From: Halovenus rubra
GTDB lineage: Archaea; Halobacteriota; Halobacteria; Halobacteriales; Haloarculaceae
Direction: 5' to 3'
Length of the DNA: 63,860 bases
NCBI RefSeq assembly: GCF_026586665.1
Contig: NZ_JAODIY010000047.1
Span: 1-63,860 of the forward strand
Within the stretch, counting starts at the first letter, position 1, and each line of letters starts with the position of its first letter. Positions 1 through 63,860 of the stretch are shown here, in pieces. The notes beneath the pieces were generated by a model that was not told the origin of the DNA, made no database searches, and saw only the letters and a list, made by a program, of their open reading frames with translations. The position numbers and the translations under genes were made by a program.

Positions 1-1
1 C

Positions 2-97
2 TGGTATCGAGAATTCCGTGAACTTGCGCTGATGTGTGCAGTATACAACATCAGGAAGGCCGCAGAACAGGAGATTCCACTCCCTTCAGGTGATTAA
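2..97 (+). CDS. C-terminal end of a transposase, cut by the window edge
   Basis: The open frame enters from the left edge and stops at a TAA ending at base 97. The 31 visible residues begin WYREFRELALMCAVYNI and end IPLPSGD. This pattern is typical of the last helix of haloarchaeal IS5-like transposases, where the catalytic Glu lies in a YREFR-type motif. Only the tail is present, so activity and family cannot be settled. It is the first of several transposase pieces in the left third of the window. Confidence 0.6.
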   Translation, partial: WYREFRELALMCAVYNIRKAAEQEIPLPSGD

Positions 98-878
98 ACA
101 CGGCCGTTTGGAGACACCCCCCTGCAAACCCCGAGATGACTAATTTCAGGGCTAAACACGAAATTTCACGCATTAGAAGAACTCTAACGAGAAAATTACG
201 GAGGGTTTTGATAAAGAGAAACTATTAATAAGGATGCTATCAAACTATAACCGCAAACCTGTCAACGAAAAATGAATAATTAGTGGTAGTAATAAAAATT
301 ATCTAGATGTTATAGAAGAGGTATTGGCTCAATATCCACGATAATAACCCTCTCAAACGCTCTCCCGGCGATTCAATGGTTGCGCTAACTCTACAGAACC
401 CTACTCCAAAAACCCGATCCATTTTTCACACGGTGTGAGTGTGTGGGCCCTCGATCAAATACCGCTTGGGAAAAAGCAGATCCATTTTTCACACGGTTGG
501 GGTATGCTTGCAGCTATGTTGTTGTCAGTTATCACTATTCAGAATATTTGATTTAGCTTCGTGACTTAGAATTAAAAAAACCTGCAGGTTATTTTCATTG
601 ACCCCGTTGAGTTGAAAACGATTATCGACTACTGCCGCTTCTCAATACTAAACGGCTAGATATAGCCGATAGATTGTCTATTGCAAAAATCTAGCAGATC
701 ACGACTGAAGGCCCACTAAATCAAGGCGGCAATACTGTATCGGTTACAGATGGATCAGCCGATCCTACTGAAACAACGCCTCGTGATGAGACTAAATGGC
801 GAAACAATGTGCGTTTACTAGTCTTCTCGCACAGCCTGTGCGTAACTACTATCTTTTATTATACTGTACCCCCTGTGC
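98..878. other. AT-rich non-coding stretch with repeats
   Basis: About 780 bases with no convincing gene on either strand. It is visibly richer in A and T than the rest of the window. It holds a pair of 19-bp direct repeats at 416-434 and 479-497. Its last part carries the promoter of the recombinase gene, with a TTTATTATACT box about 20-25 nt before the ATG at 879. Origin-like or operator function is possible but not shown. Confidence 0.5.
416..497. repeat. Pair of 19-bp direct repeats (gatccatttttcacacggt)
   Basis: The identical 19-mer occurs at 416-434 and 479-497, 63 bp apart start to start. The first copy runs on into a near-palindrome, TCACACGGTGTGA, at 426-438. The second copy lacks the right half-site. 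Repeats ahead of a recombinase in AT-rich DNA could be recombination sites, iterons or operators; nothing in the sequence decides between these. Confidence 0.6.
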
Positions 879-1529
879 ATGGAAGTCGCCACATATGTCC
901 GAGTCAGCATGGAAGAACAATCGCTTGAGCGCCAACTCAAGAAAACTCACGAGTATTCGCAGCGTCACTTCGACACACCACCGACTGAGACTTATCGAGA
1001 CAAGTCAACTGGAACAAATACTGATCGATCGGACTTCCACCAGATGTTGAATGACGTTGAGAACGGGAAGTACGACGCGGTAATTGCTAATTCGATTTCA
1101 CGCATCTCTAGGTCAATCCGAGATCTTGATGAAACAGTTGAACACATCGTCGACAACTCAAACACTGAGCTCCACATTATCTCAGAAGGCCTGCAGATGA
1201 CTGGCGAAGATGATCCATACCAGAAAGCAATGCTCCAATTGCTCGGTGTCTTCGCGGAACTTGAAGCCGAGATGACGCGCCAGCGGGTAAAGGAAGGTAT
1301 CCGAACCAGAATGGAGAATGAGGACTATCACCATGGACCAGCGCCGCTTGGTTTCGAGAAGGATGACGGCTATCTTATTGAAGCAGCAAATTTCGATCGT
1401 GTTCGATCTGTTCTGGAACTCGTTGAGGACGGGGAACTCTCAAAGCGAAAAGCTGCTCGTGAGCTTGATAGCTCTCGTCGGACAATCAATCGAGCTTTAG
1501 ATCGGCCAGAATTATATTCCCTGTCGTAG
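879..1529 (+). CDS. Small serine recombinase (resolvase family)
   Basis: A 216-residue protein with the resolvase catalytic domain at about residues 3-140 and a helix-turn-helix at about 170-210. The catalytic serine is Ser10 in TYVRVS. The region around residues 68-80, with ISRISRSIRDL, carries the conserved arginines, and the EAEMTRQR stretch forms the start of the long E helix. Such enzymes carry out cut-and-rejoin recombination on DNA through a phosphoserine link. The length fits the compact archaeal group rather than large serine integrases. The ATG at 879 is supported by a TATA-like box at about 854-864, consistent with a leaderless mRNA. Upstream lie the 19-bp repeats, which could be its target sites. 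A longer overlapping frame starting at 796 is a shadow. Confidence 0.85.
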   Translation: MEVATYVRVSMEEQSLERQLKKTHEYSQRHFDTPPTETYRDKSTGTNTDRSDFHQMLNDVENGKYDAVIANSISRISRSIRDLDETVEHIVDNSNTELHIISEGLQMTGEDDPYQKAMLQLLGVFAELEAEMTRQRVKEGIRTRMENEDYHHGPAPLGFEKDDGYLIEAANFDRVRSVLELVEDGELSKRKAARELDSSRRTINRALDRPELYSLS

Positions 1530-1779
1530 AGCTGTCCGAAAAATATCGAGCTCTTACCGAAGACAACGAAGCAGTCCTCACAAAAAGTTGTCAGGATGTA
1601 CCGTGCAAGATCCAACGCTCGAGTCTTGCACAAAGGACTGGTCCGATTGAACATAGTGGGGATTAGTCGAGACAGAAAAACCACGAGGCTCTTGCATAAC
1701 TCAGCTTTGCACGTTGAAGTAGCAGCGTGATGTAGGTGGTAGCAAGGACGAATGATGCCGATTACAGATTTCTCTGACG

Positions 1780-2135
1780 CTAGCGTGCAAAGCTGAAGAC
1801 GGAGTACAAGTTGGACGAGTTCGACACGACGAGCCACATATCGTGGAAATTCTGGTCTATGCTGCGTTGTTGTCTCTGGTCGTGAGTAGGGAGTTGCTTT
1901 CGCTGGTGATTGATCACGCGGATGACGATGCTGCGTTTCCACCAGAACGCTGGGCGGCGACCCCGGTCGCACACCCAGCTCATCCTTGACCGTCTGCGTC
2001 AGTTTCTCGGCTACTCACTACCACCGCTGTTGGATTGGTTGATCGAAGACGCCTGAAAAAACCCATCAGCAGCGTCTCACTTTCCAAGAACGACTGGCTT
2101 TCGCCACCCAGCCACGTACCACAGAGGTAGCTTAG
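1780..2135 (+). pseudogene. Decayed IS4-type haloarchaeal transposase, C-terminal part
   Basis: Reading across at least two frames recovers stretches typical of the C-terminus of haloarchaeal IS4-family transposases: YKLDEFDT, then after a frame change HIVEILVYAALLSLVVSREL, later FPPERWAAT, then after another break LIEDA and HQQRLTFQERLAFATQPR before a TAG at 2133-2135. Several frameshifts and stops mean it cannot be active. A perfect 13-bp inverted repeat (TCAGCTTTGCACG at 1701-1713, its complement at 1784-1796) lies at its start. The interval 1530-1780 holds nothing else that I recognise. Confidence 0.7.
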
Positions 2136-2172
2136 AAGATAGAGGGACTCTTCTTTTACTTTTACTCAAATT

Positions 2173-4071
2173 TCAACTCCACTCCCAGTCGATAGCCGCC
2201 CCTTCCGGACACCCTTGTGAGTTGTTATTACGTCCTCCTCTTATTGCCTCTCCTGATAGTTTGTAGTCGACATAGAGTCTCCTATCATCTGGTCCTTGGT
2301 CTGTGAATTTGAAAAGAATTTCAGCAGTTTTTGTTTCGCCGTTACACGTAGGGGCTGTCCCACCGTATATTGAGGTAGCTAATGGATAGACAGGCTGTGT
2401 GTTAACTCCTATTGGTGAAAAGCTGACTGTTTCTTTGTCTTCGGGATAAATACGTGCAATGACGGAGTCATCGTTTTCAGGGGGTGTACCTGTGGTCGGT
2501 ACTCCATCAACTGGTGTCGCACTCAAAACCTCTATTGGAAGATCTCCTCCAGAGACTTTGAATTCGATCTCAAACGAGGAAATCAATGGCGCTCCGACTC
2601 CGTCACCCTCATTTGGATCAATAAGACTCACATTCGTAATTTCAATATCACCGATGGTAAGGTCAATCTGTTCTGTACTGATTACTTCTCCATCGTCAAC
2701 AGCGACCACATCATAGGCTCCAGGCGATATGGCCGTATCTCGAAATGAACGAGAATCAAGATCAAATGACACTGAAGTCTGTGTTGGTGAAACTCCGCTT
2801 TCTCTCAGAACCTCATCCCCTTGACGCAGTTCAACCTTATCTACATTAGTTTCATTATTTATTTCGATGGCTAACTGGGATGTTTGTTGCTCTGGATTGG
2901 TAATTATATTTACTTCAAGCGAGTCGTCACCTCCAACGATAGAATTGAGTCCGTCCTGTAGGAAACCAAGCTGAGTGCCTATTACTATAGCAGTCCCCCC
3001 TGCTCCGGCATACAAAACGGCCCGTCGTGAAATATTCACATTCCTGTGGCGTGAGGTTGACATCTCAATAAGTCCAGACTGCATTTCGTTTGGAGCAATC
3101 AAACTGATATCTTGGACTTCAGCAGCTTCACTGATTTCTTTGTTATATCCGCTTTCAGCAACAAGAGTCGCTCCGTCAGAGCCAACCTTCCTCCGAACTT
3201 TCGAGAGGTGTGAAAGGTGCTTGTCTCCCACCTCGTTTTCAGAGCCTGTTACTACCATCACGAGTGCCTGTGCTCTAACTCCTAATTCGCTTTGCAATCG
3301 TGCATCAAGAAGTGTGACTGATTCCGACACCTGTTTCTGATCAGCCACTTGCCATCCATTACTCTCAATATATGCTTCCACTCGCTGGACAAACGCACCC
3401 TTTGAGCGTGGTGATATTATAGGACGTGAATTTAGATTGGCTGTCTGTGGATGGAGTTGTGTCCACAGTATTCCGCCTAGAGTTCCAAAAACAGCGGGAA
3501 AGAGAAGGCCAACAAAAAGGATACTGTCACTGACAATGGGTGTCATTGTTGTGCCTTCTTCAGTACGTGAAAAAACAACCGCTCCAAGAACTGCTGGACC
3601 AATAGTCCCGACTGTGAGTGTGGCCCCAGCTATCGAGGCGGTCGATAGATCACGGGCTCGGACCTGTTTTGCAACATAGAATCCACCAGCAACCAATACA
3701 ATAATCGGAATGAGATGGTAGAGAAAGAGTGGGACTTGTGACTCTAGTTCTAACTCGAATTTCCCCAACAGCAGTACTTCAACGGAATCATCAGTAAGAG
3801 GATTGAACCCCTGTTCAGAGATTACTTGTCCAGACTCATCTTCAATCAATTCTAAATCAGCAAACTGGGAATTATAATATAGTAACCCTCCTTCTGATAT
3901 AAGGTTATTAACAAACTCGTCATCCTCAGCGACAATAATGAGAAAGAGTGTAAGCAGATATCCGGCAACAAACGCTACTCCTCCAGTGATGGCCCCCTGT
4001 TTGAGTGGAAGTTTGTCTGTAAGTGATTGAGAGTGGTCAGATTGGTCGCTCGGGCTTGGATCGAGAGACAT
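2173..4071 (-). CDS. Large membrane protein with a restriction-endonuclease-like middle domain
   Basis: 632 residues, not recognised as a named protein. Four hydrophobic segments lie in the first third (about residues 28-48, 118-135, 148-168 and 182-204). A soluble region (about 215-340) has the alpha/beta pattern of Mrr-like nuclease folds, starting SPRSKGAFVQRVEAYIE. The usual catalytic QxK or ExK cannot be seen there, so it may be a degenerate, non-catalytic version. A further hydrophobic stretch at about 350-368, right after an RR pair, is followed by beta-rich, Ig-like domains reaching the C-terminus. The layout suggests a cytosolic domain joined across the membrane to an outside sensor or adhesin part. 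It stands alone, with transposon debris on one side and a gene remnant on the other. Confidence 0.7.
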   Translation of the reverse strand: MSLDPSPSDQSDHSQSLTDKLPLKQGAITGGVAFVAGYLLTLFLIIVAEDDEFVNNLISEGGLLYYNSQFADLELIEDESGQVISEQGFNPLTDDSVEVLLLGKFELELESQVPLFLYHLIPIIVLVAGGFYVAKQVRARDLSTASIAGATLTVGTIGPAVLGAVVFSRTEEGTTMTPIVSDSILFVGLLFPAVFGTLGGILWTQLHPQTANLNSRPIISPRSKGAFVQRVEAYIESNGWQVADQKQVSESVTLLDARLQSELGVRAQALVMVVTGSENEVGDKHLSHLSKVRRKVGSDGATLVAESGYNKEISEAAEVQDISLIAPNEMQSGLIEMSTSRHRNVNISRRAVLYAGAGGTAIVIGTQLGFLQDGLNSIVGGDDSLEVNIITNPEQQTSQLAIEINNETNVDKVELRQGDEVLRESGVSPTQTSVSFDLDSRSFRDTAISPGAYDVVAVDDGEVISTEQIDLTIGDIEITNVSLIDPNEGDGVGAPLISSFEIEFKVSGGDLPIEVLSATPVDGVPTTGTPPENDDSVIARIYPEDKETVSFSPIGVNTQPVYPLATSIYGGTAPTCNGETKTAEILFKFTDQGPDDRRLYVDYKLSGEAIRGGRNNNSQGCPEGAAIDWEWS

Positions 4072-4538
4072 GATTTCCTCTTGACTTTTTCCGTCAAGTG
4101 AAGTACTAGAATAGTTTCAACAGCACTGTGAATAAAAAGCATCGATTTTGACACCAAATAATCTGCAAATAATTCTCTGTGGAAAATAGACCTGTAGCCT
4201 TCAGAAAAAATTATTGGTACAACTACTCACACTCGCAAACACCAGCGCTTCGAAAATTATCGCCCGATTTAGGCCTTGAGATCCCAGATATATCGATCGT
4301 GACTTTTCTGACCCGTCGACAACCGGAAAGACGGCAGCAGGCGGCCGTCGCCCACACTGGGTACACGGGTCAAGCAGACTTCTCGGTATCGTTCCGGTGG
4401 GTATAGAACGACATGAACGGTCGAGCCGAGATTGTACCAGGATGAACTGAGAGCTCGAGGCCGTACTGGCTGGCGAACTCGCAGAGGTCGAATTACTGAT
4501 TGGAGGGCGGTTCAGCGACTTCGAGTCGCTCGATATTG
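4072..4538. other. Gap without a supportable gene
   Basis: This 467-base stretch contains the upstream region of the large membrane protein gene. The rest gives only short, mutually overlapping frames without a start site or recognisable motif. It may hold decayed coding DNA, because minus-strand frames are open for over 100 codons in places. Confidence 0.35.
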
Positions 4539-4910
4539 CTAGAAAGACGTGCATTCCATACAGCGCTCTGGCTCACCATCGTCGAGCCAGAGCGCTGTGT
4601 GGTCGCTGGCTGGTAGACTGTGCGGCGGTACGGTGGAATCGTCATCCTCACCAACCGGGGCGTGCGGACACTCGTCGCGACCGTCGATGAGGCGGGCGAT
4701 GCAAGCCGTCTCTGCCGGGCGGTCGAGATCGTGTGCCTGAACGGACGCATCACGCTGGTACTCGCTCATGATTGCGGCGAGTGCCTGCCAGATATCTTGC
4801 CATTTTGGATCGTTGGGCTTGTGGTCGAGGTAGTCATGAATCGCCTCTTTCAGCTGGTTGTACTCCTTCCACGTTGGAATCGGCTCGTTCGGGCCAGGGG
4901 TCGGCCAGTC
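4539..4910 (-). pseudogene. Small hypothetical protein with damaged start
   Basis: An open frame of about 123 codons runs from 4910 down to a stop at 4539 but has no start codon until Met at 4769. The upstream part reads as good protein (PIPTWKEYNQLKEAIHDYL, then WQDIWQALAAIMSEYQRD). Just upstream an ATG at about 4920 lies in a different frame, which suggests a lost base near the 5' end. The C-terminal part has CPHAP and CMECTSF, possible metal ligands. I do not recognise the family. It is either a shortened 76-residue gene from 4769 or, more likely, a pseudogene. Confidence 0.45.
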
Positions 4911-5144
4911 TCACAGTCAGTCATTCCAGCCCTGTCTCCTGTGCTCTGTTGAATCACCAGAGGAAGAATTGATCTCCTATTGCGGAGGGGTGCTGAATAT
5001 GGGCTGGGCGGTCGAGAGCTAGAACCACGGTGAGAGGCATCTCTACCGGCAGATATCAAAACTGCTATCCAACTTCGCCCGAGGGAATACCAATGGTTTT
5101 GTCCGCCCAATAGATATAATAGAATTAGGAAAAATGTTCTTATT

Positions 5145-5765
5145 ATGCATCAGAATCCATTATCTGAGGAAGAACTGCGGAGAGGGTTAGAGGGCTACAA
5201 ATCTGAAACGTTGGATCGTGATGCCCTCACGTTGGATGTGGATACATTCTGGGGGGAAGAGCAAAAAATGCTGAGAGAGTTCACAGAAATATTCCAACAG
5301 GAGGGGTGCATTCCGGAACGAAAGCATCTAAAATGCCTAACTAAATGGAAGTGGCCAGGACTCTGGGCGAATTACGCCAATGAAAACACACGAAACCATC
5401 TTCGCACTGTAACCAGCGAAGCCTTTCAGATGACAGCCGGGGACGAGCGACCAAAACCAGAAGATGTTCGCAACCAGCTTGAGCATCTCGATGACGAACT
5501 GACGGGAGTTTCAGCGGCTACAGGAACAGTATTGTTGACGTTTTGGCGCCCCGATATCTACACGGTAATGGATGTAAGGGCGATATCAACGCTGGAATTT
5601 GCCGGACTCTGGACGGGGGACAGCAGGGCGACTATCTCTGAGTATCCACAGTATCTCGAACAGTGTCATTCGATTGTTGAAGATACGAAACTCAGTCTTC
5701 GTGACACTGACAGGGCCATCTGGTACCTTGGTGGTGAATACTCAGATGGATCTTCCTTACATTAA
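5145..5765 (+). CDS. HhH/DNA-glycosylase-like protein, paralogue of the C-terminal half of the NADAR fusion
   Basis: 206 residues. The C-terminal half has a helix-hairpin-helix pattern, LTGVSAATGTVLLTF, followed after a short loop by YTVMDVRA. This resembles the HhH-GPD DNA glycosylase core, in which a hairpin is followed by the catalytic Asp. The end, LRDTDRAIWYLGG, matches LRTLDRALWVLGG at the end of the fusion protein encoded at 7997-8995, and the WKWPG and YTV(M/I)D blocks also align. The two are therefore paralogues. No NADAR domain is present here. The start is supported by a TATA-like box (TATAAT at 5114-5119) about 27 nt before the ATG. A role in DNA repair or defence is inferred only. 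Confidence 0.6.
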   Translation: MHQNPLSEEELRRGLEGYKSETLDRDALTLDVDTFWGEEQKMLREFTEIFQQEGCIPERKHLKCLTKWKWPGLWANYANENTRNHLRTVTSEAFQMTAGDERPKPEDVRNQLEHLDDELTGVSAATGTVLLTFWRPDIYTVMDVRAISTLEFAGLWTGDSRATISEYPQYLEQCHSIVEDTKLSLRDTDRAIWYLGGEYSDGSSLH

Positions 5766-6168
5766 CCGTGAGGGTATCATAGAACAGTTTACATACCCGC
5801 CGTATAGCGATCTATATCAATGGTAGCTCCATTTCCGACGCTATTTTTCGAGCTCAACTAAACAAACGCTCTCTTATGTCACCCATAACAACCGTTCTAT
5901 GGCATCGCTGAGAATCCCGCTACCTGAACAAACCACGTTTGGCGTGATAGATGTTACGTCCGTTTCAAGATGGTCTTTTTTTGGCGAAAAATTCACAGCA
6001 AGCCTGTCGCGTTCTGGGTTGATAAAGCCCCGGAGAATATGAGGTTTCCATTCGTCTTTAGTTAAGAGATCGCAAGACAGCGGTACGATTTAGTCATTAT
6101 GTAAGTAGAGCAGGAGATAAGAATTGACAATGAATTAACTATTGTTAAAATAAAGCGTTAAGATTACT

Positions 6169-6183
6169 GTGCACCCGGTGCAC
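6169..6183. promoter_or_regulatory. GTGCAC palindrome, candidate RHH operator (copy 1)
   Basis: GTGCACCCGGTGCAC is a pair of GTGCAC half-sites separated by three bases. It sits 25 bp before the ATG of the small RHH gene, where a bound repressor would block transcription. The same half-sites occur just after the gene at 6419-6433. Confidence 0.55.
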
Positions 6184-6207
6184 GCATTTCTAAGATTGTC
6201 TTAGAAC

Positions 6208-6410
6208 ATGACTCGAACAAAAATGGCGTCTCCGTCCGGACTGAACTCGTTGATGAGCTCGATCTCCTCGTTGAGGAGTGCGCAGATCTCGGAGCCAGCC
6301 GCTCCGAGATCGTTGAAGCAATCATCACAGCATATTTGCAAAGTGATGAAGAGAGAATTAAAAAGACGCGAGAGCTGGTTATCCGCAACAGAAAACGATC
6401 TAACTCGTAG
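6208..6410 (+). pseudogene. RHH DNA-binding protein gene, broken by a one-base deletion
   Basis: Compared with the intact copy at 26012-26215, this copy has lost one G from the GGG run after ATGACTCGAACAAAAAT. This shifts the frame after six codons and destroys the RHH core. All the remaining sequence, including the stop codon region, is conserved with the intact copy, so the damage is recent. The hairpin after the gene is intact. Confidence 0.8.
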
Positions 6411-6441
6411 AGAAGTCCGTGCACCGAGTGCACGGACTTCT
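6411..6441. terminator. Perfect 14-bp hairpin after the RHH gene (copy 1)
   Basis: AGAAGTCCGTGCAC, three bases CGA, then GTGCACGGACTTCT form a perfect 14-bp stem. It follows the stop codon directly. The inner part is again a GTGCAC-N3-GTGCAC palindrome. Copy 2 carries a paired change in the stem (T-A here, C-G there), so pairing or symmetry has been kept. It may act as terminator, operator or both. Confidence 0.6.
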
Positions 6442-6691
6442 TAGAGCGTTATTGGATATCACGGGCTGAGAGGATTAGTATCACCGTTGTGGTTGGTGAA
6501 TAGAAGGCTCATTTCTGCTGTCTAATCCCGTCGCCGTATTGCGGTTCAGATCTTAACTAAAGACGAATGATGAGGTTTCTTGGAGAAGTGTTGAGACGGG
6601 ACAGTTGGGAGCGACCAGCCCTGAACAGTCGTCATCGAACCACGTGGTGGGGTTGAGAGAATCAGTGTCTCGGAGTCATAGAGGGTGAAAA

Positions 6692-6934
6692 TCACTGGTC
6701 AGGCGACAGCCGTCGCTGGTGGGCGAAGGCTGTCACCGGCAAATGGAGCCCAATCAACCGAACGAATTCAGGGTCTCGTTCCAGAAGGTCCGAACTCGCT
6801 GGATTGCACGCGCCATGCCGCAGCGAGTATACCTCATCGGCAACAAGTTCGTCAACGCTGATGATACTGGCATCCGTTTGTCCTGCTGACAGCCTCTCTG
6901 CTTGTTGGAACTTGCAGACGTCGCAGGCCGTCAC
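6692..6934 (-). CDS. Small hypothetical protein
   Basis: 80 residues starting at a GTG. The N-terminus, MTACDVCKFQQAERL, has a CxxC pair and later one more Cys (HGACNPASSD), so metal binding is possible but not a full zinc finger. A TTTAAA box lies about 20 nt upstream on the same strand, consistent with a leaderless transcript. I do not recognise the family. It sits between the mobile element and the CARF regulator gene and is transcribed away from the latter. Confidence 0.4.
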   Translation of the reverse strand: MTACDVCKFQQAERLSAGQTDASIISVDELVADEVYSLRHGACNPASSDLLERDPEFVRLIGLHLPVTAFAHQRRLSPDQ

Positions 6935-7034
6935 TACCGGCTCCGGCTGGTTTTAAATACTCAGAACCCGACAGTGCTCACCCCCAATGTTAACCGTTAT
7001 ATAATATTGACGTTAATATAGACACACTGTGTCG

Positions 7035-7781
7035 ATGGAAATCCCAGATCGTGTCCAGATCATCCCTTTCGGGTATGAACGTGCCCGAGTTATAGAGCCG
7101 ATCAATCGTCTCAAAGCAGATCAAGTGATACTCCTTCGTCAATATGAAGGAACCGATCACGAGGCACCATTTCAGGCTGATGTCGTGGAAGAACTCGAAG
7201 CCAACGACCGGATCAAAGTTGAACAACGACGGTGTGATATCTTTTCTCTTGAGGATTCACTGAGAGCAATCAAAAAAGCGATTAGTGACTGCGGAGATGA
7301 TGATGAAGTGTACGTTAACCTCGCAACAGGAAGTAAACTCACAGCAATAGCGGGGATGTATGCCTGCCAAGCAACTGGAGCAACACCGTTTTATGTGGGA
7401 TCTGAGTTCCGCGGTGCTGAGGGACATCTGGAACCACCGACAGAACCGTTGGTGGAGTCAGTCGGCAATATCCAAGAAATTCCGAGGTTCAATCTTGACC
7501 TCCCTAGCGAAGAGCAACAACAGATACTCGCGTACGTTGCTGACCGTGATCACGTCACAAAAAAAGAACTGATTCGCTATGCAGAAGACCAATCATTGCC
7601 GTTTATTGCCGAAACTGAGGCGAAGACCGATGAGGGGAAGTATCGACTGCTGGAAACGCATATTATTGATCCCCTAGAGGAAGATGGATACGTCGATATT
7701 ACAAAAAGTGGTCGAGAGAAGCACGTCGTCGTGACGGATAGGGGACAAGATCTTCTCGATATCGCTCCGTATAGTGACTAG
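7035..7781 (+). CDS. CARF-type transcriptional regulator (HFX_2341/DUF6293-like)
   Basis: 248 residues from the ATG at 7035 (an in-frame GTG lies six bases upstream). The first ~140 residues form a Rossmann-like domain with VQIIPFGYERARV at the start and YVNLATGSKLTAIAGMYAC in the middle, a Gly/Ser-rich loop typical of CARF ligand pockets. The C-terminal ~90 residues look like a winged helix-turn-helix (ILAYVADRDHVTKKELIRYA, later GYVDITKSGREKHVVVT). Proteins of this build sense nucleotide signals and bind DNA; Csa3 is the best-known relative. No cas gene or CRISPR array is visible in the window, so its ligand and targets are unknown. TATA-like boxes lie at 6998-7007 and 7011-7019. Confidence 0.75.
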   Translation: MEIPDRVQIIPFGYERARVIEPINRLKADQVILLRQYEGTDHEAPFQADVVEELEANDRIKVEQRRCDIFSLEDSLRAIKKAISDCGDDDEVYVNLATGSKLTAIAGMYACQATGATPFYVGSEFRGAEGHLEPPTEPLVESVGNIQEIPRFNLDLPSEEQQQILAYVADRDHVTKKELIRYAEDQSLPFIAETEAKTDEGKYRLLETHIIDPLEEDGYVDITKSGREKHVVVTDRGQDLLDIAPYSD

Positions 7782-7960
7782 AACGAATCTTTGCTGGTGA
7801 GATGAGGCCAAATATCTGGTTCGCTGATTGTGTTCAGCCCTCGTAGAAGGTACTGTTCCAGCGTCGAGAGATCAGGAACGAGTTGATGCTTGAACCATTC
7901 TTGGAGCTGGTCCCAACAGCCTTCGACGGCGTTCAACTCGGGGAGCTTCGACGGGAAGTA
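7778..7960 (-). pseudogene. C-terminal fragment of an IS630-type transposase
   Basis: A minus-strand frame reads YFPSKLPELNAVEGCWDQLQ and continues to a TAG at 7778-7780. LPELNAVEGCW matches the SPELNPVEECW motif with the last catalytic Glu of IS630-type transposases. The N-terminal two thirds of the protein are missing. Its end overlaps the stop codon of the CARF gene by three bases, so insertion debris abuts that gene directly. Confidence 0.65.
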
Positions 7961-7996
7961 TCAGACTCCGAGAAACAGATTTACTGTCGGCTGTGG

Positions 7997-8995
7997 TCAG
8001 CCACCGAGTACCCATAACGCACGATCAAGTGTCCGTAGATCAATCTCAAACTGGTTAGCAATTTCTCTGCACACCTGAAGGTAATTGATATATTCGTCTA
8101 TCGATGGACTGTCCGACACTGGTGTTTCCAGATAACCCTCTCTTGATAAAACACTACCAGCCCGCGAATCAATGACAGTGTATTCATCTGGGTTCATGAA
8201 CAACAAAAATGCCGAGGCCATCTTAACCTGAATTCCACTCAAATCGATGAGTAAATCCACTTTCCGGCGGGTAGACGATGTGTTAACTACTTCTTCAATG
8301 GCTCCCTTCACCCGATCTTGATCATTGCGCCTGAAGTAACCGATTGATCGATGGGTTTTCCAACGTACAATCCACTCCAAGTCGTCCCATGTCCACGTCC
8401 CATCCTCAAACGCTACTGGTAGCCGTTCAAGTTGTCGTGGTTCCTCTTTCTGGTAACGCTCCTCTGTTGCAATTTCCATATATTCGTCTGCTTTAGCAAT
8501 AATCAGTTCACGGTTCAATCCCATATCCAGTGACTGGAGCGATGACCGGACTTCCATGAGAATCCGACCGAGCATGTTCTTCCCCTCCCCGGTATCAGAG
8601 TCAGCACCCCAGTAGGTGTCGTCCCACCAGTTCAACTCAACCAACAACTCGTCACCGGTTTTGAGCAGTCGCTCCCGAAGTTCTGGATTCTGAGCGAACT
8701 TTGCCGTGACGATTTCGAGCATAATGTACTTTTTGCGCTCTTCCCAGTTTTTCGGGGGAGACGGCTTTTTGCCCAGCTTTTTCGCTTTATTCGGGCTCTC
8801 GGCAGAGGCGATTTCATCATACAACTCTTCCTCATCACGAGCTTTCATCGCCTGGTAAGCGTGCTCCGACGTCGGGAATTCTGTCCCGTCGTAGACAACG
8901 CTGACTTCGTAGAAGTTCGACAAGAACTCGTTGTCGTTTTCGAACGGTCCAATTACATCTTCTGTTGGCCATTGTGTGCGGTTGTAGTCAGACAT
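7997..8995 (-). CDS. NADAR-domain protein fused to an HhH/DNA-glycosylase-like domain
   Basis: 332 residues from the ATG at 8993-8995; the frame stays open much further upstream, but that part reads as non-coding and overlaps the next gene. Residues about 12-155 are a NADAR (YbiA-like) domain, shown by FLSNFYEV, SEHAYQAMKA, TGDELLVELNWWDD and GEGKNMLGRILMEVR. NADAR proteins act on ADP-ribose-type glycosidic bonds, and some reverse ADP-ribosylation of guanine in DNA. Residues about 165-332 hold LSGIQVKMASAFLLF followed by YTVIDSRAG, like the hairpin and catalytic Asp of HhH-GPD DNA glycosylases. The same half occurs alone in the protein at 5145-5765. The fusion suggests removal of modified bases from DNA; this is inference. 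It is divergent from the HAD-like gene, about 70 bp away. Confidence 0.75.
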   Translation of the reverse strand: MSDYNRTQWPTEDVIGPFENDNEFLSNFYEVSVVYDGTEFPTSEHAYQAMKARDEEELYDEIASAESPNKAKKLGKKPSPPKNWEERKKYIMLEIVTAKFAQNPELRERLLKTGDELLVELNWWDDTYWGADSDTGEGKNMLGRILMEVRSSLQSLDMGLNRELIIAKADEYMEIATEERYQKEEPRQLERLPVAFEDGTWTWDDLEWIVRWKTHRSIGYFRRNDQDRVKGAIEEVVNTSSTRRKVDLLIDLSGIQVKMASAFLLFMNPDEYTVIDSRAGSVLSREGYLETPVSDSPSIDEYINYLQVCREIANQFEIDLRTLDRALWVLGG

Positions 8996-9064
8996 ACAAC
9001 CTGGCTTTGTACTCGATACTATAGAAAGTAACGAATTGTCGTAAGTAATTTGGAGAGAGAGTTC

Positions 9065-9676
9065 ATGATTGGATACATGGGAGAAGAACAAACCACTGAC
9101 TTCGGAGAGCAGATCAGGTATCCAGATACTGTCGTCTGTTTTGATCGAGACTATACCGTGAGTGTGAATCCACATCCAAATCACGAGGCAGTCCCACTCT
9201 CGTGGGTGAAACACCTTGCACACGAACGACGAGAGATTCATGTCTGGGCGACTGGAAACCAATATCTCAGAAAAGAGGCCGCCATTCCAGGAATAAATGA
9301 AGCGATTACAAGTTGGCAGGAGTTGATGCTCCCCGATTCCGTAGAACGGTTTCGTGAATATGTCCCGCCACAGAGTGCAAGACTCGGCAGAAAAGAAGGG
9401 CTCGCACTCGTGAGAGCAATCTACGAAGAACTCAACCCGAACCCGAAGAATCAGCCTGATTTTATCGTGGTTGATGATGTCGATCTCTCGGGACTCGGTG
9501 GGTATGAGCATAAATTCCCGTGGACATTTGTTGATGCCATTGAATCAGGGACAGCGCCTGTTGATGTCCAACGTCCTGTTTCGGTGTCTGATGTCCCGCT
9601 GACTGAGTCTAATTGTCCGGAGTCATATCCGCCCGTTGATCGGGATGATCCTGCAGTCCTCAGGCTGCGAGAGTAA
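9065..9676 (+). CDS. HAD-like hydrolase of haloarchaeal type
   Basis: 203 residues from the ATG at 9065; a TTG at 9050 and an ATG at 9077 are alternatives. HAD motif I appears as VVCFDRDYTV, with the DxD pair and the small/Thr-like site. Motif II is probably WATGN. The acidic motif IV is DFIVVDDVDLSG. Such enzymes are Mg-dependent phosphatases or phosphotransferases. The substrate is unknown. The gene faces away from the NADAR fusion and shares its short promoter interval; the AAA+ gene follows about 85 bp downstream on the same strand. Confidence 0.6.
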   Translation: MIGYMGEEQTTDFGEQIRYPDTVVCFDRDYTVSVNPHPNHEAVPLSWVKHLAHERREIHVWATGNQYLRKEAAIPGINEAITSWQELMLPDSVERFREYVPPQSARLGRKEGLALVRAIYEELNPNPKNQPDFIVVDDVDLSGLGGYEHKFPWTFVDAIESGTAPVDVQRPVSVSDVPLTESNCPESYPPVDRDDPAVLRLRE

Positions 9677-9761
9677 TGATCTTATGTTGTTCATCTACAT
9701 ATACTAATGATACTATGTTATAGTCAAAAGTATTTTAGAACTGGAGGTTGTATGAATAGCT

Positions 9762-12047
9762 ATGACACTACCAGTATTAACCCCAATTTTCGTTACCGGA
9801 TTGATTGTAGTCTTAGTCACTTGGCTCCTAGTACACAGTCTTGCAAAGGCTGTTACCAGGCGATTAGTGGTTGATGAGTCTGAGATTGGTGATGAAGAAC
9901 CGTATGTTGACGCGGTTAACTCCCGACATTGGAAACGAACGGTTCTTATTGCAGTCTACACAGTTGCGACTATTTTGATACTGATATTCTTTGATAGTAT
10001 CAATATATCGGAAATCAGGGTTGGGGAGACTGTTCAATCGGTACAAACCATTTGTGTCTTTTGCGGGTCATACACGATATACATGGATATGGAAGCACTA
10101 TCACGTGAATTAGAGGATACCACAACGAGATCGATCCTGACTATTTTGCTATTTTCAGCCATCACATCTGGACTATATGTTATATTATATACTCTTCTGC
10201 GATATCCAAACCCCGCTCAACACTATCCGCTCAAAACGGAAAATGAGAGAAGCACTGACGAGGCATCAGATGAAGATTCCCGGGAAAAAGAGGATCACGA
10301 ATCCACATCAGAGAGCAACCAGCAGGAGTCTAACACCGGTGATGTCAATTTAGAAGTACGCTCTTCGACGGAAACATCATCACGCACGTCACGGAGTTCT
10401 CGACGGACAACGAACTCAGTACATCCGAGTTCGGGAGAGACATTGCATTTCTTTGAGTCACCACCTGCAAAGGACTTCGAGAATATCGCAGGGATGGACG
10501 ATCTCAAAGCCGACCTCCAAGAGAAAATTATCGAACCGTTGGATGGAAAACAGGTCTACGCTCAATTCGGGGTTGGCGTTGAAAACGGCATCTTGCTGTA
10601 TGGTCCTCCTGGAACTGGAAAGACGCATATCGCACGATGTCTCGCCGGTGAACTCGGTGTGAATTTTGCGCCAGTTACGACAGGCGATGTTGCAGGACCG
10701 TCTCTGGGGATTGGGGTGCAGCTTATACGTACACTATTCGAGGAAGCGCGTCAAAATCAGCCAGCACTCATCTTCTTCGACGAATTGGACGCAATCGCGA
10801 CCGACCGATCAAGTCGGTCACAACATCATGACCGCAAACAAATGGTTTCTCAGCTGTTGCAAGAACTTTCGGCTCTCGATAACGAAGAGATAGTCATTAT
10901 TGGCGGAACAAATGATCCTGACGCAATCGACGATGCAATTATCCGCTCAGGCCGCTTTGATTCGAAAATCAGGATTCCAAAACCAGGTTTCGAGACACGC
11001 GGGGCAATTTTCACGTATCATCTCCCGGCACAGTGCGAAGAGATCGATCCGGACCGCTTCAAGCACGCGACCCAAAACTTCAGTGCGAGTGACTTGGTGC
11101 AAGCAGCAAACGGCGCATCGCGGCGTGCTGCCCGGCGCTTCCTACATACTAACTCATCATCAGTTACCATAACCGAGGAAGAGATCTTCGATGCGATTGA
11201 CGATGTTCGTTCGAATCACCGACAACTTGGTGAGTACGTCTCTCAGCCACCAGCCACAGGATTCGAAGCTGTCGCTGGCATGAACGGCCTGAAAACAAGA
11301 CTCCAGGAGATTGTTATCGACCCACTCGAACGCCCTCAAGAGTACGAGCGGTTCGGGATCTCCGTTGAAACAGGTATTCTTCTCTATGGTCCACCTGGGA
11401 CGGGCAAGACACACATAACCCACTGTTTAGCTGGCGAACTTGGTATCAACTACGTTGAGTGTCGAACAAGCGAACTCGTCAGTAAATTCGTCGGTCAAGG
11501 AGCGAAAAACGTTGATCAACTCTTTCAGGAAGCGACACAACACAGCCCCTGTCTGGTCTTTCTCGACGAACTGGATGCACTGGCAACTGATCGAACGCAA
11601 ACCCAGCAGACTCAAAGCCAGCGTCAGATGGTCAACCAGTTTCTGCAGGAACTGTCAGAACTCCATGCAGCCGACGAGACTGTAATCGTGATCGGAGCGA
11701 CGAACCGCCCCGGCGACATCGATACCGCGATTCTTCGGACGGGGAGATTTAACGAAAAAATAGAGGTACCTCCGCCAGATGGAAAGACACGGGTACAGAT
11801 TCTGCAATCACATCTTGAAGCACCTACGGGAGCACTCAATCTCGAACAGATTATAACCAGAACCCAGGGATTCGTGGCCAGTGATATGGAACAACTGGCG
11901 ACCGAATCGGCCCGTCACGCCCTTCGCCGATCCCGAGAGAATGACACGTCCGCAAAAGTCACACAACAGGATATCGAAGCAGCAATTCGTCGGCTTGAAT
12001 CGCCGCAAACGATACAATCACCAAGACAAAGAGTTGTCACAAATTAA
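9762..12047 (+). CDS. Membrane-anchored AAA+ ATPase with two AAA domains
   Basis: 761 residues. Three hydrophobic segments (about 8-27, 60-78 and 125-146) precede an acidic, Ser-rich linker (about 160-225). Two CDC48/FtsH-type AAA modules follow. The first has Walker A GPPGTGKT at 281-288 and Walker B ALIFFDELDA at about 335-344. The second has Walker A at 543-550 and Walker B CLVFLDELDA at about 597-606. RSGRF and RTGRF look like arginine-finger or sensor regions. No protease motif (HEXXH) is visible, so this is not FtsH. Such machines unfold or remodel proteins, here at the membrane. The HEAT-repeat gene starts 63 bp downstream on the same strand, suggesting a joint transcript and a partner or substrate adaptor role for that protein. 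Confidence 0.85.
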   Translation: MTLPVLTPIFVTGLIVVLVTWLLVHSLAKAVTRRLVVDESEIGDEEPYVDAVNSRHWKRTVLIAVYTVATILILIFFDSINISEIRVGETVQSVQTICVFCGSYTIYMDMEALSRELEDTTTRSILTILLFSAITSGLYVILYTLLRYPNPAQHYPLKTENERSTDEASDEDSREKEDHESTSESNQQESNTGDVNLEVRSSTETSSRTSRSSRRTTNSVHPSSGETLHFFESPPAKDFENIAGMDDLKADLQEKIIEPLDGKQVYAQFGVGVENGILLYGPPGTGKTHIARCLAGELGVNFAPVTTGDVAGPSLGIGVQLIRTLFEEARQNQPALIFFDELDAIATDRSSRSQHHDRKQMVSQLLQELSALDNEEIVIIGGTNDPDAIDDAIIRSGRFDSKIRIPKPGFETRGAIFTYHLPAQCEEIDPDRFKHATQNFSASDLVQAANGASRRAARRFLHTNSSSVTITEEEIFDAIDDVRSNHRQLGEYVSQPPATGFEAVAGMNGLKTRLQEIVIDPLERPQEYERFGISVETGILLYGPPGTGKTHITHCLAGELGINYVECRTSELVSKFVGQGAKNVDQLFQEATQHSPCLVFLDELDALATDRTQTQQTQSQRQMVNQFLQELSELHAADETVIVIGATNRPGDIDTAILRTGRFNEKIEVPPPDGKTRVQILQSHLEAPTGALNLEQIITRTQGFVASDMEQLATESARHALRRSRENDTSAKVTQQDIEAAIRRLESPQTIQSPRQRVVTN

Positions 12048-12110
12048 TATGAACCGACAAGTACTACTACCGAACAAGCCACCAAGGTCGCTCTTTCACA
12101 GGAGGGTAGC

Positions 12111-15100
12111 ATGGTTGTTCTAATTCAGGAGTTCGATAGGGAGGATGATGAGGTCAAACAACTTGGCCGTCTTCACAACGGAGAGATTCTCGTCACACAT
12201 GTTGAGGATTTCGACGAGAACGTTGCAGGGATGCGAGAAGTGACTGAAAGAGAACGAACATACAGTCCAGCGACAGATCGGTCATACCGGTCGATCGAAC
12301 GACGAAAGGAGCGAGTGTTCGGTCGTCCACCAGTCACGCTGAAAGATGAACTCTCTCTTACTAGACGGTTTAAACCACCGTACGGTGTCTATGCCTCGAT
12401 TCTCTCGCCAGATAGTGACAGTGAGCTGCTCCAGAAAATGGACGCTGCTGAGACGGTTGCCCCGCCTTACAGGCCCGTTTCGCTGACAGCCGTTGAGTTC
12501 AGGCACTACCATGATCCATATGATGAAGACAAGCCCGCAGTTTTTTGTTGCATCACACGCGATAGAACGGGATTCTTTCAGGAAATGAACGGACAGACAC
12601 CACTGCAAGATATCTATGCGTTTACTGTTCCGGAGACAACGCGCCAATACCTCCTCGATATGTGCTATACGGCAGATATCTTTTCCCTTGCTCATACTCA
12701 CATCAGAGAGGACGAGCCAGAACCGCGACCCTCCATTGCAACAGGCATTCGAATCGGTGAGACCGAAAAATGGATTTACAATTATACGCGCTCGCCCCCC
12801 GAAGCGGTCGAAGACATCGAAGACGAGTTGAGAACTGCCTGTGGAACCGATCTCTGGCTGGAGCCTTCTCCCGAGAAACTGGTCACTCTCGTAGAATCAG
12901 ACGATCAGCGCGCGAGTATCGCACTCGCTGTTCTTCACGCAGCATTCGACGAAAACATCGAAACCGACGTTGACCCAGATCGGTGCATTGATGCTGTCAG
13001 ACCGTATCTCTCAATTTCATCGCCCGTAACACGACGGCACGCCGCTGCAATCGTTGCGAAGACAATCCTGGCGGCGTCACTCTCTCCAAGAGACGTCATC
13101 GATCTCGTTGTGCCACTGTTGCAGGACGATGACGACATGGTGCGCACTCATGCAGGAGATGCACTCAGAACACGCGGTATACTGTCTGACTCAGACCGAC
13201 TGGCAGACATTCTGCAGCGAGAGAATCAATCCCTCCGCGAAGGAGTGATCGAACAACTCCAGCGATTCGCCGAGGATTTCTCAGTCGGACTGGACGAAAG
13301 TACGACTCTCCTTGCGGACGAATTGCAATCTGACAATGAGACTATCAGAAAAGCTGCATCACAGGCGTTTGCTGAACTCATTGATGGGAAAAATTCAGTC
13401 GACAAAGCGGTACGAAGTGCGCTCGTTGCAGGCCTTGACGACTCAAACAAGAGTGTTCGAATTAAATGTGGCGAGTCACTCGCACGTTTGGGTGCGACCG
13501 ATGCACTGATTACGCATCTCGAAACCGCTGAACCGGAGAAGCAGACTAGTACGCTGGCTGGGCTTGAAAAAATTGCAGCAGAGGAGCCAGAAACCGTCCT
13601 TGATGCACTCACTGTTTTTGATGATATCCTTGATGACGGACCTCCTGCAGGCCGGAAGCGAGCGGCACACCTTCTTGCGACGGTAGCAACAGCCTATCCG
13701 GACCGGATGTTTCTGTTTCTCCCCCGTGTCTCGTCACTCACAGTTGATACAACCGATGGAATCCGTGAAAGCGGATTTCAAATCGTCGAAGCAATGGTTC
13801 GTGACGAACCCGAGATGTTTTCCTTCGTTCGGTCAGCTGTCGAGACCGGATTCGAAGACAGTTCTAGAACTGTTCGAGAACATGCGTTCACCACAGCGGT
13901 CATCGCTGGTCACGACTCGCTCGTCCTTGATGCCCTCCAGCACGAGCAATCATCGGTTCGGTCAAGTGCCGCCACAGTCCTAGAATCGGCAGGAACAGAA
14001 CAGCCCGATCGATTCTACGAGCACCTCCAGACGTTACTGGAAACTCTCGACGATGACGCTGTTCGATCTTCACTCGTTTCGCTCGTAGATACCCTCGTAA
14101 TGTGGAGTGAGACGACTACCGATGACGTGTCCCTGCTCACCGAGAGGCTGGAATCGGGGCAGCCTGAAACGAGGCACGCCCTCGCTCAGATCCTTGCAAA
14201 AGTCGCCGACGAGCACCCGCAAGCAATCATCCCTTATTCTCAGCGCCTCGTTGATTTACTTGAGGGGACAGAGACGGAAACACGCAGACACGTGCTCGAG
14301 TGTCTTGCTGCAGTAGCTGAACACGACCCATCCACCTTGTCGGAATCTACAGACAAAATTGTTGCAGCCTTCGAAGACGAAGAATACGATTGTCGTGACG
14401 CAGCGGCACGCTGTGGAGCAGAACTCTGTTCTATGCGCCGACTAAAGGCGATTGTTCGTGAAGGGAGCGAACACGAACAACACACGGCATGGTGGGCTCT
14501 CGAACGCATCGCGCGGGAGAATCCGGACCGGGTTCATGACGTCCTTCCACTCGTTGAACAGCAATTGGATTCAATCACGGGGGAGGAGGTCTCGCAAATA
14601 GAGCGCCGAGCTGCAGAGCTGGTCGAACACGTTGCTGACACGATGCCCGAACGTGTACTCCCGGTGGTTCCCGCACTGACGACAGCGCTTGGTGCCCGTG
14701 GACGATTCACTCGATTGGCGGCCTGCAACGCGCTGGCTGCAGTCGGCAAAGAAGATGTCGCGCCTATTCTCGATGCCGTGCCTTCGCTTGCCCCACTGCT
14801 GGATGATCAGTTCGATGATGTCCGGCGTGCTGCCCTGACCGTGCTACGGTTGATAAGTGAGCCGTATCCCGACGAAATACGTCCGGTGGTCCCAGCACTG
14901 ATTGAATTGGTCGAGAGCGATGACTGCCCTGTCGAAGCACTGGTAATCCTTGGAATGGTCGCAGACGAGTACCCAACTGCTGTCGAGTCGGCAATCGAGA
15001 CGTGTCTCGAAAAGATATCGGCTGAAGACACGCGGCTACAAAATAATGCGCTTGCAGTACTGTCTGAACTTGCAAACGAATATCCAGACGAGCTCATTGC

Positions 15101-15524
15101 TGCATCTGAGAGTTATATTGCTCTTCTCGAAAGCGATGACCGGCGAGTTAGATATAATGCCGTTTCGATAATTGCACGGCTCGCAACAACACATCCAGAC
15201 TCGTTCGTTGATTCAGAACAAGAATTGGTCGAGTGTTTGCAGGCAGAGTATCCTCCAACCAGAGCAAATGCATGTTGGGCAGTGGGTCGACTTGGATTCG
15301 ATGTCGCAGAACCGCGACTAGAGTACCTCCAGCAGACGGACCCCGATAACTCAGTCCAGGCAGGTGCGATTGCAGCGCTCACTCTTCTGTCACTCTCGAC
15401 GTGCCCACATTGTGACGAACAGCAGGAGCCACATACAGTGTCACTTCGTGTGGTGTTTCCAGAATACGTTGAATGGACTTGTCCACACTGCAGCGAAAAA
15501 ACAACGACCTCGATTGCTGGCTGA
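12111..15524 (+). CDS. Giant HEAT-repeat protein with C-terminal zinc ribbon
   Basis: 1137 residues. About residues 1-230 form a distinct N-terminal domain of unknown fold. From about 260 to 1090 the sequence is an almost unbroken run of HEAT-type helical repeats, with repeated VRxxA, LVxLL and EYPDE/EHPQ patterns, giving a long superhelical scaffold for protein contacts. The C-terminal 50 residues hold two knuckles, STCPHCDEQQ and WTCPHCSEKT, which form a zinc ribbon. There is no enzyme motif. Being directly downstream of the two-AAA membrane ATPase, it may recruit clients or regulate that ATPase. I know of no named family with this exact layout. Its base composition is close to that of its neighbour, arguing that they moved together. 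Confidence 0.75.
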   Translation: MVVLIQEFDREDDEVKQLGRLHNGEILVTHVEDFDENVAGMREVTERERTYSPATDRSYRSIERRKERVFGRPPVTLKDELSLTRRFKPPYGVYASILSPDSDSELLQKMDAAETVAPPYRPVSLTAVEFRHYHDPYDEDKPAVFCCITRDRTGFFQEMNGQTPLQDIYAFTVPETTRQYLLDMCYTADIFSLAHTHIREDEPEPRPSIATGIRIGETEKWIYNYTRSPPEAVEDIEDELRTACGTDLWLEPSPEKLVTLVESDDQRASIALAVLHAAFDENIETDVDPDRCIDAVRPYLSISSPVTRRHAAAIVAKTILAASLSPRDVIDLVVPLLQDDDDMVRTHAGDALRTRGILSDSDRLADILQRENQSLREGVIEQLQRFAEDFSVGLDESTTLLADELQSDNETIRKAASQAFAELIDGKNSVDKAVRSALVAGLDDSNKSVRIKCGESLARLGATDALITHLETAEPEKQTSTLAGLEKIAAEEPETVLDALTVFDDILDDGPPAGRKRAAHLLATVATAYPDRMFLFLPRVSSLTVDTTDGIRESGFQIVEAMVRDEPEMFSFVRSAVETGFEDSSRTVREHAFTTAVIAGHDSLVLDALQHEQSSVRSSAATVLESAGTEQPDRFYEHLQTLLETLDDDAVRSSLVSLVDTLVMWSETTTDDVSLLTERLESGQPETRHALAQILAKVADEHPQAIIPYSQRLVDLLEGTETETRRHVLECLAAVAEHDPSTLSESTDKIVAAFEDEEYDCRDAAARCGAELCSMRRLKAIVREGSEHEQHTAWWALERIARENPDRVHDVLPLVEQQLDSITGEEVSQIERRAAELVEHVADTMPERVLPVVPALTTALGARGRFTRLAACNALAAVGKEDVAPILDAVPSLAPLLDDQFDDVRRAALTVLRLISEPYPDEIRPVVPALIELVESDDCPVEALVILGMVADEYPTAVESAIETCLEKISAEDTRLQNNALAVLSELANEYPDELIAASESYIALLESDDRRVRYNAVSIIARLATTHPDSFVDSEQELVECLQAEYPPTRANACWAVGRLGFDVAEPRLEYLQQTDPDNSVQAGAIAALTLLSLSTCPHCDEQQEPHTVSLRVVFPEYVEWTCPHCSEKTTTSIAG

Positions 15525-15660
15525 TGAGGTCGCCACGAAGATTGGCTGTGGCAGGAAGGGAATCTTCAATCACACCGTCGGTGAGCAAGACCTTGGTTTC
15601 CCCGCCGTTTGTTGCTTCGACTCGAATACCGGTTTGTTGAATTGTCAGCGTAAGTCATAG
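15525..15660 (-). pseudogene. Possible gene fragment, coding-like but without a start
   Basis: On the minus strand one frame reads LTLTIQQTGIRVEATNGG and then TKVLLTDGVIEDSLPATANL. This looks like a soluble protein and not like a frame shadow. It lacks a start codon in frame; an ATG lies four bases too early in another frame. It stops making sense near the end of the HEAT gene. It may be the remains of a gene displaced when the AAA+/HEAT pair arrived. Confidence 0.3.
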
Positions 15661-15740
15661 GCCGAAATCACGCATCCTGATCAACCAACCCGTATGTTGA
15701 CATGGATCTATTGCGTTCAAATACATGGGAGGCCAAGCTA

Positions 15741-15995
15741 ATGGACGACTCAACACCAACCGACCAACATCCACAACTCGGTGAGGAAATCCGGATCGTC
15801 GTCGAACGGCAACTCCAGCAAGCAGACTTACAGGAGGTCAACAACGCGGTGGATCGCTTGATCGACCAAGGCCACAGCAGAGAGAAGGCAATCGATACGG
15901 TCGGTGCGATCCTGCTTGAAGAGATGCACGAGATGATGACCGAGACGGAACCGTTCGACCGCGAGCGATATGTTGACAGGTTGGAAGACATTTGA
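15741..15995 (+). CDS. Small helical DUF1841-like protein
   Basis: 84 residues from the ATG at 15741, preceded by GGAGG eight bases upstream, which favours this start over the ATG at 15702. The sequence is all helical and very acidic: IVVERQLQQAD, then VNNAVDRLIDQGHSREKAID and ILLEEMHEMM. This pattern resembles DUF1841-type small proteins, whose function is unknown. It is convergent with the zinc-ribbon gene at 16007, only 11 bp away. Confidence 0.6.
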   Translation: MDDSTPTDQHPQLGEEIRIVVERQLQQADLQEVNNAVDRLIDQGHSREKAIDTVGAILLEEMHEMMTETEPFDRERYVDRLEDI

Positions 15996-16006
15996 CTGAC
16001 CCACCC

Positions 16007-16495
16007 TTACTGAGGTTCAAATCCACAGGCCGGACAAAATGTTTCGTCTCCATCCAGCAGATGGGCACACTCGATACAGATGCGATTGCTGGGCGATTCA
16101 GATACATCTGCCAGAAAGTCAATTGGCGTTTTGTCTTTTGCTCCAGTACCATGACCGTAGGCATCCCCCTGTAGGGTTGATGCCCACTGGACATCGTCGG
16201 TTACGACCGCCACATGGCCAGCAATATCAATATCGCCCTCAAACTTGTATACCTTCGATGGAGGGCGGCTAATGTTCGCCGCTAAGTCACGATTCTGTTT
16301 AAAATCTCTCTCGTACACATCCTCGGGAGTCGAAGACCGCACCTCACCAGGGAAATTAGTGATCGGTCCATATTGTTCGTCGATCTGAACGATCTCAACC
16401 AGAATGTCGTGGTTGTTATGTACCGTTCTCAGCAGTCGGAGCGTATGGTCATGCCACTCCTGAATGTCCGCATCAGCGTAGTAGCGTATTTTCAT
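16007..16495 (-). CDS. Small protein with C-terminal zinc ribbon, last gene of a nuclease-linked cluster
   Basis: 162 residues from the ATG at 16493-16495; upstream in-frame sequence is not protein-like. The N-terminus, MKIRYYADADIQEWHDHTL, followed by an alpha/beta pattern, could be a thioredoxin-like fold, but no CxxC active site is there. The last 30 residues contain CIECAHLL and CPACGFEP, a zinc ribbon. I do not recognise the family. It lies 31 bp after the two small paralogues, all on the same strand as the PD-(D/E)XK gene upstream, suggesting one operon of four genes. Confidence 0.6.
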   Translation of the reverse strand: MKIRYYADADIQEWHDHTLRLLRTVHNNHDILVEIVQIDEQYGPITNFPGEVRSSTPEDVYERDFKQNRDLAANISRPPSKVYKFEGDIDIAGHVAVVTDDVQWASTLQGDAYGHGTGAKDKTPIDFLADVSESPSNRICIECAHLLDGDETFCPACGFEPQ

Positions 16496-16526
16496 ACAGG
16501 TATCCACGCACGAACTTTTTCGCCGT

Positions 16527-16871
16527 TCACTCGAATCCTGCCTCGTACAGATCGTGGTAGTCCGCAACAATAGTCTCGATATCCTCTTCGGACAAATCGT
16601 ATTCCCGGTGCTCGACAATCGCCGTCACAGCCTCGTTGAATTTTGTTGTGTTCTCGAATCGTACGACGGTACTCCAGCCTTCAGCTTCCTCGTAAGCAAG
16701 AACAGTCATTACGCTATCCGTCACAATCAGCAAATCTCGCACGTCCGAGACTTCATCGCCATCAAACATACTATCCGGTGTTGCCGGGAGCAACAGGAAC
16801 TCATCTCTGCTCCGTGACGTACTCACAGCCTCAGAAGGTGTGAGCGGACGATCTGGTAGAGACTCGACCAT
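16527..16871 (-). CDS. Small hypothetical protein, paralogue of its upstream neighbour
   Basis: 114 residues. It shares layout with the protein encoded just upstream: both begin with a SLPD(R/Q)P(L/I)T motif, have a short glycine or proline loop, then a strand such as DLLIVTDSVMTVLAYEEAEG, and then FxNTxK. This suggests a tandem duplication that has diverged. There are no transmembrane segments and no known catalytic motif. The two genes are separated by only 2 bp, so they are certainly co-transcribed. Confidence 0.6.
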   Translation of the reverse strand: MVESLPDRPLTPSEAVSTSRSRDEFLLLPATPDSMFDGDEVSDVRDLLIVTDSVMTVLAYEEAEGWSTVVRFENTTKFNEAVTAIVEHREYDLSEEDIETIVADYHDLYEAGFE

Positions 16872-16873
16872 GG

Positions 16874-17233
16874 TCAGTCCTCTGTCTCTTCAGCGGCGGT
16901 AATACGATCCGACAGGCTCTCAGCAAACCACTCGTTGGCGATTTCGTTGGCGTGGTCGATCATCTCCTGGTGATCCATTTTGGTGTTGTCGAACGATTCG
17001 TAGACACACCATCGTTCTTCGCTCGGATCAAACACGAGCACATGTGTCTTCTCCTCCATGTTCAGTAGGAACGCTTCGATGGTGCCCGGTGTCGAGCCAG
17101 GAAACCCCATCGCGCCGTGAATTTTCGGGTGATCGCTTTCGCCGATCTGCTTCACGATATCATCTGTGATCGGCTGGTCCGGTAACGATGAGAGAAAGGA
17201 CGGAGTCGTGTCGGAATCAGAATTTTCGGCCAT
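16874..17233 (-). CDS. Small hypothetical protein, paralogue of its downstream neighbour
   Basis: 119 residues, acidic and soluble. It carries SLPDQPIT near the N-terminus, HVLVFDPSEERWCVYESFDN in the middle and a helical tail. It aligns in outline with the protein encoded at 16527-16871. The function is unknown. Its place between a PD-(D/E)XK gene and a zinc-ribbon gene suggests a part in the same pathway, perhaps as an immunity or regulatory subunit; this is speculation. Confidence 0.6.
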   Translation of the reverse strand: MAENSDSDTTPSFLSSLPDQPITDDIVKQIGESDHPKIHGAMGFPGSTPGTIEAFLLNMEEKTHVLVFDPSEERWCVYESFDNTKMDHQEMIDHANEIANEWFAESLSDRITAAEETED

Positions 17234-17417
17234 GCGAGATTATTCACGGTGGCATGTCTTGAATCCCCATCTCCCAAGACAGCCATACCTTGCTTCGGCA
17301 CTCTTCGCGAACTGAGGGCGCACAAAACTACCAGACAGCACTGCGCCGCTCTCGTCCGGACAATACTCAGGCACCCGATTCTCTTGCCCACGAGGCAACT
17401 CTGGTTCACTCTGTGGT

Positions 17418-18761
17418 TCAGAACTCTGTATCCTCTTCGATAGTCTGTTGATAGATCTGGTCGGTCTTTTTTATCAGTTCGGGATTCGAAACAATATGCT
17501 CGTCCATCGCACGGGCCAAGGCGGCAGTATAGGCTTCGAAAAAGTCCTCGTGGGCATCAACATTGATGTCGTATGTTGCTTCGAGCACATTCGACTTATT
17601 TCCCGTTCTGGTCGTTCGAGACGGTATCAGTTCGAGAATTTCGTCTTCGGCATGGAATCTCGAAGCAAAGTTCTCGTGAAAATCATCATGGCTGGCTCGT
17701 GCACTTCTCAACCAAAACTTCAGTTTACGTTCCCCGATAGCAGTCGGTTTGTACCGATCACCAAGCCGATGGATATAGCTGAGCCGAGCATTCGGTTTAG
17801 ATCTATCGTATGTTGGCTCTCTGTCATCCAATTTAGTCCACCAACTTTTCGGGTAGATTGAGGCCCAATTATGATCTTGCGAAAAGATCCACTGCTTTTC
17901 CTCACCGTTATCCATAGTGATCTGAGCGGATACGTTTTGATCTGGGACATCTGGATCTTCAACAGCGGCGGCGGCATCAAGAGCGTCTACAAGTCGCGCC
18001 CCCCACGTTCGTGTAAATGTATCCCATTGTTCTTCGAACGCCTGCTGTACGTCCGAAATTTCGTTGTAGTAGTCGAGATACAGTTCTACTTTCTCCTGCT
18101 GGTTTTCTTGGTACTCTGTCATCGTTAGCTCACTCTGAATCGTCCCAATGAATATTTCAAGCTGAGTGGTTGTTCGGGCTGGATACTCACCGTGACTCTC
18201 CACAAGGAATGACTGCATCTGGTCCGCAATCCACGTCCACGAAACCGGGATAAACTCCTTCGCATCCGGGATAGATCCATCAGGAGCGAGGTAGATGTAG
18301 TGGTGGCCGTCTTTCGGGACATCTTCCTTCGACAATTCGATGCTCTGGAAGCCATCGGCATCGACGTAGTCCCGTGTCTGGTCTTTTCCTTCAGATGCGC
18401 CGACTTTTAGCTCCCAGCAGATAAACCAGTCATTCGATGTCCAAATCACTGCGTCTGGCCGCCGACCGCTTGGGATGGTCACTTCCTGTTCGATGTTGAC
18501 CTCCATGAGGTCGAAACGTGAGAAGCTGAACTCCAGATCCCTACGGTCGGCAAGTGCTGACAAGATGTGTTCAAGCAGTGCGTGGTCCAGTCCGTGAGCC
18601 TCGTCCGGGGACAGGTAGTGAAACAGTAACCGTTGCCAGTCCTGCTCCTGCTGATTGTTACGGATGATTTGAAGCGCCGTTTCTGGCGGCTCTTTGGCAT
18701 CTGGAAAGTGATCCAGTTCGTTTTTTAACTGGACAAGGTTGCGTCTAAGACTCTCTGTCAC
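17418..18761 (-). CDS. PD-(D/E)XK nuclease superfamily protein
   Basis: 447 residues from a GTG start. The N-terminal ~190 residues contain the nuclease core: SGRRPDAVIWTSNDWFICWE followed by LKVGASEG gives the D...ExK triad (Asp in RRPDAV, then WELK). A following helix with DQTRDYVDA fits the usual fold. The C-terminal half, with Trp-rich blocks such as WSSIYPK-like segments and KFWLRSARAS, is unassigned. The overall form resembles the PDDEXK_4-type proteins found in phage defence and mobile regions. It is the first gene of a run of four on the minus strand and follows a second nuclease-like gene at 18916-20025. Confidence 0.7.
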   Translation of the reverse strand: MTESLRRNLVQLKNELDHFPDAKEPPETALQIIRNNQQEQDWQRLLFHYLSPDEAHGLDHALLEHILSALADRRDLEFSFSRFDLMEVNIEQEVTIPSGRRPDAVIWTSNDWFICWELKVGASEGKDQTRDYVDADGFQSIELSKEDVPKDGHHYIYLAPDGSIPDAKEFIPVSWTWIADQMQSFLVESHGEYPARTTTQLEIFIGTIQSELTMTEYQENQQEKVELYLDYYNEISDVQQAFEEQWDTFTRTWGARLVDALDAAAAVEDPDVPDQNVSAQITMDNGEEKQWIFSQDHNWASIYPKSWWTKLDDREPTYDRSKPNARLSYIHRLGDRYKPTAIGERKLKFWLRSARASHDDFHENFASRFHAEDEILELIPSRTTRTGNKSNVLEATYDINVDAHEDFFEAYTAALARAMDEHIVSNPELIKKTDQIYQQTIEEDTEF

Positions 18762-18915
18762 GCGCCTAATTTCTCAGGAGGGCTAAATTAGCTTTTCCAC
18801 GAGCCATTATCGGATCGCGGACAAACCAGCACTGATGATACTTGACGATTCGCACAGAAACGACACCCGGTAGCTTCGCAAATGTGCACCAACGACGGTT
18901 GGGAGAGTGCTCACA

Positions 18916-20025
18916 TTATTCAGTGGTTGTGAATACTTCATGGCTAAGTTCAACCAGGCGAGCAAACGTCTCAGCGATCTCGTCAAGCATTTCGTCTTGG
19001 TTCAGTGGTTCAAAATTGTCCATCTCCCACGTATACATCACGACCCTGTGACGCGAACGAGTGTGACTGACCTCAAAGCCGCTATCTTCGAATGGTTTGG
19101 CGTGCTCTCGGATCGCCTCGACCGCTTCCTTGTCGTTGTCAACATCAAGCGTGACACGGACAAGCCCACCCGTTCGTGGTTTTACCCGGAGACTAAACTC
19201 TACAGTCTCGGGGTGGTCGGGATGCTCCGACCGGAGCCGTGGCTCCCGGTTGTCGAATGAATTGACTAACTGACCGACTGTCGAACCGCCGACCAGCGAT
19301 TGAATCTGCGGATAGGCTCGCTCGAAGATCTCTTGATTTACCTCGTCGTAGGTCGGATTGCCGACTCTGCTCGGTCGCACTCGTCGGTCATCGTAATCCA
19401 CCACGACTGTCGTTGTCAGGGTCTCGCCAGATCCGTTCGGAGACTCGAACAGCTGGACCTCCTGTGCCTGGAGGTACAGGCCTTGGTCCTGAAGATAGCG
19501 TGCGTTCTCAGCGGTCTGACCGGTGATGGTCTCGGCGACGATAACCATTCGCTGATACTGGTTGTAGTCTTCTGGTTTGAGCACCTGGCCGAAGACCGTC
19601 TCAAACGCATCATCCAACGACTCAGCAGGGATCAAAGACTCGTCTACGTCCCATTCGCCGCTACGGATCTGCTGTTGGTACGCCTGATAGAGGTCGTTCA
19701 GGTCGTCATAACCGAACGGTCCCAAAGCGCGGGCGTAGTTTTGGGGCTGGCTCAGGATCGTTTCCTCACTGGCGCTACCGGTCCCGCTCAGACCCTTCTT
19801 GAGTTCAAACACGACGACGTTCCCGTACTGATCAAGTCCCAAAAGGTCTGGAAGTCCAGGGTCGAGACTCGGCTGACGACTGAAAATGAATATTTGCTCG
19901 CCAAGAAGTACGTTCGGGTTCTGATTGAGTACCGATTCGAGTTCCTGCTCAGTATCAAACCGCTCTCGTTCGTACTCCTCGGCTTGGTTCAGATTGGCAC
20001 TCTGGCCGAAATCATAGAGTCGCAT
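18916..20025 (-). CDS. NucS/EndoMS-like nuclease (DUF91-type)
   Basis: 369 residues from the ATG at 20023-20025; the open frame runs on to 20175, but that part overlaps promoter-like DNA. Residues about 10-110 contain LPDLLGLDQYGNVVVFELKK, the D...ExK triad set in the glycine-turn form of NucS/EndoMS and related endonucleases. The protein lacks the N-terminal dimerisation domain of true NucS. The C-terminal third is alpha/beta with a strand-rich block (VEFSLRVKPRTGGLVRVTLD), possibly DNA- or ligand-binding. It lies upstream of the PD-(D/E)XK gene and may be in the same transcription unit, with 154 bp between them. Confidence 0.7.
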   Translation of the reverse strand: MRLYDFGQSANLNQAEEYERERFDTEQELESVLNQNPNVLLGEQIFIFSRQPSLDPGLPDLLGLDQYGNVVVFELKKGLSGTGSASEETILSQPQNYARALGPFGYDDLNDLYQAYQQQIRSGEWDVDESLIPAESLDDAFETVFGQVLKPEDYNQYQRMVIVAETITGQTAENARYLQDQGLYLQAQEVQLFESPNGSGETLTTTVVVDYDDRRVRPSRVGNPTYDEVNQEIFERAYPQIQSLVGGSTVGQLVNSFDNREPRLRSEHPDHPETVEFSLRVKPRTGGLVRVTLDVDNDKEAVEAIREHAKPFEDSGFEVSHTRSRHRVVMYTWEMDNFEPLNQDEMLDEIAETFARLVELSHEVFTTTE

Positions 20026-20214
20026 AGAATCGGCATCTCGGGCCGGAGTGTTAGATTTAGCCCTCGATTGCTGACACACGATTGATAGTGAGGAGCGTCT
20101 CGGGTTTGTTGCCCCATAGAGATCGGTTCTGACGGCATCGCGCCGTTGTCGTCCGAAGCCAACTCCTTGGTCCACCCCTGAGCAAATAAACCGAACAGGT
20201 AGGCTCAGAACCCG

Positions 20215-20621
20215 TCAGCCACTCTCCTCAACGAAGATTGGATGAAACGTCTCTGTAAGGGTGAGTAGCTCGTCAACGATTGCGTCGACATAGGTCTCGT
20301 ATGAATCGTCTTGGATCACAGCTTCGTGTCCAACCTGTTTGAAGCCGACATTCACCTTTCGATGAAAGCGCCAGGTGTAATCGGGAAGTGTCTCAGTATG
20401 CTGTGAAGCTCTCGATTTCAGTAATTCCCGTTCTTCCTCGGTAAGCTCATCTGAGCCCTGTGTTTGTAATCTGACAGTTGTCTGGCCCGCATCACCTGTT
20501 TTGCCGACGAATACATCGTATACCACGTTTCGCCGTCCTCAATATAGACGACCGCAGAGACGCTCTCCTCGGTGATGAAAATGAGATCGTACACATACAG
20601 GAACGGTTCGTCAAGTTCCAT
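20215..20621 (-). pseudogene. Hypothetical protein gene with a frameshift
   Basis: One minus-strand frame reads LYVYDLIFITEESVSAVVYI followed by EDGETWY near 20525. From there the sensible reading moves to another frame, starting YDVFVGKTGDAGQTTVRLQT and running to a stop at 20215. Joined, they give one continuous protein of at least 135 residues. The first frame also stays protein-like for about 35 codons above the Met at 20621 but without a start codon. Sequencing error, a real frameshift or two overlapping genes are all possible. I do not recognise the product. Confidence 0.45.
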
Positions 20622-20823
20622 CGTGTCTTCAGCGTGGATAATCGCCTCAGACCGCCCACTCTCTTCGAGCTGGGCGAGTTCTTGTTCTCTCTCAAGCGGT
20701 CGGGATGGAAGTGAGGAGACTGGCGTGTCGAGATTGGCCTTCTCTCATCTTGCGACCGCTGAGTACAAATCGTTCAGGGAGACTCTCAGTGGTGATACGA
20801 CCAGCCTACTCTAAAATCTCCAG

Positions 20824-20973
20824 CTACTGTGGTTGGACAGGCTCTTCGCACTCAAAGCACTCAGCAAACACCCGTGTCTCCCCCTCAGCTTCGTACTCGA
20901 CAAGGATAGCTCCTGTTTGGATAGCCGACCCGCAGAACGGACACGTGCCAAGTTCCGACGCTGAGTTTGACAT
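20824..20973 (-). CDS. Very small zinc-finger protein (CPxCG type)
   Basis: 49 residues, starting MSNSASELGTCPFCGSAIQT and ending AECFECEEPVQPQ. CPFCG and CFEC are the two knuckles of a zinc ribbon. Haloarchaea encode many such tiny acidic zinc proteins, a few of which affect biofilm formation or swarming, but most have no known role. It lies between the frameshifted gene and the Bax1 gene on the same strand. Confidence 0.65.
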   Translation of the reverse strand: MSNSASELGTCPFCGSAIQTGAILVEYEAEGETRVFAECFECEEPVQPQ

Positions 20974-21100
20974 AGGGGGTTTGTGCTTTCAAAAGGGGAA
21001 CTTGGAGCGTGTGACAAAGTTCCAAGCTCCATCTGAGGATTATCATTCCGTACGTAAATCTCTCAGGTGAGTGTAGTGAAAGTAATAGACGGAATCGAAG

Positions 21101-22459
21101 TCACTGAGGTGGTGAGACCTCGACAGCGTACTCCGCAGCTAATTCCACGACATCATAGACGTGAATGCCTGATTTGAACCATAGCACACGGTCATCCATC
21201 CCCTCAAAATCCTCCGACGAGCAATCCAACCGCTCAGACACAGCGACGATGAGGTTATCTCGGTCAGCCTCACGTATCTTCGACAGTTTCTCATCGAGGT
21301 ACTCTGGCGTCCAGAACCCAACGATCTCGAATATAACCCGCCGTCCGTCTGGATGTTCTAGGGCGAAATCAGGAAGCATCACCTCCGCACCCAAATCCAG
21401 CACGTCATCTTCTCGAATCAATTCCCAGTCAGTATTCGCCCGTTCCCACTTCTGAGCGAGTGTCCGTTCCACATCAGAATCAAAATCGCTCTGTGCCGAG
21501 TAATGCGAGGACAAGTCATCAGTATAGTCAAGCTCGAACGAGAGTGTCCCGCCTGTGGAACCACCCTCTCCGTCGAGAATATCGGCTTCCATTTCCCATC
21601 GGTCACACAACGGGAGAGCAGGGAGGAAATTTGCCATCCGTATCCCGTACTTTCGTGATTTCGAGAACAGAGACGCCGCCCCGTCCAAGATTGCTTCGTA
21701 GCCGTCTGCGACATCAGTACTCGCTACCCGATTCCCGTTGCTGTCGACTGGATAGATACGGTGCATCAGTCCGAACAGTTTGACGTAGCTGAAGACTGTG
21801 GCAAACGAATCCCAGACTCGCACTCGCATCTCTGTGGCATCGTACAAGACAGCCTGAGCCAGAGCAAGATTGTAGCGTGTGAGAAGCCAATCAACCGTGA
21901 TCGTATCCTCGGCGTAGGACTCTTCACTATCACCCGTGAGCCGTGTCGTGGTGGTTGAGTCATCCGCGTTCTCGTATTCATCGGAAACACGGTGTCCAAA
22001 TCGAACCAGTCGCTTGTTCTCCTCCAAGTCGGCGTACATCCCCCGATAGCATTCTTCGAGCGTGATGCCCAGTTGGTCAGCGACGGAGCTGTAGACTTCC
22101 AGTTTCTGTGTGTCCTCGCCGAGCGTTGGCTGTCGGACAATCGGGTACGATCCATTTGCCTTCTCGAAGAGCGCCTGTCGAATCTCTTGTGGCTCGACTG
22201 GAGCCACGGTCTCGAACTCGCACTCGTCTTTCAGCAACTTCGCCAATCCCTGTACGATTTTGTAGTCCGTATCTGCGATGGTGAGCTGGTCAATCGTGTC
22301 CTCCAGTTCGCCCTTTGGCTCGCCAAGATGCTCCTCGAAAATCCGAATGAGTTTCTCGGCTGTGTCTCGATACTGTTGCTCGTCAGCGTCGATGAACAAC
22401 GGTGTGATGGTACCCTCGTACGTGCGTGAGCGTGCAAGGTCAGCTGTCAGCACTCGCAC
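21101..22459 (-). CDS. bax1: Bax1-type nuclease (DUF790), partner of XPB
   Basis: 452 residues, with the start overlapping the end of the XPB gene by 20 bases. The N-terminus begins MRVLTADLARSRTYEG and shows the DUF790 helical domain. The C-terminal third holds the nuclease core: LGAEVMLPDFALEHPDGRRV followed by IFEIVGFWTPEYLDEKL, with Asp in the LPDF motif and Glu in the FEIVG strand. Bax1 is a structure-specific DNA endonuclease that binds the archaeal XPB helicase and cuts bubble DNA, as known from Sulfolobus-type archaea. The overlap with XPB indicates tight co-expression. The pair is thought to work in nucleotide excision-type repair. Confidence 0.85.
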   Translation of the reverse strand: MRVLTADLARSRTYEGTITPLFIDADEQQYRDTAEKLIRIFEEHLGEPKGELEDTIDQLTIADTDYKIVQGLAKLLKDECEFETVAPVEPQEIRQALFEKANGSYPIVRQPTLGEDTQKLEVYSSVADQLGITLEECYRGMYADLEENKRLVRFGHRVSDEYENADDSTTTTRLTGDSEESYAEDTITVDWLLTRYNLALAQAVLYDATEMRVRVWDSFATVFSYVKLFGLMHRIYPVDSNGNRVASTDVADGYEAILDGAASLFSKSRKYGIRMANFLPALPLCDRWEMEADILDGEGGSTGGTLSFELDYTDDLSSHYSAQSDFDSDVERTLAQKWERANTDWELIREDDVLDLGAEVMLPDFALEHPDGRRVIFEIVGFWTPEYLDEKLSKIREADRDNLIVAVSERLDCSSEDFEGMDDRVLWFKSGIHVYDVVELAAEYAVEVSPPQ

Positions 22460-23849
22460 TCACCCCCTGCCGACGCTGTTCGGAGACGTAGGTCTCCATC
22501 GTGTCCTCGGCGATAATCTCGTAAAGGCGGGCGGGTTGACGGTCATCTGTCGGGCGAAGAATCCGACCCAATCGCTGTGCGTACTGTCGTTTTGACGCAC
22601 TTCCCGAGAGGATAATACCCACGTTCGCCGCTGGCACGTCGATCCCCTCGTCCAGCACTTGTGAGGTGGCAAGCATCGAGTACTCTCCCATTCGAAACCG
22701 CTCCAGAATCTCTGTTCGTTCCTCCGTTTCCGTCTGGTGGGTGATACAGGGGACGACGAACTCTTGAGAGATCTCGTAGGCGAACTCGTTGTTGGCGGTG
22801 AAGATGATGGTACGGTCGTCGTGGTGTCGTTTTAGGAGATTATCGAGTGTGTCCAGTTTTTTCGTGGCAGTACGGGCGATCTTCTCGGCTCGTTGCTTAG
22901 CGATGAGGGCACGCCGTCCCTGTGGGTCGTACGAGGTTCGTTTGAGAAATTCCTGATATCCGCGTTCTTTCCAGAGGTCGAACTCGTGGCTGTCCACGTA
23001 GTCACGGTAAATCTGGTATTCCTCGTTGTACTCCTCCCCCTCATCAACTGTGAGATCGACCTGGAGATGGATTGTCTCGTACTCACTGAGATAGTCGCCA
23101 GCAAGTTCATCGACTTCCTCTCGATAGACAACTGTCCCAAGCAAGTCCTCAAGTTCTTCGTGTGCTCCATCAGCACGCTCGTACGTAGCTGTGAGTCCTA
23201 ACCGATAGGGAGCAATCGTCATCTCGGGAATTTGTTGGTAAGTCGGAGCTGGAAGGTGGTGTACCTCGTCCACGACGAGAAGTCCGAACTGATCACCGTA
23301 CTCGTTGATGTAGCGGTACGCACTATCGTAGGTTGTCACCGTGATATCCGTCACGTTGTGGCTTCCGCCACCGAGGACACCGACCCCATCTGGAAGCTGG
23401 TCACCGAAAGCGTTGGTAAGCGTCGCGTGCCATTGGTTCATCAGATCGATAGTTGGCACGACAACGAGCGTACTCACACCCGCATCAGCAATAGCTTGGA
23501 CGGCGAGGAACGTCTTTCCACTTCCCGTTGGGAGAATGACGCTCCCACAACGGTTGTTATCACGCCACGCTGAGAGAGCCTCTTGCTGATAGTCACGAGG
23601 TTCGATGGCAACGGACGGCGTGAAATAGAACTCGGAGTAGGCACGGGCGTCGTCCTCAAACTCAGCCACAGTCGCTGTGGATTCTTCGAGGGTTGCCTGT
23701 CCGTCAGATTCAGTTGCCCACTCTCGAATATCACTGTAATGCTGTGCCTGTGCTCTGAACTCGTCGACACGGTCGTCGTACTGGGCATAGGGGACATCCT
23801 CGGGAGCGTCTTCGAGGAGAAGCGTACCATCGTCAAACGAGAGACGCAT
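22440..23849 (-). CDS. xpb: XPB-like DNA helicase (superfamily 2)
   Basis: 469 residues. Walker A PTGSGKT lies at 107-113, the DEAH-type box VVDEVHH at about 192-198, motif III is LGLTATYERAD, and the second RecA-like domain ends with SQVLDEGIDVPAANVGI and QRLGRILRP. DYQQEAL near 85 is the Q-motif-like region. The length is that of compact archaeal XPB without the TFIIH-specific extension. The enzyme is an ATP-dependent 3'-5' DNA translocase or helicase. It is upstream of and overlaps bax1, so the two form a complex-coding unit. It may be ancestral to this lineage rather than island cargo. Confidence 0.9.
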   Translation of the reverse strand: MRLSFDDGTLLLEDAPEDVPYAQYDDRVDEFRAQAQHYSDIREWATESDGQATLEESTATVAEFEDDARAYSEFYFTPSVAIEPRDYQQEALSAWRDNNRCGSVILPTGSGKTFLAVQAIADAGVSTLVVVPTIDLMNQWHATLTNAFGDQLPDGVGVLGGGSHNVTDITVTTYDSAYRYINEYGDQFGLLVVDEVHHLPAPTYQQIPEMTIAPYRLGLTATYERADGAHEELEDLLGTVVYREEVDELAGDYLSEYETIHLQVDLTVDEGEEYNEEYQIYRDYVDSHEFDLWKERGYQEFLKRTSYDPQGRRALIAKQRAEKIARTATKKLDTLDNLLKRHHDDRTIIFTANNEFAYEISQEFVVPCITHQTETEERTEILERFRMGEYSMLATSQVLDEGIDVPAANVGIILSGSASKRQYAQRLGRILRPTDDRQPARLYEIIAEDTMETYVSEQRRQGVSASADS

Positions 23850-23914
23850 CTATCCTACTCTATGGCTGGCGGGATACTTGTTCTTGCTGGGGCTGGACAG
23901 ATTCACAAGTGCCC

Positions 23915-24274
23915 CTACGAGGGCAGGTCTTCTGCGATTGACCGAAGCTCGCTCTTGGTTGGTTGACTCCCGATCTCGGCACCGTAGTCGCCGACCCAGA
24001 ACCGAAACTGTTGATTGTCGACATTGAAGTTGAGTCCACACGAAACGTCGGGGTCTGTCTGCTCGTACTCCGACTCGCTCACGTTCTCACCATCTTGGAG
24101 GGTCTCAAGTAGGTATTCGGCAACGTGTGGGCGGTTCTTCATCGCCAGAATATGGTCGGATGCGACGTGCTTCAGCACCTCTTCACCCGTGCTGTATCCG
24201 TCTCCAACAAGGTAGAACTCGCCACTGAACTGGTATGATTCGATGATGATAGTAAGTGCGTACGTGTCGCTCAT
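23915..24274 (-). CDS. Small hypothetical protein
   Basis: 119 residues from the ATG at 24272-24274; an in-frame start at 24367 would add 31 residues that look non-coding. The N-terminus MSDTYALTIIIESYQFSGEF suggests a beta strand followed by an alpha/beta protein, with a Trp-Gly (FRFWVGDYG) near the end. No motif is recognised. It lies just upstream of XPB on the same strand, 65 bp away, and may be co-transcribed. It is divergent from the zinc-finger gene at 24404 with about 130 bp between them, enough for both promoters. Confidence 0.5.
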   Translation of the reverse strand: MSDTYALTIIIESYQFSGEFYLVGDGYSTGEEVLKHVASDHILAMKNRPHVAEYLLETLQDGENVSESEYEQTDPDVSCGLNFNVDNQQFRFWVGDYGAEIGSQPTKSELRSIAEDLPS

Positions 24275-24403
24275 GTTCTGCTGTTGGTTGCGGAAGGTCT
24301 TGAGTGTGCGTTGATCAAAAGCTCGTTTCGGGTGGAGTACGAATGGGTCGGTGGTCTTTCCAATCACAACTTCTTACCTGCTGGTTCGGCGTAGTAACTG
24401 ATA

Positions 24404-25396
24404 ATGAGTCACGATTGCGAGGACTGCGGACAAGAGTTCGAGACACTCTCTCGACTCCGTCTCCACGACTGTCCAGCGGATGAACCAGCTGAGAACGATG
24501 ACAGTGAAAAATCGGAGACTTCTGCGAGTGACCGTAACGTAGCCGAGAGGCAGTCTGACGAGGTAACGATTAAGCAGTTAGACGAGTTGCTGGCGTCAAT
24601 CCACGACGGAGAACTGAGTGCCATTCATCAGGCGATGGCGATGTACGAGACGCAACTACGCTCAGCACACGAATCTGGCGAACCCGACCGCTATCGAAGT
24701 ATTTCCAGAGCGTATCGAGAGCAACTCATCACCGTGTTAGATGAGGCAACACAGACGGAGGGGTGGGAGTTCCTCGAAGAGTTCCTTGACGCCTACCATC
24801 CAGAGACAGCCGATGAGTTCCCGCACGTGACGACGATACTCCAGAACGTTACCAGTCGCTATCTGATTCGGACTCGACTCTCAGACGGCGTTGAGGCAAT
24901 TCCAGTCGAAGCGTTGGGATTCTTCAGCTCAATTCTCACCCGACTCGATGGGAGCGGATACGATTTCATCACCGAAGGAATGCATCCATATGGATGGGGA
25001 ATCGGGCATCCCGAGCATTCAGTTGCCGACAACATCCACGACTACGCCTCAACGAGTATCCCAATCGTGAATGCGATACTGGAACACGCCTTCTACGCTG
25101 ACCAGCGGTCGGCTATCGAGTTGCTGGAGCAAATCGTTGAGGACGAGTCGATTCAGGAAATAATGCGACATCCATCAGGCGAGATTTCAGAGACACGATA
25201 CCTGCTAGATGCACCTGCTGGAGTTGTGGCCGACTTTACCCCGACAATCCCACGTTACTGGGAATGGCAAGAAGAACTCGACTACGAGTTTGAGCTGGCT
25301 GATGACGTGGAACAACGGATTCGGAAACTCGTCAGACAAAAGCGGATCGACGATGACCTACCCAGTAACTGGGAAATTGCTGACCTCACCGTGTGA
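24404..25396 (+). CDS. C2H2 zinc-finger protein with an unassigned helical domain
   Basis: 330 residues. The first 22 residues form a short finger, CEDCGQEFETLSRLRLHDC, of near-classical C2H2 type, with the last ligand replaced by Cys. A Ser/Glu/Asp-rich linker follows to about residue 60. The rest is mostly helical and acidic (ELLASIHDGELSAIHQAMAM) and resembles none of the families I know. In haloarchaea such single-finger proteins are often found next to DNA-processing genes. It is transcribed away from the XPB-bax1 unit. Confidence 0.6.
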   Translation: MSHDCEDCGQEFETLSRLRLHDCPADEPAENDDSEKSETSASDRNVAERQSDEVTIKQLDELLASIHDGELSAIHQAMAMYETQLRSAHESGEPDRYRSISRAYREQLITVLDEATQTEGWEFLEEFLDAYHPETADEFPHVTTILQNVTSRYLIRTRLSDGVEAIPVEALGFFSSILTRLDGSGYDFITEGMHPYGWGIGHPEHSVADNIHDYASTSIPIVNAILEHAFYADQRSAIELLEQIVEDESIQEIMRHPSGEISETRYLLDAPAGVVADFTPTIPRYWEWQEELDYEFELADDVEQRIRKLVRQKRIDDDLPSNWEIADLTV

Positions 25397-25467
25397 AGTC
25401 TGGACATACTCAAGAGAAAGAGACTGTTTCGACAAAATTTAGCTGTCTAAGTGTCCAACTGTCGTGT

Positions 25468-25635
25468 GTGGTTGACCTGATTATCAAAACTGGCGTGCAG
25501 GACGAACTGGATGATAACCCAATCTCACCGCACTTCTACGAGGCTTTGGATGAGGAGGTCGCAGAACTGCTGGAGGACGCCTCCCGACGTGCCGAAGCGA
25601 ACGAGCGGAAGACGGTAATGCCACAGGACTTGTAG
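25468..25635 (+). CDS. Short histone-fold-like protein (DUF1931 type)
   Basis: 55 residues, starting at a GTG. The sequence, with VDLIIKTGVQDELDD at the start and FYEALDEEVAELLEDASRRA then KTVMPQDL at the end, matches the DUF1931 family of single histone-fold proteins common in haloarchaea. Their role, perhaps DNA binding or nucleoid packing, is not established. The start is chosen by family length; a longer in-frame start at 25393 would add a Cys-rich tail with no likeness. An AATTTAGC box lies about 28 nt upstream of the GTG, consistent with leaderless transcription. Confidence 0.6.
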   Translation: MVDLIIKTGVQDELDDNPISPHFYEALDEEVAELLEDASRRAEANERKTVMPQDL

Positions 25636-25654
25636 GTATCTATCACAGCCACGG

Positions 25655-25852
25655 GCGACTGTATCTCTCAAGCCGAACAAGACGACAGAAGACGAAGTCG
25701 ATGGAGCACTCTGTGCAGCCTGCTACAAGATCAGTAACGCGAACAGTGATGATCACAGAACGGTCGTGGAAGTAGCAGCGGATTCGGACATACTTGTACG
25801 TGTCGACGACGGTCAATTCAGTAATGCTCCTGAGATTTTCTATATCCCTGTC
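25655..25852 (+). pseudogene. Coding-like remnant cut by the mobile element
   Basis: One frame is open for 66 codons and reads ATVSLKPNKTTEDEVDGALC, then ISNANSDDHRTVVEVA and ILVRVDDGQFSNAPEIFYIP. It ends at the exact left end of the mobile element at 25853, on a codon boundary. No start codon or family can be named. The sequence on the far side of the element is a promoter region, not the missing half, so the gene was truncated or rearranged and not simply split. Confidence 0.35.
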
Positions 25853-25972
25853 CATTCGTCTTTAGTTAAGAGATCGCAAGACAGCGGTGCGATTTAGTCA
25901 TTATGTAAGTAGAGCAGGAGATAAGAATTGACAATGATTTAACCATTGTTAAAATAAAGCGTTAAGCTTACT

Positions 25973-25987
25973 GTGCACTCGGTGCAC
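25973..25987. promoter_or_regulatory. GTGCAC palindrome, candidate RHH operator (copy 2)
   Basis: GTGCACTCGGTGCAC lies 25 bp before the RHH start codon. It differs from copy 1 only in the three-base spacer. The same 15-mer in opposite orientation (GTGCACCGAGTGCAC) follows the gene at 26224-26238, so the gene is bracketed by one inverted sequence. Confidence 0.6.
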
Positions 25988-26011
25988 GCATTTTTAAGAC
26001 CGTCTTAGAAT

Positions 26012-26215
26012 ATGACTCGAACAAAAATGGGCGTCTCCGTCCGGACTAAACTCGTTGATGAGCTCGATTTCCTCGTTGAGGAGTGCGCAGATCTCGGAGC
26101 CAGCCGCTCCGAGATCGTTGAAGCGATCATCACAGCATATTTGCAAAGTGATGAAGAGAGAATTAAAAAGACGCGAGAGCTGGTTATCAGCAACAGAAAA
26201 CGATCTAACTCGTAG
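26012..26215 (+). CDS. Small ribbon-helix-helix DNA-binding protein carried by a mobile element
   Basis: 67 residues. The core (MGVSVRTKLVDELDFL, then CADLGASRSEIVEAIITAYL) is a classic RHH (MetJ/Arc-type) fold: one beta strand that enters the DNA groove, then two helices. The basic tail KKTRELVISNRKRSNS may add DNA contacts. The gene is the only cargo of the element. GTGCAC palindromes on both sides are likely binding sites, pointing to self-regulation or to a role in the element's own movement. No toxin gene accompanies it. The broken copy at 6208 confirms the reading frame. Confidence 0.75.
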   Translation: MTRTKMGVSVRTKLVDELDFLVEECADLGASRSEIVEAIITAYLQSDEERIKKTRELVISNRKRSNS

Positions 26216-26246
26216 AGAAGCCCGTGCACCGAGTGCACGGGCTTCT
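26216..26246. terminator. Perfect 14-bp hairpin after the RHH gene (copy 2)
   Basis: AGAAGCCCGTGCAC, CGA, GTGCACGGGCTTCT. Relative to copy 1 both arms have changed so that a T-A pair became C-G while the stem remains perfect. This paired substitution implies that pairing or palindromic symmetry is under selection. It immediately follows the stop codon. Confidence 0.6.
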
Positions 26247-26396
26247 TAGAGCGTTATTGGACATCACAGGCTGAGAGGATTAGTATCACCGTTGTGGTTG
26301 GTGAATAGAAGGCTCATTTCTGCTGTCTAATCCCGTCGCTGTATTGCGGTTCAGATCTTAACTAAAGACGAATGGGGTACTTATTTAAATATGTGG

Positions 26397-26411
26397 GTAC
26401 AATGTATGTAC
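26397..26411. promoter_or_regulatory. GTACA-N5-TGTAC inverted repeat ahead of the toxin-antitoxin operon
   Basis: GTACAATGTATGTAC is a short dyad between a TTATTTAAATAT promoter box (26380-26391) and the antitoxin ATG at 26427. The place and size fit an operator bound by the RHH antitoxin. Confidence 0.5.
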
Positions 26412-26426
26412 AAGTGGGTTGTGACA

Positions 26427-26729
26427 ATGGGAACCACACGAGTCAACTTCAGACTGCCAGAAGACCTCATCGAAAAAGCCGACATCGCAGCTGAAATCAC
26501 GCACAAAAACCGGACAGAAATTCTCAAAGAAGCACTCCAAGAATATCTTGAGGACGTCGAAGACGACGAGAAATTCAAAGAGGCAGTCGTCGAACTCTAT
26601 CTCGACAATCAAATCGAATTCGACGTACTCAAAGAATTCATCGGACGACAAGACGCAGAGGCAGTCAGAGCCTCCAAAACCCTTCTTGATCAAGGCGACG
26701 AACTGGCAGACGAACTCGCAGATCTCTAA
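26427..26729 (+). CDS. RHH antitoxin of a type II toxin-antitoxin pair
   Basis: 100 residues from the ATG at 26427; an upstream in-frame ATG at 26391 lies inside the promoter and is unlikely. The N-terminus, TTRVNFRLPEDLIEKADIAA, is an RHH motif. The middle and end are acidic helices (DVEDDEKFKEAVVELYLDNQ), which would bind and mask the toxin. The gene is followed 24 bp later by a PIN-domain gene, the usual order for antitoxin and VapC-like toxin. The inverted repeat at 26397-26411 is a likely self-operator. Confidence 0.8.
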   Translation: MGTTRVNFRLPEDLIEKADIAAEITHKNRTEILKEALQEYLEDVEDDEKFKEAVVELYLDNQIEFDVLKEFIGRQDAEAVRASKTLLDQGDELADELADL

Positions 26730-26753
26730 CAATCCGGAATACAGGACTCAGGA

Positions 26754-27242
26754 ATGATTGTAGTCGATACCAGCGCCCTCATTACAATAGCTTCTATCAA
26801 CCTCCTTGACCACGTTCTGTCCGAATACGACCTTCATACCACAGCGACAGTAATTGAAGAACTTGAGAAGACCGCGGAATATGATGACGTTCATGGACAA
26901 GCTGCACAAGATGTATTGGATCAATTAGAGCGAATTGGAGTCCACAACACCAATGAATCGAGTTTTCAGTCGTCCAGAATCGATGAAGGCGAGGGAACAG
27001 CAGCCTCGCTCGCAAACGAAACACAGGCTGACTTCTTGATCACAGATGATCTACGAGCACTTCCGGAACTGCAAACAGTTACTCACTCCAACGTCGTGAT
27101 CTCCCCGGTCTTACTCAAAGCACTGGTCAAACGAGATCTCTTTGATCAAGAAGAAGCGCTGGAAAAATTGGATGAGGCCGCGGAAAACCGTGACTGGCTC
27201 GAATCACCGATCTATAGAAAGGCCAAAAACCTCTTCGAGTAG
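26754..27242 (+). CDS. PIN-domain ribonuclease toxin (VapC-like)
   Basis: 162 residues, full length for an archaeal PIN protein. The acidic site residues are visible: Asp5 in IVVDTS, Glu35-Glu36 in VIEELEK, the cluster DEGEGTAASLA at about 77-87, and Asp98-Asp99 in LITDDLRAL. PIN toxins cut RNA with Mg ions when free of the antitoxin. The longer C-terminal helices beyond residue 115 may hold the antitoxin-binding surface. It is co-transcribed with the RHH gene just upstream. The operon lies between a mobile element and a hairpin-rich gap, typical of island maintenance cassettes. Confidence 0.8.
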   Translation: MIVVDTSALITIASINLLDHVLSEYDLHTTATVIEELEKTAEYDDVHGQAAQDVLDQLERIGVHNTNESSFQSSRIDEGEGTAASLANETQADFLITDDLRALPELQTVTHSNVVISPVLLKALVKRDLFDQEEALEKLDEAAENRDWLESPIYRKAKNLFE

Positions 27243-27317
27243 AATCAATCTCAGTCGATCACATCGAGAGCTCTCTAATCGCTCCAGTAGAGCGTGAGTC
27301 TGTGCTTTCGATAAATG

Positions 27318-27436
27318 GTCATCTCTCGAGATGACACAGATAGTGAGTCTCAATAGTTCAGAGCCGCTGTCGGCGGCGATTTGCCGCCGACGCGACAGCT
27401 TTGCGACTAACTACCGCTGTCCTCATTCGGGACAGC
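27318..27436. repeat. Cluster of three inverted repeats
   Basis: GTCATCTC-TC-GAGATGAC is at 27318-27335. A 9-bp perfect stem, GTCGGCGGC-GATTT-GCCGCCGAC, is at 27369-27391. A 7-bp stem, GCTGTCC to GGACAGC, is at 27416-27436. They follow the PIN gene and could be a terminator, or remains of a mobile-element end of the kind that carries subterminal hairpins. Confidence 0.5.
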
Positions 27437-27594
27437 TACCAGAAGAACCGATCCTCAAGCGGTTGATTTACTGGAACAGCTCTGTGGACGCTAAGTGCTG
27501 TCTAGCCTGCCCGGAGCACCATCTCACAGAACTCTCTGAACGGCCATATCCAGAGGCGGCACCCCCGGCGACAGGGCGCCGTAAGTTGCACATC

Positions 27595-27761
27595 CATCCG
27601 TCTTTAGCTAAAACCCCAATCGCAAGGTGGCGGCGTAATAGATCCAGATTCAGAGTTCGGACGAGCGAGATCTAATTTGCCGTCTGAACGGCTGTACACC
27701 GATTCAGCAATCTACTGGAATAGCCTTCATGCGACTTGTCCAGCTTAGCCAAAGACGAATG
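27595..27761. mobile_element. 167-bp non-autonomous element related to the RHH-carrying elements by its ends
   Basis: The left end CATCCGTCTTTAGCTAA and the right end TTAGCCAAAGACGAATG are imperfect inverted repeats. They match the CATTCGTCTTTAGTTAA ends of the two longer elements, so the same transposase probably moves all three. The inside has no gene. No clear target duplication is visible. Confidence 0.55.
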
Positions 27762-28053
27762 CTGCGCTACGATGGTACAAACAATCGTTTACCCAATTTT
27801 ACATATCATTTATTCGTGAATGGGCTCAAATATACACAGAATTGCTATTTTCGAGGATTCTCGATATATAAATAATATTTTATTTTGAATTCTCCCATCC
27901 CTCTTTTAAGTACTGAAATCATTCATAGTACGTAATTTGCCTGTACGGCAACGTCGCGGGGATTTTTTACCTATGAGCCAAAAATAGGCACTAACCACGT
28001 ACCCAAATCCAAATAGACAGCAAATTTTGGGGGTTATTCGAAGAAATTGCCGG

Positions 28054-28120
28054 AAGTCCGTTCGTGAGCGAGGCGTGCCCTCTCGAGGCGATGACCTGGG
28101 TTCGAATCCCAGCCGGAGCA
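28054..28120 (+). tRNA. Decayed tRNA-Glu(CTC)-like 3' half, probable attachment site
   Basis: The 3' part folds well. An anticodon-arm-like GTGCC-CTCTCGA-GGCGA puts CTC in the anticodon place, followed by a perfect T arm (CTGGG-TTCGAAT-CCCAG) and CCGGAGC plus discriminator A. The expected 5' acceptor GCTCCGG is absent; only CCGG remains upstream, and no D arm can be drawn. Integrating elements use tRNA 3' halves as attachment sites and leave such copies at one end. The intact gene would then lie beyond the left edge of the window. Confidence 0.5.
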
Positions 28121-28366
28121 CTCTTTTATTAAACCCCATCCTGAACACCGACTCGACTGGTAGTTTGAGAGAAAAGCGGACAGTACTGTGTGCTCATCTT
28201 GCCGTGTGTTACGGTATCACTAGATTATTCGATAGTATTGAATAGAGTGCTCCAACAAAGTCGGTGACGGTTGAGGTATTCGACCAACTACTGTCACGAT
28301 ATCGACGAGAGTTGGCAACCGCTTTCGAGTCTCGTTTGCGGTAGCGATTCTCTGCGGAGGACAATG

Positions 28367-31300
28367 TTATCTTTCGAGCAATCGTGCAAGCCGTCGCTCA
28401 ACTGTTCGTGGTGGCCAGGTGGTCCGGATTGTTTCTCGGTCTGCACCGAATGTTTCGATGGTCCGTGTAATGTGACTGTTGACCGACTGATGTCGTTCAA
28501 AGAGGTAGGCGTAGGCTGCTACTTGGAGCTCGTACTGTCGTCGGCTGTCCGCGGTCACCGGAGCCAACGCAATTTTCACATCAGCAACGTGACGTTCACC
28601 GGCAGGCATCTCAATTACGAAATCGGCCTCGCCGTGAATTTCGAATTCGATATCGGCAATCGTAACGATTCCGTCGACAGCCTGTTCGACTTTCACTGTC
28701 TCTGCGTCAGTGATCCGCGTCCAAAGATCTGAGTCCAAGAACGATTCAAGTATTTGTTGTTCAAAAAACACAAACAGTGCGTCCTGTTCTTCCTGACGAA
28801 CGTGAGGAGTGTTCTCTTGGAGTGTCTGTTCAAACACGGCTCGAACTACAGGGGCGCGAGCGCGAATCGCCGTCTCGGTTACGTCTCGCTCGACGAGCGT
28901 TGTCAGGACGTCATGCAGGCAAGTACCAACGTCGTCAGGACCCATCCGGTCGAAGGGAAGCGGATGATTATCAGGAACAGCATTCGTTCCTGTGTGTCGT
29001 GACTTTCCAAGAAGATGTGCAAGCATGTAATTTTCGGGTTGTTCAGTCAGCCGATACATCGTACTCGGACGGACAAAGCGTGGCACCCACGACTGTTCCG
29101 TTACTCGCTGTGGCGGCCTGACGGCGACTGCAGCTGATTGTGTGCGTGTCTCAGGTGTCCACGCGGCTTCGAGAGAGACATCGTTGATGCCGACATCGAA
29201 TTCTTGGCTGGACCCAGTTGTGCTGTTCTCTACGGTATAGGTGTCATGATTCGAGCCGTCGAATTCCAGACCCTCTTGGATGGCGTCAAGCCAACGGTCA
29301 CGGGGCGATAAATCGCATACTCCTGTGTCGTTCGGGAGCGGTACAACGAGATGGTCCTGTGCACGCGTCAACGCGACATAGAGGAGACGCCATGCTTCTG
29401 CTCGTTGGTTTGCTGTGGCGTTGCGAAGGTGTTCCGGGCCGACGAGCCTCCTGTCTGTTACCGAGTCGACAAGGGTATCACTCCAGTGAGCGGTTGCCCA
29501 CCGTAACCCAATATCGGGCTGAGTAGTCTTTTCAGGGTTATAAATGCCGTTACGATAAGGCGGCAACAGACTCTCGGTGGGAGCCGTTCTTGGACCCGGA
29601 ACCTGTGTGGTCGACCGTTCGCCTAAGATGGTCGTGTCGATATTCGTCGGTGGTGCGAGGCCTGCAATCTCGCCTTGCGCCACAAACCGCTTGGACTGTG
29701 TCCCATGCTTCGATAAGGGAAACCCAGGATTGGCGACGACGACCACATTATCTTGGTCGCCTTTGGCGTCGTGGACCGTCCGAAACTCGACATCGTACTC
29801 TGTGTTTGCAGTTGTCGGCTGGCTCGGTCCGTCACGAGGCGACTCCCGAAAGGGCTCGATTAGCTCAGTGAACTCCGACAGTGACAGCTGTTCATCATGT
29901 TCCCATTCGGCCACCGTTTCTGTGAGCGCGTCGAGATTTGCGACGCGGTGGTCGGGCTGAATGTCGAAATTGTCGTGTGGGTCGGCTCGAAGTGCAAGTA
30001 GTTCAATAACTTCTTCGACGTACTCCGACGCTGGCCGGGTGTAACTCAAATCACGACGTTCTCGTAACGAGATAAGCCCGTCCAAAACCTGTTGTTGGGC
30101 CTCGGATAGGTCACATTGCTGTCTAAGTTGATCGAGGCTTGTATCATGTCTCTGTACGGCATCCTCAAGCGAGCATAGCCCGAGATTGGACTCGGTGACA
30201 AGGGCGATTGTTCGCTTGGGACTTTCTGGCGCTGAGAGCCACTCACACACGTCAAGCACCGTTTGGACGACAGGACAAGCAAATAAATGCTTGCTAGTGT
30301 CTCGAATACGTAACCCTTGGTCGGTGAATGCTTGCTTGTAGGCGTCCATCATTGTCGACCAGCGAAACAACACAGTAACGCCGAGTGGGTCGCCATTCTC
30401 GTCTGTAAACGTCCCGTCCGCAAGCCCTTTCGCGATAAGCCTTGCAGTAACGTCTGCTTCTCCAGTTCCATTGTCTGGAGCGACCCATTGGAACGAGTCT
30501 GGGTCGGCACTTTTCGGTGAGAACGAGGCAACGTGGATATTTGTCTCGTTGGTTGACGGTCTCTCAGGCTCGATTCCAGGATAGGTTACGTCGAGAGCAC
30601 CGAAGGCACCACGTCGCTTGTCGGTCAGAACTGGTTTTGCGATACTGTTGATTGCAGCCGCGACAGCAGGACAACAGCGGTAGGTCGTCGTCGCGGTGCG
30701 ATGTTCATGTGTTTTCCAATCGATTCCGAGATACTGTCCGTCTTTAATTGCCGATTGAAACAAAAGCGGGTCTGCGTGTCGCCAGCGATAGATACTCTGT
30801 AAGAGGTCTCCAGAGCCGAATACCCGTGTGTCAGGCGAAACGAGGTGTGAAAGCGCCGCGTGCTGGATTGCAGACACGTCCTGAGCCTCGTCGATAACCA
30901 GACTCTGAATCCGTGTCTGATACCGGTTTTGCACCCGCACCCGGTGACTCTCATCACAGCCGTCAATTCGCTCATCAAAGTATGCATCAACCAAATACGC
31001 AACATCCGTGTGCGAGACAATGCCGCGTTCGCGGATGGCATTCCGGTAAATTCGGCGATACTCGGCCAACACTGTACAAAAATCATCGAGACGATTCCGC
31101 CACGAATCATAGAGCCGCCTGTCGGCAGCAACGAGTGCACGCCGGTCATCGCCGTCGAGATGCTCATAGAGTTCCTCATTAATCTCTGCATCAACGAACT
31201 GGCCCACGACCGCGATAACGTCCCCAAACGATGCCGGTGGTCCATGAGGGTACACGCTCTTTACCGTCTGCTCCAGTTTCTCCCGGAACGTTGTAGTCGA

Positions 31301-31909
31301 GACACGCCTATCCCGGCAATAGGCGACTGCGGACCGGAGCAGTCGCTGGATACCATCGGCAAACTGTTGTTCAGGATAGGCACGTTCCAGTCTCGCGAGG
31401 GGCTGTACCAGCTCGGAGTTGTCACGAGCCTCGCGGTAACATATCGCGTGTAGTTGCTTTTGCCGGGCGGTATTCCCGACGACGGGCATCCCATCAAACC
31501 CAATATCACGGACAATATCACTCAACACAGTACGAAGAACACTATCAATCGTGCCAGCGTACGGTGCTTGGCGGACTCGCTGGAGGAGATGCTCTAGCTC
31601 GGCTTCCGAAACCTGAGTTGCAGCTGGAACGAGGTTGTGTTCTACTAGCTCCCGCAGGCGGTCGCAAACTTCCGGAAGTATTGTCGAGGCCTCGCCGCGT
31701 GTAAAAGAGATAACCGCGACGTGCTGTTCGGGCGTTTTATCGCCGTTGACGTACCGACGGAGCATATCCTCGGCCGGAAGGTGATGTGCGACGACTGACT
31801 TCCCTGCACCGGGGACGCAGTTGAGCGTGTATAGCCCAGACTCGCGGCTGAAATACGCGTCCCTGATTGACCGTTGTGCACCTTTTAGCCGGATTGGGCC
31901 GTCGCTCAT
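28367..31909 (-). CDS. AddA-like UvrD/Rep helicase with C-terminal PD-(D/E)XK nuclease
   Basis: 1180 residues. A superfamily 1 helicase: Walker A VPGAGKS at about 32-38, motif II LVIDEAQDVSAIQ, motif III GDLLQSIYRWRHAD, and the last motifs VHDAKGDQDNVVVVANPG and YVALTRAQDHL. The final ~200 residues contain the nuclease triad: HGEADFVIEM, then RHVADVKIA, then QLQVAAYAYL-like helices. This is the build of AddA/RecB, enzymes that unwind and trim double-strand break ends for recombination. Its start overlaps the stop of the gene before it (ATGA), and that gene in turn overlaps the first (GTGA), so all three are made together. An AddAB-like complex of unusual subunit split is the best reading. Confidence 0.8.
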   Translation of the reverse strand: MSDGPIRLKGAQRSIRDAYFSRESGLYTLNCVPGAGKSVVAHHLPAEDMLRRYVNGDKTPEQHVAVISFTRGEASTILPEVCDRLRELVEHNLVPAATQVSEAELEHLLQRVRQAPYAGTIDSVLRTVLSDIVRDIGFDGMPVVGNTARQKQLHAICYREARDNSELVQPLARLERAYPEQQFADGIQRLLRSAVAYCRDRRVSTTTFREKLEQTVKSVYPHGPPASFGDVIAVVGQFVDAEINEELYEHLDGDDRRALVAADRRLYDSWRNRLDDFCTVLAEYRRIYRNAIRERGIVSHTDVAYLVDAYFDERIDGCDESHRVRVQNRYQTRIQSLVIDEAQDVSAIQHAALSHLVSPDTRVFGSGDLLQSIYRWRHADPLLFQSAIKDGQYLGIDWKTHEHRTATTTYRCCPAVAAAINSIAKPVLTDKRRGAFGALDVTYPGIEPERPSTNETNIHVASFSPKSADPDSFQWVAPDNGTGEADVTARLIAKGLADGTFTDENGDPLGVTVLFRWSTMMDAYKQAFTDQGLRIRDTSKHLFACPVVQTVLDVCEWLSAPESPKRTIALVTESNLGLCSLEDAVQRHDTSLDQLRQQCDLSEAQQQVLDGLISLRERRDLSYTRPASEYVEEVIELLALRADPHDNFDIQPDHRVANLDALTETVAEWEHDEQLSLSEFTELIEPFRESPRDGPSQPTTANTEYDVEFRTVHDAKGDQDNVVVVANPGFPLSKHGTQSKRFVAQGEIAGLAPPTNIDTTILGERSTTQVPGPRTAPTESLLPPYRNGIYNPEKTTQPDIGLRWATAHWSDTLVDSVTDRRLVGPEHLRNATANQRAEAWRLLYVALTRAQDHLVVPLPNDTGVCDLSPRDRWLDAIQEGLEFDGSNHDTYTVENSTTGSSQEFDVGINDVSLEAAWTPETRTQSAAVAVRPPQRVTEQSWVPRFVRPSTMYRLTEQPENYMLAHLLGKSRHTGTNAVPDNHPLPFDRMGPDDVGTCLHDVLTTLVERDVTETAIRARAPVVRAVFEQTLQENTPHVRQEEQDALFVFFEQQILESFLDSDLWTRITDAETVKVEQAVDGIVTIADIEFEIHGEADFVIEMPAGERHVADVKIALAPVTADSRRQYELQVAAYAYLFERHQSVNSHITRTIETFGADRETIRTTWPPRTVERRLARLLER

Positions 31910-33132
31910 CTGTCACCTTTGAGCATTCGACGAATTGGTTGTGGTAGGATACAGTCCGGGCCGAGGAGGCTCTCTACCTCTTTGTCACTAACTACCTCTC
32001 TGTCAAGATACTCCAGCAGGTACGAAGGGCGCTGTTCCTCACCGCTGATTGTTTCGGTATGCCGCGTGAGAATAAGCCCGTTGTCAGCAGCGCGAACCGT
32101 GTCGTCGAACTGGTCGCGGTCACGACCATCTGTCCACGCCGTCCTCGGGGCGAGTTGTTCGGCTTGTCTTTCGCCAGACAAGACTGCCTCCTGAAGCTCT
32201 GATGGCAGTGGGCTCTGGGTTGGCGTCGGCCACTCGCCATCAACGAGACCAGCAGCAATCACATATGGGATGTCGAGCAACCACACATCGTTCGCTTCTA
32301 GAATATCTACTGCACGAGCGTTCGACTGCTCACGTCTTCCGGGCCGTTGCGTGACAATCAACCTGCTCAAATCTGCGACATCGCTCCACGACCGCTCAAG
32401 CGCTTCTTCGTCGAGACGGTCTGCGTACTTGTTCGGAAGGTGTTGTGTGAGTGTCTGTGCCCGGACGACTGCACGGGCATCGCGCTCTGTTTCGACACCT
32501 GCCGGAGAATCACGGGCCTTCGTGACTGGCAGTCCAAGACGCTCGTACCTATCTATAACGCCGCCGAGGACACTTTTGACGGCATCTGGTGTTGCTTTCG
32601 GACAATCAAGGAGCCATTCGAGATAAGCCACAAATCGCTGGTCGATGGCAGGCTTATCTTGCACTTCGTCGTACCACCCATCGATTGTCTGCGCACCCGT
32701 CGAGAGCGCATGTTGCCCTCGCTGTACGGTTTGTTGGTCGAGTGGCCAGCTAGCAGACGCTGCTGAAGGCGGGCACCATCGCTGTTCGAGCGGCTGACAG
32801 AGTGTAGACGCGTCGAGTTCCTCGGCACCAAGCACGTCACATACTGCCTCAATGAGAGCAAACGGAGTCGTGCGAGTCACTGTGAGCTGCGTCCAGAAAG
32901 CTGTCGCCAGTCCATTCTGTCTTGCACCTCGCCGTAATGGCTCCTCGTACTCTTCGAGATCACGTACGACGACAGCAATATCTCGAACGGGAACGCCAGC
33001 CTCCAACAACCCGGAGACAATCGACATCACGGTCCGTGATTCTGCTCTGCGAGTTGGCACAACCAGTTCTGTGACTGGGATATCGGCGTCGTCAAGTGGT
33101 GTAGACAGCTTCAGGCGTCCGGCGGAAGTCAC
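31906..33132 (-). CDS. AddB-like protein, C-terminal part (separate gene)
   Basis: 408 residues from a GTG at 33130-33132, inside the sequence GTGA that contains the stop of the upstream gene. The longer frame from 33186 starts in sequence shared with that gene and is not preferred. It begins with a strand VTELVVPTRRAESRTVMSIV and continues IRDIAVVVRD-like, as in the second half of inactivated helicase domains. No Walker A is present. DVWLLDIPYVIAAGLVDGEW matches the block before the last helicase motif in AddB/RecB-like proteins. No nuclease triad was found. Together with the 263-residue partner it would make an AddB-sized protein of about 670 residues. Confidence 0.6.
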   Translation of the reverse strand: MTSAGRLKLSTPLDDADIPVTELVVPTRRAESRTVMSIVSGLLEAGVPVRDIAVVVRDLEEYEEPLRRGARQNGLATAFWTQLTVTRTTPFALIEAVCDVLGAEELDASTLCQPLEQRWCPPSAASASWPLDQQTVQRGQHALSTGAQTIDGWYDEVQDKPAIDQRFVAYLEWLLDCPKATPDAVKSVLGGVIDRYERLGLPVTKARDSPAGVETERDARAVVRAQTLTQHLPNKYADRLDEEALERSWSDVADLSRLIVTQRPGRREQSNARAVDILEANDVWLLDIPYVIAAGLVDGEWPTPTQSPLPSELQEAVLSGERQAEQLAPRTAWTDGRDRDQFDDTVRAADNGLILTRHTETISGEEQRPSYLLEYLDREVVSDKEVESLLGPDCILPQPIRRMLKGDR

Positions 33133-33920
33133 GAGTCGAACACCACCGTTCCAGGTCCAGAAATGTCCAGAAGCTTTGGGAAACACTCAGCGAGATAGGG
33201 GCCAGTCCCGCGTCGGAAGTACACGGTAATTGAAACGGCGGTTGTCTCAAGCAGTGCGTGTAGTAAATCGACGTAGGCGGCCGGGATGCTACTGACGCCG
33301 ACGAGCGAGAGCCGCTCTACATCTGGGTACGCGGTCGTCCACAGGCCGCCCTCTGTTTCTATGAGTGTTCGAGTCGCTCGCCGAACATTCTGGACTTCCG
33401 AAACTGCATCATCGGTCCGGTCACGAAGACACCGCTCGATGTCCACGGCTGCATCTACAAGCTCCGTCCCATCGGCGTCGATTGGTGCTGCAAGGCCGTC
33501 CGCGACTGTCCGTAGTTGTTCGTGCCGAGACGGATGGAACGCAGTCACGTTTTCGACTTCCGCGCGAATCTGCTCTCCCTCCTGTGGGTCAGCTGGCACT
33601 GCTGGGCCTGTTATTCTGTGTTTGCCGTCTACGAGCAGTGAGCGAAGTATCGTTAACCGGTCAATTCGGTCGATTGTCGCCGTTTTATAGCCGCTCTCTT
33701 GGAGAAGCCTCTCACTGAAATCGGTCACAGCGGCAATATCGAATCGGTCGGTCGGAAGCCGGCGTTCCCGCAGGCGTCGCTGGACGTTGCGTCTATGGAG
33801 TTCTACCGGCGCGAGGACGACTTCTGTTGAACTGTGTGTTGCACGGCTCAACAGCGACTCTTCATCACCCACGATGAGAGTGAGATTTTGCGGAAGTTGC
33901 GTCTGGTCTGTGTCACACAT
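33129..33920 (-). CDS. AddB-like protein, N-terminal part (first gene of the operon)
   Basis: 263 residues. The start reads LTLIVGDEESLLSRATHSST and then VVLAPVELHRRNVQRRL. This is the pattern of the N-terminal RecA-like domain of AddB-like proteins in which the nucleotide-binding loop is lost. A later block, DRFDIAAVTDFSERLL, fits the following helical part. The stop lies within the start of the next gene (TGA inside GTGA). This could be a natural split with translational coupling, or one gene with a recent frameshift; the clean overlap speaks for coupling. Confidence 0.55.
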   Translation of the reverse strand: MCDTDQTQLPQNLTLIVGDEESLLSRATHSSTEVVLAPVELHRRNVQRRLRERRLPTDRFDIAAVTDFSERLLQESGYKTATIDRIDRLTILRSLLVDGKHRITGPAVPADPQEGEQIRAEVENVTAFHPSRHEQLRTVADGLAAPIDADGTELVDAAVDIERCLRDRTDDAVSEVQNVRRATRTLIETEGGLWTTAYPDVERLSLVGVSSIPAAYVDLLHALLETTAVSITVYFRRGTGPYLAECFPKLLDISGPGTVVFDS

Positions 33921-34213
33921 AAAATCGCTTCCCTCGAACGAAAGTGGCTAACCGAAACGTAACTACTCGCTACGTACCGGGCGTTGACTGTATACTGGTA
34001 ACTACCTACCGTTACAAATCTCTGTCGGGACTGAACACGGTGGGGGTATGGTATCGGATAAGTGCCTTTTGCCGGACAGGAACTACTTTCATACACTGTT
34101 TGACTCTCGATTCCGTTGGCGACACTCACAAGACAGACAAAGCCTGACGTGTTCTTGGCGGATTCCATAATCCGGGTTCTGATGGTCGAATCTGCACTGC
34201 GAACCCTCGGCCC

Positions 34214-35077
34214 TCACGCCTCTAGCGCTTCGAGTACTTCATCTGCTTTGTCAGTCGGCGTATAATACGTCTGTCCGTGCGTGCTATCACCATCTTTCTG
34301 TGAGGCACTGTCGTCTCTCTTTGCCGGCGTTCTGTCGGATTCTACGACCAGACCGACTTGCCGTAGGGTGCGGTACAGATGTCGGACGTATTCGAACTGC
34401 ATTGTTTCATCTACAGCAGTCATCCGCGGTGAGTGTGGATCGTCGTTGACTACCTGCTGAAGAATAGTTTTCGCGTCGGGGAGGTGACGGAGGTGGTTCA
34501 GTTGTCCCTCGGGCTCAGAGAGGAATCGAAGGAGATGGTCCCCCTCCCGGGAGAGGCGGTAGTAAGTGTGATGCTGGCGTACTTCATTGGTCTTTTTTGC
34601 TTTGACATTCCGTTGCTTGACGGTCCCTGACTCGATACGTTCGAGTATCTCGGCGGCTTCCATATCTTTGCACAACTGCTCGACCCGGTCACGCTCTGCG
34701 TCGAGATAGCCAGCCATCGATTTTGGGTAGTTTCCGTCCACGTGGTCAAGATGATAGCAGATGAGGTATGCGACCGGGTGTGCAGGCATCGGCTGTAGCT
34801 GTTCGACAATCTGTTGCTTTCGTTGGAGTACCGCTTCAAGTTCGTTCGCTCGTTCGTATCGCGACTCGGCGTTGTTTGCAGGGGCCGCCTCGAAGTCGAG
34901 AGTAACTGTAAGTGACTCTCCGGTCGGTGCTTCGAGTGTGAGTGTCAACTCACCGGTTTCCCACTGGTCGCCAGACTGTTCGCGTGCCTGTTTGAGCGCC
35001 CGTTCGACCTCCTGATACCGGGTCATAATCGTGTCAGCTTCCAGGCGGAGGCGGTCAATCTCGGCCTGAGATGCCAT
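34214..35077 (-). CDS. DUF2250-type winged-helix protein with N-terminal coiled coil
   Basis: 287 residues. Residues 1-35 (EIDRLRLEADTIMTRYQEVE) form a coiled coil. From about 95 the sequence PVAYLICYHLDHVDGNYPKS and AAEILERIESGTVKQRNVKA, then HHTYYRLSREGDHLLRFL, matches DUF2250, a winged-helix family of archaea. It probably binds DNA or RNA; no target is known. A second winged-helix-like stretch follows after about 190. It lies upstream of the AddAB-like operon on the same strand, with nearly 300 bp between, so separate transcription is likely. Confidence 0.65.
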   Translation of the reverse strand: MASQAEIDRLRLEADTIMTRYQEVERALKQAREQSGDQWETGELTLTLEAPTGESLTVTLDFEAAPANNAESRYERANELEAVLQRKQQIVEQLQPMPAHPVAYLICYHLDHVDGNYPKSMAGYLDAERDRVEQLCKDMEAAEILERIESGTVKQRNVKAKKTNEVRQHHTYYRLSREGDHLLRFLSEPEGQLNHLRHLPDAKTILQQVVNDDPHSPRMTAVDETMQFEYVRHLYRTLRQVGLVVESDRTPAKRDDSASQKDGDSTHGQTYYTPTDKADEVLEALEA

Positions 35078-35211
35078 TGTAGTCGACTGATAACACTCTG
35101 TCTGTTTGAATCCTCCGTGTCCAACTGTTTTCTTGCCAACGACTCAGTTTCGGGTAGCACAGCCCACTGGCCCACAGCCTTATCGAGACACAGCTATTAC
35201 AACGAGACAGT

Positions 35212-35841
35212 ATGGTGCTTACGCCAACTGTACTCCGAGAGTACGACGCGAGTACACCGACAGAGACGGCAACGGCCACATTCGGACTCGGGTGTTTCTG
35301 GGGGCCTGACGCTACGTTCGGTGCGGTCGACGGCGTCGTCAAAACGAGGGTCGGGTACGCCGGCGGCACGAAAGATGAACCATCTTATCGATGTATCGGT
35401 GACCACACTGAAGTTGTTCAACTCGAGTACGACCCCGAACAGGTCGCGTTTCGAGAACTGCTTGACATTGCTTTTGCCGAACACAGTCCGTCCCATCAGC
35501 CCGAAAAACGACAGTACCAGCATATCATCTTCACTGACAGTGACTCTCAACGGCAGACCCTCGACAAGTATCTGGACACCAACGGGTACGACCCTGATAC
35601 TATCGGGACACGGCTTGAACCACTTTCAGCGTTTCATGTTGCCGAACTATATCACCAGAAGTTCAACCTTAGCGGGAAACGCTGGATTACCGAACCGTTG
35701 GAAAAAGCAGGCTACGACGACAGAGCCATCAGAGAGTCTCCCGCGGCCGCCAAGCTAAACGCCCACGTTGCTGGTCACGATATTACTGTTCCGTTTCTGT
35801 CGGAACCAGCGGGGTACACGCCGGGCCCGCAGTCTACGTAA
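35212..35841 (+). CDS. msrA: Peptide methionine-S-sulfoxide reductase MsrA
   Basis: 209 residues. FGLGCFWGPDATFGAVDGV contains the active Cys28 in the GCFWG motif; the usual Glu two residues on is Asp here. VGYAGGTKDEPSY follows, as does HTEVVQLEYDP, all hallmarks of MsrA. The enzyme reduces S-epimers of methionine sulfoxide in proteins, a repair step under oxidative stress in the cytosol. No resolving cysteine pair was seen near the C-terminus, so it probably uses an external reductant. It is divergent from the DUF2250 gene, with 134 bp between. Confidence 0.9.
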   Translation: MVLTPTVLREYDASTPTETATATFGLGCFWGPDATFGAVDGVVKTRVGYAGGTKDEPSYRCIGDHTEVVQLEYDPEQVAFRELLDIAFAEHSPSHQPEKRQYQHIIFTDSDSQRQTLDKYLDTNGYDPDTIGTRLEPLSAFHVAELYHQKFNLSGKRWITEPLEKAGYDDRAIRESPAAAKLNAHVAGHDITVPFLSEPAGYTPGPQST

Positions 35842-35945
35842 GACTCGCCGTTACTTGGGTGTCCGACCGAGTAGCGTTTAGCTATTACTCTACCAATTAG
35901 GACTCTTCTTTCAGACGTGTGTGCCGATTGTTGGGACTCATCGTC

Positions 35946-35960
35946 GAAAAAACGGAAAAA
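35946..35960 (-). terminator. Oligo-T tract after the thermosome gene
   Basis: On the minus strand two runs of five and six T follow the thermosome stop by about 40 bases. Archaeal termination commonly uses such U-rich tracts. Confidence 0.45.
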
Positions 35961-35996
35961 GCAGCAGAGAGACCTACGTTCTTGAGCGTCCTGTCG

Positions 35997-37649
35997 TTAC
36001 ATCATGCCGCCCATGCCGCCGCCCATGCCGCCCATGCCGCCGGCACCGCCGGGACCGCCATCTTCGTCGGACTCTCCCGACTCGATAATATCGTCAATTT
36101 TGAGGACGAGGTTCGCAGCCTCACTTGCAGAGGTAAGCGCCTGCTTTTTGGCGCTAGGTGTCTCGACGACGCCTGCCTCGAAGGTGTCTTCGATTTCGCC
36201 GCTGAAGACGTTCAGGCCGGCCTGCTCTTTGCCCTCACTGTGTGCAGCGCGCAGGTCGACGAGCGTGTCGATGCTGTCGAGTCCGGCGTTCTCGGAGAGG
36301 ACGCGGGGGACGACATCGAGTGCATCGGCGTACGCTTCGACTGCAAGCTGTTCGCGGCCGCTGACACCGTCAGCGAACTCACGCAGGCGTGCAGCGACTT
36401 CGACTTCAGGAGCACCGCCGCCAGGCAACGCCTCGCCACGGCTCATGGCCGTACCGACAACGTCGAGTGCGTCCTCGACGCCGCGTTCGAGTTCGTCGAC
36501 AACGTGCTCGGTCGAGCCACGGAGGAGAAGCGTCACGCCGTGGGAGTAGTCATCGGTTCCTTCGATGTAGAACAGCTCTTCGTCGTCGTCGCGGCGGAAC
36601 GTACCGGTTCCGAGGTGGTCCTCGGTCGCGGTGTCGAGATTGGAGACAACGTCAGCACCGATAATCTCGCGGAGGAACTCAACGTCAGAGCGCTTGACGC
36701 GCTTGAGGCCGAGGATACCTTCCTTGGCGAGGTAGTGCTGGACCATGTCGTCGATGCCCTTCTGGCAGACAACAGCGTCGACGCCGAGGTCGACAATCTG
36801 GTCGACTTTCTCGCGAAGTTCCTGTTCTTCTTGCTCGATGAAGTCCTGAAGCTGGTTCGGGTCGGTGACGCTGACCTGCGTATCAGCTTCGGCTTCGTCG
36901 AGTTCGAGGGGCTCGTCGATGACCAGAATGCTTGCGTCATCGAGGTCGCTTGGCATCTCCTCGTGAACGGGGTCTTTGTCGATAACTGCGCCTTCGAGGA
37001 GTTCGGAGTCACCGGCACCGCGACCGGTCTGGGTCTCGACTTTCAGGAAAGCAAGGTCGACGATGGTCGAGCCGTCCTCTGCTTCGACGGTCACGGCGTC
37101 GGCAGCGTCGACAATAAGGTCCGAAAGGTCTTCTTTGTGCTGTTCGGCACCTTTTCCGGTCATCGAGGTCTGGGCAACTTTGCGGAACGTCTCGCGGTCG
37201 TCGCCGTCGACATCGATGGTGATGTTGTCAACTTCTTTGCGGGCCTGCTCGGCTGCGAGATTGAAGCCTTTGATGATGGCCGTCGGGTGGATATCCTGGT
37301 CAAGAAGCTCCTCGGCGTTTTTGAGGAGTTCTCCAGCAATTGCGACTGCGGTTGTCGTGCCGTCGCCAGCTTCGTCTTCTTGGGTTTCGGCGACTTCGAC
37401 AATCATCTCGGCGGTCGGATTGTCGATATCCATCTCTTCGAGGATTGTGACGCCGTCGTTTGTGACGACGATGTCACCGAGGGAGGTGACAAGCATTTTG
37501 TCCATCCCTTTCGGACCGAGCGTTGAGCGTACCGACTCCGCTACGGCGCGAGCGGCGGCGATATTGTGCTCCTGAGCGCTCTTGTCTTTCATTCGTTCTG
37601 CGTCGTCACCCATAATAATCATGGGCTGACCCTGCATCTGCTGACTCAT
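35997..37649 (-). CDS. Thermosome subunit (group II chaperonin)
   Basis: 550 residues from the ATG at 37647-37649; a GTG six bases upstream is less likely. VRSTLGPKGMDKMLVTSLGD and VTNDGVTILEEMDIDNPTAE are the ATP-binding motifs, followed by DEAGDGTTTAVAIAGELL. ALPGGGAPEVEVA lies in the rear of the equatorial domain. The C-terminus has the Gly-Met repeat tail (GGMGGMGGGMGGMM). It forms a double-ring ATP-driven protein-folding chamber in the cytosol. A TATA element (ATTTATATA on the minus strand at 37676-37684) sits about 30 nt before the start. A short oligo-T tract follows. Haloarchaea have up to three subunit genes; which one this is cannot be told. Confidence 0.95.
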   Translation of the reverse strand: MSQQMQGQPMIIMGDDAERMKDKSAQEHNIAAARAVAESVRSTLGPKGMDKMLVTSLGDIVVTNDGVTILEEMDIDNPTAEMIVEVAETQEDEAGDGTTTAVAIAGELLKNAEELLDQDIHPTAIIKGFNLAAEQARKEVDNITIDVDGDDRETFRKVAQTSMTGKGAEQHKEDLSDLIVDAADAVTVEAEDGSTIVDLAFLKVETQTGRGAGDSELLEGAVIDKDPVHEEMPSDLDDASILVIDEPLELDEAEADTQVSVTDPNQLQDFIEQEEQELREKVDQIVDLGVDAVVCQKGIDDMVQHYLAKEGILGLKRVKRSDVEFLREIIGADVVSNLDTATEDHLGTGTFRRDDDEELFYIEGTDDYSHGVTLLLRGSTEHVVDELERGVEDALDVVGTAMSRGEALPGGGAPEVEVAARLREFADGVSGREQLAVEAYADALDVVPRVLSENAGLDSIDTLVDLRAAHSEGKEQAGLNVFSGEIEDTFEAGVVETPSAKKQALTSASEAANLVLKIDDIIESGESDEDGGPGGAGGMGGMGGGMGGMM

Positions 37650-37675
37650 AATCACTCGAAGTTTGCATGTGGTTC

Positions 37676-37684
37676 TATATAAAT
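37676..37684 (-). promoter_or_regulatory. TATA box of the thermosome gene
   Basis: ATTTATATA on the minus strand, centred about 31 nt from the ATG. It is a strong haloarchaeal core promoter in otherwise mixed sequence and fits high or heat-induced expression. Confidence 0.6.
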
Positions 37685-38057
37685 GTATGTGTTTTCGTCC
37701 GATATTCCCGCAACGTTCTCAACAACGAATTTCTGCGAACCGCCATACGTGAGGCTATGAGAACAATAGTCATGTGTGTAGTTAACACATATTTGCCGTT
37801 AGCCACGATGGGTTTTATAATATACAATATGCCATAGAACACTTTGCGGTCTTTGCCTGTCCACTTTGATTCGTACCGACACTTTTTATCAGGGGACTAA
37901 CTTTTCGCAAGCGCCAGCGTTTGTCTCAAACTAACCAACCTGTATTCACTTCGGGCACTCATTGAGTGGCTTGCTCAGAACTACAAGCCGTTTACAACAA
38001 GACTGTCCTTTGAAAATAGAACACCGGTGTTGTGTCGTACAACGCGAACCGTGGGCA
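37685..38057. other. Intergenic stretch without a gene
   Basis: About 370 bases between the thermosome promoter and the end of the next gene. It contains AT-rich patches (TTTTATAATATACAATATG at about 37812) that look like a promoter, but no gene follows it in either direction. A small RNA is possible but unsupported. Confidence 0.35.
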
Positions 38058-39002
38058 TCAGTTGTTCCCAGACCAGTCAGGACAGGCTTCCATGTCGTCC
38101 ATCAGGTCATCGTGGAGACTGCAGTGGGGGACGATTTCATCGTCGACACTGACGTATTCGAAGTGGCTACAGTTGCCACAGTACGTGTCGGGCTGGCCGC
38201 GTTCTTTTGCTGATTCGAGGACAGTCTCTTCAATTGCCGGGTCGGTTTCGACTGCAATTCCACCGTCGCTTGTCGGTTCACCCGTTACAGCTGAACTATC
38301 GGTCTCTGTCGGTGCCTTTTTTTTGTCTCTCGTGTCTGTCAACACGACAGAATCATCGGTCTCTTCTGGATTCGGTTGCGTGTCGTCGTTTGTCTGTGTC
38401 GGAACAGTGCCGTCAGGTTCGCCTCCGAACAGTCCGACACTCCCGAAACCGGGAATTGATGGGGTGTCTCCTGACTCCAGTGCTCCGTTTGAGCCAGTAT
38501 TGATAACACGAACTTTTCCCTCCTCGGTAATTTCGATGCGTGCAGTCCCACCAGGGTCATCTCGTGTTTTGAACGTTGCGACAGCGATAAACAGACACCA
38601 GAATGTCACAAGTGTCCCCGTCGCGTACACTGCGGCTGTCCCAACTGCGAGCTGTGGATTCGAGGCGAGCCACTTGTAGGGGTATGCATAGCTAAAGAGA
38701 GCAACCCCGAAGATTGCGAGGCTTGCGCCGATGGCGGCTGCTGCTCGCGTTGTATTACTCGCCGGGAGAACGACAAAAATGCCGACAAAGACAGCCGGTA
38801 AGCCCAGCCCAGCTAACACACCACCTGCCTGCCGAGCCTGATAGATGTCGAGACCGAACCACGACGAGAGGTCTGTCGTCGCAATCGGAATCGCACCTAC
38901 AACGAGCAACACACCGACGGCGAACACGGAGATACCTAGCCACCGCTGCTGTGGCGTCACGACCGTCCGCCCTCCTTGGTACACTTCGGACAGGTCAGTC
39001 AT
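38058..39002 (-). CDS. Haloarchaeal membrane protein with C-terminal zinc-binding motif
   Basis: 314 residues. Four hydrophobic segments lie at about 23-45, 58-80, 85-105 and 118-142. An acidic linker rich in Asp, Glu, Pro and Thr follows (about 150-260). The C-terminal 50 residues have YCGNCSHFEYVSVDD, then PHCSLH and ACPDW, a Cys/His metal site seen in several haloarchaeal membrane proteins. The function is unknown. A conserved haloarchaeal DUF family is likely but I cannot number it. It is divergent from the DUF5789-like gene with 137 bp between the starts. Confidence 0.65.
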   Translation of the reverse strand: MTDLSEVYQGGRTVVTPQQRWLGISVFAVGVLLVVGAIPIATTDLSSWFGLDIYQARQAGGVLAGLGLPAVFVGIFVVLPASNTTRAAAAIGASLAIFGVALFSYAYPYKWLASNPQLAVGTAAVYATGTLVTFWCLFIAVATFKTRDDPGGTARIEITEEGKVRVINTGSNGALESGDTPSIPGFGSVGLFGGEPDGTVPTQTNDDTQPNPEETDDSVVLTDTRDKKKAPTETDSSAVTGEPTSDGGIAVETDPAIEETVLESAKERGQPDTYCGNCSHFEYVSVDDEIVPHCSLHDDLMDDMEACPDWSGNN

Positions 39003-39138
39003 ACCTCTTCATTAGGCGACAATCCACAAAACTACCCGTCAGACACTCGTCCGACGCCATTGGGTGTTTTGTCTTTCTCGCCTAACTTGGCTGGCCCGTG
39101 TCACAACAATCAAATCGACGGCGAGTAAACAGACATCT

Positions 39139-39486
39139 ATGACAGACGACAGCGATGACGAACCGGTCATCGAACTGGGTGATGGCAAACCGGTTGAGGG
39201 TGCACCCCTCGCCCGTATCTCGGCTCGCTTCATGTGGGGCATCGAAAAAACGACTATCGTAGAGCGTGAGGGCGAGACACTGATTCGGACGCCGGATGGC
39301 TCCCGCGAACTGGCCGAGATTCTCGACGACGTCGAGCACACGTATTTCGACACACGCCAGAGTTTTGAGGACGCTGTCAATGAAGCGATTGGCCCTGGCA
39401 TTGTCCCGACTGCAGGCAATAATACCGAAGAGTCTGAAGCTGTCGAGAATTCTGTCTCAGACAACGAGGACGACTCTACAGAGTAA
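39139..39486 (+). CDS. Small haloarchaeal DUF5789-type protein
   Basis: 115 residues from the ATG at 39139; upstream in-frame sequence does not look like protein. ELGDGKPVEGAPLARISARF, then REGETLIRTPDGSREL and DDVEHTYFDTRQSFEDAV, agree with DUF5789, a family of short acidic haloarchaeal proteins. No catalytic motif is known. The C-terminal 25 residues are disordered and rich in Glu, Asp and Ser. It is convergent with the histidine kinase, only 13 bp apart. Confidence 0.6.
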   Translation: MTDDSDDEPVIELGDGKPVEGAPLARISARFMWGIEKTTIVEREGETLIRTPDGSRELAEILDDVEHTYFDTRQSFEDAVNEAIGPGIVPTAGNNTEESEAVENSVSDNEDDSTE

Positions 39487-39499
39487 CTCCTTGGCGGGC

Positions 39500-40591
39500 T
39501 CAGTCCAGATTCGGGAGCAGCATACGGACACGGGTTCCGTCGTCGTCACACTGCTCAAAGGAGAGCTCTCCGTCGAGTCGGGTGAGGCACCATTTTACAA
39601 TCCAGAGTCCAATCCCACTCCCATGTAAGAGCTCAGTCTCCTCGTTTTCTTCAATTGGCTTGAGGACTTCTGCTGGTATCTGGGGTCCGTTATCTTCGAT
39701 CTGGAGTTCACAGTTGTACTGAGAGTCGAGCACTTCCCGGACTACGACAGTAATCTGTGTCTCGTCTCTGTCGTTATAGAGGAGTGAGTTTTCAAGGAGT
39801 TCATTCAGTGCATTCCAGAGCAGCTTCTTATCTGTGGTAATACTCGGTACATCGTCCGGATACTCGGCAGTACAGACTGCATCCGTGCTCTCGTTGTATT
39901 TCTGGAGAACCGGATTCACCAGCGAATCGATTTGGAAGGTGGTTGACTCCAGTGGCGCGTCGATGGCAAGCTGCTCCAGTGCTCGTGCCTTATCAGTCGT
40001 CTGCAGTAGCTCATCCACAACGGCCCGAATTTTGACTCCGGCAACGACTGGGTCGCTCGCGTGGTTTTCGGCGAGTGAGTCTGCCGCCAGTCGTATCACG
40101 TTAAGTCTGTTTCGCAAGTCGTGGCGCAGCACCCGATTCAGTACCTGATAGTACTGGTCTTGAAGCTGTTCGCGTGTCGGGTCCTCAGAGAGCAATCCAA
40201 GCTGTCGAAACTTGGCCATCTCGTCGACGACAATAACCATCCGTGTTATTTCTTCATCAACAATCCGATGAAATACGCTAAAATGTGTCTCTATCTCGCC
40301 GTCTGTTGGCTCGATGCCATACGCTGGCTCGACCTGTTTTTGCTTGCTGACTGCCCGGACAACGACGGTGTTATCTTCAACGACAGTCTGGTTAATCTCT
40401 GTCTCGGTAGGAACAAAACTCCGGTCGCTCTGCCCGATCTCTGCGACGTATTCTGCACTTGTCATCGACGTGCCGTTGACGACAACTGTCGCGTCCTCAG
40501 CGAGATACCGTTCGGCGGCAGCGACTCGTGACTCTGTATGTGCGATATTGATATACTCATGTACAATGCCGACGTTATTTTGTGCTGTCAT
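39500..40591 (-). CDS. Sensor histidine kinase with SnoaL-like N-terminal domain
   Basis: 363 residues from the ATG at 40589-40591. The first ~135 residues resemble a SnoaL/ester-cyclase-type small-ligand fold: VGIVHEYINIAHTESRVAAA and ATVVVNGTSMTSAEYVAEIG. The HisKA motif is VLNRVLRHDLRNRLNVIRLA with the phosphorylated His. The ATPase part shows ALNELLENSLLYND (N box), IEDNGPQIP (G1), and HGSGIGLWIVKWCL (G2). There is no transmembrane segment, so it is a cytosolic sensor. No response regulator gene is adjacent. It would pass phosphate to an unlinked regulator. Confidence 0.8.
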   Translation of the reverse strand: MTAQNNVGIVHEYINIAHTESRVAAAERYLAEDATVVVNGTSMTSAEYVAEIGQSDRSFVPTETEINQTVVEDNTVVVRAVSKQKQVEPAYGIEPTDGEIETHFSVFHRIVDEEITRMVIVVDEMAKFRQLGLLSEDPTREQLQDQYYQVLNRVLRHDLRNRLNVIRLAADSLAENHASDPVVAGVKIRAVVDELLQTTDKARALEQLAIDAPLESTTFQIDSLVNPVLQKYNESTDAVCTAEYPDDVPSITTDKKLLWNALNELLENSLLYNDRDETQITVVVREVLDSQYNCELQIEDNGPQIPAEVLKPIEENEETELLHGSGIGLWIVKWCLTRLDGELSFEQCDDDGTRVRMLLPNLD

Positions 40592-40785
40592 TTTAGCCCT
40601 TCTCGTGGGTCTCTCCCATCCGAAAGGCATTCTTGGTTTACCCCGTTAACTGTTTCGGCTATTTCGCCGGTGTTGGTGCTTGGTTAGGTATCTTTTCACA
40701 CCAAACTATGAGGGATGGTCGGATTTTAGGTGACCACGTTACGTTCAAGCCAGCATTTTATTGTGGGGTGGGTCAAATCGCTGGT

Positions 40786-41250
40786 ATGTCACTCCCAATC
40801 GATCCCACACAGCTTACTGACGAAGACATCGGTGAAGAGCAGGTAACACTCGCGATGGACCACGAGGATGCGATTGAGTTCGTCCGTGAATGCTGTCTTG
40901 AAGCCGGCTTTGGCATCCCGGTCGAGTTCTCACCCTCCGATATGCTCAACGAGAAAGTTGACGCTGACCGTGACCCGTACTACGTTCTCGGTGCATGTAA
41001 CCCCAAGATGGCAAACCGAGCGCTCGCTCTCTCCGAGAAACAGATTGGGGCGCTTTTCCCATGTAACATGATTATCTGGGAGAAAGAACCAGGTCGACAG
41101 CAGGTGTATCACGTCTCTATCATGCGGGTTGCTCGACTTGCTGGAATGGCTCCCGACAACGATGAGTGGGCTGATCTCGTCGCAGCTACCGGCGACCTCG
41201 TTGACACGTGTTTCGAACAATTACGTGCCGAGGCAGTTGACACCGACTGA
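40786..41250 (+). CDS. DUF302-family protein
   Basis: 154 residues from the ATG at 40786, which is 27 nt after a TTTTATT box (40756-40762), so probably leaderless. The DUF302 pattern is visible: ECCLEAGFGIPVEFSPSDML, then DPYYVLGACNPKMANRALAL and IGALFPCNMIIWEKEPG. The two conserved Cys residues (LGACNP, FPCN) match the family. DUF302 proteins are cytosolic and of uncertain role, perhaps in sulfur or redox handling. Confidence 0.8.
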   Translation: MSLPIDPTQLTDEDIGEEQVTLAMDHEDAIEFVRECCLEAGFGIPVEFSPSDMLNEKVDADRDPYYVLGACNPKMANRALALSEKQIGALFPCNMIIWEKEPGRQQVYHVSIMRVARLAGMAPDNDEWADLVAATGDLVDTCFEQLRAEAVDTD

Positions 41251-41386
41251 AACAGGCAACGTCTTTTCTTTTGATATGTGATTGCTTGCTCTGCGGAAAA
41301 GCCACTAGCTAACTGATTATCTGGGTCGCTGCACGCGGCGGACGAAGACAGGTTTTTATTACTCCCCATCAAGTCAGTTATTAGCA

Positions 41387-41677
41387 ATGGCGCGCTGGAA
41401 CTGTGCAATCGAAGGTGACGACGCGACGTTCGACCGGGTCGAGGAATTGATGGTCCACCAAGCCGCCGAACACGAGCGTATCAAATGCAACGTCTGTGGT
41501 GCCGTCGTGCCTGATGGCTACTTCGCTATCAGACACGCATTCGACGAACACTCTCGTGCAGAATACGTTCGTGCGTACGAGGCTTCCGCGGCAGAAGTCC
41601 GCCGTCGCGAGAAGGTCAAGGAGGCTATCGAGGATGTTGCGGACCTCCGCGAAGTTGTTGACCGACTCGACGAATGA
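41387..41677 (+). CDS. Small haloarchaeal zinc-finger protein
   Basis: 96 residues. CNVCGAVVPDGYFAIRHAFD then EH gives a CxxC...H...H finger. The rest is helical with many charges (RREKVKEAIEDVADLREVV). A TTTTTATTA box about 30 nt before the start fits a leaderless transcript. The family is widespread in haloarchaea, but its function is not known. The downstream small membrane protein gene starts 43 bp later on the same strand. Confidence 0.65.
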   Translation: MARWNCAIEGDDATFDRVEELMVHQAAEHERIKCNVCGAVVPDGYFAIRHAFDEHSRAEYVRAYEASAAEVRRREKVKEAIEDVADLREVVDRLDE

Positions 41678-41720
41678 AGACACAACGGTATTTTATCTGC
41701 CCGATACCTACATCTGTCCG

Positions 41721-42002
41721 ATGACGAACTCCAGTCGAGTATATCTCGGAGTGTACGTACTCTGTATTGGGGCTCTTTCGGCGCTTACCATCGGGCTTTC
41801 CTACGCTGTATTTATGGCTGGGTTCTCTGCAGGCGTCGAGTCGTTTATTATCGACCCATCTGAAACTGTCAAACAGAATCCGCTAGGGATTCTCGCTCTT
41901 CTGGGCATCTTTGTGTCTCTGTTTTTGCTTTTTGCGACGGTCGTCGTTGGTGGGTCCCGATACGCTAACTTGGACCGTGTGAACAGTTCGGAATCTGAAT
42001 GA
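41721..42002 (+). CDS. Small membrane protein with two transmembrane segments
   Basis: 93 residues. Hydrophobic stretches at about 7-30 and 52-78 (GILALLGIFVSLFLLFATVV) span the membrane, linked by an outside loop of about 20 residues. The last 15 residues are hydrophilic. The length and layout fit a haloarchaeal DUF family; no function is known. It follows the zinc-finger gene and ends before an oligo-T tract. Confidence 0.6.
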   Translation: MTNSSRVYLGVYVLCIGALSALTIGLSYAVFMAGFSAGVESFIIDPSETVKQNPLGILALLGIFVSLFLLFATVVVGGSRYANLDRVNSSESE

Positions 42003-42030
42003 CTATCACTGCTTTTCGAATAATTGTCTC

Positions 42031-42037
42031 TTTTTTT
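42031..42037 (+). terminator. Oligo-T tract
   Basis: Seven T residues about 30 bases after the small membrane protein stop, in a T-rich context. Confidence 0.45.
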
Positions 42038-42557
42038 CTTCACTTCAAGCACTCTTGATAGTAAAAATTCCAAGAGTACACTACTGTATGCGGATTACCA
42101 TTATTTATGATGGTATCTGGGGTGCTTATTTAGTTGTTAAGTGTCTACTCACGGCTGATGACAAATACGGGGCTTGTATTCGATAAACTGTCTGATACAG
42201 TCTTAGAAATTCGTGATACGATTTCGAACTAGCAGTACCGCATCGAGAGCCCCGAACCGATGGACGTAGAACCAACCGACTATGACGACTTTCCCGGGCC
42301 AGTCACGGATTCTGTTGTTATCACTCAAAATCAGAAAGCATCTCTGAGGCAGCACAGTCTGTGCTTACGCGATGCTTCTATCTAGATTGTCTGGTCAGGA
42401 CTGAGGGGCTTTATCCAGTTGATTTGCAGGAACGTCACGACTTCGAGGAAGTTTCACAGAAGAAATCAAGGCGGATGCCACGGGGCTTGACCCTGAGGCA
42501 GTTGACTGAAGCCTGTTTTTCGACGGGTACACAACTCTGGAGTGGAAACTCGGGCAC
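42038..42557. other. Gap before the Get3/ArsA gene with a possible gene remnant
   Basis: About 520 bases. A 42-codon frame starts at 42260. Just before the next gene, one frame reads FTEEIKADATGLDPEAVD, stops, then resumes SLFFDGYTTLEWKLGHMEID, running in frame into the ATPase start. This looks like remains of a longer ancestral reading frame. No complete gene is visible. Confidence 0.35.
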
Positions 42558-43577
42558 ATGGAAATTGACGTTGAGCCAGTGGAGTCCATCGACGATGTGG
42601 ACACTGAAACGCTGCCGTCGAGTGTTGACGCCGCCGAATACGTCCTTTACGGCGGGAAAGGCGGTGTCGGCAAGACGACGATGGCCGCTGCAACGGCACT
42701 TGCCAGTGCTGGCAACGGCACGGAGACACTCGTCGTCTCGACAGACCCAGCACACTCGCTATCGGACACGCTGGAAACTACCATTCCGGAGGAACCAGCA
42801 CGGATTCACGATGAGATTCCGCTCTACGGTGCCGAAATCGACCCCGAAGCCGCCCTCAAAGACGGCCCCTTTGGGATGGACGGTGGCGGCAATCCACTTG
42901 CTGGGATGCTCGGTGACGAGGTGGCTGACCCGCTTGGGGGGTCGATGCCCGGCGCAGACGAGGCCGCTGCAATCCGGCTTCTCTTGGAGTATCTCGACGA
43001 CCCGCGTTTTGAGCGTGTTGTTGTCGACACCGCACCAACAGGGCACACGCTTCGCCTACTCGAACTGCCCGAGATGCTTGACTCAATGATGGGGAAGTTA
43101 GTCACCTTCCGCGAGCGGATGAGTGGGATGTTAGATATGTTTGGGGATGAACCCAAAGAAGAGGAGATCGACAGTCTTCAGGAGTTTTCGGCGCGTATCG
43201 AACGCCTTCGCGGGCTGCTCCGAGACCCCGAACTGACAGATTTCCGCCTTGTGATGGTCCCTGAAGAACTGAGTGTCCGCGAGTCCGAGCGGATGCTCGA
43301 CCGCCTCGACGAATTCGGTGTCCCGGTCGGCACAGTCATCGTCAACCGTGTGATGCAGGAACCGACAGAGGTGGCCGAGTTAGACCCTGACTGGTTTGTC
43401 GCTCCTAACCACACGGACTGTGAGTTCTGCTCCCGTCGCTGGGAAGTCCAACAACGCGCCCTCTCTCGCTCACAGGATATCTTCCGTGGACACAACGTTC
43501 GGCGGATGCCACTACTTGCTGAAGAGGTCCGTGGTGAGAAACTGCTGCGCGTCGTTGCTGCCTGTCTAGCGGAGTGA
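42558..43577 (+). CDS. Get3/ArsA-family ATPase
   Basis: 339 residues. The deviant Walker A YGGKGGVGKTT lies at about 31-41 with the signature lysine; switch I is VSTDPAHSLSD; switch II is VVDTAPTGHTLRLLELP. HTDCEFCSRRW near the C-terminus provides a CxxC, as in Get3 dimers that share a zinc ion. Archaeal Get3 proteins target tail-anchored membrane proteins; ArsA drives arsenite export. No ars gene is near, so the Get3-like role is more likely. The ATG at 42558 is preceded by in-frame coding-like sequence, so a longer, disrupted form may once have existed. It is convergent with polC. Confidence 0.8.
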   Translation: MEIDVEPVESIDDVDTETLPSSVDAAEYVLYGGKGGVGKTTMAAATALASAGNGTETLVVSTDPAHSLSDTLETTIPEEPARIHDEIPLYGAEIDPEAALKDGPFGMDGGGNPLAGMLGDEVADPLGGSMPGADEAAAIRLLLEYLDDPRFERVVVDTAPTGHTLRLLELPEMLDSMMGKLVTFRERMSGMLDMFGDEPKEEEIDSLQEFSARIERLRGLLRDPELTDFRLVMVPEELSVRESERMLDRLDEFGVPVGTVIVNRVMQEPTEVAELDPDWFVAPNHTDCEFCSRRWEVQQRALSRSQDIFRGHNVRRMPLLAEEVRGEKLLRVVAACLAE

Positions 43578-43604
43578 AGAGACGTCGTGAGTCGGTCCCG
43601 AGAG

Positions 43605-46600
43605 CTACATGAAATCGGCAATCCCTGCCTGCTTGTTCGTATCATCCTCGAAGATACGGTCGATTCGAGTTTCGAGAATTTCGAGGCGCTGTTTCGTATA
43701 GTCTCGGCAGTCGAACTCTTCGGCGACGTGGATGGCAGTGTCCATGTACTTGTTGACCGAGCCCTCGTGGACGGTCAGGTTGATATCTCCGCCACACGTT
43801 GGACAGTTTCCGGAGAGGGGCGCACGCCGGAATTTCTCGCCACAACCAAGACACCGAAACTCCTGACTTGAGAAAGCCTTGAGATTGCCCAGCAGGTCCG
43901 GCAGGAAATGGAACTCAATGATGCGCTCGGCTACGTCGGTCTGGTCGACCGCCCGGAGTTTGCGCGAGAGCGCAAGCTGGGCATCCATCTTTTCCTGCAT
44001 CGAGCCCAGCGTTTTGTACGCCGAGAGGTCCGGGCCGGCCGCGATATCGGTTGTATCGTGTGAGTGGTCAAATCCGCTATACTCTCGGTTGGTCCCCAGC
44101 GTCTCTTCTGCGATAGTCATTATCTCTTCGACCTCACCAGTTTCGGCGAGATTCCGCGTCGCTTCATAGAATGCGAGCGGATACTTACGCATGATGTCGA
44201 CGTTGTGTGCCTCGTCGTCGATTTCTGCGGGGTCGATACGTGAGGACATCACCAGCGGTGCGTCCATCTGTCCTCCACGCTGGTCAGGGAGGAACTGCTT
44301 GCTGAAATTGAGTAGGCCATCGAGCAGGAGCATCACGCAGTCTTCGTCACCATCGCACTGGGCGGTGTATAGGCCATTTGCGACCAACGTATGCGTGTTT
44401 TCGACTGTGAGACAATACGTATACTCGCTGTCGGCGGTGACGTATTCGACAGCGCTGATTTCGTCGAGCCATACCTCACCGCCGTCACTGAGCAGCTGAG
44501 GACGACCATCGTACGATACAGGAACAGCATCGGGTTGACTCGGTGACGGTACGTTGTCACCAGCTTCGAGTTCAGTAGCTGTGACCCGCTGCACCGAGTC
44601 GTCATATTTGAGCATCTCGTGATCTGGCGTCACTGTTAGTTTCCGACCGCCACGGGTTTTGATTTCGACGAGATGGTCTGGTGCTGGATGTCTAGATACG
44701 GCGTTGACCGGCTGGATACGTTCTCTCCCGTCATCCGTGATTGATGGGACGTAGATATCCTCGTCGAGTTCCTGAATCAGCGTTCCGAAATCGTCACTCT
44801 GTGGATTGTTCAGTCGCTTCTCGACGAGAGTTTCAATGGCGTCGTGATGCCAGTCACTCTCTGCGTCTTGATACCAGACTTTCGTCTCCGGATGGAAACA
44901 GTTTCTTCGTTTTGCCGCATGGAAGTATGGATGTGCGTATCCGACGGCAGCGCTGGTGAAGCCGACAACGCGCCCAACGGTGGCGGCGCTCGTATGAGGT
45001 GCCATCCCGAAGACGAGTTCGCCGACGAGGTCGTCGCGCTCTTTTAGTTCGTAGTAGGGGTCTAGTCCGTAATACTTGCTAAGCAGGTCATCGACGAAGT
45101 CGGCCGTTTTCAGCATGTGTTTTGCGGCCCCGTCCGAGAGAACCACATCTTGCACGTTGAGCTCGACCAGTTGGTCGCTGTGACGGAGCGGGTCGCCGTT
45201 GATATCTTCGTGGTAGCCGAGTTCACGGAACTGTTCGACAGTCACATCTAACTCCTCTGGGCGGACGGCGGTAACCGGCAGGTCAGTCATATCGTAGCGG
45301 ATGGTGCCGTCTTTGAACACGGAGATGTCGTGTTTCGCTCTGAGGATTCCTTTTTCGATTGGTTCGGGTGTCTTTTCTTCTGAGGTAAGTCGCTTGACAG
45401 CTTTGAGCTTCTCGAAGGCAGCCGGTCGCTCGCCGACAGCATCGAGGGCTTGTTTGTACTCCTGTCGGAGATGCATCGTCCGGTCCTGCGTTGGACTGGC
45501 CAGGACCTCACAGTTGGGACACTCTGCCCGCCCGGACTCGTCGGGCTCGACCTCGCGGTCACAGTCAGGACAGACATAGACTGCCTCTGCCACATCACCA
45601 CAGTCGGGACAGCGTGCCCGGTAACTTCGTGTCCCACAGGAGCGACACTCACGCCGACCAACTTCGGCCTCTATCTGCCCACGGGTCCCTTCGACTTCGT
45701 CGCCGTGGTCGGCTGCGTCACCAACTGAGCGCTGGTTTCCGCCTGCGTCTCTGATCGGAAATAGTGTGTGGACTGCCGGTGAAAGTTCTCGTTCTTCGGA
45801 TTTCTCTGGGCGACCCATCCGGTTGCCGATTCGGGTTGGTGCCCGTTCGCGCACGGTAAAGGGAGCAATCTCATTGATTGCCTCGATGGCGTTTGCTCCG
45901 TCGTCGTACAAGCGGGCACGCTCGCTCAACTGGTCGACTGTCCAAGACCGCTTCAGGTCGTCATCGAACCCAACTGTCCGGATGAGTGGCTTCCATACTG
46001 GAATCGAAAGCGTCTCCTCGTTTTGGGTGTGCTCGACCAGCAGGGTTTCGAGTGTCCGTCTGACCTGCTCTGTATGCGGAACAACAAGCACGTCAGCTCT
46101 TGACTGCGCGTTCGAGGGGCTGGACCCATTGCCGCCACCGGAGTTTGTCTCCATTGCGCCGTCAGTTGCGACCAGCTCACCCGCCTCGATTGCGTCGGCA
46201 AGCGCGTCGACAGCGTCGACGCTTACGTCGTGCCAGACGTAGGTGTATTTCGGGTGGAGCGGCGCATCGAACTCAGTTGCCCACTCCAATGCCTTGTCCG
46301 TTGTCGGGTCTGTCAGGTCGACCTCAGTGCTATCATGCAATGCTTGTACTGGTGCGGTGGTCTCCTCGAACTCTTGGACCCACCACTCATACACATACGA
46401 AGCCGGCGCGAGTGGATGGTTGTTTTCGACGAACTCGCCGTAGTTGACGAGGTACTCCCCGAGGTCGAGAATTCGCTTCACTCCGTTACGAATTTCGAGT
46501 GCTTCGTCGGCATCATCGATACGACGAACGTCTCCGTTTGCGAGTCTGACAGTCGGGCCCTCGATGGTATCGACTGGGACGACACCAGCGGCTTTCCCCG

Positions 46601-47765
46601 GACGTTCGGTCTTTATTTGAGTTCCTGTAGCAAGGAAGTCATCGACAAGATGCATTGTTGCTGGGTGGACACCTGCGGTGGCGTGTCCGTGGTTTCGGGC
46701 CCGCCCGTAGCGCAGCCGGAAGCCGCCCGACTCACTCGGGTGTGAAAACACCGGCCGACCGGCGATGAGGTCCTGCAAGAACTTTTTCGATGAATCTGCT
46801 CGAAGTGGGCCAGCAGGTGTAGCGTCGTCATCTGAGCCTGTGTCTGTCGTTTCTTTGCCGTCTGTCTCGCCTTCGTCTGATTTCTCGTTGTCACTCTCGT
46901 CGTTACTGTCAGCTGTTGGGTCGTCGCCGTAGTTGCCGTCGATGAGGTCCTGTAGCCAAGGCCAGTCGATTTCGTCAAGGTTGCGCGTATAGCGCTGTAT
47001 CTTGGGAGCTTTGAGTGCGATTCCCTCGCCGAAGACAAGACACATTCCGCCGCGTGCAGAGTTGGTAGCGACTCTATCGAGGTCTCGAAACCCCGATACT
47101 TCTTCGTCGCCAGTTGCCTCGCCGTCGAGCATAATCGGCATATGCTTGGCGATGAACTTTCCCTCCTTTTCTTTGGGAGCATACTGGAGACCGGTTTCCT
47201 CGTCGTAGAGCCCGACCTCTTCGGCGTAGCGGTTGACCTCGATATCGCGTGGTTTGTACTCGTCGATGCCAAGCAACGACCGAGCGTAGTCGGCTACGAG
47301 CACCGAGAGTGCCTGTGCTGTCCCGCCTGCTGACCGGATTGGGCCGGCGTAGTAGACGTTAACGAACTCGGTGCCATCGTCGTTTTCGAGGAGTTCCACA
47401 CGGTCGATTCCCTCGATTGGGGCAGCGACGACACCCTCAGTGAGCAGTGCAACGGCAGTCCTGACTGCACCCTCGACTTTCCCAGCTCGCGTCTCGTAGT
47501 CGCCAACGCTCCCGTCAACGAAGTCCTCGACAAGTTCGAGCGCAGCCTCTTCACGAGACATCTCTCCTTCGAGTTCGCGGACACGTTCGGCAACTCCGTC
47601 GATACCGAGGATATTCTCGACGCGGTCGGCCATATCCTTGGCGACCGGAATCTCGACTTCGGGTGTAGGGTCGCCACCACGTTCGCGTGCTGCGTTGGCG
47701 ACTTCGAATGCGTTGTCGAGTTCGGTTTCGAGTCGCTCGAAGTATCGTTCGTCTTCTGGCGTCAT
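43605..47765 (-). CDS. polC: DNA polymerase D large subunit DP2, with intein
   Basis: 1386 residues as encoded, 1205 after intein loss. FVNVYYAGPIRSAGGTAQAL and VNRYAEEVGLYDEETG near the N-terminus are typical of DP2. GGMCLVFGEGIALKAPK follows. Cys clusters CRSCGTRSYRARCPDCG and CPDCDREVEPDESG form zinc sites, and CLGCGEKFRRAPLSGNCPTC lies near the end. NCDGDEDCVMLLLDGLLNFS, which contains the catalytic Asp residues, is split by the intein. DP2 is the catalytic subunit of the archaeal replicative polymerase PolD, paired with DP1, which is not in this window. An acidic insertion (about residues 285-325) is haloarchaeal. The PPC-domain gene directly abuts upstream, so both may be on one transcript. 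Confidence 0.95.
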   Translation of the reverse strand: MTPEDERYFERLETELDNAFEVANAARERGGDPTPEVEIPVAKDMADRVENILGIDGVAERVRELEGEMSREEAALELVEDFVDGSVGDYETRAGKVEGAVRTAVALLTEGVVAAPIEGIDRVELLENDDGTEFVNVYYAGPIRSAGGTAQALSVLVADYARSLLGIDEYKPRDIEVNRYAEEVGLYDEETGLQYAPKEKEGKFIAKHMPIMLDGEATGDEEVSGFRDLDRVATNSARGGMCLVFGEGIALKAPKIQRYTRNLDEIDWPWLQDLIDGNYGDDPTADSNDESDNEKSDEGETDGKETTDTGSDDDATPAGPLRADSSKKFLQDLIAGRPVFSHPSESGGFRLRYGRARNHGHATAGVHPATMHLVDDFLATGTQIKTERPGKAAGVVPVDTIEGPTVRLANGDVRRIDDADEALEIRNGVKRILDLGEYLVNYGEFVENNHPLAPASYVYEWWVQEFEETTAPVQALHDSTEVDLTDPTTDKALEWATEFDAPLHPKYTYVWHDVSVDAVDALADAIEAGELVATDGAMETNSGGGNGSSPSNAQSRADVLVVPHTEQVRRTLETLLVEHTQNEETLSIPVWKPLIRTVGFDDDLKRSWTVDQLSERARLYDDGANAIEAINEIAPFTVRERAPTRIGNRMGRPEKSEERELSPAVHTLFPIRDAGGNQRSVGDAADHGDEVEGTRGQIEAEVGRRECRSCGTRSYRARCPDCGDVAEAVYVCPDCDREVEPDESGRAECPNCEVLASPTQDRTMHLRQEYKQALDAVGERPAAFEKLKAVKRLTSEEKTPEPIEKGILRAKHDISVFKDGTIRYDMTDLPVTAVRPEELDVTVEQFRELGYHEDINGDPLRHSDQLVELNVQDVVLSDGAAKHMLKTADFVDDLLSKYYGLDPYYELKERDDLVGELVFGMAPHTSAATVGRVVGFTSAAVGYAHPYFHAAKRRNCFHPETKVWYQDAESDWHHDAIETLVEKRLNNPQSDDFGTLIQELDEDIYVPSITDDGRERIQPVNAVSRHPAPDHLVEIKTRGGRKLTVTPDHEMLKYDDSVQRVTATELEAGDNVPSPSQPDAVPVSYDGRPQLLSDGGEVWLDEISAVEYVTADSEYTYCLTVENTHTLVANGLYTAQCDGDEDCVMLLLDGLLNFSKQFLPDQRGGQMDAPLVMSSRIDPAEIDDEAHNVDIMRKYPLAFYEATRNLAETGEVEEIMTIAEETLGTNREYSGFDHSHDTTDIAAGPDLSAYKTLGSMQEKMDAQLALSRKLRAVDQTDVAERIIEFHFLPDLLGNLKAFSSQEFRCLGCGEKFRRAPLSGNCPTCGGDINLTVHEGSVNKYMDTAIHVAEEFDCRDYTKQRLEILETRIDRIFEDDTNKQAGIADFM
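44358..44900 (-). other. Mini-intein in DP2 (181 residues)
   Basis: The insert begins with Cys (CFHPETKVWYQD) directly after AKRRN and ends VANGLYTAQ before CDGDED of the host protein. The splicing block with TPDHEMLKYD carries the conserved His of block B. No LAGLIDADG or other homing-endonuclease motif is present. The last residue is Gln, not the usual Asn. This is known for inteins at this DP2 site and implies splicing by cyclisation of Gln. It sits exactly in the active-site loop of the polymerase. Confidence 0.9.
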
Positions 47766-48188
47766 TTACAGTGGCCAGAGGTCAAGGTCGGTCTCCTCGT
47801 CGTGATACCGTTCAAGTGTCGCTTCAAACTCGCGGACGTACAACTCCCCGGCGAATGTAGTCGCCGTATCGAGATGCCCAGCGATGGTCGAGCCATCTTC
47901 ACGCGAGAGGACGACATGAGTGTGAGCAAATCGCTCGTCACCAAGCCACGAGATGTTGCCGATTGCCGGAGTCATCTCGAAGTGTTCGTCAAAACAAAGA
48001 GTGTCGTACTCTTGTTGTTCCTGGTCATAAAATTTAAGCGTCGCATCAGAGACCGCACCGATACCCATGAAAAACGCGGCATCAATACGTTCCTCGGCTG
48101 CGAATGCCTCGATTTGTGCGCGCCAGTCTTGCCCGTGTTCAAGCCGGGCAACGTACTCGCGTGCACCTTCGACCTCTTGATAATCCAT
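47766..48188 (-). CDS. PPC-domain (DUF296) protein
   Basis: 140 residues, a complete single PPC/DUF296 domain. YVARLEHGQDWRAQIEAFAA, then AAFFMGIGAVSDATLKFYD and HTHVVLSREDGSTIAGHLDT, are hallmark strands and the HxH and GxL turns. The bacterial and archaeal members form trimers with a metal or DNA-related role that is not well known. The stop codon touches the start of polC with no gap, so it lies first in a likely two-gene unit. It is divergent from carS, 152 bp apart. Confidence 0.75.
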   Translation of the reverse strand: MDYQEVEGAREYVARLEHGQDWRAQIEAFAAEERIDAAFFMGIGAVSDATLKFYDQEQQEYDTLCFDEHFEMTPAIGNISWLGDERFAHTHVVLSREDGSTIAGHLDTATTFAGELYVREFEATLERYHDEETDLDLWPL

Positions 48189-48340
48189 GTTGAAAATGGA
48201 CGAGTGGTGCGTAAAAAACTGTTTGGTCCGACCGGCCAGCTAGCACAACTATCGCCTAAAGTAGCCCATAGTCGCTGGTCACATCCCCCTCGTCTTCGGC
48301 AAACATGGAAGTTAAGAGTCAGCCAGTCAACCAGCCGGGT

Positions 48341-48898
48341 ATGGAGCTGTTTGCAGTCGTCGTGACGGCGTTCTGGGCGATGCTTCCGGCCTATATTCCG
48401 AATAATGCCGCGGTACTCGCTGGCGGCGGGCGACCAATCGACGGCGGCCGAACCATGGGTGGAAGCCGCCTGTTGGGTGACGGAAAGACGTGGCGTGGCA
48501 CGCTCGTCGGCTGGGTAGCTGGTGCACTAGTCGCAGTCGCGCTCAATGCAGTTCAACCAACTGTCACCGACTTGCTCGATGTTGAGTTGCTGACCTTCCC
48601 CGTCGCCATTGCACTCGCCTTACCACTCGGTGCGATGCTCGGAGACATCGGTGCATCGTTCGTGAAACGTCGGAGTGGTCGCAAACGTGGTGCGCCGTTC
48701 CCGGGCCTTGACCAGCTGGATTTCGTCGTCGGTTCGCTGGCACTCGCCTTTGTCGCCGACTTTGCCGCCTCGATATCGTGGTTTACCGAGACGTTCACGC
48801 TCTCGGTACTCGCAACTGTCTTCGTATTGACGCCAATTCTTCACGTCTCGACGAACGGCCTTGCGTACGTCCTCGGTTTGAAAGACGAACCCTGGTAA
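48341..48898 (+). CDS. carS: CDP-archaeol synthase CarS
   Basis: 185 residues from the ATG at 48341; an in-frame ATG at 48305 would add 12 hydrophilic residues. Five hydrophobic segments are seen. FWAMLPAYIPNNAAVLAGGG, RLLGDGKTWRGTLVGWVAG and GDIGASFVKRR then PGLDQLDFVVGSLAL are the CarS motifs, with Asp residues that bind Mg and CTP. The enzyme makes CDP-archaeol from digeranylgeranylglyceryl phosphate and CTP in the membrane, which is essential for archaeal lipids. It stands alone between the PPC gene and a convergent membrane protein gene. Confidence 0.92.
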   Translation: MELFAVVVTAFWAMLPAYIPNNAAVLAGGGRPIDGGRTMGGSRLLGDGKTWRGTLVGWVAGALVAVALNAVQPTVTDLLDVELLTFPVAIALALPLGAMLGDIGASFVKRRSGRKRGAPFPGLDQLDFVVGSLALAFVADFAASISWFTETFTLSVLATVFVLTPILHVSTNGLAYVLGLKDEPW

Positions 48899-48929
48899 GA
48901 CGAGACTGTACCACAGCGGGCAACGGTCG

Positions 48930-50528
48930 TTAGAGCAGGAGGTTGACGACCGGGAGTAACAGCGGGAGAGCGTTCCCTGAGAGGAGGCTCACCATTTTGT
49001 TCACGTCCAGTGGCCACGTCGGCGCAGCCCGAAACGCCCCCCATTCTGGCCCGTTACAATCCTCAAAGGAATCGATTGTGTCGCCGGCTGATGGCGCCCG
49101 ACCACGGCTTGCCGCCCCTCGTTTACCTTGATACTTGCGGGTGAGCCTCTGCTTGTCACGTGCCATCTTTGCGTGAAGAGACCAGAACGAATAATATCCC
49201 CAGGCAACGGCCCCGAGGGTGTACGAGACGACTGGCCCGATAAAGCTAATTGCCCAGATAGTAAGGGTAAGCGGGTCAGTGAATCCGGTTACGCCCTCCT
49301 GTGGAAGTTCTAACCCTCCGACAATATACAGCCGATATACAAGATATAGCCCGGCAAATGAGAGGATGAGATTGATGCGAGTCGCGAACCGACCGAAATC
49401 ACGAAAGCCGCCGTAGCCATCAATGTGGAATGGCTCGTAGTGAAAGCCGACTCCACTGTAGGTCTTATTCTCGTTCAGCAGCATGTTAAGATACCACACT
49501 AAAATAAAAAACTTGAATACGATCGTTACAAGCGCGGCGTTCAACAGGAAATTCACGACAAGCCCCACCGAGTAGTTCAGGTTCTGTGGTCCCCAGCCGA
49601 TAGTCCAGGCGATAAGAAATTGTGCTGCAAAGAGTGTCCCAAAGAGACGAGATGGACGGATGAGACCGAACAGGCGACGTTCGTTGAACGCGGCGTTCAA
49701 ATCCGTCAGGAACGCCCGGTACTGTTCGGAGTTATTGATGATATCATCATTTCTATCCCCGAGTTTCACGAACATGTGTTCAATTCGTAACACTCCTTCG
49801 TACAGTAACATCGCTCCAAGCAACATACTCAGCAGATAGCCCGAAGTGAGAACAACATTTGGCTCAACCTGACTCGGATGTTCGGCGGTTGTGACGAGAT
49901 AGATAGACAGCAAGACGCCGATAGCCAGCACAGCCACCAGTCCGTAGGTGACGATACCATCAGAAAATTTGCGGGTGTTGATAGCCCCGACTGTCCCAAG
50001 CAACCCGACTAACACCGGAACAATAGCAACAAAGAGCCCACACAGGAGAGCTTCTTGCCCGGCGAGCTCAGGGAGGAATGCTCCCCAGCCGTTCACGTCT
50101 ACTGTTGGGAGTACCGGCCCGAGAAAGATTGCAACTGTCGCGACGAGTATCACCAGTGGGGCGTGGCGCACCAACTGCCGGGGCACACCGCTGAGGAACC
50201 TGAAGCGGACTGGCTCACTATCATCTGTGCCCTCACGAACCGGATAAAAGGTGGGCAAGTCATCTCCTTCTTGCTTGGCCGTAATATATGGCCACGAATC
50301 GATCCGTCTAATTTGTGGGAGACTCTCACAGGTGTGATGTAGATGGAGGTCTGACCCACCGTCAGTCCACCGTATCCAGAGGGTACCGAGCGAGTCGGCG
50401 TCGGCCGGACGGTCGGCGGTCCATGGTCCGTCAGCGGCTGATGGCTCAGTACTGTCCGTCGAATCCCCTTTTTTCGACCCCGGCGATTCTGACTGTGTCT
50501 CCTGAGGACTGTCTTCCGTTTCGTTCAT
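48930..50528 (-). CDS. Multi-pass membrane protein of unknown function
   Basis: 532 residues. An acidic, Ser-rich N-terminal 45 residues precede a soluble domain with LGTLWIRWTDGGSDLHLHHT. Eight or so hydrophobic segments follow from about 120 on, grouped as four (125-240) and four more (285-450). A Trp/Tyr-rich loop, YSGVGFHYEPFHIDGYGGF, lies between the sixth and seventh segments. No transporter or enzyme motif is visible. The C-terminal end is hydrophobic. It is convergent with carS, 31 bp apart. It may be a haloarchaeal surface or signalling protein, but no function is proposed. Confidence 0.65.
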   Translation of the reverse strand: MNETEDSPQETQSESPGSKKGDSTDSTEPSAADGPWTADRPADADSLGTLWIRWTDGGSDLHLHHTCESLPQIRRIDSWPYITAKQEGDDLPTFYPVREGTDDSEPVRFRFLSGVPRQLVRHAPLVILVATVAIFLGPVLPTVDVNGWGAFLPELAGQEALLCGLFVAIVPVLVGLLGTVGAINTRKFSDGIVTYGLVAVLAIGVLLSIYLVTTAEHPSQVEPNVVLTSGYLLSMLLGAMLLYEGVLRIEHMFVKLGDRNDDIINNSEQYRAFLTDLNAAFNERRLFGLIRPSRLFGTLFAAQFLIAWTIGWGPQNLNYSVGLVVNFLLNAALVTIVFKFFILVWYLNMLLNENKTYSGVGFHYEPFHIDGYGGFRDFGRFATRINLILSFAGLYLVYRLYIVGGLELPQEGVTGFTDPLTLTIWAISFIGPVVSYTLGAVAWGYYSFWSLHAKMARDKQRLTRKYQGKRGAASRGRAPSAGDTIDSFEDCNGPEWGAFRAAPTWPLDVNKMVSLLSGNALPLLLPVVNLLL

Positions 50529-50616
50529 CCAGCCTGTGTAGGTAGTCAGGCCGGTGTAAAATAATTCATGCGTGACACTCTGTGGCAGTGTTATACTCTC
50601 CAGTCAGAGTGATCGC

Positions 50617-51129
50617 TCACAGCGGCTTTCCAGTGTCGAAGTAGTGGGCAAGGACGTATCCACCGAGGAACATGCCGCTGCCGATGTTTCCGAGCAGATG
50701 GTTTTCGTGTCGGACATACCACGCGAGCACGGCAATTCCGACGACGAGGATACCGATGCCCGCAACGAAGCCAACGGCGCGCACCGGGTTCGCCGGTGCA
50801 ATTGCCCGCAGCTGTGTCAGCACCCCCAAAAGAGACCAGTTTGTGTCGGCAGCCGCGCCGCTGTCCTGATGACCCGACTCTGCTTTATCCGCTGTTCCTT
50901 TTTGCTCAGGGCCGTTTGCATCGTCAACGAAGACGCCAGTTACTCCGTAATGAGCGACAAGATACCCTGTCCAAGAGAGAAATCCGGCAACGTAGACGAG
51001 GACGACCTTACTCTGAGAGGCCCAGATAAACCCTGACGCCATCGACATCGCCGTCACCGCAAGACCACCAAGGAATACGACGCCCCGGGCGATATCTCTC
51101 AGAACTGTGTTCTCGTGGCGTGTACTCAT
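50617..51129 (-). CDS. Small membrane protein, second gene of a coupled pair
   Basis: 170 residues from the ATG at 51127-51129, which overlaps the stop of its upstream neighbour (ATGA). Four hydrophobic segments at about 15-32, 38-60, 108-130 and 140-160 are seen, with an acidic loop (VDDANGPEQKGTADKAESGH) between the second and third. Both proteins of the pair share a GYxxAHY/GYxxGHIG-like last segment, so they may be distant paralogues that form a hetero-oligomer. No function is known. Confidence 0.6.
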   Translation of the reverse strand: MSTRHENTVLRDIARGVVFLGGLAVTAMSMASGFIWASQSKVVLVYVAGFLSWTGYLVAHYGVTGVFVDDANGPEQKGTADKAESGHQDSGAAADTNWSLLGVLTQLRAIAPANPVRAVGFVAGIGILVVGIAVLAWYVRHENHLLGNIGSGMFLGGYVLAHYFDTGKPL

Positions 51130-51608
51130 AGCAACACCCAGTTGAGTCCAATATGGCCGAAAATGTATCCGCCGATACAGACAAGCCCGGCAAGCAAGCC
51201 AGTTGCCGGGTCCCATGACTGAATTGTTATCGCAAATAGCCGCATTCCGGCACCAAGACCGAGGACGCCAAGCAAGACAAAGACTCCTCTCAAGAGTACG
51301 AGCGGGCTTGTACTAGCGTTTTCTTTTGCGTTTGCCTGCTCGCCGGCTTGGCTTGCGGTCGGGAGCAGCGTCGTCGTGAGCGGTTCATCCCGATTGCGGT
51401 ACGTTCCGGCCTGTGTAATGTGATAGCCAGCGAAGAAAAACGCGAAACCAAGAGAGACAATAGCCACTCTGAGTGCGAAGTGTGGCGTGTCAAAGAGTGG
51501 GAGTGATGGGGCAAACGCGGCCAGTGTCGCCGTCCCTGCCCCAAATCCCACGACGACGTTGCCCCCCACCGCCCAGTAGACATCACGCCGTTGTGGATAC
51601 ATATCCAT
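51126..51608 (-). CDS. Small membrane protein, first gene of a coupled pair
   Basis: 160 residues from the ATG at 51606-51608; the much longer frame beyond it overlaps the dehydrogenase gene and is not coding. MDMYPQRRDVYWAVGGNVVV opens the first of four hydrophobic segments. An Asn/Ala-rich loop lies in the middle. The end GGYIFGHIGLNWVLL resembles GGYVLAHYFDTGKPL at the end of its partner. Translation of the next gene is coupled by ATGA. It is divergent from the dehydrogenase gene. Confidence 0.6.
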   Translation of the reverse strand: MDMYPQRRDVYWAVGGNVVVGFGAGTATLAAFAPSLPLFDTPHFALRVAIVSLGFAFFFAGYHITQAGTYRNRDEPLTTTLLPTASQAGEQANAKENASTSPLVLLRGVFVLLGVLGLGAGMRLFAITIQSWDPATGLLAGLVCIGGYIFGHIGLNWVLL

Positions 51609-51773
51609 CTGATGTAAGCTAATGCTGTTAAAACCATCGCTCGGGGTAAGTTTCTTTCCTGTATAGCCGTCTGTACGTGGCATCTGTGTCGGTGTTAGCT
51701 GACACTTGCTGTTGTCGTCTGTCGGGATTGTGTCCAGCAAATCATTATGAAGGAGTCTGCTGATATGTAAACA

Positions 51774-52880
51774 ATGACCGTGATTGACGCCGACACACTT
51801 GAAGTGTTCGCAGCCTCGTTGCTGGGAGAACTGGGCACGCCAGCCGACACTGCCGCGAAAGTCGCCGTTTCCCTGGTTGATGCTGACCGCAAGGGACACA
51901 CCTCCCACGGCGTACTCCGTATTCCAACGTACGGTGAGATGATTGCCGATGGCGTTCTCGTCCCCGATGGCAAGCCAACAACCGAACACAGTGCAGGGGG
52001 GACAGCTGTTGTCGATGGACAAAATGCGTTCGGACAACTCGTCGGACGGACTGCAGTGGATATTCTTGTCCAGCGAGCCACCGAAGATGGGCTTGCTGGC
52101 GTCGGTATCCAGAACGCGACCCATCTGGGTCGAATCGGTGAATGGGCCGAGCAGGTCGTCCAACAGGGATTGTGCTTTCTCTCGTTTGTTCATACCTCGG
52201 GTGGCGGACTCGTTGTCGCACCTGCTGGCTCAACCACGCGGCGATTTTCGACGAATCCAATTACCGCTGCTGTTCCGACGTTTGGTAAGTTACCGTTCCC
52301 GATCGTTCTTGATATGGCTACATCGCAGGTCGCACACGGTAAGCTTGATGCCGCCGAAGCTGACGACCGAGCGCTTCCCGACGAGTGGGCAGTCACACCA
52401 GAGGGGGAGCCGCTGACTGACCCAAGCGAGATGGGGTCGTTCCGTGCGGGTGACGAGTGGGGAGCGATTCGTCCACTTGGCGGTACAACCGCCGGTCACA
52501 AAGGCACTGGTCTGGCTGTCATGGCCGAACTGTTCGCCGGCTTGCTTGGTGGGGGACCAGTTGCGGGCCAGCGCGACCCCGAAGCCTGGTTTAACAACGG
52601 CGCATACTTCATGGCAATCGACCCAACAAGATTCGGTGACAGAGAGCGGATGGAAAGACAGGTCGACGCATTCGTCGAGCACTTTCGAGCCGCCGATTCG
52701 GAGCCGTCCGTGGCGGCTGGCGATGTCGCTGGCTCGAAGCCCCTGTTGCCTGGCGAGGCCGAATACCAGACTGCACGAGAACGGTCCGACGAGGGTATTC
52801 CGCTCCCTGAGCGGGTTGTCGACCAGCTTACCGAGTTAGCTGTAGCACACGATGTAGACCATCCGTTTGTCGGCGAGTAA
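51774..52880 (+). CDS. Malate/L-lactate dehydrogenase family oxidoreductase
   Basis: 368 residues. The family is the NAD(P)-dependent MDH2/LDH2 type, not the classical Rossmann LDH. DADRKGHTSHGVLRIPTY has the active His. GVGIQNATHLGRIGEWAEQV and STNPITAAVPTFGKLPFPIV then LDMATSQVAHGKL are hallmark blocks. GGTTAGHKGTGLAVMAELFA lies near the C-terminal part. Substrates in the family include malate, sulfolactate, ureidoglycolate and 2,3-diketogulonate; which applies here is unknown. It is a cytosolic homodimer in known cases. No operon partner is seen; an ABC importer lies downstream on the other strand. Confidence 0.85.
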   Translation: MTVIDADTLEVFAASLLGELGTPADTAAKVAVSLVDADRKGHTSHGVLRIPTYGEMIADGVLVPDGKPTTEHSAGGTAVVDGQNAFGQLVGRTAVDILVQRATEDGLAGVGIQNATHLGRIGEWAEQVVQQGLCFLSFVHTSGGGLVVAPAGSTTRRFSTNPITAAVPTFGKLPFPIVLDMATSQVAHGKLDAAEADDRALPDEWAVTPEGEPLTDPSEMGSFRAGDEWGAIRPLGGTTAGHKGTGLAVMAELFAGLLGGGPVAGQRDPEAWFNNGAYFMAIDPTRFGDRERMERQVDAFVEHFRAADSEPSVAAGDVAGSKPLLPGEAEYQTARERSDEGIPLPERVVDQLTELAVAHDVDHPFVGE

Positions 52881-53013
52881 ATTTCTCATCAGATTCGTGA
52901 TGTGTGGGTAGGGATACTTTCTGTGACGTCGACACTGAGCCAAAAAGAGCGTCGGCCAACTACTGTGTACGCGACCAACGAAACCACGAGCAAAAAGGTG
53001 TCTCGTGTCGTGA

Positions 53014-53721
53014 TTAGACACCGAGATACCGCTGTCGCATTTCTTCGTTTTCTCGGAGTTGTGTTGTCGAAACCGATTCGACAATCCGGCCTTCATCGAG
53101 GATGTAGTGCCGGTCAGCAACCGCTACTGCGGCGGCGACGTTTTGCTCAACAAGGAGCACAGCAATTCCCTGTTGGTCGTTGATTTCAGCGATGATATCC
53201 TCGATACGGCGGACGATATACGGTGCCAGTCCCTCGAATGGTTCGTCGAGTAACATCAGCTGAGGATTGGCCGCAAGCGCTCTGGCAATCGCAAGCATCT
53301 GTTGTTCGCCACCGCTCATGTTTCGCGCCTGCTTTTCACGCATTTCTGACAGCTCCGGGAAGAAATCCAACACCGTTTCGAGGTCTTTTGGGTCGCTCGC
53401 GTGATTGATTGCGAGCCTGATGTTTTCGCGGACAGTGAGTCGCGGGAAACAGCGTCGGGCTTCGGGAACGAAGCTAAGTCCGCGCTGTGCGATGCTGTAG
53501 GGAGCCACTCCCGCTAACTGCTCGCTGCCGAAGGTAATCTCGCCACCTAACACTGTGGGCTCTGCAGCGCCGGCGACAGACCGCAGCGTCGTTGTCTTGC
53601 CTGCGCCGTTTCGACCCAGTAGTGAGACGAGTTCACTCTCTTCGACGACAAGGTCGACGCCGAACAACACCTGTCCGGTCTCGTATCCTGCTTCGAGGTT
53701 CTCGACTGTTAGCAGCGTCAT
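53014..53721 (-). CDS. livF: Branched-chain amino acid-type ABC transporter ATP-binding protein (LivF-like)
   Basis: 235 residues. Walker A is LGRNGAGKTTTLRSVAG, the ABC signature is ARNMSGGEQQMLAIARALA, Walker B is PQLMLLDEPFEGLAP, and the switch His is replaced by the EQN block of LivF-type proteins (LLVEQNVAAAVAVADR). The DPKDLETVLDFFPELSEM spacer is typical. It is the last gene of a five-gene operon, overlapping the previous gene by 4 bases (ATGA type). It supplies energy for import of a hydrophilic solute together with the LivG-like protein. Confidence 0.88.
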   Translation of the reverse strand: MTLLTVENLEAGYETGQVLFGVDLVVEESELVSLLGRNGAGKTTTLRSVAGAAEPTVLGGEITFGSEQLAGVAPYSIAQRGLSFVPEARRCFPRLTVRENIRLAINHASDPKDLETVLDFFPELSEMREKQARNMSGGEQQMLAIARALAANPQLMLLDEPFEGLAPYIVRRIEDIIAEINDQQGIAVLLVEQNVAAAVAVADRHYILDEGRIVESVSTTQLRENEEMRQRYLGV

Positions 53722-54578
53722 ATTTCCTCCCGCATACCGCCCAGATAAGCGTCTTGAACGGCTTGATTTCCTTGGATTGCGTCTGGGCTGTCAGTAGCGA
53801 TAACCTCCCCGCGATTAAGGACGGTGATGCGGTCTGAAATCGAAAGGACAACATCCATATCATGCTCAATCAGAACAACAGTCAGGCCACGGTCATCACG
53901 AACCTCCTTGATGAGAGATGCGGTTTCTGCCGTCGCAGCGGGACTCATCCCGCTTGTCGGTTCGTCGAGCAGTAGCACGTCTGGGTCAGTCGCCAGTGCC
54001 ATCGCGATCCCGAGGCGGCGTTGTTCGCCGTGTGGGAGGTTTTTTGCCTCGGCGTCGAGGTCAGCAGTAAGGCCAACATCGTCAGCGATTTCGATTGCTC
54101 GCTCGCGACCCACACTGTAGTGACTGCGAAAGAGGTCCATCGAGAACGCGCCCTGTCGTGCGGTCTGGACGACCAGTCGAATGTTTTCGAGGACTGTCTG
54201 GTCGGCGAACAGTTGGTTTGACTGGAACGAGCGAGCCATCCCCTTGTGCGGACGTTGCTCCTCGGCGTCACCCGTTATTTCGCTCCCGTTGAGATACACT
54301 GACCCTTCTGTCGGGTTGAGGGCACCCATGATGCAGTTGAACAGGGTTGTCTTGCCTGCGCCGTTGGGGCCGATAACTGCTCGGAGTTCTCCCGCTTCAA
54401 TACCCAGACTCAGCGTGTCGACCGCGAGCACTTCGCCGAACGTCCGAGTCATCTCATGGACACCAAGCACCGCCGATGACGGTGCCACCGCTGGCTCAAT
54501 TGGGGAAGGCTCCTGGTCGTGGCCCCTGTCTGTTGACTTTGCATGTCCGACCTCGTCTGTTTCGTTTGCGTGGCTCAT
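53718..54578 (-). CDS. livG: Branched-chain amino acid-type ABC transporter ATP-binding protein (LivG-like)
   Basis: 286 residues; about 40 more than usual because of an acidic N-terminal extension. Walker A is IGPNGAGKTTLFNCIMG, the signature NLPHGEQRRLGIAMALA, and Walker B PDVLLLDEPTSGMSP, followed by TVVLIEHDMDVVLSISDRI with the switch His. AEEQRPHKGMARSFQSNQLF is the LivG-specific Q-loop region. The C-terminal tail with VQDAYLGG also marks LivG. It lies between livM and livF with 4-base overlaps on both sides. Confidence 0.88.
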   Translation of the reverse strand: MSHANETDEVGHAKSTDRGHDQEPSPIEPAVAPSSAVLGVHEMTRTFGEVLAVDTLSLGIEAGELRAVIGPNGAGKTTLFNCIMGALNPTEGSVYLNGSEITGDAEEQRPHKGMARSFQSNQLFADQTVLENIRLVVQTARQGAFSMDLFRSHYSVGRERAIEIADDVGLTADLDAEAKNLPHGEQRRLGIAMALATDPDVLLLDEPTSGMSPAATAETASLIKEVRDDRGLTVVLIEHDMDVVLSISDRITVLNRGEVIATDSPDAIQGNQAVQDAYLGGMREEI

Positions 54579-55699
54579 GCTCTCACCTGCTGCATTCGTT
54601 TACGCAACCAACTGGCAACCGACCTAATGTACCCCCAGATACCTTCTTCGGGAGCAGTCAATACGACGACGACAAACAGCGCACCCAGCAGGAACTGCCA
54701 GTAGACCAGTATGTCGCTGAGATCGACTGTCACGAACGTGACCTCCGAGAGGGGGAACTGCCACAACTCGAAGTTTGTCAGGAAGTCCTCGACGAACAGC
54801 CACGAAAAGGCCCCCACAACCGGCCCGAAGAAGTAATTCACACCGCCCAGCACCGCCATCAAAACTGTATCGCCGCTGGTGAAGACGCTCAGATTCTCGA
54901 TGGCGGCACCTGAGTTCTGTATCATCAACAAGACGCCAGCGAGTGCAGAGAAGACGCCGCTGAACGTCACTGACCATATCTTGTAACTGGTAGTATCGAC
55001 GCCCATCGCCCGCGCTAACTGCTCGTTTTCACTGACAGCAACCAACGACCGACCAAATGGTGACCGAACAATCTGCCAGAGAGCGAGCATTCCCAGCAGG
55101 AAGACAACGGCAACAGCCCAGTACCAGTCCAAAGACAAGCCAAACGCTTCGATGGCTATCTCGCCCCGGGTCTGTTCGACGAAATCCGGCAACGTCCCTT
55201 GTGTAAGGCCGTTCGACCCACCAGTTAGCTCACCGGGATTACGCAAGACAATGAAATAGATTGCTTGGGAGAATGCTAGGGTCAACAGCGCAAAGTAGAT
55301 CTCACCCATCCCGACAATCAGCGTTCCAAGCAAGTAGCCATAGACGGCAACAGCTGCAAGCGCTAGGATGACGCCGACGAGGAAAGTGATGTTTCCACCG
55401 GCAGGTAACACCCAGGCTCCGTTCAAGACGAGGATTGCTGGGATATATATACCAAATCCGAGAAACATTGCATGGCCAAAAGAGAGTAACCCCGTGTAGC
55501 CAAAGAGCAGGTTAAATCCTGCCACGAACAGCATCATAATAAGCATCTTGCTGGCGATTGCGTTGTATCCGAGTACCATCTCACTCGTGATGAGTGGGCG
55601 TAACGCCACAACAAGGACAACGAGACCGAGCGGGATTTTGTACCGTTCGAACATGGATGGAAGTCCACCAGTGGCCCGGTCGGTCGATTCTCCACTCAT
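54575..55699 (-). CDS. livM: Branched-chain amino acid-type ABC transporter permease (LivM-like)
   Basis: 374 residues with nine to ten membrane segments. FNLLFGYTGLLSFGHAMFLG is the LivM signature. RSPFGRSLVAVSENEQLARA then MGVDTTSYKIWSVTFSGVFS is the cytoplasmic EAA-like coupling loop that contacts the ATPases. LGGVNYFFGPVVGAFSWLFV follows. It forms the translocation pore with the LivH-like permease. It overlaps both neighbours by 4 bases. Confidence 0.88.
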   Translation of the reverse strand: MSGESTDRATGGLPSMFERYKIPLGLVVLVVALRPLITSEMVLGYNAIASKMLIMMLFVAGFNLLFGYTGLLSFGHAMFLGFGIYIPAILVLNGAWVLPAGGNITFLVGVILALAAVAVYGYLLGTLIVGMGEIYFALLTLAFSQAIYFIVLRNPGELTGGSNGLTQGTLPDFVEQTRGEIAIEAFGLSLDWYWAVAVVFLLGMLALWQIVRSPFGRSLVAVSENEQLARAMGVDTTSYKIWSVTFSGVFSALAGVLLMIQNSGAAIENLSVFTSGDTVLMAVLGGVNYFFGPVVGAFSWLFVEDFLTNFELWQFPLSEVTFVTVDLSDILVYWQFLLGALFVVVVLTAPEEGIWGYIRSVASWLRKRMQQVRA

Positions 55700-56730
55700 T
55701 CGAGTAATCCCTCCTCACCGAACAGTCCCCGTGGACGGATAAGCAACACAACAATCATGACAAGAAACGGGATAATATCGCTAATTCCTTGGACATTAAT
55801 CGCAGAGACACCGGTGACAATCGCGAGGGCGCTCAGAACGACTGGTACGAGGAACTGTGCCCACCCGACGAGCAGTCCAGCGAGAACGCTCCCGAAGATG
55901 CTCCCGACTCCGCCGATGACGACCACGACAAACGCGAGCAGAACGAACTCCTCTGCTGCTCCCGGGTCAATACCAAACTCCACGACACGGAGCGCACCGC
56001 CAAGTCCTGCTATAGCCGACCCCAAAAAGAACATTGCTGTAAACCGAAGCGGCAGGTTCACACCCACGAACTCAGTCATTTCACCGTCTTGAACGCCGGC
56101 TCGAACGCTCAGGCCAAAGTCGGTTTTCGTGATGAGGTAGTAGACGCCCGCCACTGAGATAGTGGAGACTGCGACTGTAAAGAGGCGGTACGTTCCAACT
56201 TGCGTTACGATGAGGTCGGTCCCGCCGGTGAGGAACTCCGGCTTTGCCGGCTGAACAGCACTTGCTCCCCAGACGAACCGAGCGGCCTCCTCAATCATCA
56301 GCGTCAGTCCGAATGTTGCGAGCAGGCCAATAATCGGCTCTTTGCCGTACAGTCGCCGGAGGACGACAACCTCAATGACAATACCGACGATACCAACACC
56401 AATCGGTGCAATCAACAGTGCCGCCCAGAACGGCAGTCCGTAACTTGCCATCGTGGCGTAGGTAAAATATCCTCCAAGCATGAACAACGCGCCGTGTGCA
56501 AAATTGACGACACCCATTAGACCCAACACGAGCGCCAGCCCAAGCGAGATCATCACAAGAATCATTCCGTAGACCAGACCACCAATTGCTTGGTCGATGA
56601 ATAGTCCGGGTTTTTGGACGGCGGCGTTTCCTAACAGTAACACACCAGCCAGCGCCCCGAGCAGCGCTGCTGGCGAACGTTCAGATAACAGTCGCTGCAT
56701 CCGGGTACGAGCATCGAGCGTGCTACTCAT
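55696..56730 (-). CDS. livH: Branched-chain amino acid-type ABC transporter permease (LivH-like)
   Basis: 344 residues with about eight membrane segments. GLVYGMILVMISLGLALVLG then LMGVVNFAHGALFMLGGYFT is the LivH signature. DFGLSVRAGVQDGEMTEFVG is the coupling loop, and VVVIGGVGSIFGSVLAGLLV follows. It pairs with LivM. The binding-protein gene ends 3 bp before its start, so transcription runs from that gene. Confidence 0.88.
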   Translation of the reverse strand: MSSTLDARTRMQRLLSERSPAALLGALAGVLLLGNAAVQKPGLFIDQAIGGLVYGMILVMISLGLALVLGLMGVVNFAHGALFMLGGYFTYATMASYGLPFWAALLIAPIGVGIVGIVIEVVVLRRLYGKEPIIGLLATFGLTLMIEEAARFVWGASAVQPAKPEFLTGGTDLIVTQVGTYRLFTVAVSTISVAGVYYLITKTDFGLSVRAGVQDGEMTEFVGVNLPLRFTAMFFLGSAIAGLGGALRVVEFGIDPGAAEEFVLLAFVVVVIGGVGSIFGSVLAGLLVGWAQFLVPVVLSALAIVTGVSAINVQGISDIIPFLVMIVVLLIRPRGLFGEEGLLE

Positions 56731-56733
56731 CGT

Positions 56734-58056
56734 CTACAGAGAGCAACCGGTTTCTTCGACCGGTCGAGTGACATCGTCGCCAGCGAACTTATTCTCCACG
56801 GAGAACCAGTCTTTGTGCGGGTCGTCTGCCATCGCGTCTGTAGACCGTGAGGTGACTGTATACGTTGGTTGGACGAGTTGGTGGTCTCCCTCACGCCAGT
56901 ACATATCGCCACCGCCTTTCATATCGACGATTGGCGAGCTTACCTCGTGACCCTCTAAAGCGTCTCGCATGTCCGGTGCGGCGGTTGACTCGGCTCGAAC
57001 TGCCGCGCGAACGCCTTGGTCGACCGAAATGTAGCCGAGCAGGTGTCGGATATACGGGTCCATCTCTCCCTGTTCTGTAATCCGCTGTTTGAAATCCTCG
57101 CCGCCATCGACTGCTGGTCCCCAGACTTGTCCCGCCACATCCAGAATCGAGGCAGCATCCTTGTCCATCCCCCAGAAGACGAAGTCTTCGAGTTGGTGCA
57201 TTGCCAGCGTCCGGTCTTGGATACCACTGGCGATGATTTGACTGCTCGCCTTTCGCAGGTCGAGTCCAGCAATTAACACACCGATTGCGGGCGCGCCTGA
57301 GGCTTTTGCACGGTTGACGTACTGGGCATAATCGTCGCTCGGGAACGGCACCGCTTCTCGCCCAACGACAGTGTTGCCAGCAGCTTCAAGCGCCCCTTGG
57401 ACAGCATCGGCCGCTGTCTGTCCCCACGTATAATCGGAGTACATAAGGAACCATTCGTCAGATGCTTCGACCATCCCGCTGCTAATACTGTTTGCTAGCA
57501 TCGAATTCGATGCTGAAGGGCGGAAGACGAAATCACCACACTCCCCACCGGTCAGCGCATCCGAGTGAGACCCTGTTGGGAAGTACGTCACCTCGTTGTC
57601 AGTGGCCCACCCGGCCAACCGGAGTGCCACAGATGACGACACCGCACCCGTAAGGAAGTCGACATCGCCCTCAGTCACGAGCGCTCGCGCTCGTTCGAGG
57701 CCCGTCCCGGGTTCTAGCTGTGAGTCGTCGGTTGAAAGGTCGATTTCAACGTTGTACTCAGATTCGAGGTCCTCGATTGCCAACTCTGCACCCGTTATCG
57801 CCGCATTGCCGAACACGGCAAATGGGCCTGACGTTGACGTGACCATCCCAATGGATATGCTGTCGAGGCTTGACCCACCATTCATCGTTTCCCCATCGCT
57901 ACTACCGTCATCATCGCCGCCGATACAGCCAGCCAGTCCGGTGAGGCCGGCTGCCCCGACTGAAGCAAGGACGCGCCGTCGCGTAACTGCATCTGACACG
58001 CTGGTTGCCGGCGATGGTCTGCCTGTATCATGCCTGTTATTCTCACTATTAGTCAT
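56734..58056 (-). CDS. Tat-exported lipoprotein, substrate-binding protein of the ABC importer
   Basis: 440 residues. The N-terminus carries a twin-arginine signal (RRRVLASVGAAGLTGLAGC) ending in a lipobox Cys, typical for haloarchaeal surface lipoproteins. The mature part has the type I periplasmic fold of Leu/Ile/Val, amide and urea binding proteins: SISIGMVTSTSGPFAVFGNA, then AIEDLESEYNVEI and MYSDYTWGQTAADAVQGALE. The substrate is not settled: branched-chain amino acids, urea or short amides are all possible. It is first in the operon, with about 300 bp of upstream region for regulation. Being made in larger amounts than the permeases is common for such proteins. Confidence 0.85.
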   Translation of the reverse strand: MTNSENNRHDTGRPSPATSVSDAVTRRRVLASVGAAGLTGLAGCIGGDDDGSSDGETMNGGSSLDSISIGMVTSTSGPFAVFGNAAITGAELAIEDLESEYNVEIDLSTDDSQLEPGTGLERARALVTEGDVDFLTGAVSSSVALRLAGWATDNEVTYFPTGSHSDALTGGECGDFVFRPSASNSMLANSISSGMVEASDEWFLMYSDYTWGQTAADAVQGALEAAGNTVVGREAVPFPSDDYAQYVNRAKASGAPAIGVLIAGLDLRKASSQIIASGIQDRTLAMHQLEDFVFWGMDKDAASILDVAGQVWGPAVDGGEDFKQRITEQGEMDPYIRHLLGYISVDQGVRAAVRAESTAAPDMRDALEGHEVSSPIVDMKGGGDMYWREGDHQLVQPTYTVTSRSTDAMADDPHKDWFSVENKFAGDDVTRPVEETGCSL

Positions 58057-58357
58057 GGCCTGCTATTCGGTGTCGAATCCAGTGTACTAAAAGCTATGGT
58101 CCGATTTCGGGACCATCGTTCTCCGTTCTCTGTTGTGTTCTGGTTCTCGTGTTGACCATCGGTGGCACTGTGACTGTGTTTCCCGGCCGCTGTGTACCGT
58201 TTCGGTTCTGGAGTGGACAACTGTTTGTCGTACGGACTCCGTTTCCCCAAAACCGGTGGGTGGTCTCTAGTGTACATAACGGAACGCGCTCACATCGCTG
58301 GTTTCGCAAGAGTGAACAATCCACAATAGCTAGTTGTCTGAACAGAGGTGAGCCCGC
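58057..58357. promoter_or_regulatory. Divergent promoter region between the ABC importer and the flavoprotein gene
   Basis: About 300 bases with two outward starts. No strong TATA element or dyad stands out by eye. A weak ACTATTAG-like patch lies close to the importer start. Confidence 0.35.
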
Positions 58358-59575
58358 ATGCAACAGCAATCACGGAGTGATGACACTTGCTCGGCAGCAA
58401 TTATTGGCGGCGCAGTATCCGGGCTAGCGGCTGCGACGAACATCCATGCCCTCCCACAATTCTCTGACGTTGTTGTCTTCGAACGGCAACAGTATGATGA
58501 TAAACGGGTCAACTGCGGAGAGGCAATAAACGATACGACGCTTGTTCCACTGGAGAAAACGCCGGAAAATGGCTTTGTCAACGATATTGACGGGTTCGAA
58601 CTTCGAGTGTACGACGGTCAAGACCACGACCCCCACGAGCAGCCAGTCGGGGTATCACGGTTGCAGTGTGAGCCAGGCTACATCTGTGAACGAAACGTCG
58701 TCGAGAAACGCTGGGCCGACAAACTTGCGGCTGAGGGTGTCGAGTTTCGGACTGGGGCATCTATCTCACCGTCGAAGTACGACCAGATTCTAGAGACGTA
58801 CGATTACATCATCGATGCCTCTGGCCAACCGTCACTGACGCTTAAAGCAAAACAGGAAACAACCAACTACACCGGTGACATGGTCGCCCTGAACGCGACA
58901 GTCAGCGGGGACTTCTCTTCGTACACAGAGCGGCCGCGTATCTTTTTCGAGGGGTATGTCGGCTACTCGTGGTCATTTCCGAAATCGGAGACCCAAGCGA
59001 ACGTCGGGATGGGCTGGGCTGGCGACGAGCGCCCCGAGAACTACTACGAGGCGTTCAAAACAACAGCCCAACGAAACGGGTTTTCGGTCCCTGAGAGAGA
59101 CCAGACAAACATCTATACCATCCCCCGAGGGCCGAGTCTGAGCCCAGAACAGACCTACTATCCCGAAAATAACGTGTTCTTAGTGGGCGATGCAGCCGGC
59201 ATCGCAAACCGATATCAAGGAGAAGGTATCTGTCAGGGTATCCGCTCTGCAAACCTGTTAGGTGAGCTTATTGCAACGGAGCAAGAGCATCGTTACCCCG
59301 AAAAACTCTACAACATGATGAAATCCGAGTATCGCCTCGCGCATCTGATGCGTGGCGCGTGGGTCGAACACGAAGATTCGGCGTTACTCGCCGCCGTTGC
59401 CGAATCTATCGAGGGGTTGAGTATCGAAGACATCACGAGAAGACCGTCACAGGTACTCTCACGGCTTTTGCGACGCCCGATTACCGCGGCGAAACTCATC
59501 TCTGATGTTGGTATGCTTACCAGAGTCTACGAATCGTACACTGACTCGTGGGAGTTTGGGGCAAACGAAGCCTAA
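58358..59575 (+). CDS. Geranylgeranyl reductase-like FAD-dependent oxidoreductase
   Basis: 405 residues. The FAD-binding motif is AAIIGGAVSGLAAATNIHAL, NCGEAINDTTL follows at the substrate side, and VFLVGDAAGIANRYQGEGIC then QGIRSANLLGE is the second FAD site with the GD motif. This is the geranylgeranyl reductase family, which saturates isoprenoid chains of lipids or quinones using reduced ferredoxin or NADPH. There are several paralogues in haloarchaea, and this one is shorter in the substrate region than the digeranylgeranyl-phospholipid reductase, so its exact substrate is unknown. It acts at the membrane surface. No partner gene is near. Confidence 0.75.
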   Translation: MQQQSRSDDTCSAAIIGGAVSGLAAATNIHALPQFSDVVVFERQQYDDKRVNCGEAINDTTLVPLEKTPENGFVNDIDGFELRVYDGQDHDPHEQPVGVSRLQCEPGYICERNVVEKRWADKLAAEGVEFRTGASISPSKYDQILETYDYIIDASGQPSLTLKAKQETTNYTGDMVALNATVSGDFSSYTERPRIFFEGYVGYSWSFPKSETQANVGMGWAGDERPENYYEAFKTTAQRNGFSVPERDQTNIYTIPRGPSLSPEQTYYPENNVFLVGDAAGIANRYQGEGICQGIRSANLLGELIATEQEHRYPEKLYNMMKSEYRLAHLMRGAWVEHEDSALLAAVAESIEGLSIEDITRRPSQVLSRLLRRPITAAKLISDVGMLTRVYESYTDSWEFGANEA

Positions 59576-59749
59576 ACTAAATCACCTACTGCTTGACCTC
59601 CACGACCACCCATTGTACTCACGTCTATTCGCCGTAGAACAGTGGGTTCGGAGAGACTCGCTACCGGCACACAACGGAGGGATGAGGCTTCGATACAGAC
59701 CAGATGCCAGTATTTATTCCGACGCTTGTGTATACTTTCAACGAACGCG

Positions 59750-60385
59750 ATGCGCTACGCCACAATCCGTCTCCACCCAAAGGAGACGTTCCACCCGGTC
59801 TTACGCAAACTCGCACGCGCACCAGACATTCGCCGACGGGCGATTCACTCGGTTAAACTGCTTGATGACGGGACGATAACGTTGCTGGCAAAACTCGATG
59901 GGCGTGTCGATACATATCGCGAGATAATGGAGGAGACGCCGGAGGTGCTGACCTACGCCGCAACCGATAGTGGTCACTGTTACAGTCAGGTTGAGCCAAC
60001 AGACGACATCAGACGGATTCTTGAACGGCGAAACGAGGGGGATTTCATCATCAAGATGCCTATGGAGTACACAGACGACGGGTGGCTCCAGGCGACGATA
60101 ATCGGCGAAGAGAAAGCACTTCAGGAGGTGCCCGAGAAACTTGGCTGGATGGAGATGGAACTCATCTCGACTGGGCCATACACACCCGAGACGACGGAGG
60201 TGTTCGCCGATTTGACGGACCGACAACGGGAGGTGCTGGAAACAGCGCTCGAACTGGGCTACTACGAGACGCCCCGCGAGGCAACCCTCAAAGATATTGC
60301 CGCCGAACTCGGTGTCGACCACGGAACTGCGGGCAATCACATCCAGCGCATCGAATCGAAGGTGTTCTCGAAGTACGTGCTGTGA
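59750..60385 (+). CDS. HTH-type transcriptional regulator (bacterio-opsin activator type)
   Basis: 211 residues from the ATG at 59750, with a TATTTATT box at 59711-59718. Residues about 1-150 form an alpha/beta input domain (MRYATIRLHPKETFHPVLRK). The C-terminal 60 residues are the HTH_10 domain: LTDRQREVLETALELGYYET, then LKDIAAELGVDHGTAGNHIQ. These regulators bind DNA and are often encoded near their targets. The RND exporter gene begins about 220 bp downstream on the same strand and could be its target. Confidence 0.85.
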   Translation: MRYATIRLHPKETFHPVLRKLARAPDIRRRAIHSVKLLDDGTITLLAKLDGRVDTYREIMEETPEVLTYAATDSGHCYSQVEPTDDIRRILERRNEGDFIIKMPMEYTDDGWLQATIIGEEKALQEVPEKLGWMEMELISTGPYTPETTEVFADLTDRQREVLETALELGYYETPREATLKDIAAELGVDHGTAGNHIQRIESKVFSKYVL

Positions 60386-60603
60386 GCTTGTCGGGATGCT
60401 TGACGCATGGCTCACAGTTCAGGCATATAAACCCTGCCCAGATATGGCCCAGTAGCTGGATTGTCGAGCAGCGAGTATATTCTGGCAATGATTGATTGGG
60501 CTGTAGCTGTTCGTCTCCGGACCGTATCGGGCGATGAGTGGGTCGACCGCCGAACTACGAAGGGCGGTCTGTTCGACGACCAGCGAGGCAGGGTGAGCGA
60601 CAG

Positions 60604-63267
60604 ATGACTTGGCTCGACAGCGTTCTGGGTCTCGTCACGACCCGACGCAAGTCCGTCATCGTGCTCTCGTTAGTGATGATACTGCTCGTCGGTGCTGGCG
60701 CAGGCAACATCCAAGAGTCGACCGAGATGGAACTGTTCGAGGAAGAGCCCTCAGAAGTCGAGGCCGAGCGCACAGTCCAAGAACAGTTCAGTCCCAGTGG
60801 CGAAAACAGTACGGCGCTGGTCGTCGCCGTTCGAAACAAGTCTGGAAACGTCCTCTCGCGGGACTCATTGCTCGCCTCGCTCCGGTACCAGCAGTCGGTG
60901 TACAACAACGAAACGGTCGCTGGCACGCTCGTCGACGAACAAGCGATGCTCGGTATCGAGAATCTCGTGGCGGCGACCGCGATCCGGCAAGACCAACGGA
61001 GCCAACAACCCAGCGAGTCGCCGCAGCAACAACCCAGAGAACAGGGGCAGCCACAGGAGAGCGCTGTGAACCCATCCACACAAAGCCAGACGCCACCGCT
61101 GGCGGCCCAGATAACACAGCTCGAATCTATGAGCGAGGAGCACGTCGAGCAGGTCCTCGGGCAACTGCTCGACCCCGAGCAGGGCAGTGGACAGGTCAAC
61201 ACCCTCGCGGTCGAGTTGCTCCCACGGGGCTACGAGCCCGGTTCAACCGAGTCGACTGCCCGGCTGACCGTGGTTCGACACAAAACTGACGGGGTGGTGG
61301 TGTCGCTGCCCGAACTCTCTGAAGAGGTCAGAGAGGGACAGGTCGCTGCGGCTGCCATCGCCGACAATGTCCCACGAGACGAGTATCGGCCATCTGGATT
61401 CGGGCTGTTGCTCGTCGAAGAACAACTCTCTATCGGCGAGAGTCTCTCGCTCGTCGGTCCAATCGCTCTCTTGTTCGTCCTGCTTACGCTGTCGGTTGCC
61501 TACCGCGACGCTGTCGACTTGCTGCTGGGTGTCGTCGGCATCGTGCTCGTTCTTCTCTGGACGTTCGGCGCGATGGGCTGGCTGGGCATCGATTTCACCC
61601 TGCTGATGATCGTGACACCGGTGTTGCTCATCGGCCTCTCGATAGACTACTGTATCCACGTCGTCATGCGGTATCGTGAGATTCGAACCGGGAATGGTGT
61701 TGGCGAGCACTCGTCGGTTGTCGACAGCGAGAGATCGGGGTCAACAGCGAGCGATGAGGAGACGACACGAGCACCGATTCGACTCGCCATGCGGGACGGG
61801 CTGGTCGGCCTCAGTCCTGCGCTCATGCTGGTGACCGTCACCGCAGTCGTCGGCTTTCTCTCGATTCTCACGACCGGCGTGCCTGTCATGCGGGGCTTCG
61901 CTGTCGCAACAGCCGTTGGCATACTCGGGGCGTTGGTCGTGTTCGGTATCGTTGTCCCGGCGCTCAAAGTCGAACTCGACGAGTGGCTGACCAGCCGGGG
62001 GTACGACCGGACCAACAGTGCCTTCGGAACGTCGGGACACCTTCGGCGCTTCCTTTCGGGTGTTGCACGAGTCAGCTATCACCGTCCCAAGACAATCCTG
62101 CTGGTCGTCCTCGTGGTAAGTTCACTGGGACTGGCCGCGGGCACACAGGTCGAAACAGAGTTCTCGACGGACACCTACATCGCAGAGGACGCCCCGGAGT
62201 GGACACAGGAGCTACCAGAACCGCTGGCACCCAGCGAGTACGAGGTCCGCGATACGCGGGAGTTCCTCTATTCGAACTTCCAGTCGCCGGACCAACAGGT
62301 CCACATCCTTGTCGAGGGGAACGTGACGAGTCCAGACGCACTCGATGCAGTCGCGTCGGCAGAGCGCGCTGCTGTGGACAGCCCGGTTACATTTACCCAA
62401 TCGACTGGTGACGCTGCCGTTGCTGGACCAGTGGGCACGATGCAAGCGCTGGCCCAGACCAACGAGACGTTCGCGGCCCAGTACGACCGTACCGACACTG
62501 ACCGTGACGGTGTTCCTGACCGCAACGTCGAGAGGCTGTTCGATACCGCCTCGGAGACAACACCAACCCGCTCCGACCGTCTGCTCCACACAACCGACAG
62601 CAAGTACGACTCTCTACGGATTGCAGTCACCGTCAACGGGACTGCTGAGCCGTCGACGATAGCCTCGGAGATGCGGTCGGTCGGTGACGTTGCAACAACC
62701 GACGAGACCACTGTGAGTGTTGCCGGCAGGCCAATCGTCAACGAACTCTCCCAGCGCCAACTTGCGAGTGTCACCGGACGGGGGATGGTCGTCACGCTCC
62801 TCACAGTCCTGGCCGTCCTTCTAGTTGCATTCCGGTACAAGCAAGCAAACGCGAGTCTTGGGGCTGTCACGCTCATTCCTGTCGTTCTGGGAGTTAGCTG
62901 GGTTCTCGGCGCGATGTATCTGGCTGGTATTCCATTCAGTTTCGCCACTGCGATGATTGGCTCGATTGCTGTTGGACTCGGCGTGGATTATGCAATCCAC
63001 ATGAGCGAACGGTACGGTCACGAACTCGAAAAACACGAGAACATCGAGACAGCCCTCGAAGAGAGTGTCGTGGGTACCGGTGGCGCGCTGTTCAGCAGCG
63101 CCGCGACGACGGCCGCAGGCTTTGGCGTACTCGCCTTTGCACTCGTGCCTATCCTCCAACAGTTCGGGCTGATTATCGCGCTGACGCTGGTGTTCGCGCT
63201 TGTCGCGAGTGTGCTTGTGTTACCGAGCCTGCTCGTGCTCTGGAGCCGATATCTCCACACCCTATGA
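60604..63267 (+). CDS. RND/MMPL-type transporter
   Basis: 887 residues from the ATG at 60604; the frame is open further upstream without likeness. Topology is the RND one, in two similar halves. After the first membrane helix (residues 17-35) comes a large outside loop with a Gln/Pro-rich spacer (SQQPSESPQQQPREQGQPQE). Membrane helices lie at about 300-450, with FTLLMIVTPVLLIGLSIDYC and the Asp expected for proton coupling. The second half repeats the pattern: helix near 520, outside loop, then GSIAVGLGVDYAIHMSERYG with the paired Asp. The transporter exports lipophilic or lipid-like cargo using the proton or ion gradient. It follows the HTH regulator gene. Confidence 0.85.
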   Translation: MTWLDSVLGLVTTRRKSVIVLSLVMILLVGAGAGNIQESTEMELFEEEPSEVEAERTVQEQFSPSGENSTALVVAVRNKSGNVLSRDSLLASLRYQQSVYNNETVAGTLVDEQAMLGIENLVAATAIRQDQRSQQPSESPQQQPREQGQPQESAVNPSTQSQTPPLAAQITQLESMSEEHVEQVLGQLLDPEQGSGQVNTLAVELLPRGYEPGSTESTARLTVVRHKTDGVVVSLPELSEEVREGQVAAAAIADNVPRDEYRPSGFGLLLVEEQLSIGESLSLVGPIALLFVLLTLSVAYRDAVDLLLGVVGIVLVLLWTFGAMGWLGIDFTLLMIVTPVLLIGLSIDYCIHVVMRYREIRTGNGVGEHSSVVDSERSGSTASDEETTRAPIRLAMRDGLVGLSPALMLVTVTAVVGFLSILTTGVPVMRGFAVATAVGILGALVVFGIVVPALKVELDEWLTSRGYDRTNSAFGTSGHLRRFLSGVARVSYHRPKTILLVVLVVSSLGLAAGTQVETEFSTDTYIAEDAPEWTQELPEPLAPSEYEVRDTREFLYSNFQSPDQQVHILVEGNVTSPDALDAVASAERAAVDSPVTFTQSTGDAAVAGPVGTMQALAQTNETFAAQYDRTDTDRDGVPDRNVERLFDTASETTPTRSDRLLHTTDSKYDSLRIAVTVNGTAEPSTIASEMRSVGDVATTDETTVSVAGRPIVNELSQRQLASVTGRGMVVTLLTVLAVLLVAFRYKQANASLGAVTLIPVVLGVSWVLGAMYLAGIPFSFATAMIGSIAVGLGVDYAIHMSERYGHELEKHENIETALEESVVGTGGALFSSAATTAAGFGVLAFALVPILQQFGLIIALTLVFALVASVLVLPSLLVLWSRYLHTL

Positions 63268-63395
63268 CCTCGCTGAGCAAGTCCAACAGATCACGACTCA
63301 CTACCAGCGAGAGCAGTGGTGCTTACAGCAAAATAGACAATGCCCATGGTAGAAGCCGAAAACACCGGGGTTACAAATCGTACGTACCGCGTATC

Positions 63396-63414
63396 GGTTC
63401 GGGCAGTTTCGAAC
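63396..63414 (+). repeat. Partial copy of the tRNA-Val 3' end
   Basis: GGTTCGGGCAGTTTCGAAC differs by one base from GGTTCGGGCGGTTTCGAAC in the tRNA-Val gene at 63510-63528, in the same direction. Such a short duplicate near a tRNA is the mark of a past integration or excision event. Confidence 0.5.
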
Positions 63415-63458
63415 AAGGGAAGACGGTCGCTCGCGTTGCGCCTTCCCTTGTTCGAAAC
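63406..63458. repeat. 17-bp perfect inverted repeat
   Basis: GTTTCGAACAAGGGAAG at 63406-63422 and its exact complement at 63442-63458 enclose a 19-base loop. The left arm begins inside the tRNA-like repeat. Confidence 0.7.
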
Positions 63459-63507
63459 GCACCCTGACAGTACTACCTGCTCTTCATGTTCGTTCGTCGC
63501 AAAACAG

Positions 63508-63581
63508 TGGGTTCGGGCGGTTTCGAACCGCCGACCTCGGCCTTGTAAAGGCCGCGTCATAACCAGCTAGACCACGAACCC
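63508..63581 (-). tRNA. tRNA-Val (anticodon TAC)
   Basis: 74 nt. The acceptor stem GGGTTCG pairs with CGAACCC, followed by discriminator A; the T arm is GGCGG-TTCGAAA-CCGCC and the anticodon arm GGCCT-TTACAAG-GCC-like. The anticodon TAC (positions 63547-63545) reads valine codons. No CCA is encoded, as usual for haloarchaea, and there is no intron. Confidence 0.9.
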
Positions 63582-63664
63582 GCATCTGAACGGAGTTCTT
63601 CCTGACGAATAACGCTTACTTTTTGGGCCGAAATTCTGAAACCTGCACTGCCCTTCGTTCCGGT

Positions 63665-63775
63665 ATGCGACAGCGGACTGCAGGGGTAGTTGTCATCGTT
63701 TTACTCGGCGTGCTTGCTATTTTGCTGTTCGCACCGCCGAAAATACTGCTTGACCCGGCCGTGTTTAATCGCTAG
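63665..63775 (+). CDS. Tiny single-span membrane protein
   Basis: 36 residues, starting MRQRTAGVVVIVLLGVLAIL then FAPPKILLD. One membrane helix at about residues 7-23 has a positively charged inside end. It is in a region with no other frame of quality. Such very short membrane proteins are conserved in haloarchaea but unstudied. There is no downstream gene in the window. Confidence 0.45.
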   Translation: MRQRTAGVVVIVLLGVLAILLFAPPKILLDPAVFNR

Positions 63776-63809
63776 ACAGCATCGGATCAGGTCGTCAGAG
63801 TAAGGGAGT

Positions 63810-63855
63810 TGAAGCGGGAGAGTCGAAGTTGTGCAAACTACAATTTCCCGCTTCA
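63810..63855. repeat. 10-bp inverted repeat at the right edge
   Basis: TGAAGCGGGA at 63810-63819 and its complement TCCCGCTTCA at 63846-63855 enclose 26 bases. It may be the end of an insertion element or a terminator; the window stops five bases later. Confidence 0.5.
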
Positions 63856-63860
63856 CCGAA

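Follow-up and report, generated by a model that had tools for sequence, protein, structure and literature searches.

A membrane-anchored tandem AAA+ ATPase gene and its HEAT-repeat neighbour in a Halovenus rubra island: a possible split relative of single-chain TM-HEAT-AAA-AAA proteins

The gene pair and its products

The window considered here, that is, the whole stretch of DNA that was analysed (63,860 nucleotides from Halovenus rubra), is an entire contig. The first-pass annotation had placed two adjacent, co-directional genes at 9762-15524, and both open reading frames (ORFs) do exist there. They code for a tandem AAA+ ATPase and a large HEAT-repeat protein, with the following features:

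879-1529: resolvase
9762..12047, + strand: tandem AAA+ ATPase, 761 aa (ORF, Pfam, hydropathy)
9762..10199, + strand: membrane part of the ATPase, with hydrophobic segments at residues ~1-32, 57-85 and 123-146 (hydropathy)
10200..10451, + strand: Ser/Glu-rich linker of the ATPase, at the position of the HEAT domain in sister proteins (sequence, alignment)
10461..11231, + strand: AAA module D1, intact Walker A and B motifs, non-aromatic pore loop (SLG) (motifs)
11232..12005, + strand: AAA module D2, intact Walker A and B motifs, aromatic pore loop (FVG) (motifs)
12100..12106, + strand: GGAGG-type ribosome-binding sequence ahead of the HEAT gene, in the intergenic gap (sequence)
12111..15524, + strand: HEAT-repeat scaffold, 1137 aa (ORF, Pfam)
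12534..12836, + strand: DUF6438-like domain, residues ~142-242, second half of the N-terminal region of the HEAT protein
12903..15389, + strand: HEAT solenoid (Pfam)
15402..15491, + strand: C-terminal zinc ribbon CPHC...WTCPHC (two CPxC), kept in the Halomontanus and Halobellus homologues

The two genes share the same strand and are separated by 63 bp. The GGAGG-type sequence in this gap is consistent with the HEAT gene being an internal gene of an operon, and the two genes may be co-transcribed. On its other side, the ATPase gene is flanked by an ORF without Pfam match. The GC content is 49% at 1-16 kb of the window versus 56% past 35 kb. The earlier placement of the pair in an island is reasonable, given this shift to low GC, the presence of the resolvase and the very patchy occurrence of relatives. 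Elsewhere in the window, the minus strand codes at 43605-47765 for a DNA polymerase II large subunit that seems to contain an intein-like insertion.

The ATPase had been described as having three membrane helices, two complete AAA modules and no protease, and hydropathy, Pfam and the Walker motifs all agree with this description. Pfam recognizes two AAA modules (3e-77), both of which carry the Walker A motif GPPGTGKT and the Walker B motif DELDA, and D1 and D2 are 47% identical to each other. No peptidase domain was detected with Pfam or NCBIfam models. The C-terminal tail reads RQRVVTN, and the HbYX motif is absent from the C-terminal tails of this protein and of its sister proteins (see the next section). 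According to the positive-inside rule, the ATPase is expected to adopt an N-out/C-in topology. The low GC of the region coding for the membrane part was considered as a sign of domain replacement and rejected, since the same drop is seen in the membrane part of several sisters.

The partner protein contains HEAT_2 repeats in nine stretches (Pfam, 1.6e-36), and no transmembrane (TM) segment is predicted in it. Its earlier description as a long HEAT-repeat scaffold with a zinc ribbon stands, but the DUF6438-like domain at the N-terminus had been overlooked. The region spanning residues ~1-260 is conserved in all homologues. The DUF6438 match of the Halomontanus homologue and of the copy in genome G311 reaches E-values of 5e-12 and 9e-11 (42-46 bits in these two homologues, versus a Pfam gathering cut-off of 30), and that of the window copy stays at 0.001-0.005 (17-19 bits). 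A JAMM-like reading of an HTH...S stretch in the N-terminal domain was discarded, as the DUF6438 match explains this stretch better. A structural model of the N-terminal domain, built from two usable alignment rows, had a pLDDT of 33 and was left unused.

The ATPase groups with TM-HEAT-AAA-AAA proteins

Among 392 haloarchaeal genomes, only a few relatives of the ATPase show 46-51% identity, versus ~35% for the usual Cdc48 paralogues; one more relative, less close at 41% identity, came from a family search (genome G500). Seven of these relatives, referred to here as the sisters and 46-54% identical to the window ATPase over both modules, are single-chain proteins with a TM-HEAT-AAA-AAA architecture, in which the HEAT domain lies between the membrane part and the AAA modules in all seven cases (three recognized by Pfam and the remainder by alignment). 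This HEAT domain is small (~150-190 aa), and the sisters carry two TM helices, with the Halococcus protein showing a single long hydrophobic stretch. They are encoded by Halocatena marina, H. pleomorpha, two other Halobacteriales, Halococcus morrhuae, Actinarchaeum halophilum and one further genome. A literature search found nothing on this architecture and no assigned function, an absence that counts as weak evidence.

A tree computed from the tandem AAA part places the window ATPase as sister to the seven TM-HEAT-AAA-AAA proteins with a support of 96/93, and these eight proteins together with the G500 relative stand apart from the haloarchaeal Cdc48s with 100/100. The window ATPase forms a long branch, which makes its exact position less certain than these values imply. 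It is the one protein of the eight that lacks HEAT in cis, and the Ser/Glu-rich linker occupies that place; either the window ATPase may have lost the HEAT domain or the sisters may have gained it. All eight proteins have an aromatic D2 pore loop (F/W-[VI]-G), and in all but one the D1 pore loop is displaced, missing or lacks an aromatic residue.

Several observations were made at the loci of these relatives. The G500 protein (L133 8325-10850) has tandem AAA modules and at least four TM helices, lacks HEAT, and its gene is immediately followed by a large Eco57I-type methylase-like gene. At five of the seven sister loci (L084-L088; e.g., L084 5219-6850), a secreted-type S8 subtilase-like gene lies ~2-3 kb downstream, separated from the TM-HEAT-AAA-AAA gene by other genes. 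An S8 peptidase is also what IetAS combines with its AAA ATPase, but the product of this gene bears a TAT-like signal. Divergent small membrane proteins are conserved beside the sister ATPase in several genomes (L083-L088), one of ~120 aa with an ELDMFDMLAI tail and another of ~170 aa with multiple TM segments; they could be partners of the ATPase. Finally, an XPB-like helicase gene and a second gene are common to the window (21101-23849) and to the Halococcus morrhuae contig that carries a TM-HEAT-AAA-AAA gene (L082 1673-4902), with 43-84% identity.

The HEAT protein and the HhH genes

Whole-length searches with the HEAT protein retrieve many matches to generic HEAT repeats, and true homologues were identified only through the N-terminal domain. 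With this domain as a query, the protein turns out to be very rare: in two sets of haloarchaeal genomes (392 and 391) it occurs in the window and in one other genome, and a search of 125 family genomes returned only that same other genome (G311). Two plasmids, of Halomontanus rarus and Halobellus ramosii, add further homologues, and scans of viral contigs, genome contigs and phage records gave no additional copies. The Halomontanus protein is 44% identical over its full length and has the same zinc ribbon; the Halobellus protein (638 aa) has the same two ends and a shorter solenoid; the G311 homologue is a truncated chromosomal copy of 359 aa. Weak DUF6438 matches in three other haloarchaea were spurious and correspond to PAS and membrane proteins.

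Conservation of the gene pair across haloarchaea had been proposed in the first-pass annotation as the way to check the association, with homologues lying apart as its refutation, and the outcome speaks against conservation. An ATPase of the window type lies beside the HEAT homologue at none of the three loci (Halomontanus, Halobellus and G311), the two plasmids contain no match to the window ATPase anywhere, and none of the ATPase relatives adjoins a homologue of the window HEAT protein. On both plasmids, the HEAT gene is instead immediately preceded by a gene for an OGG-like HhH protein, with gaps of 21 bp (Halomontanus) and 3 bp (Halobellus). These HhH proteins are ~195 aa long, show weak OGG/HhH matches and are homologous, with 46% identity to each other. 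On the Halomontanus plasmid (L042 9447-25196), the HEAT-HhH pair lies near Piwi-domain, MBL-fold and AAA_14/DUF4143 genes, a defence-like neighbourhood. Relatives of these genes are also found upstream of the ATPase in the window:

5145..5765, + strand: HhH/OGG-like protein, relative of the gene upstream of the plasmid HEAT genes (33% identity)
7029..7781, + strand: HFX_2341-family CARF and winged-helix protein, 54% identical to a protein at the Halobellus HEAT locus
7997..8992, - strand: NADAR domain fused to a second HhH/OGG-like domain (35% identity over 128 aa to the plasmid HhH family)

The chief rival to a joint function of the ATPase and the HEAT protein, somewhat unlikely in our judgement, builds on these genes. 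It holds that the HEAT protein is a scaffold that, together with an OGG-like HhH protein and perhaps CARF and NADAR proteins, recognizes damaged or modified DNA on mobile elements, the ATPase being an unrelated neighbour. Besides the tight HEAT-HhH linkage on the two plasmids, two of the only three HhH-family genes in the whole genome fall in this window, and the window shares with the Halobellus locus a CARF protein of the HFX_2341 family, which has only two genes in the Halovenus genome. A predicted structure of the 5145-5765 product (pLDDT 87.5) matches the 8-oxoguanine glycosylase fold (Z 10.2, rmsd 4.0-4.5 over 162-164 residues; best matches 3n0u and 3knt, the small Ogg enzymes of Thermotoga and Methanocaldococcus), with the caveat that helical folds can reach middling Z by chance. 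In regard to the catalytic pair of HhH-GPD enzymes, an Asp-like position (YTVMD) is present in the window copies and is not family-wide, and the Lys position is not conserved. The NADAR match at 7997-8992 is strong (2.5e-31); NADARs reverse guanine ADP-ribosylation (PMC11125620), and on that basis the NADAR-HhH fusion may act on modified DNA. Against this reading, the HhH genes of the window lie 1-7 kb upstream of the ATPase-HEAT pair, outside the HEAT transcription unit, and no HhH gene immediately precedes the truncated G311 copy. Moreover, the HhH family is common (112 of 243 haloarchaeal genomes) and usually lacks a HEAT neighbour; tracing it led to unrelated contexts, and at one HhH locus (L126) a HEAT ORF is found ~6 kb away. 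Should this alternative be true, the HEAT protein would belong to a rare plasmid-borne module of HEAT and glycosylase-like components.

Between these upstream genes, at 6100-6600 of the window, a small ribbon-helix-helix-like ORF lies between the near-palindromes GTGCACCCGGTGCAC and GTGCACCGAGTGCAC, which are perhaps an autoregulated operator pair.

Interpretation and comparison with known systems

The reading that we favour, with a probability of roughly 45%, is that the locus encodes a split, membrane-anchored tandem AAA+ extractase or unfoldase with a HEAT recruiter acting in trans. Its three helices would hold the ATPase in the cytoplasmic membrane, and both AAA rings would lie on the cytoplasmic side. 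Substrate would be pulled by the D2 ring, with its aromatic FVG loop, and the D1 ring, whose pore loop is degenerate, would have a part in assembly or regulation, as it does in eukaryotic Cdc48. This division of labour is suggested by the match of the D1/D2 pore-loop asymmetry to that of Cdc48, as the D1 ring of the yeast enzyme lacks the aromatic pore residue and most of the work is done by D2 (PMC5511170). The role of substrate recruiter or adaptor would fall to the DUF6438-HEAT-zinc-ribbon protein, which would do in trans what the small HEAT domain of the sisters does in cis. Such a machine would not degrade proteins but extract or dismantle them at the membrane; extraction or disassembly is the simplest reading because of the membrane helices, the lack of a protease domain and the lack of an HbYX tail. 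The domain content, the intact motifs, the fusion in the sister clade and the lack of a protease domain are observed; from them we infer co-transcription and a physical complex of the two proteins, as well as the adaptor role, the topology and the substrates.

Part of the case for this split machine comes from the arrangement itself. The genome contains six HEAT-bearing ORFs and an estimated ~3,500 genes, so the chance that a given gene has a HEAT gene as its immediate neighbour is ~0.3%. Furthermore, a HEAT gene follows immediately downstream of precisely the one member of the eight-protein group that lacks HEAT in cis. The fused HEAT domains of the sisters were evaluated as specific relatives of the window HEAT protein and rejected as such (best domain 38 bits, versus up to 44 for unrelated haloarchaeal HEAT proteins); the comparison therefore supports an association of the ATPase with some HEAT module, not with this HEAT family. 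The association of this ATPase type with HEAT recurs at the domain level, and the gene pair as such, a single instance, is on present evidence not a conserved system. The functional pairing proposed at the outset thus survives in part: it gains from the cis HEAT of all seven sister ATPases and loses from the lack of conservation of the gene pair and from the HhH partners of two HEAT homologues. Two results stand on firmer ground: the small family of TM-HEAT-AAA-AAA proteins, to which the window adds a split relative, and the pairing of HEAT and HhH genes on the two plasmids.

It could be argued that the pair is a chance adjacency of two independent island genes without shared function, since it was found once and the relatives of each gene reside in different contexts. 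The common strand, the short gap with its ribosome-binding sequence and the cis HEAT of the sister ATPases make this improbable. A role in antiviral defence, as an IetAS-type or a new system in which the AAA+ protein and a HEAT sensor act at the membrane upon infection, seems very unlikely. PADLOC IetA models do match the AAA modules (1e-79), the surrounding low-GC island includes candidate defence genes as well as those for the resolvase, NADAR and CARF proteins, and the Halomontanus HEAT locus has Piwi, MBL and AAA genes in its vicinity. However, the IetA match is generic to AAA proteins (the NCBIfam IetA model scores 251 bits versus a cut-off of 510, and the PAN, FtsH and CDC48 models score higher), no S8 peptidase gene lies directly beside the window ATPase, and the PADLOC matches of the HEAT protein are weak (OloA, 2e-11, within the HEAT repeats). 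Just as doubtful is a single island system in which an AAA+ segregase, a HEAT recruiter, OGG-like base recognition and CARF together sense foreign or modified DNA and strip or extract proteins at membrane sites, which, if true, would be of a kind not described so far.

If the split-machine reading is correct, there would be a small haloarchaeal family of membrane-anchored tandem AAA+ machines outside Cdc48, FtsH and PAN, whose HEAT recruiters are either built in or supplied separately. Comparison of the fused with the split forms would then offer a natural experiment on the role of the HEAT part. Protease-free membrane protein quality control in archaea is little explored.

With regard to known systems, the NCBIfam models for FtsH, PAN, CDC48 and IetA match the window ATPase only in its AAA parts and all below their curated cut-offs; the protein is therefore none of them. 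IetAS consists of an AAA ATPase paired with an S8 peptidase; the window locus resembles it in AAA similarity and in its mobile, defence-like surroundings, but has a HEAT partner and no adjacent IetS peptidase. Unlike PAN, which has a single AAA module, the window ATPase has two and lacks HbYX (302-373 bits versus cut-offs of 500-750). FtsH belongs to the same broad class, with N-terminal TM segments followed by AAA, and gives the best NCBIfam score (390 bits versus a cut-off of 600), but the window ATPase has a second AAA module and is devoid of the C-terminal M41 zinc metalloprotease domain. With Cdc48/VAT/p97 it shares the tandem D1-D2 arrangement and, with the eukaryotic Cdc48, a D1 without aromatic pore residue; it differs in having a TM part and linker in place of the Cdc48 N-domain, in its membrane anchor and in its separate, fully supported clade (349 bits with the CDC48 model versus a cut-off of 802.65). 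On the partner side, the HEAT protein resembles DUF6438 proteins in its N-terminal domain, to which it adds the long HEAT solenoid and the zinc ribbon. The TM-HEAT-AAA-AAA sisters share with the window ATPase the AAA-AAA clade, the N-terminal membrane anchor and the D1/D2 pore-loop asymmetry; they combine two TM helices with HEAT in cis, whereas the window form has three TM helices and a separate 1137-aa HEAT protein encoded downstream.
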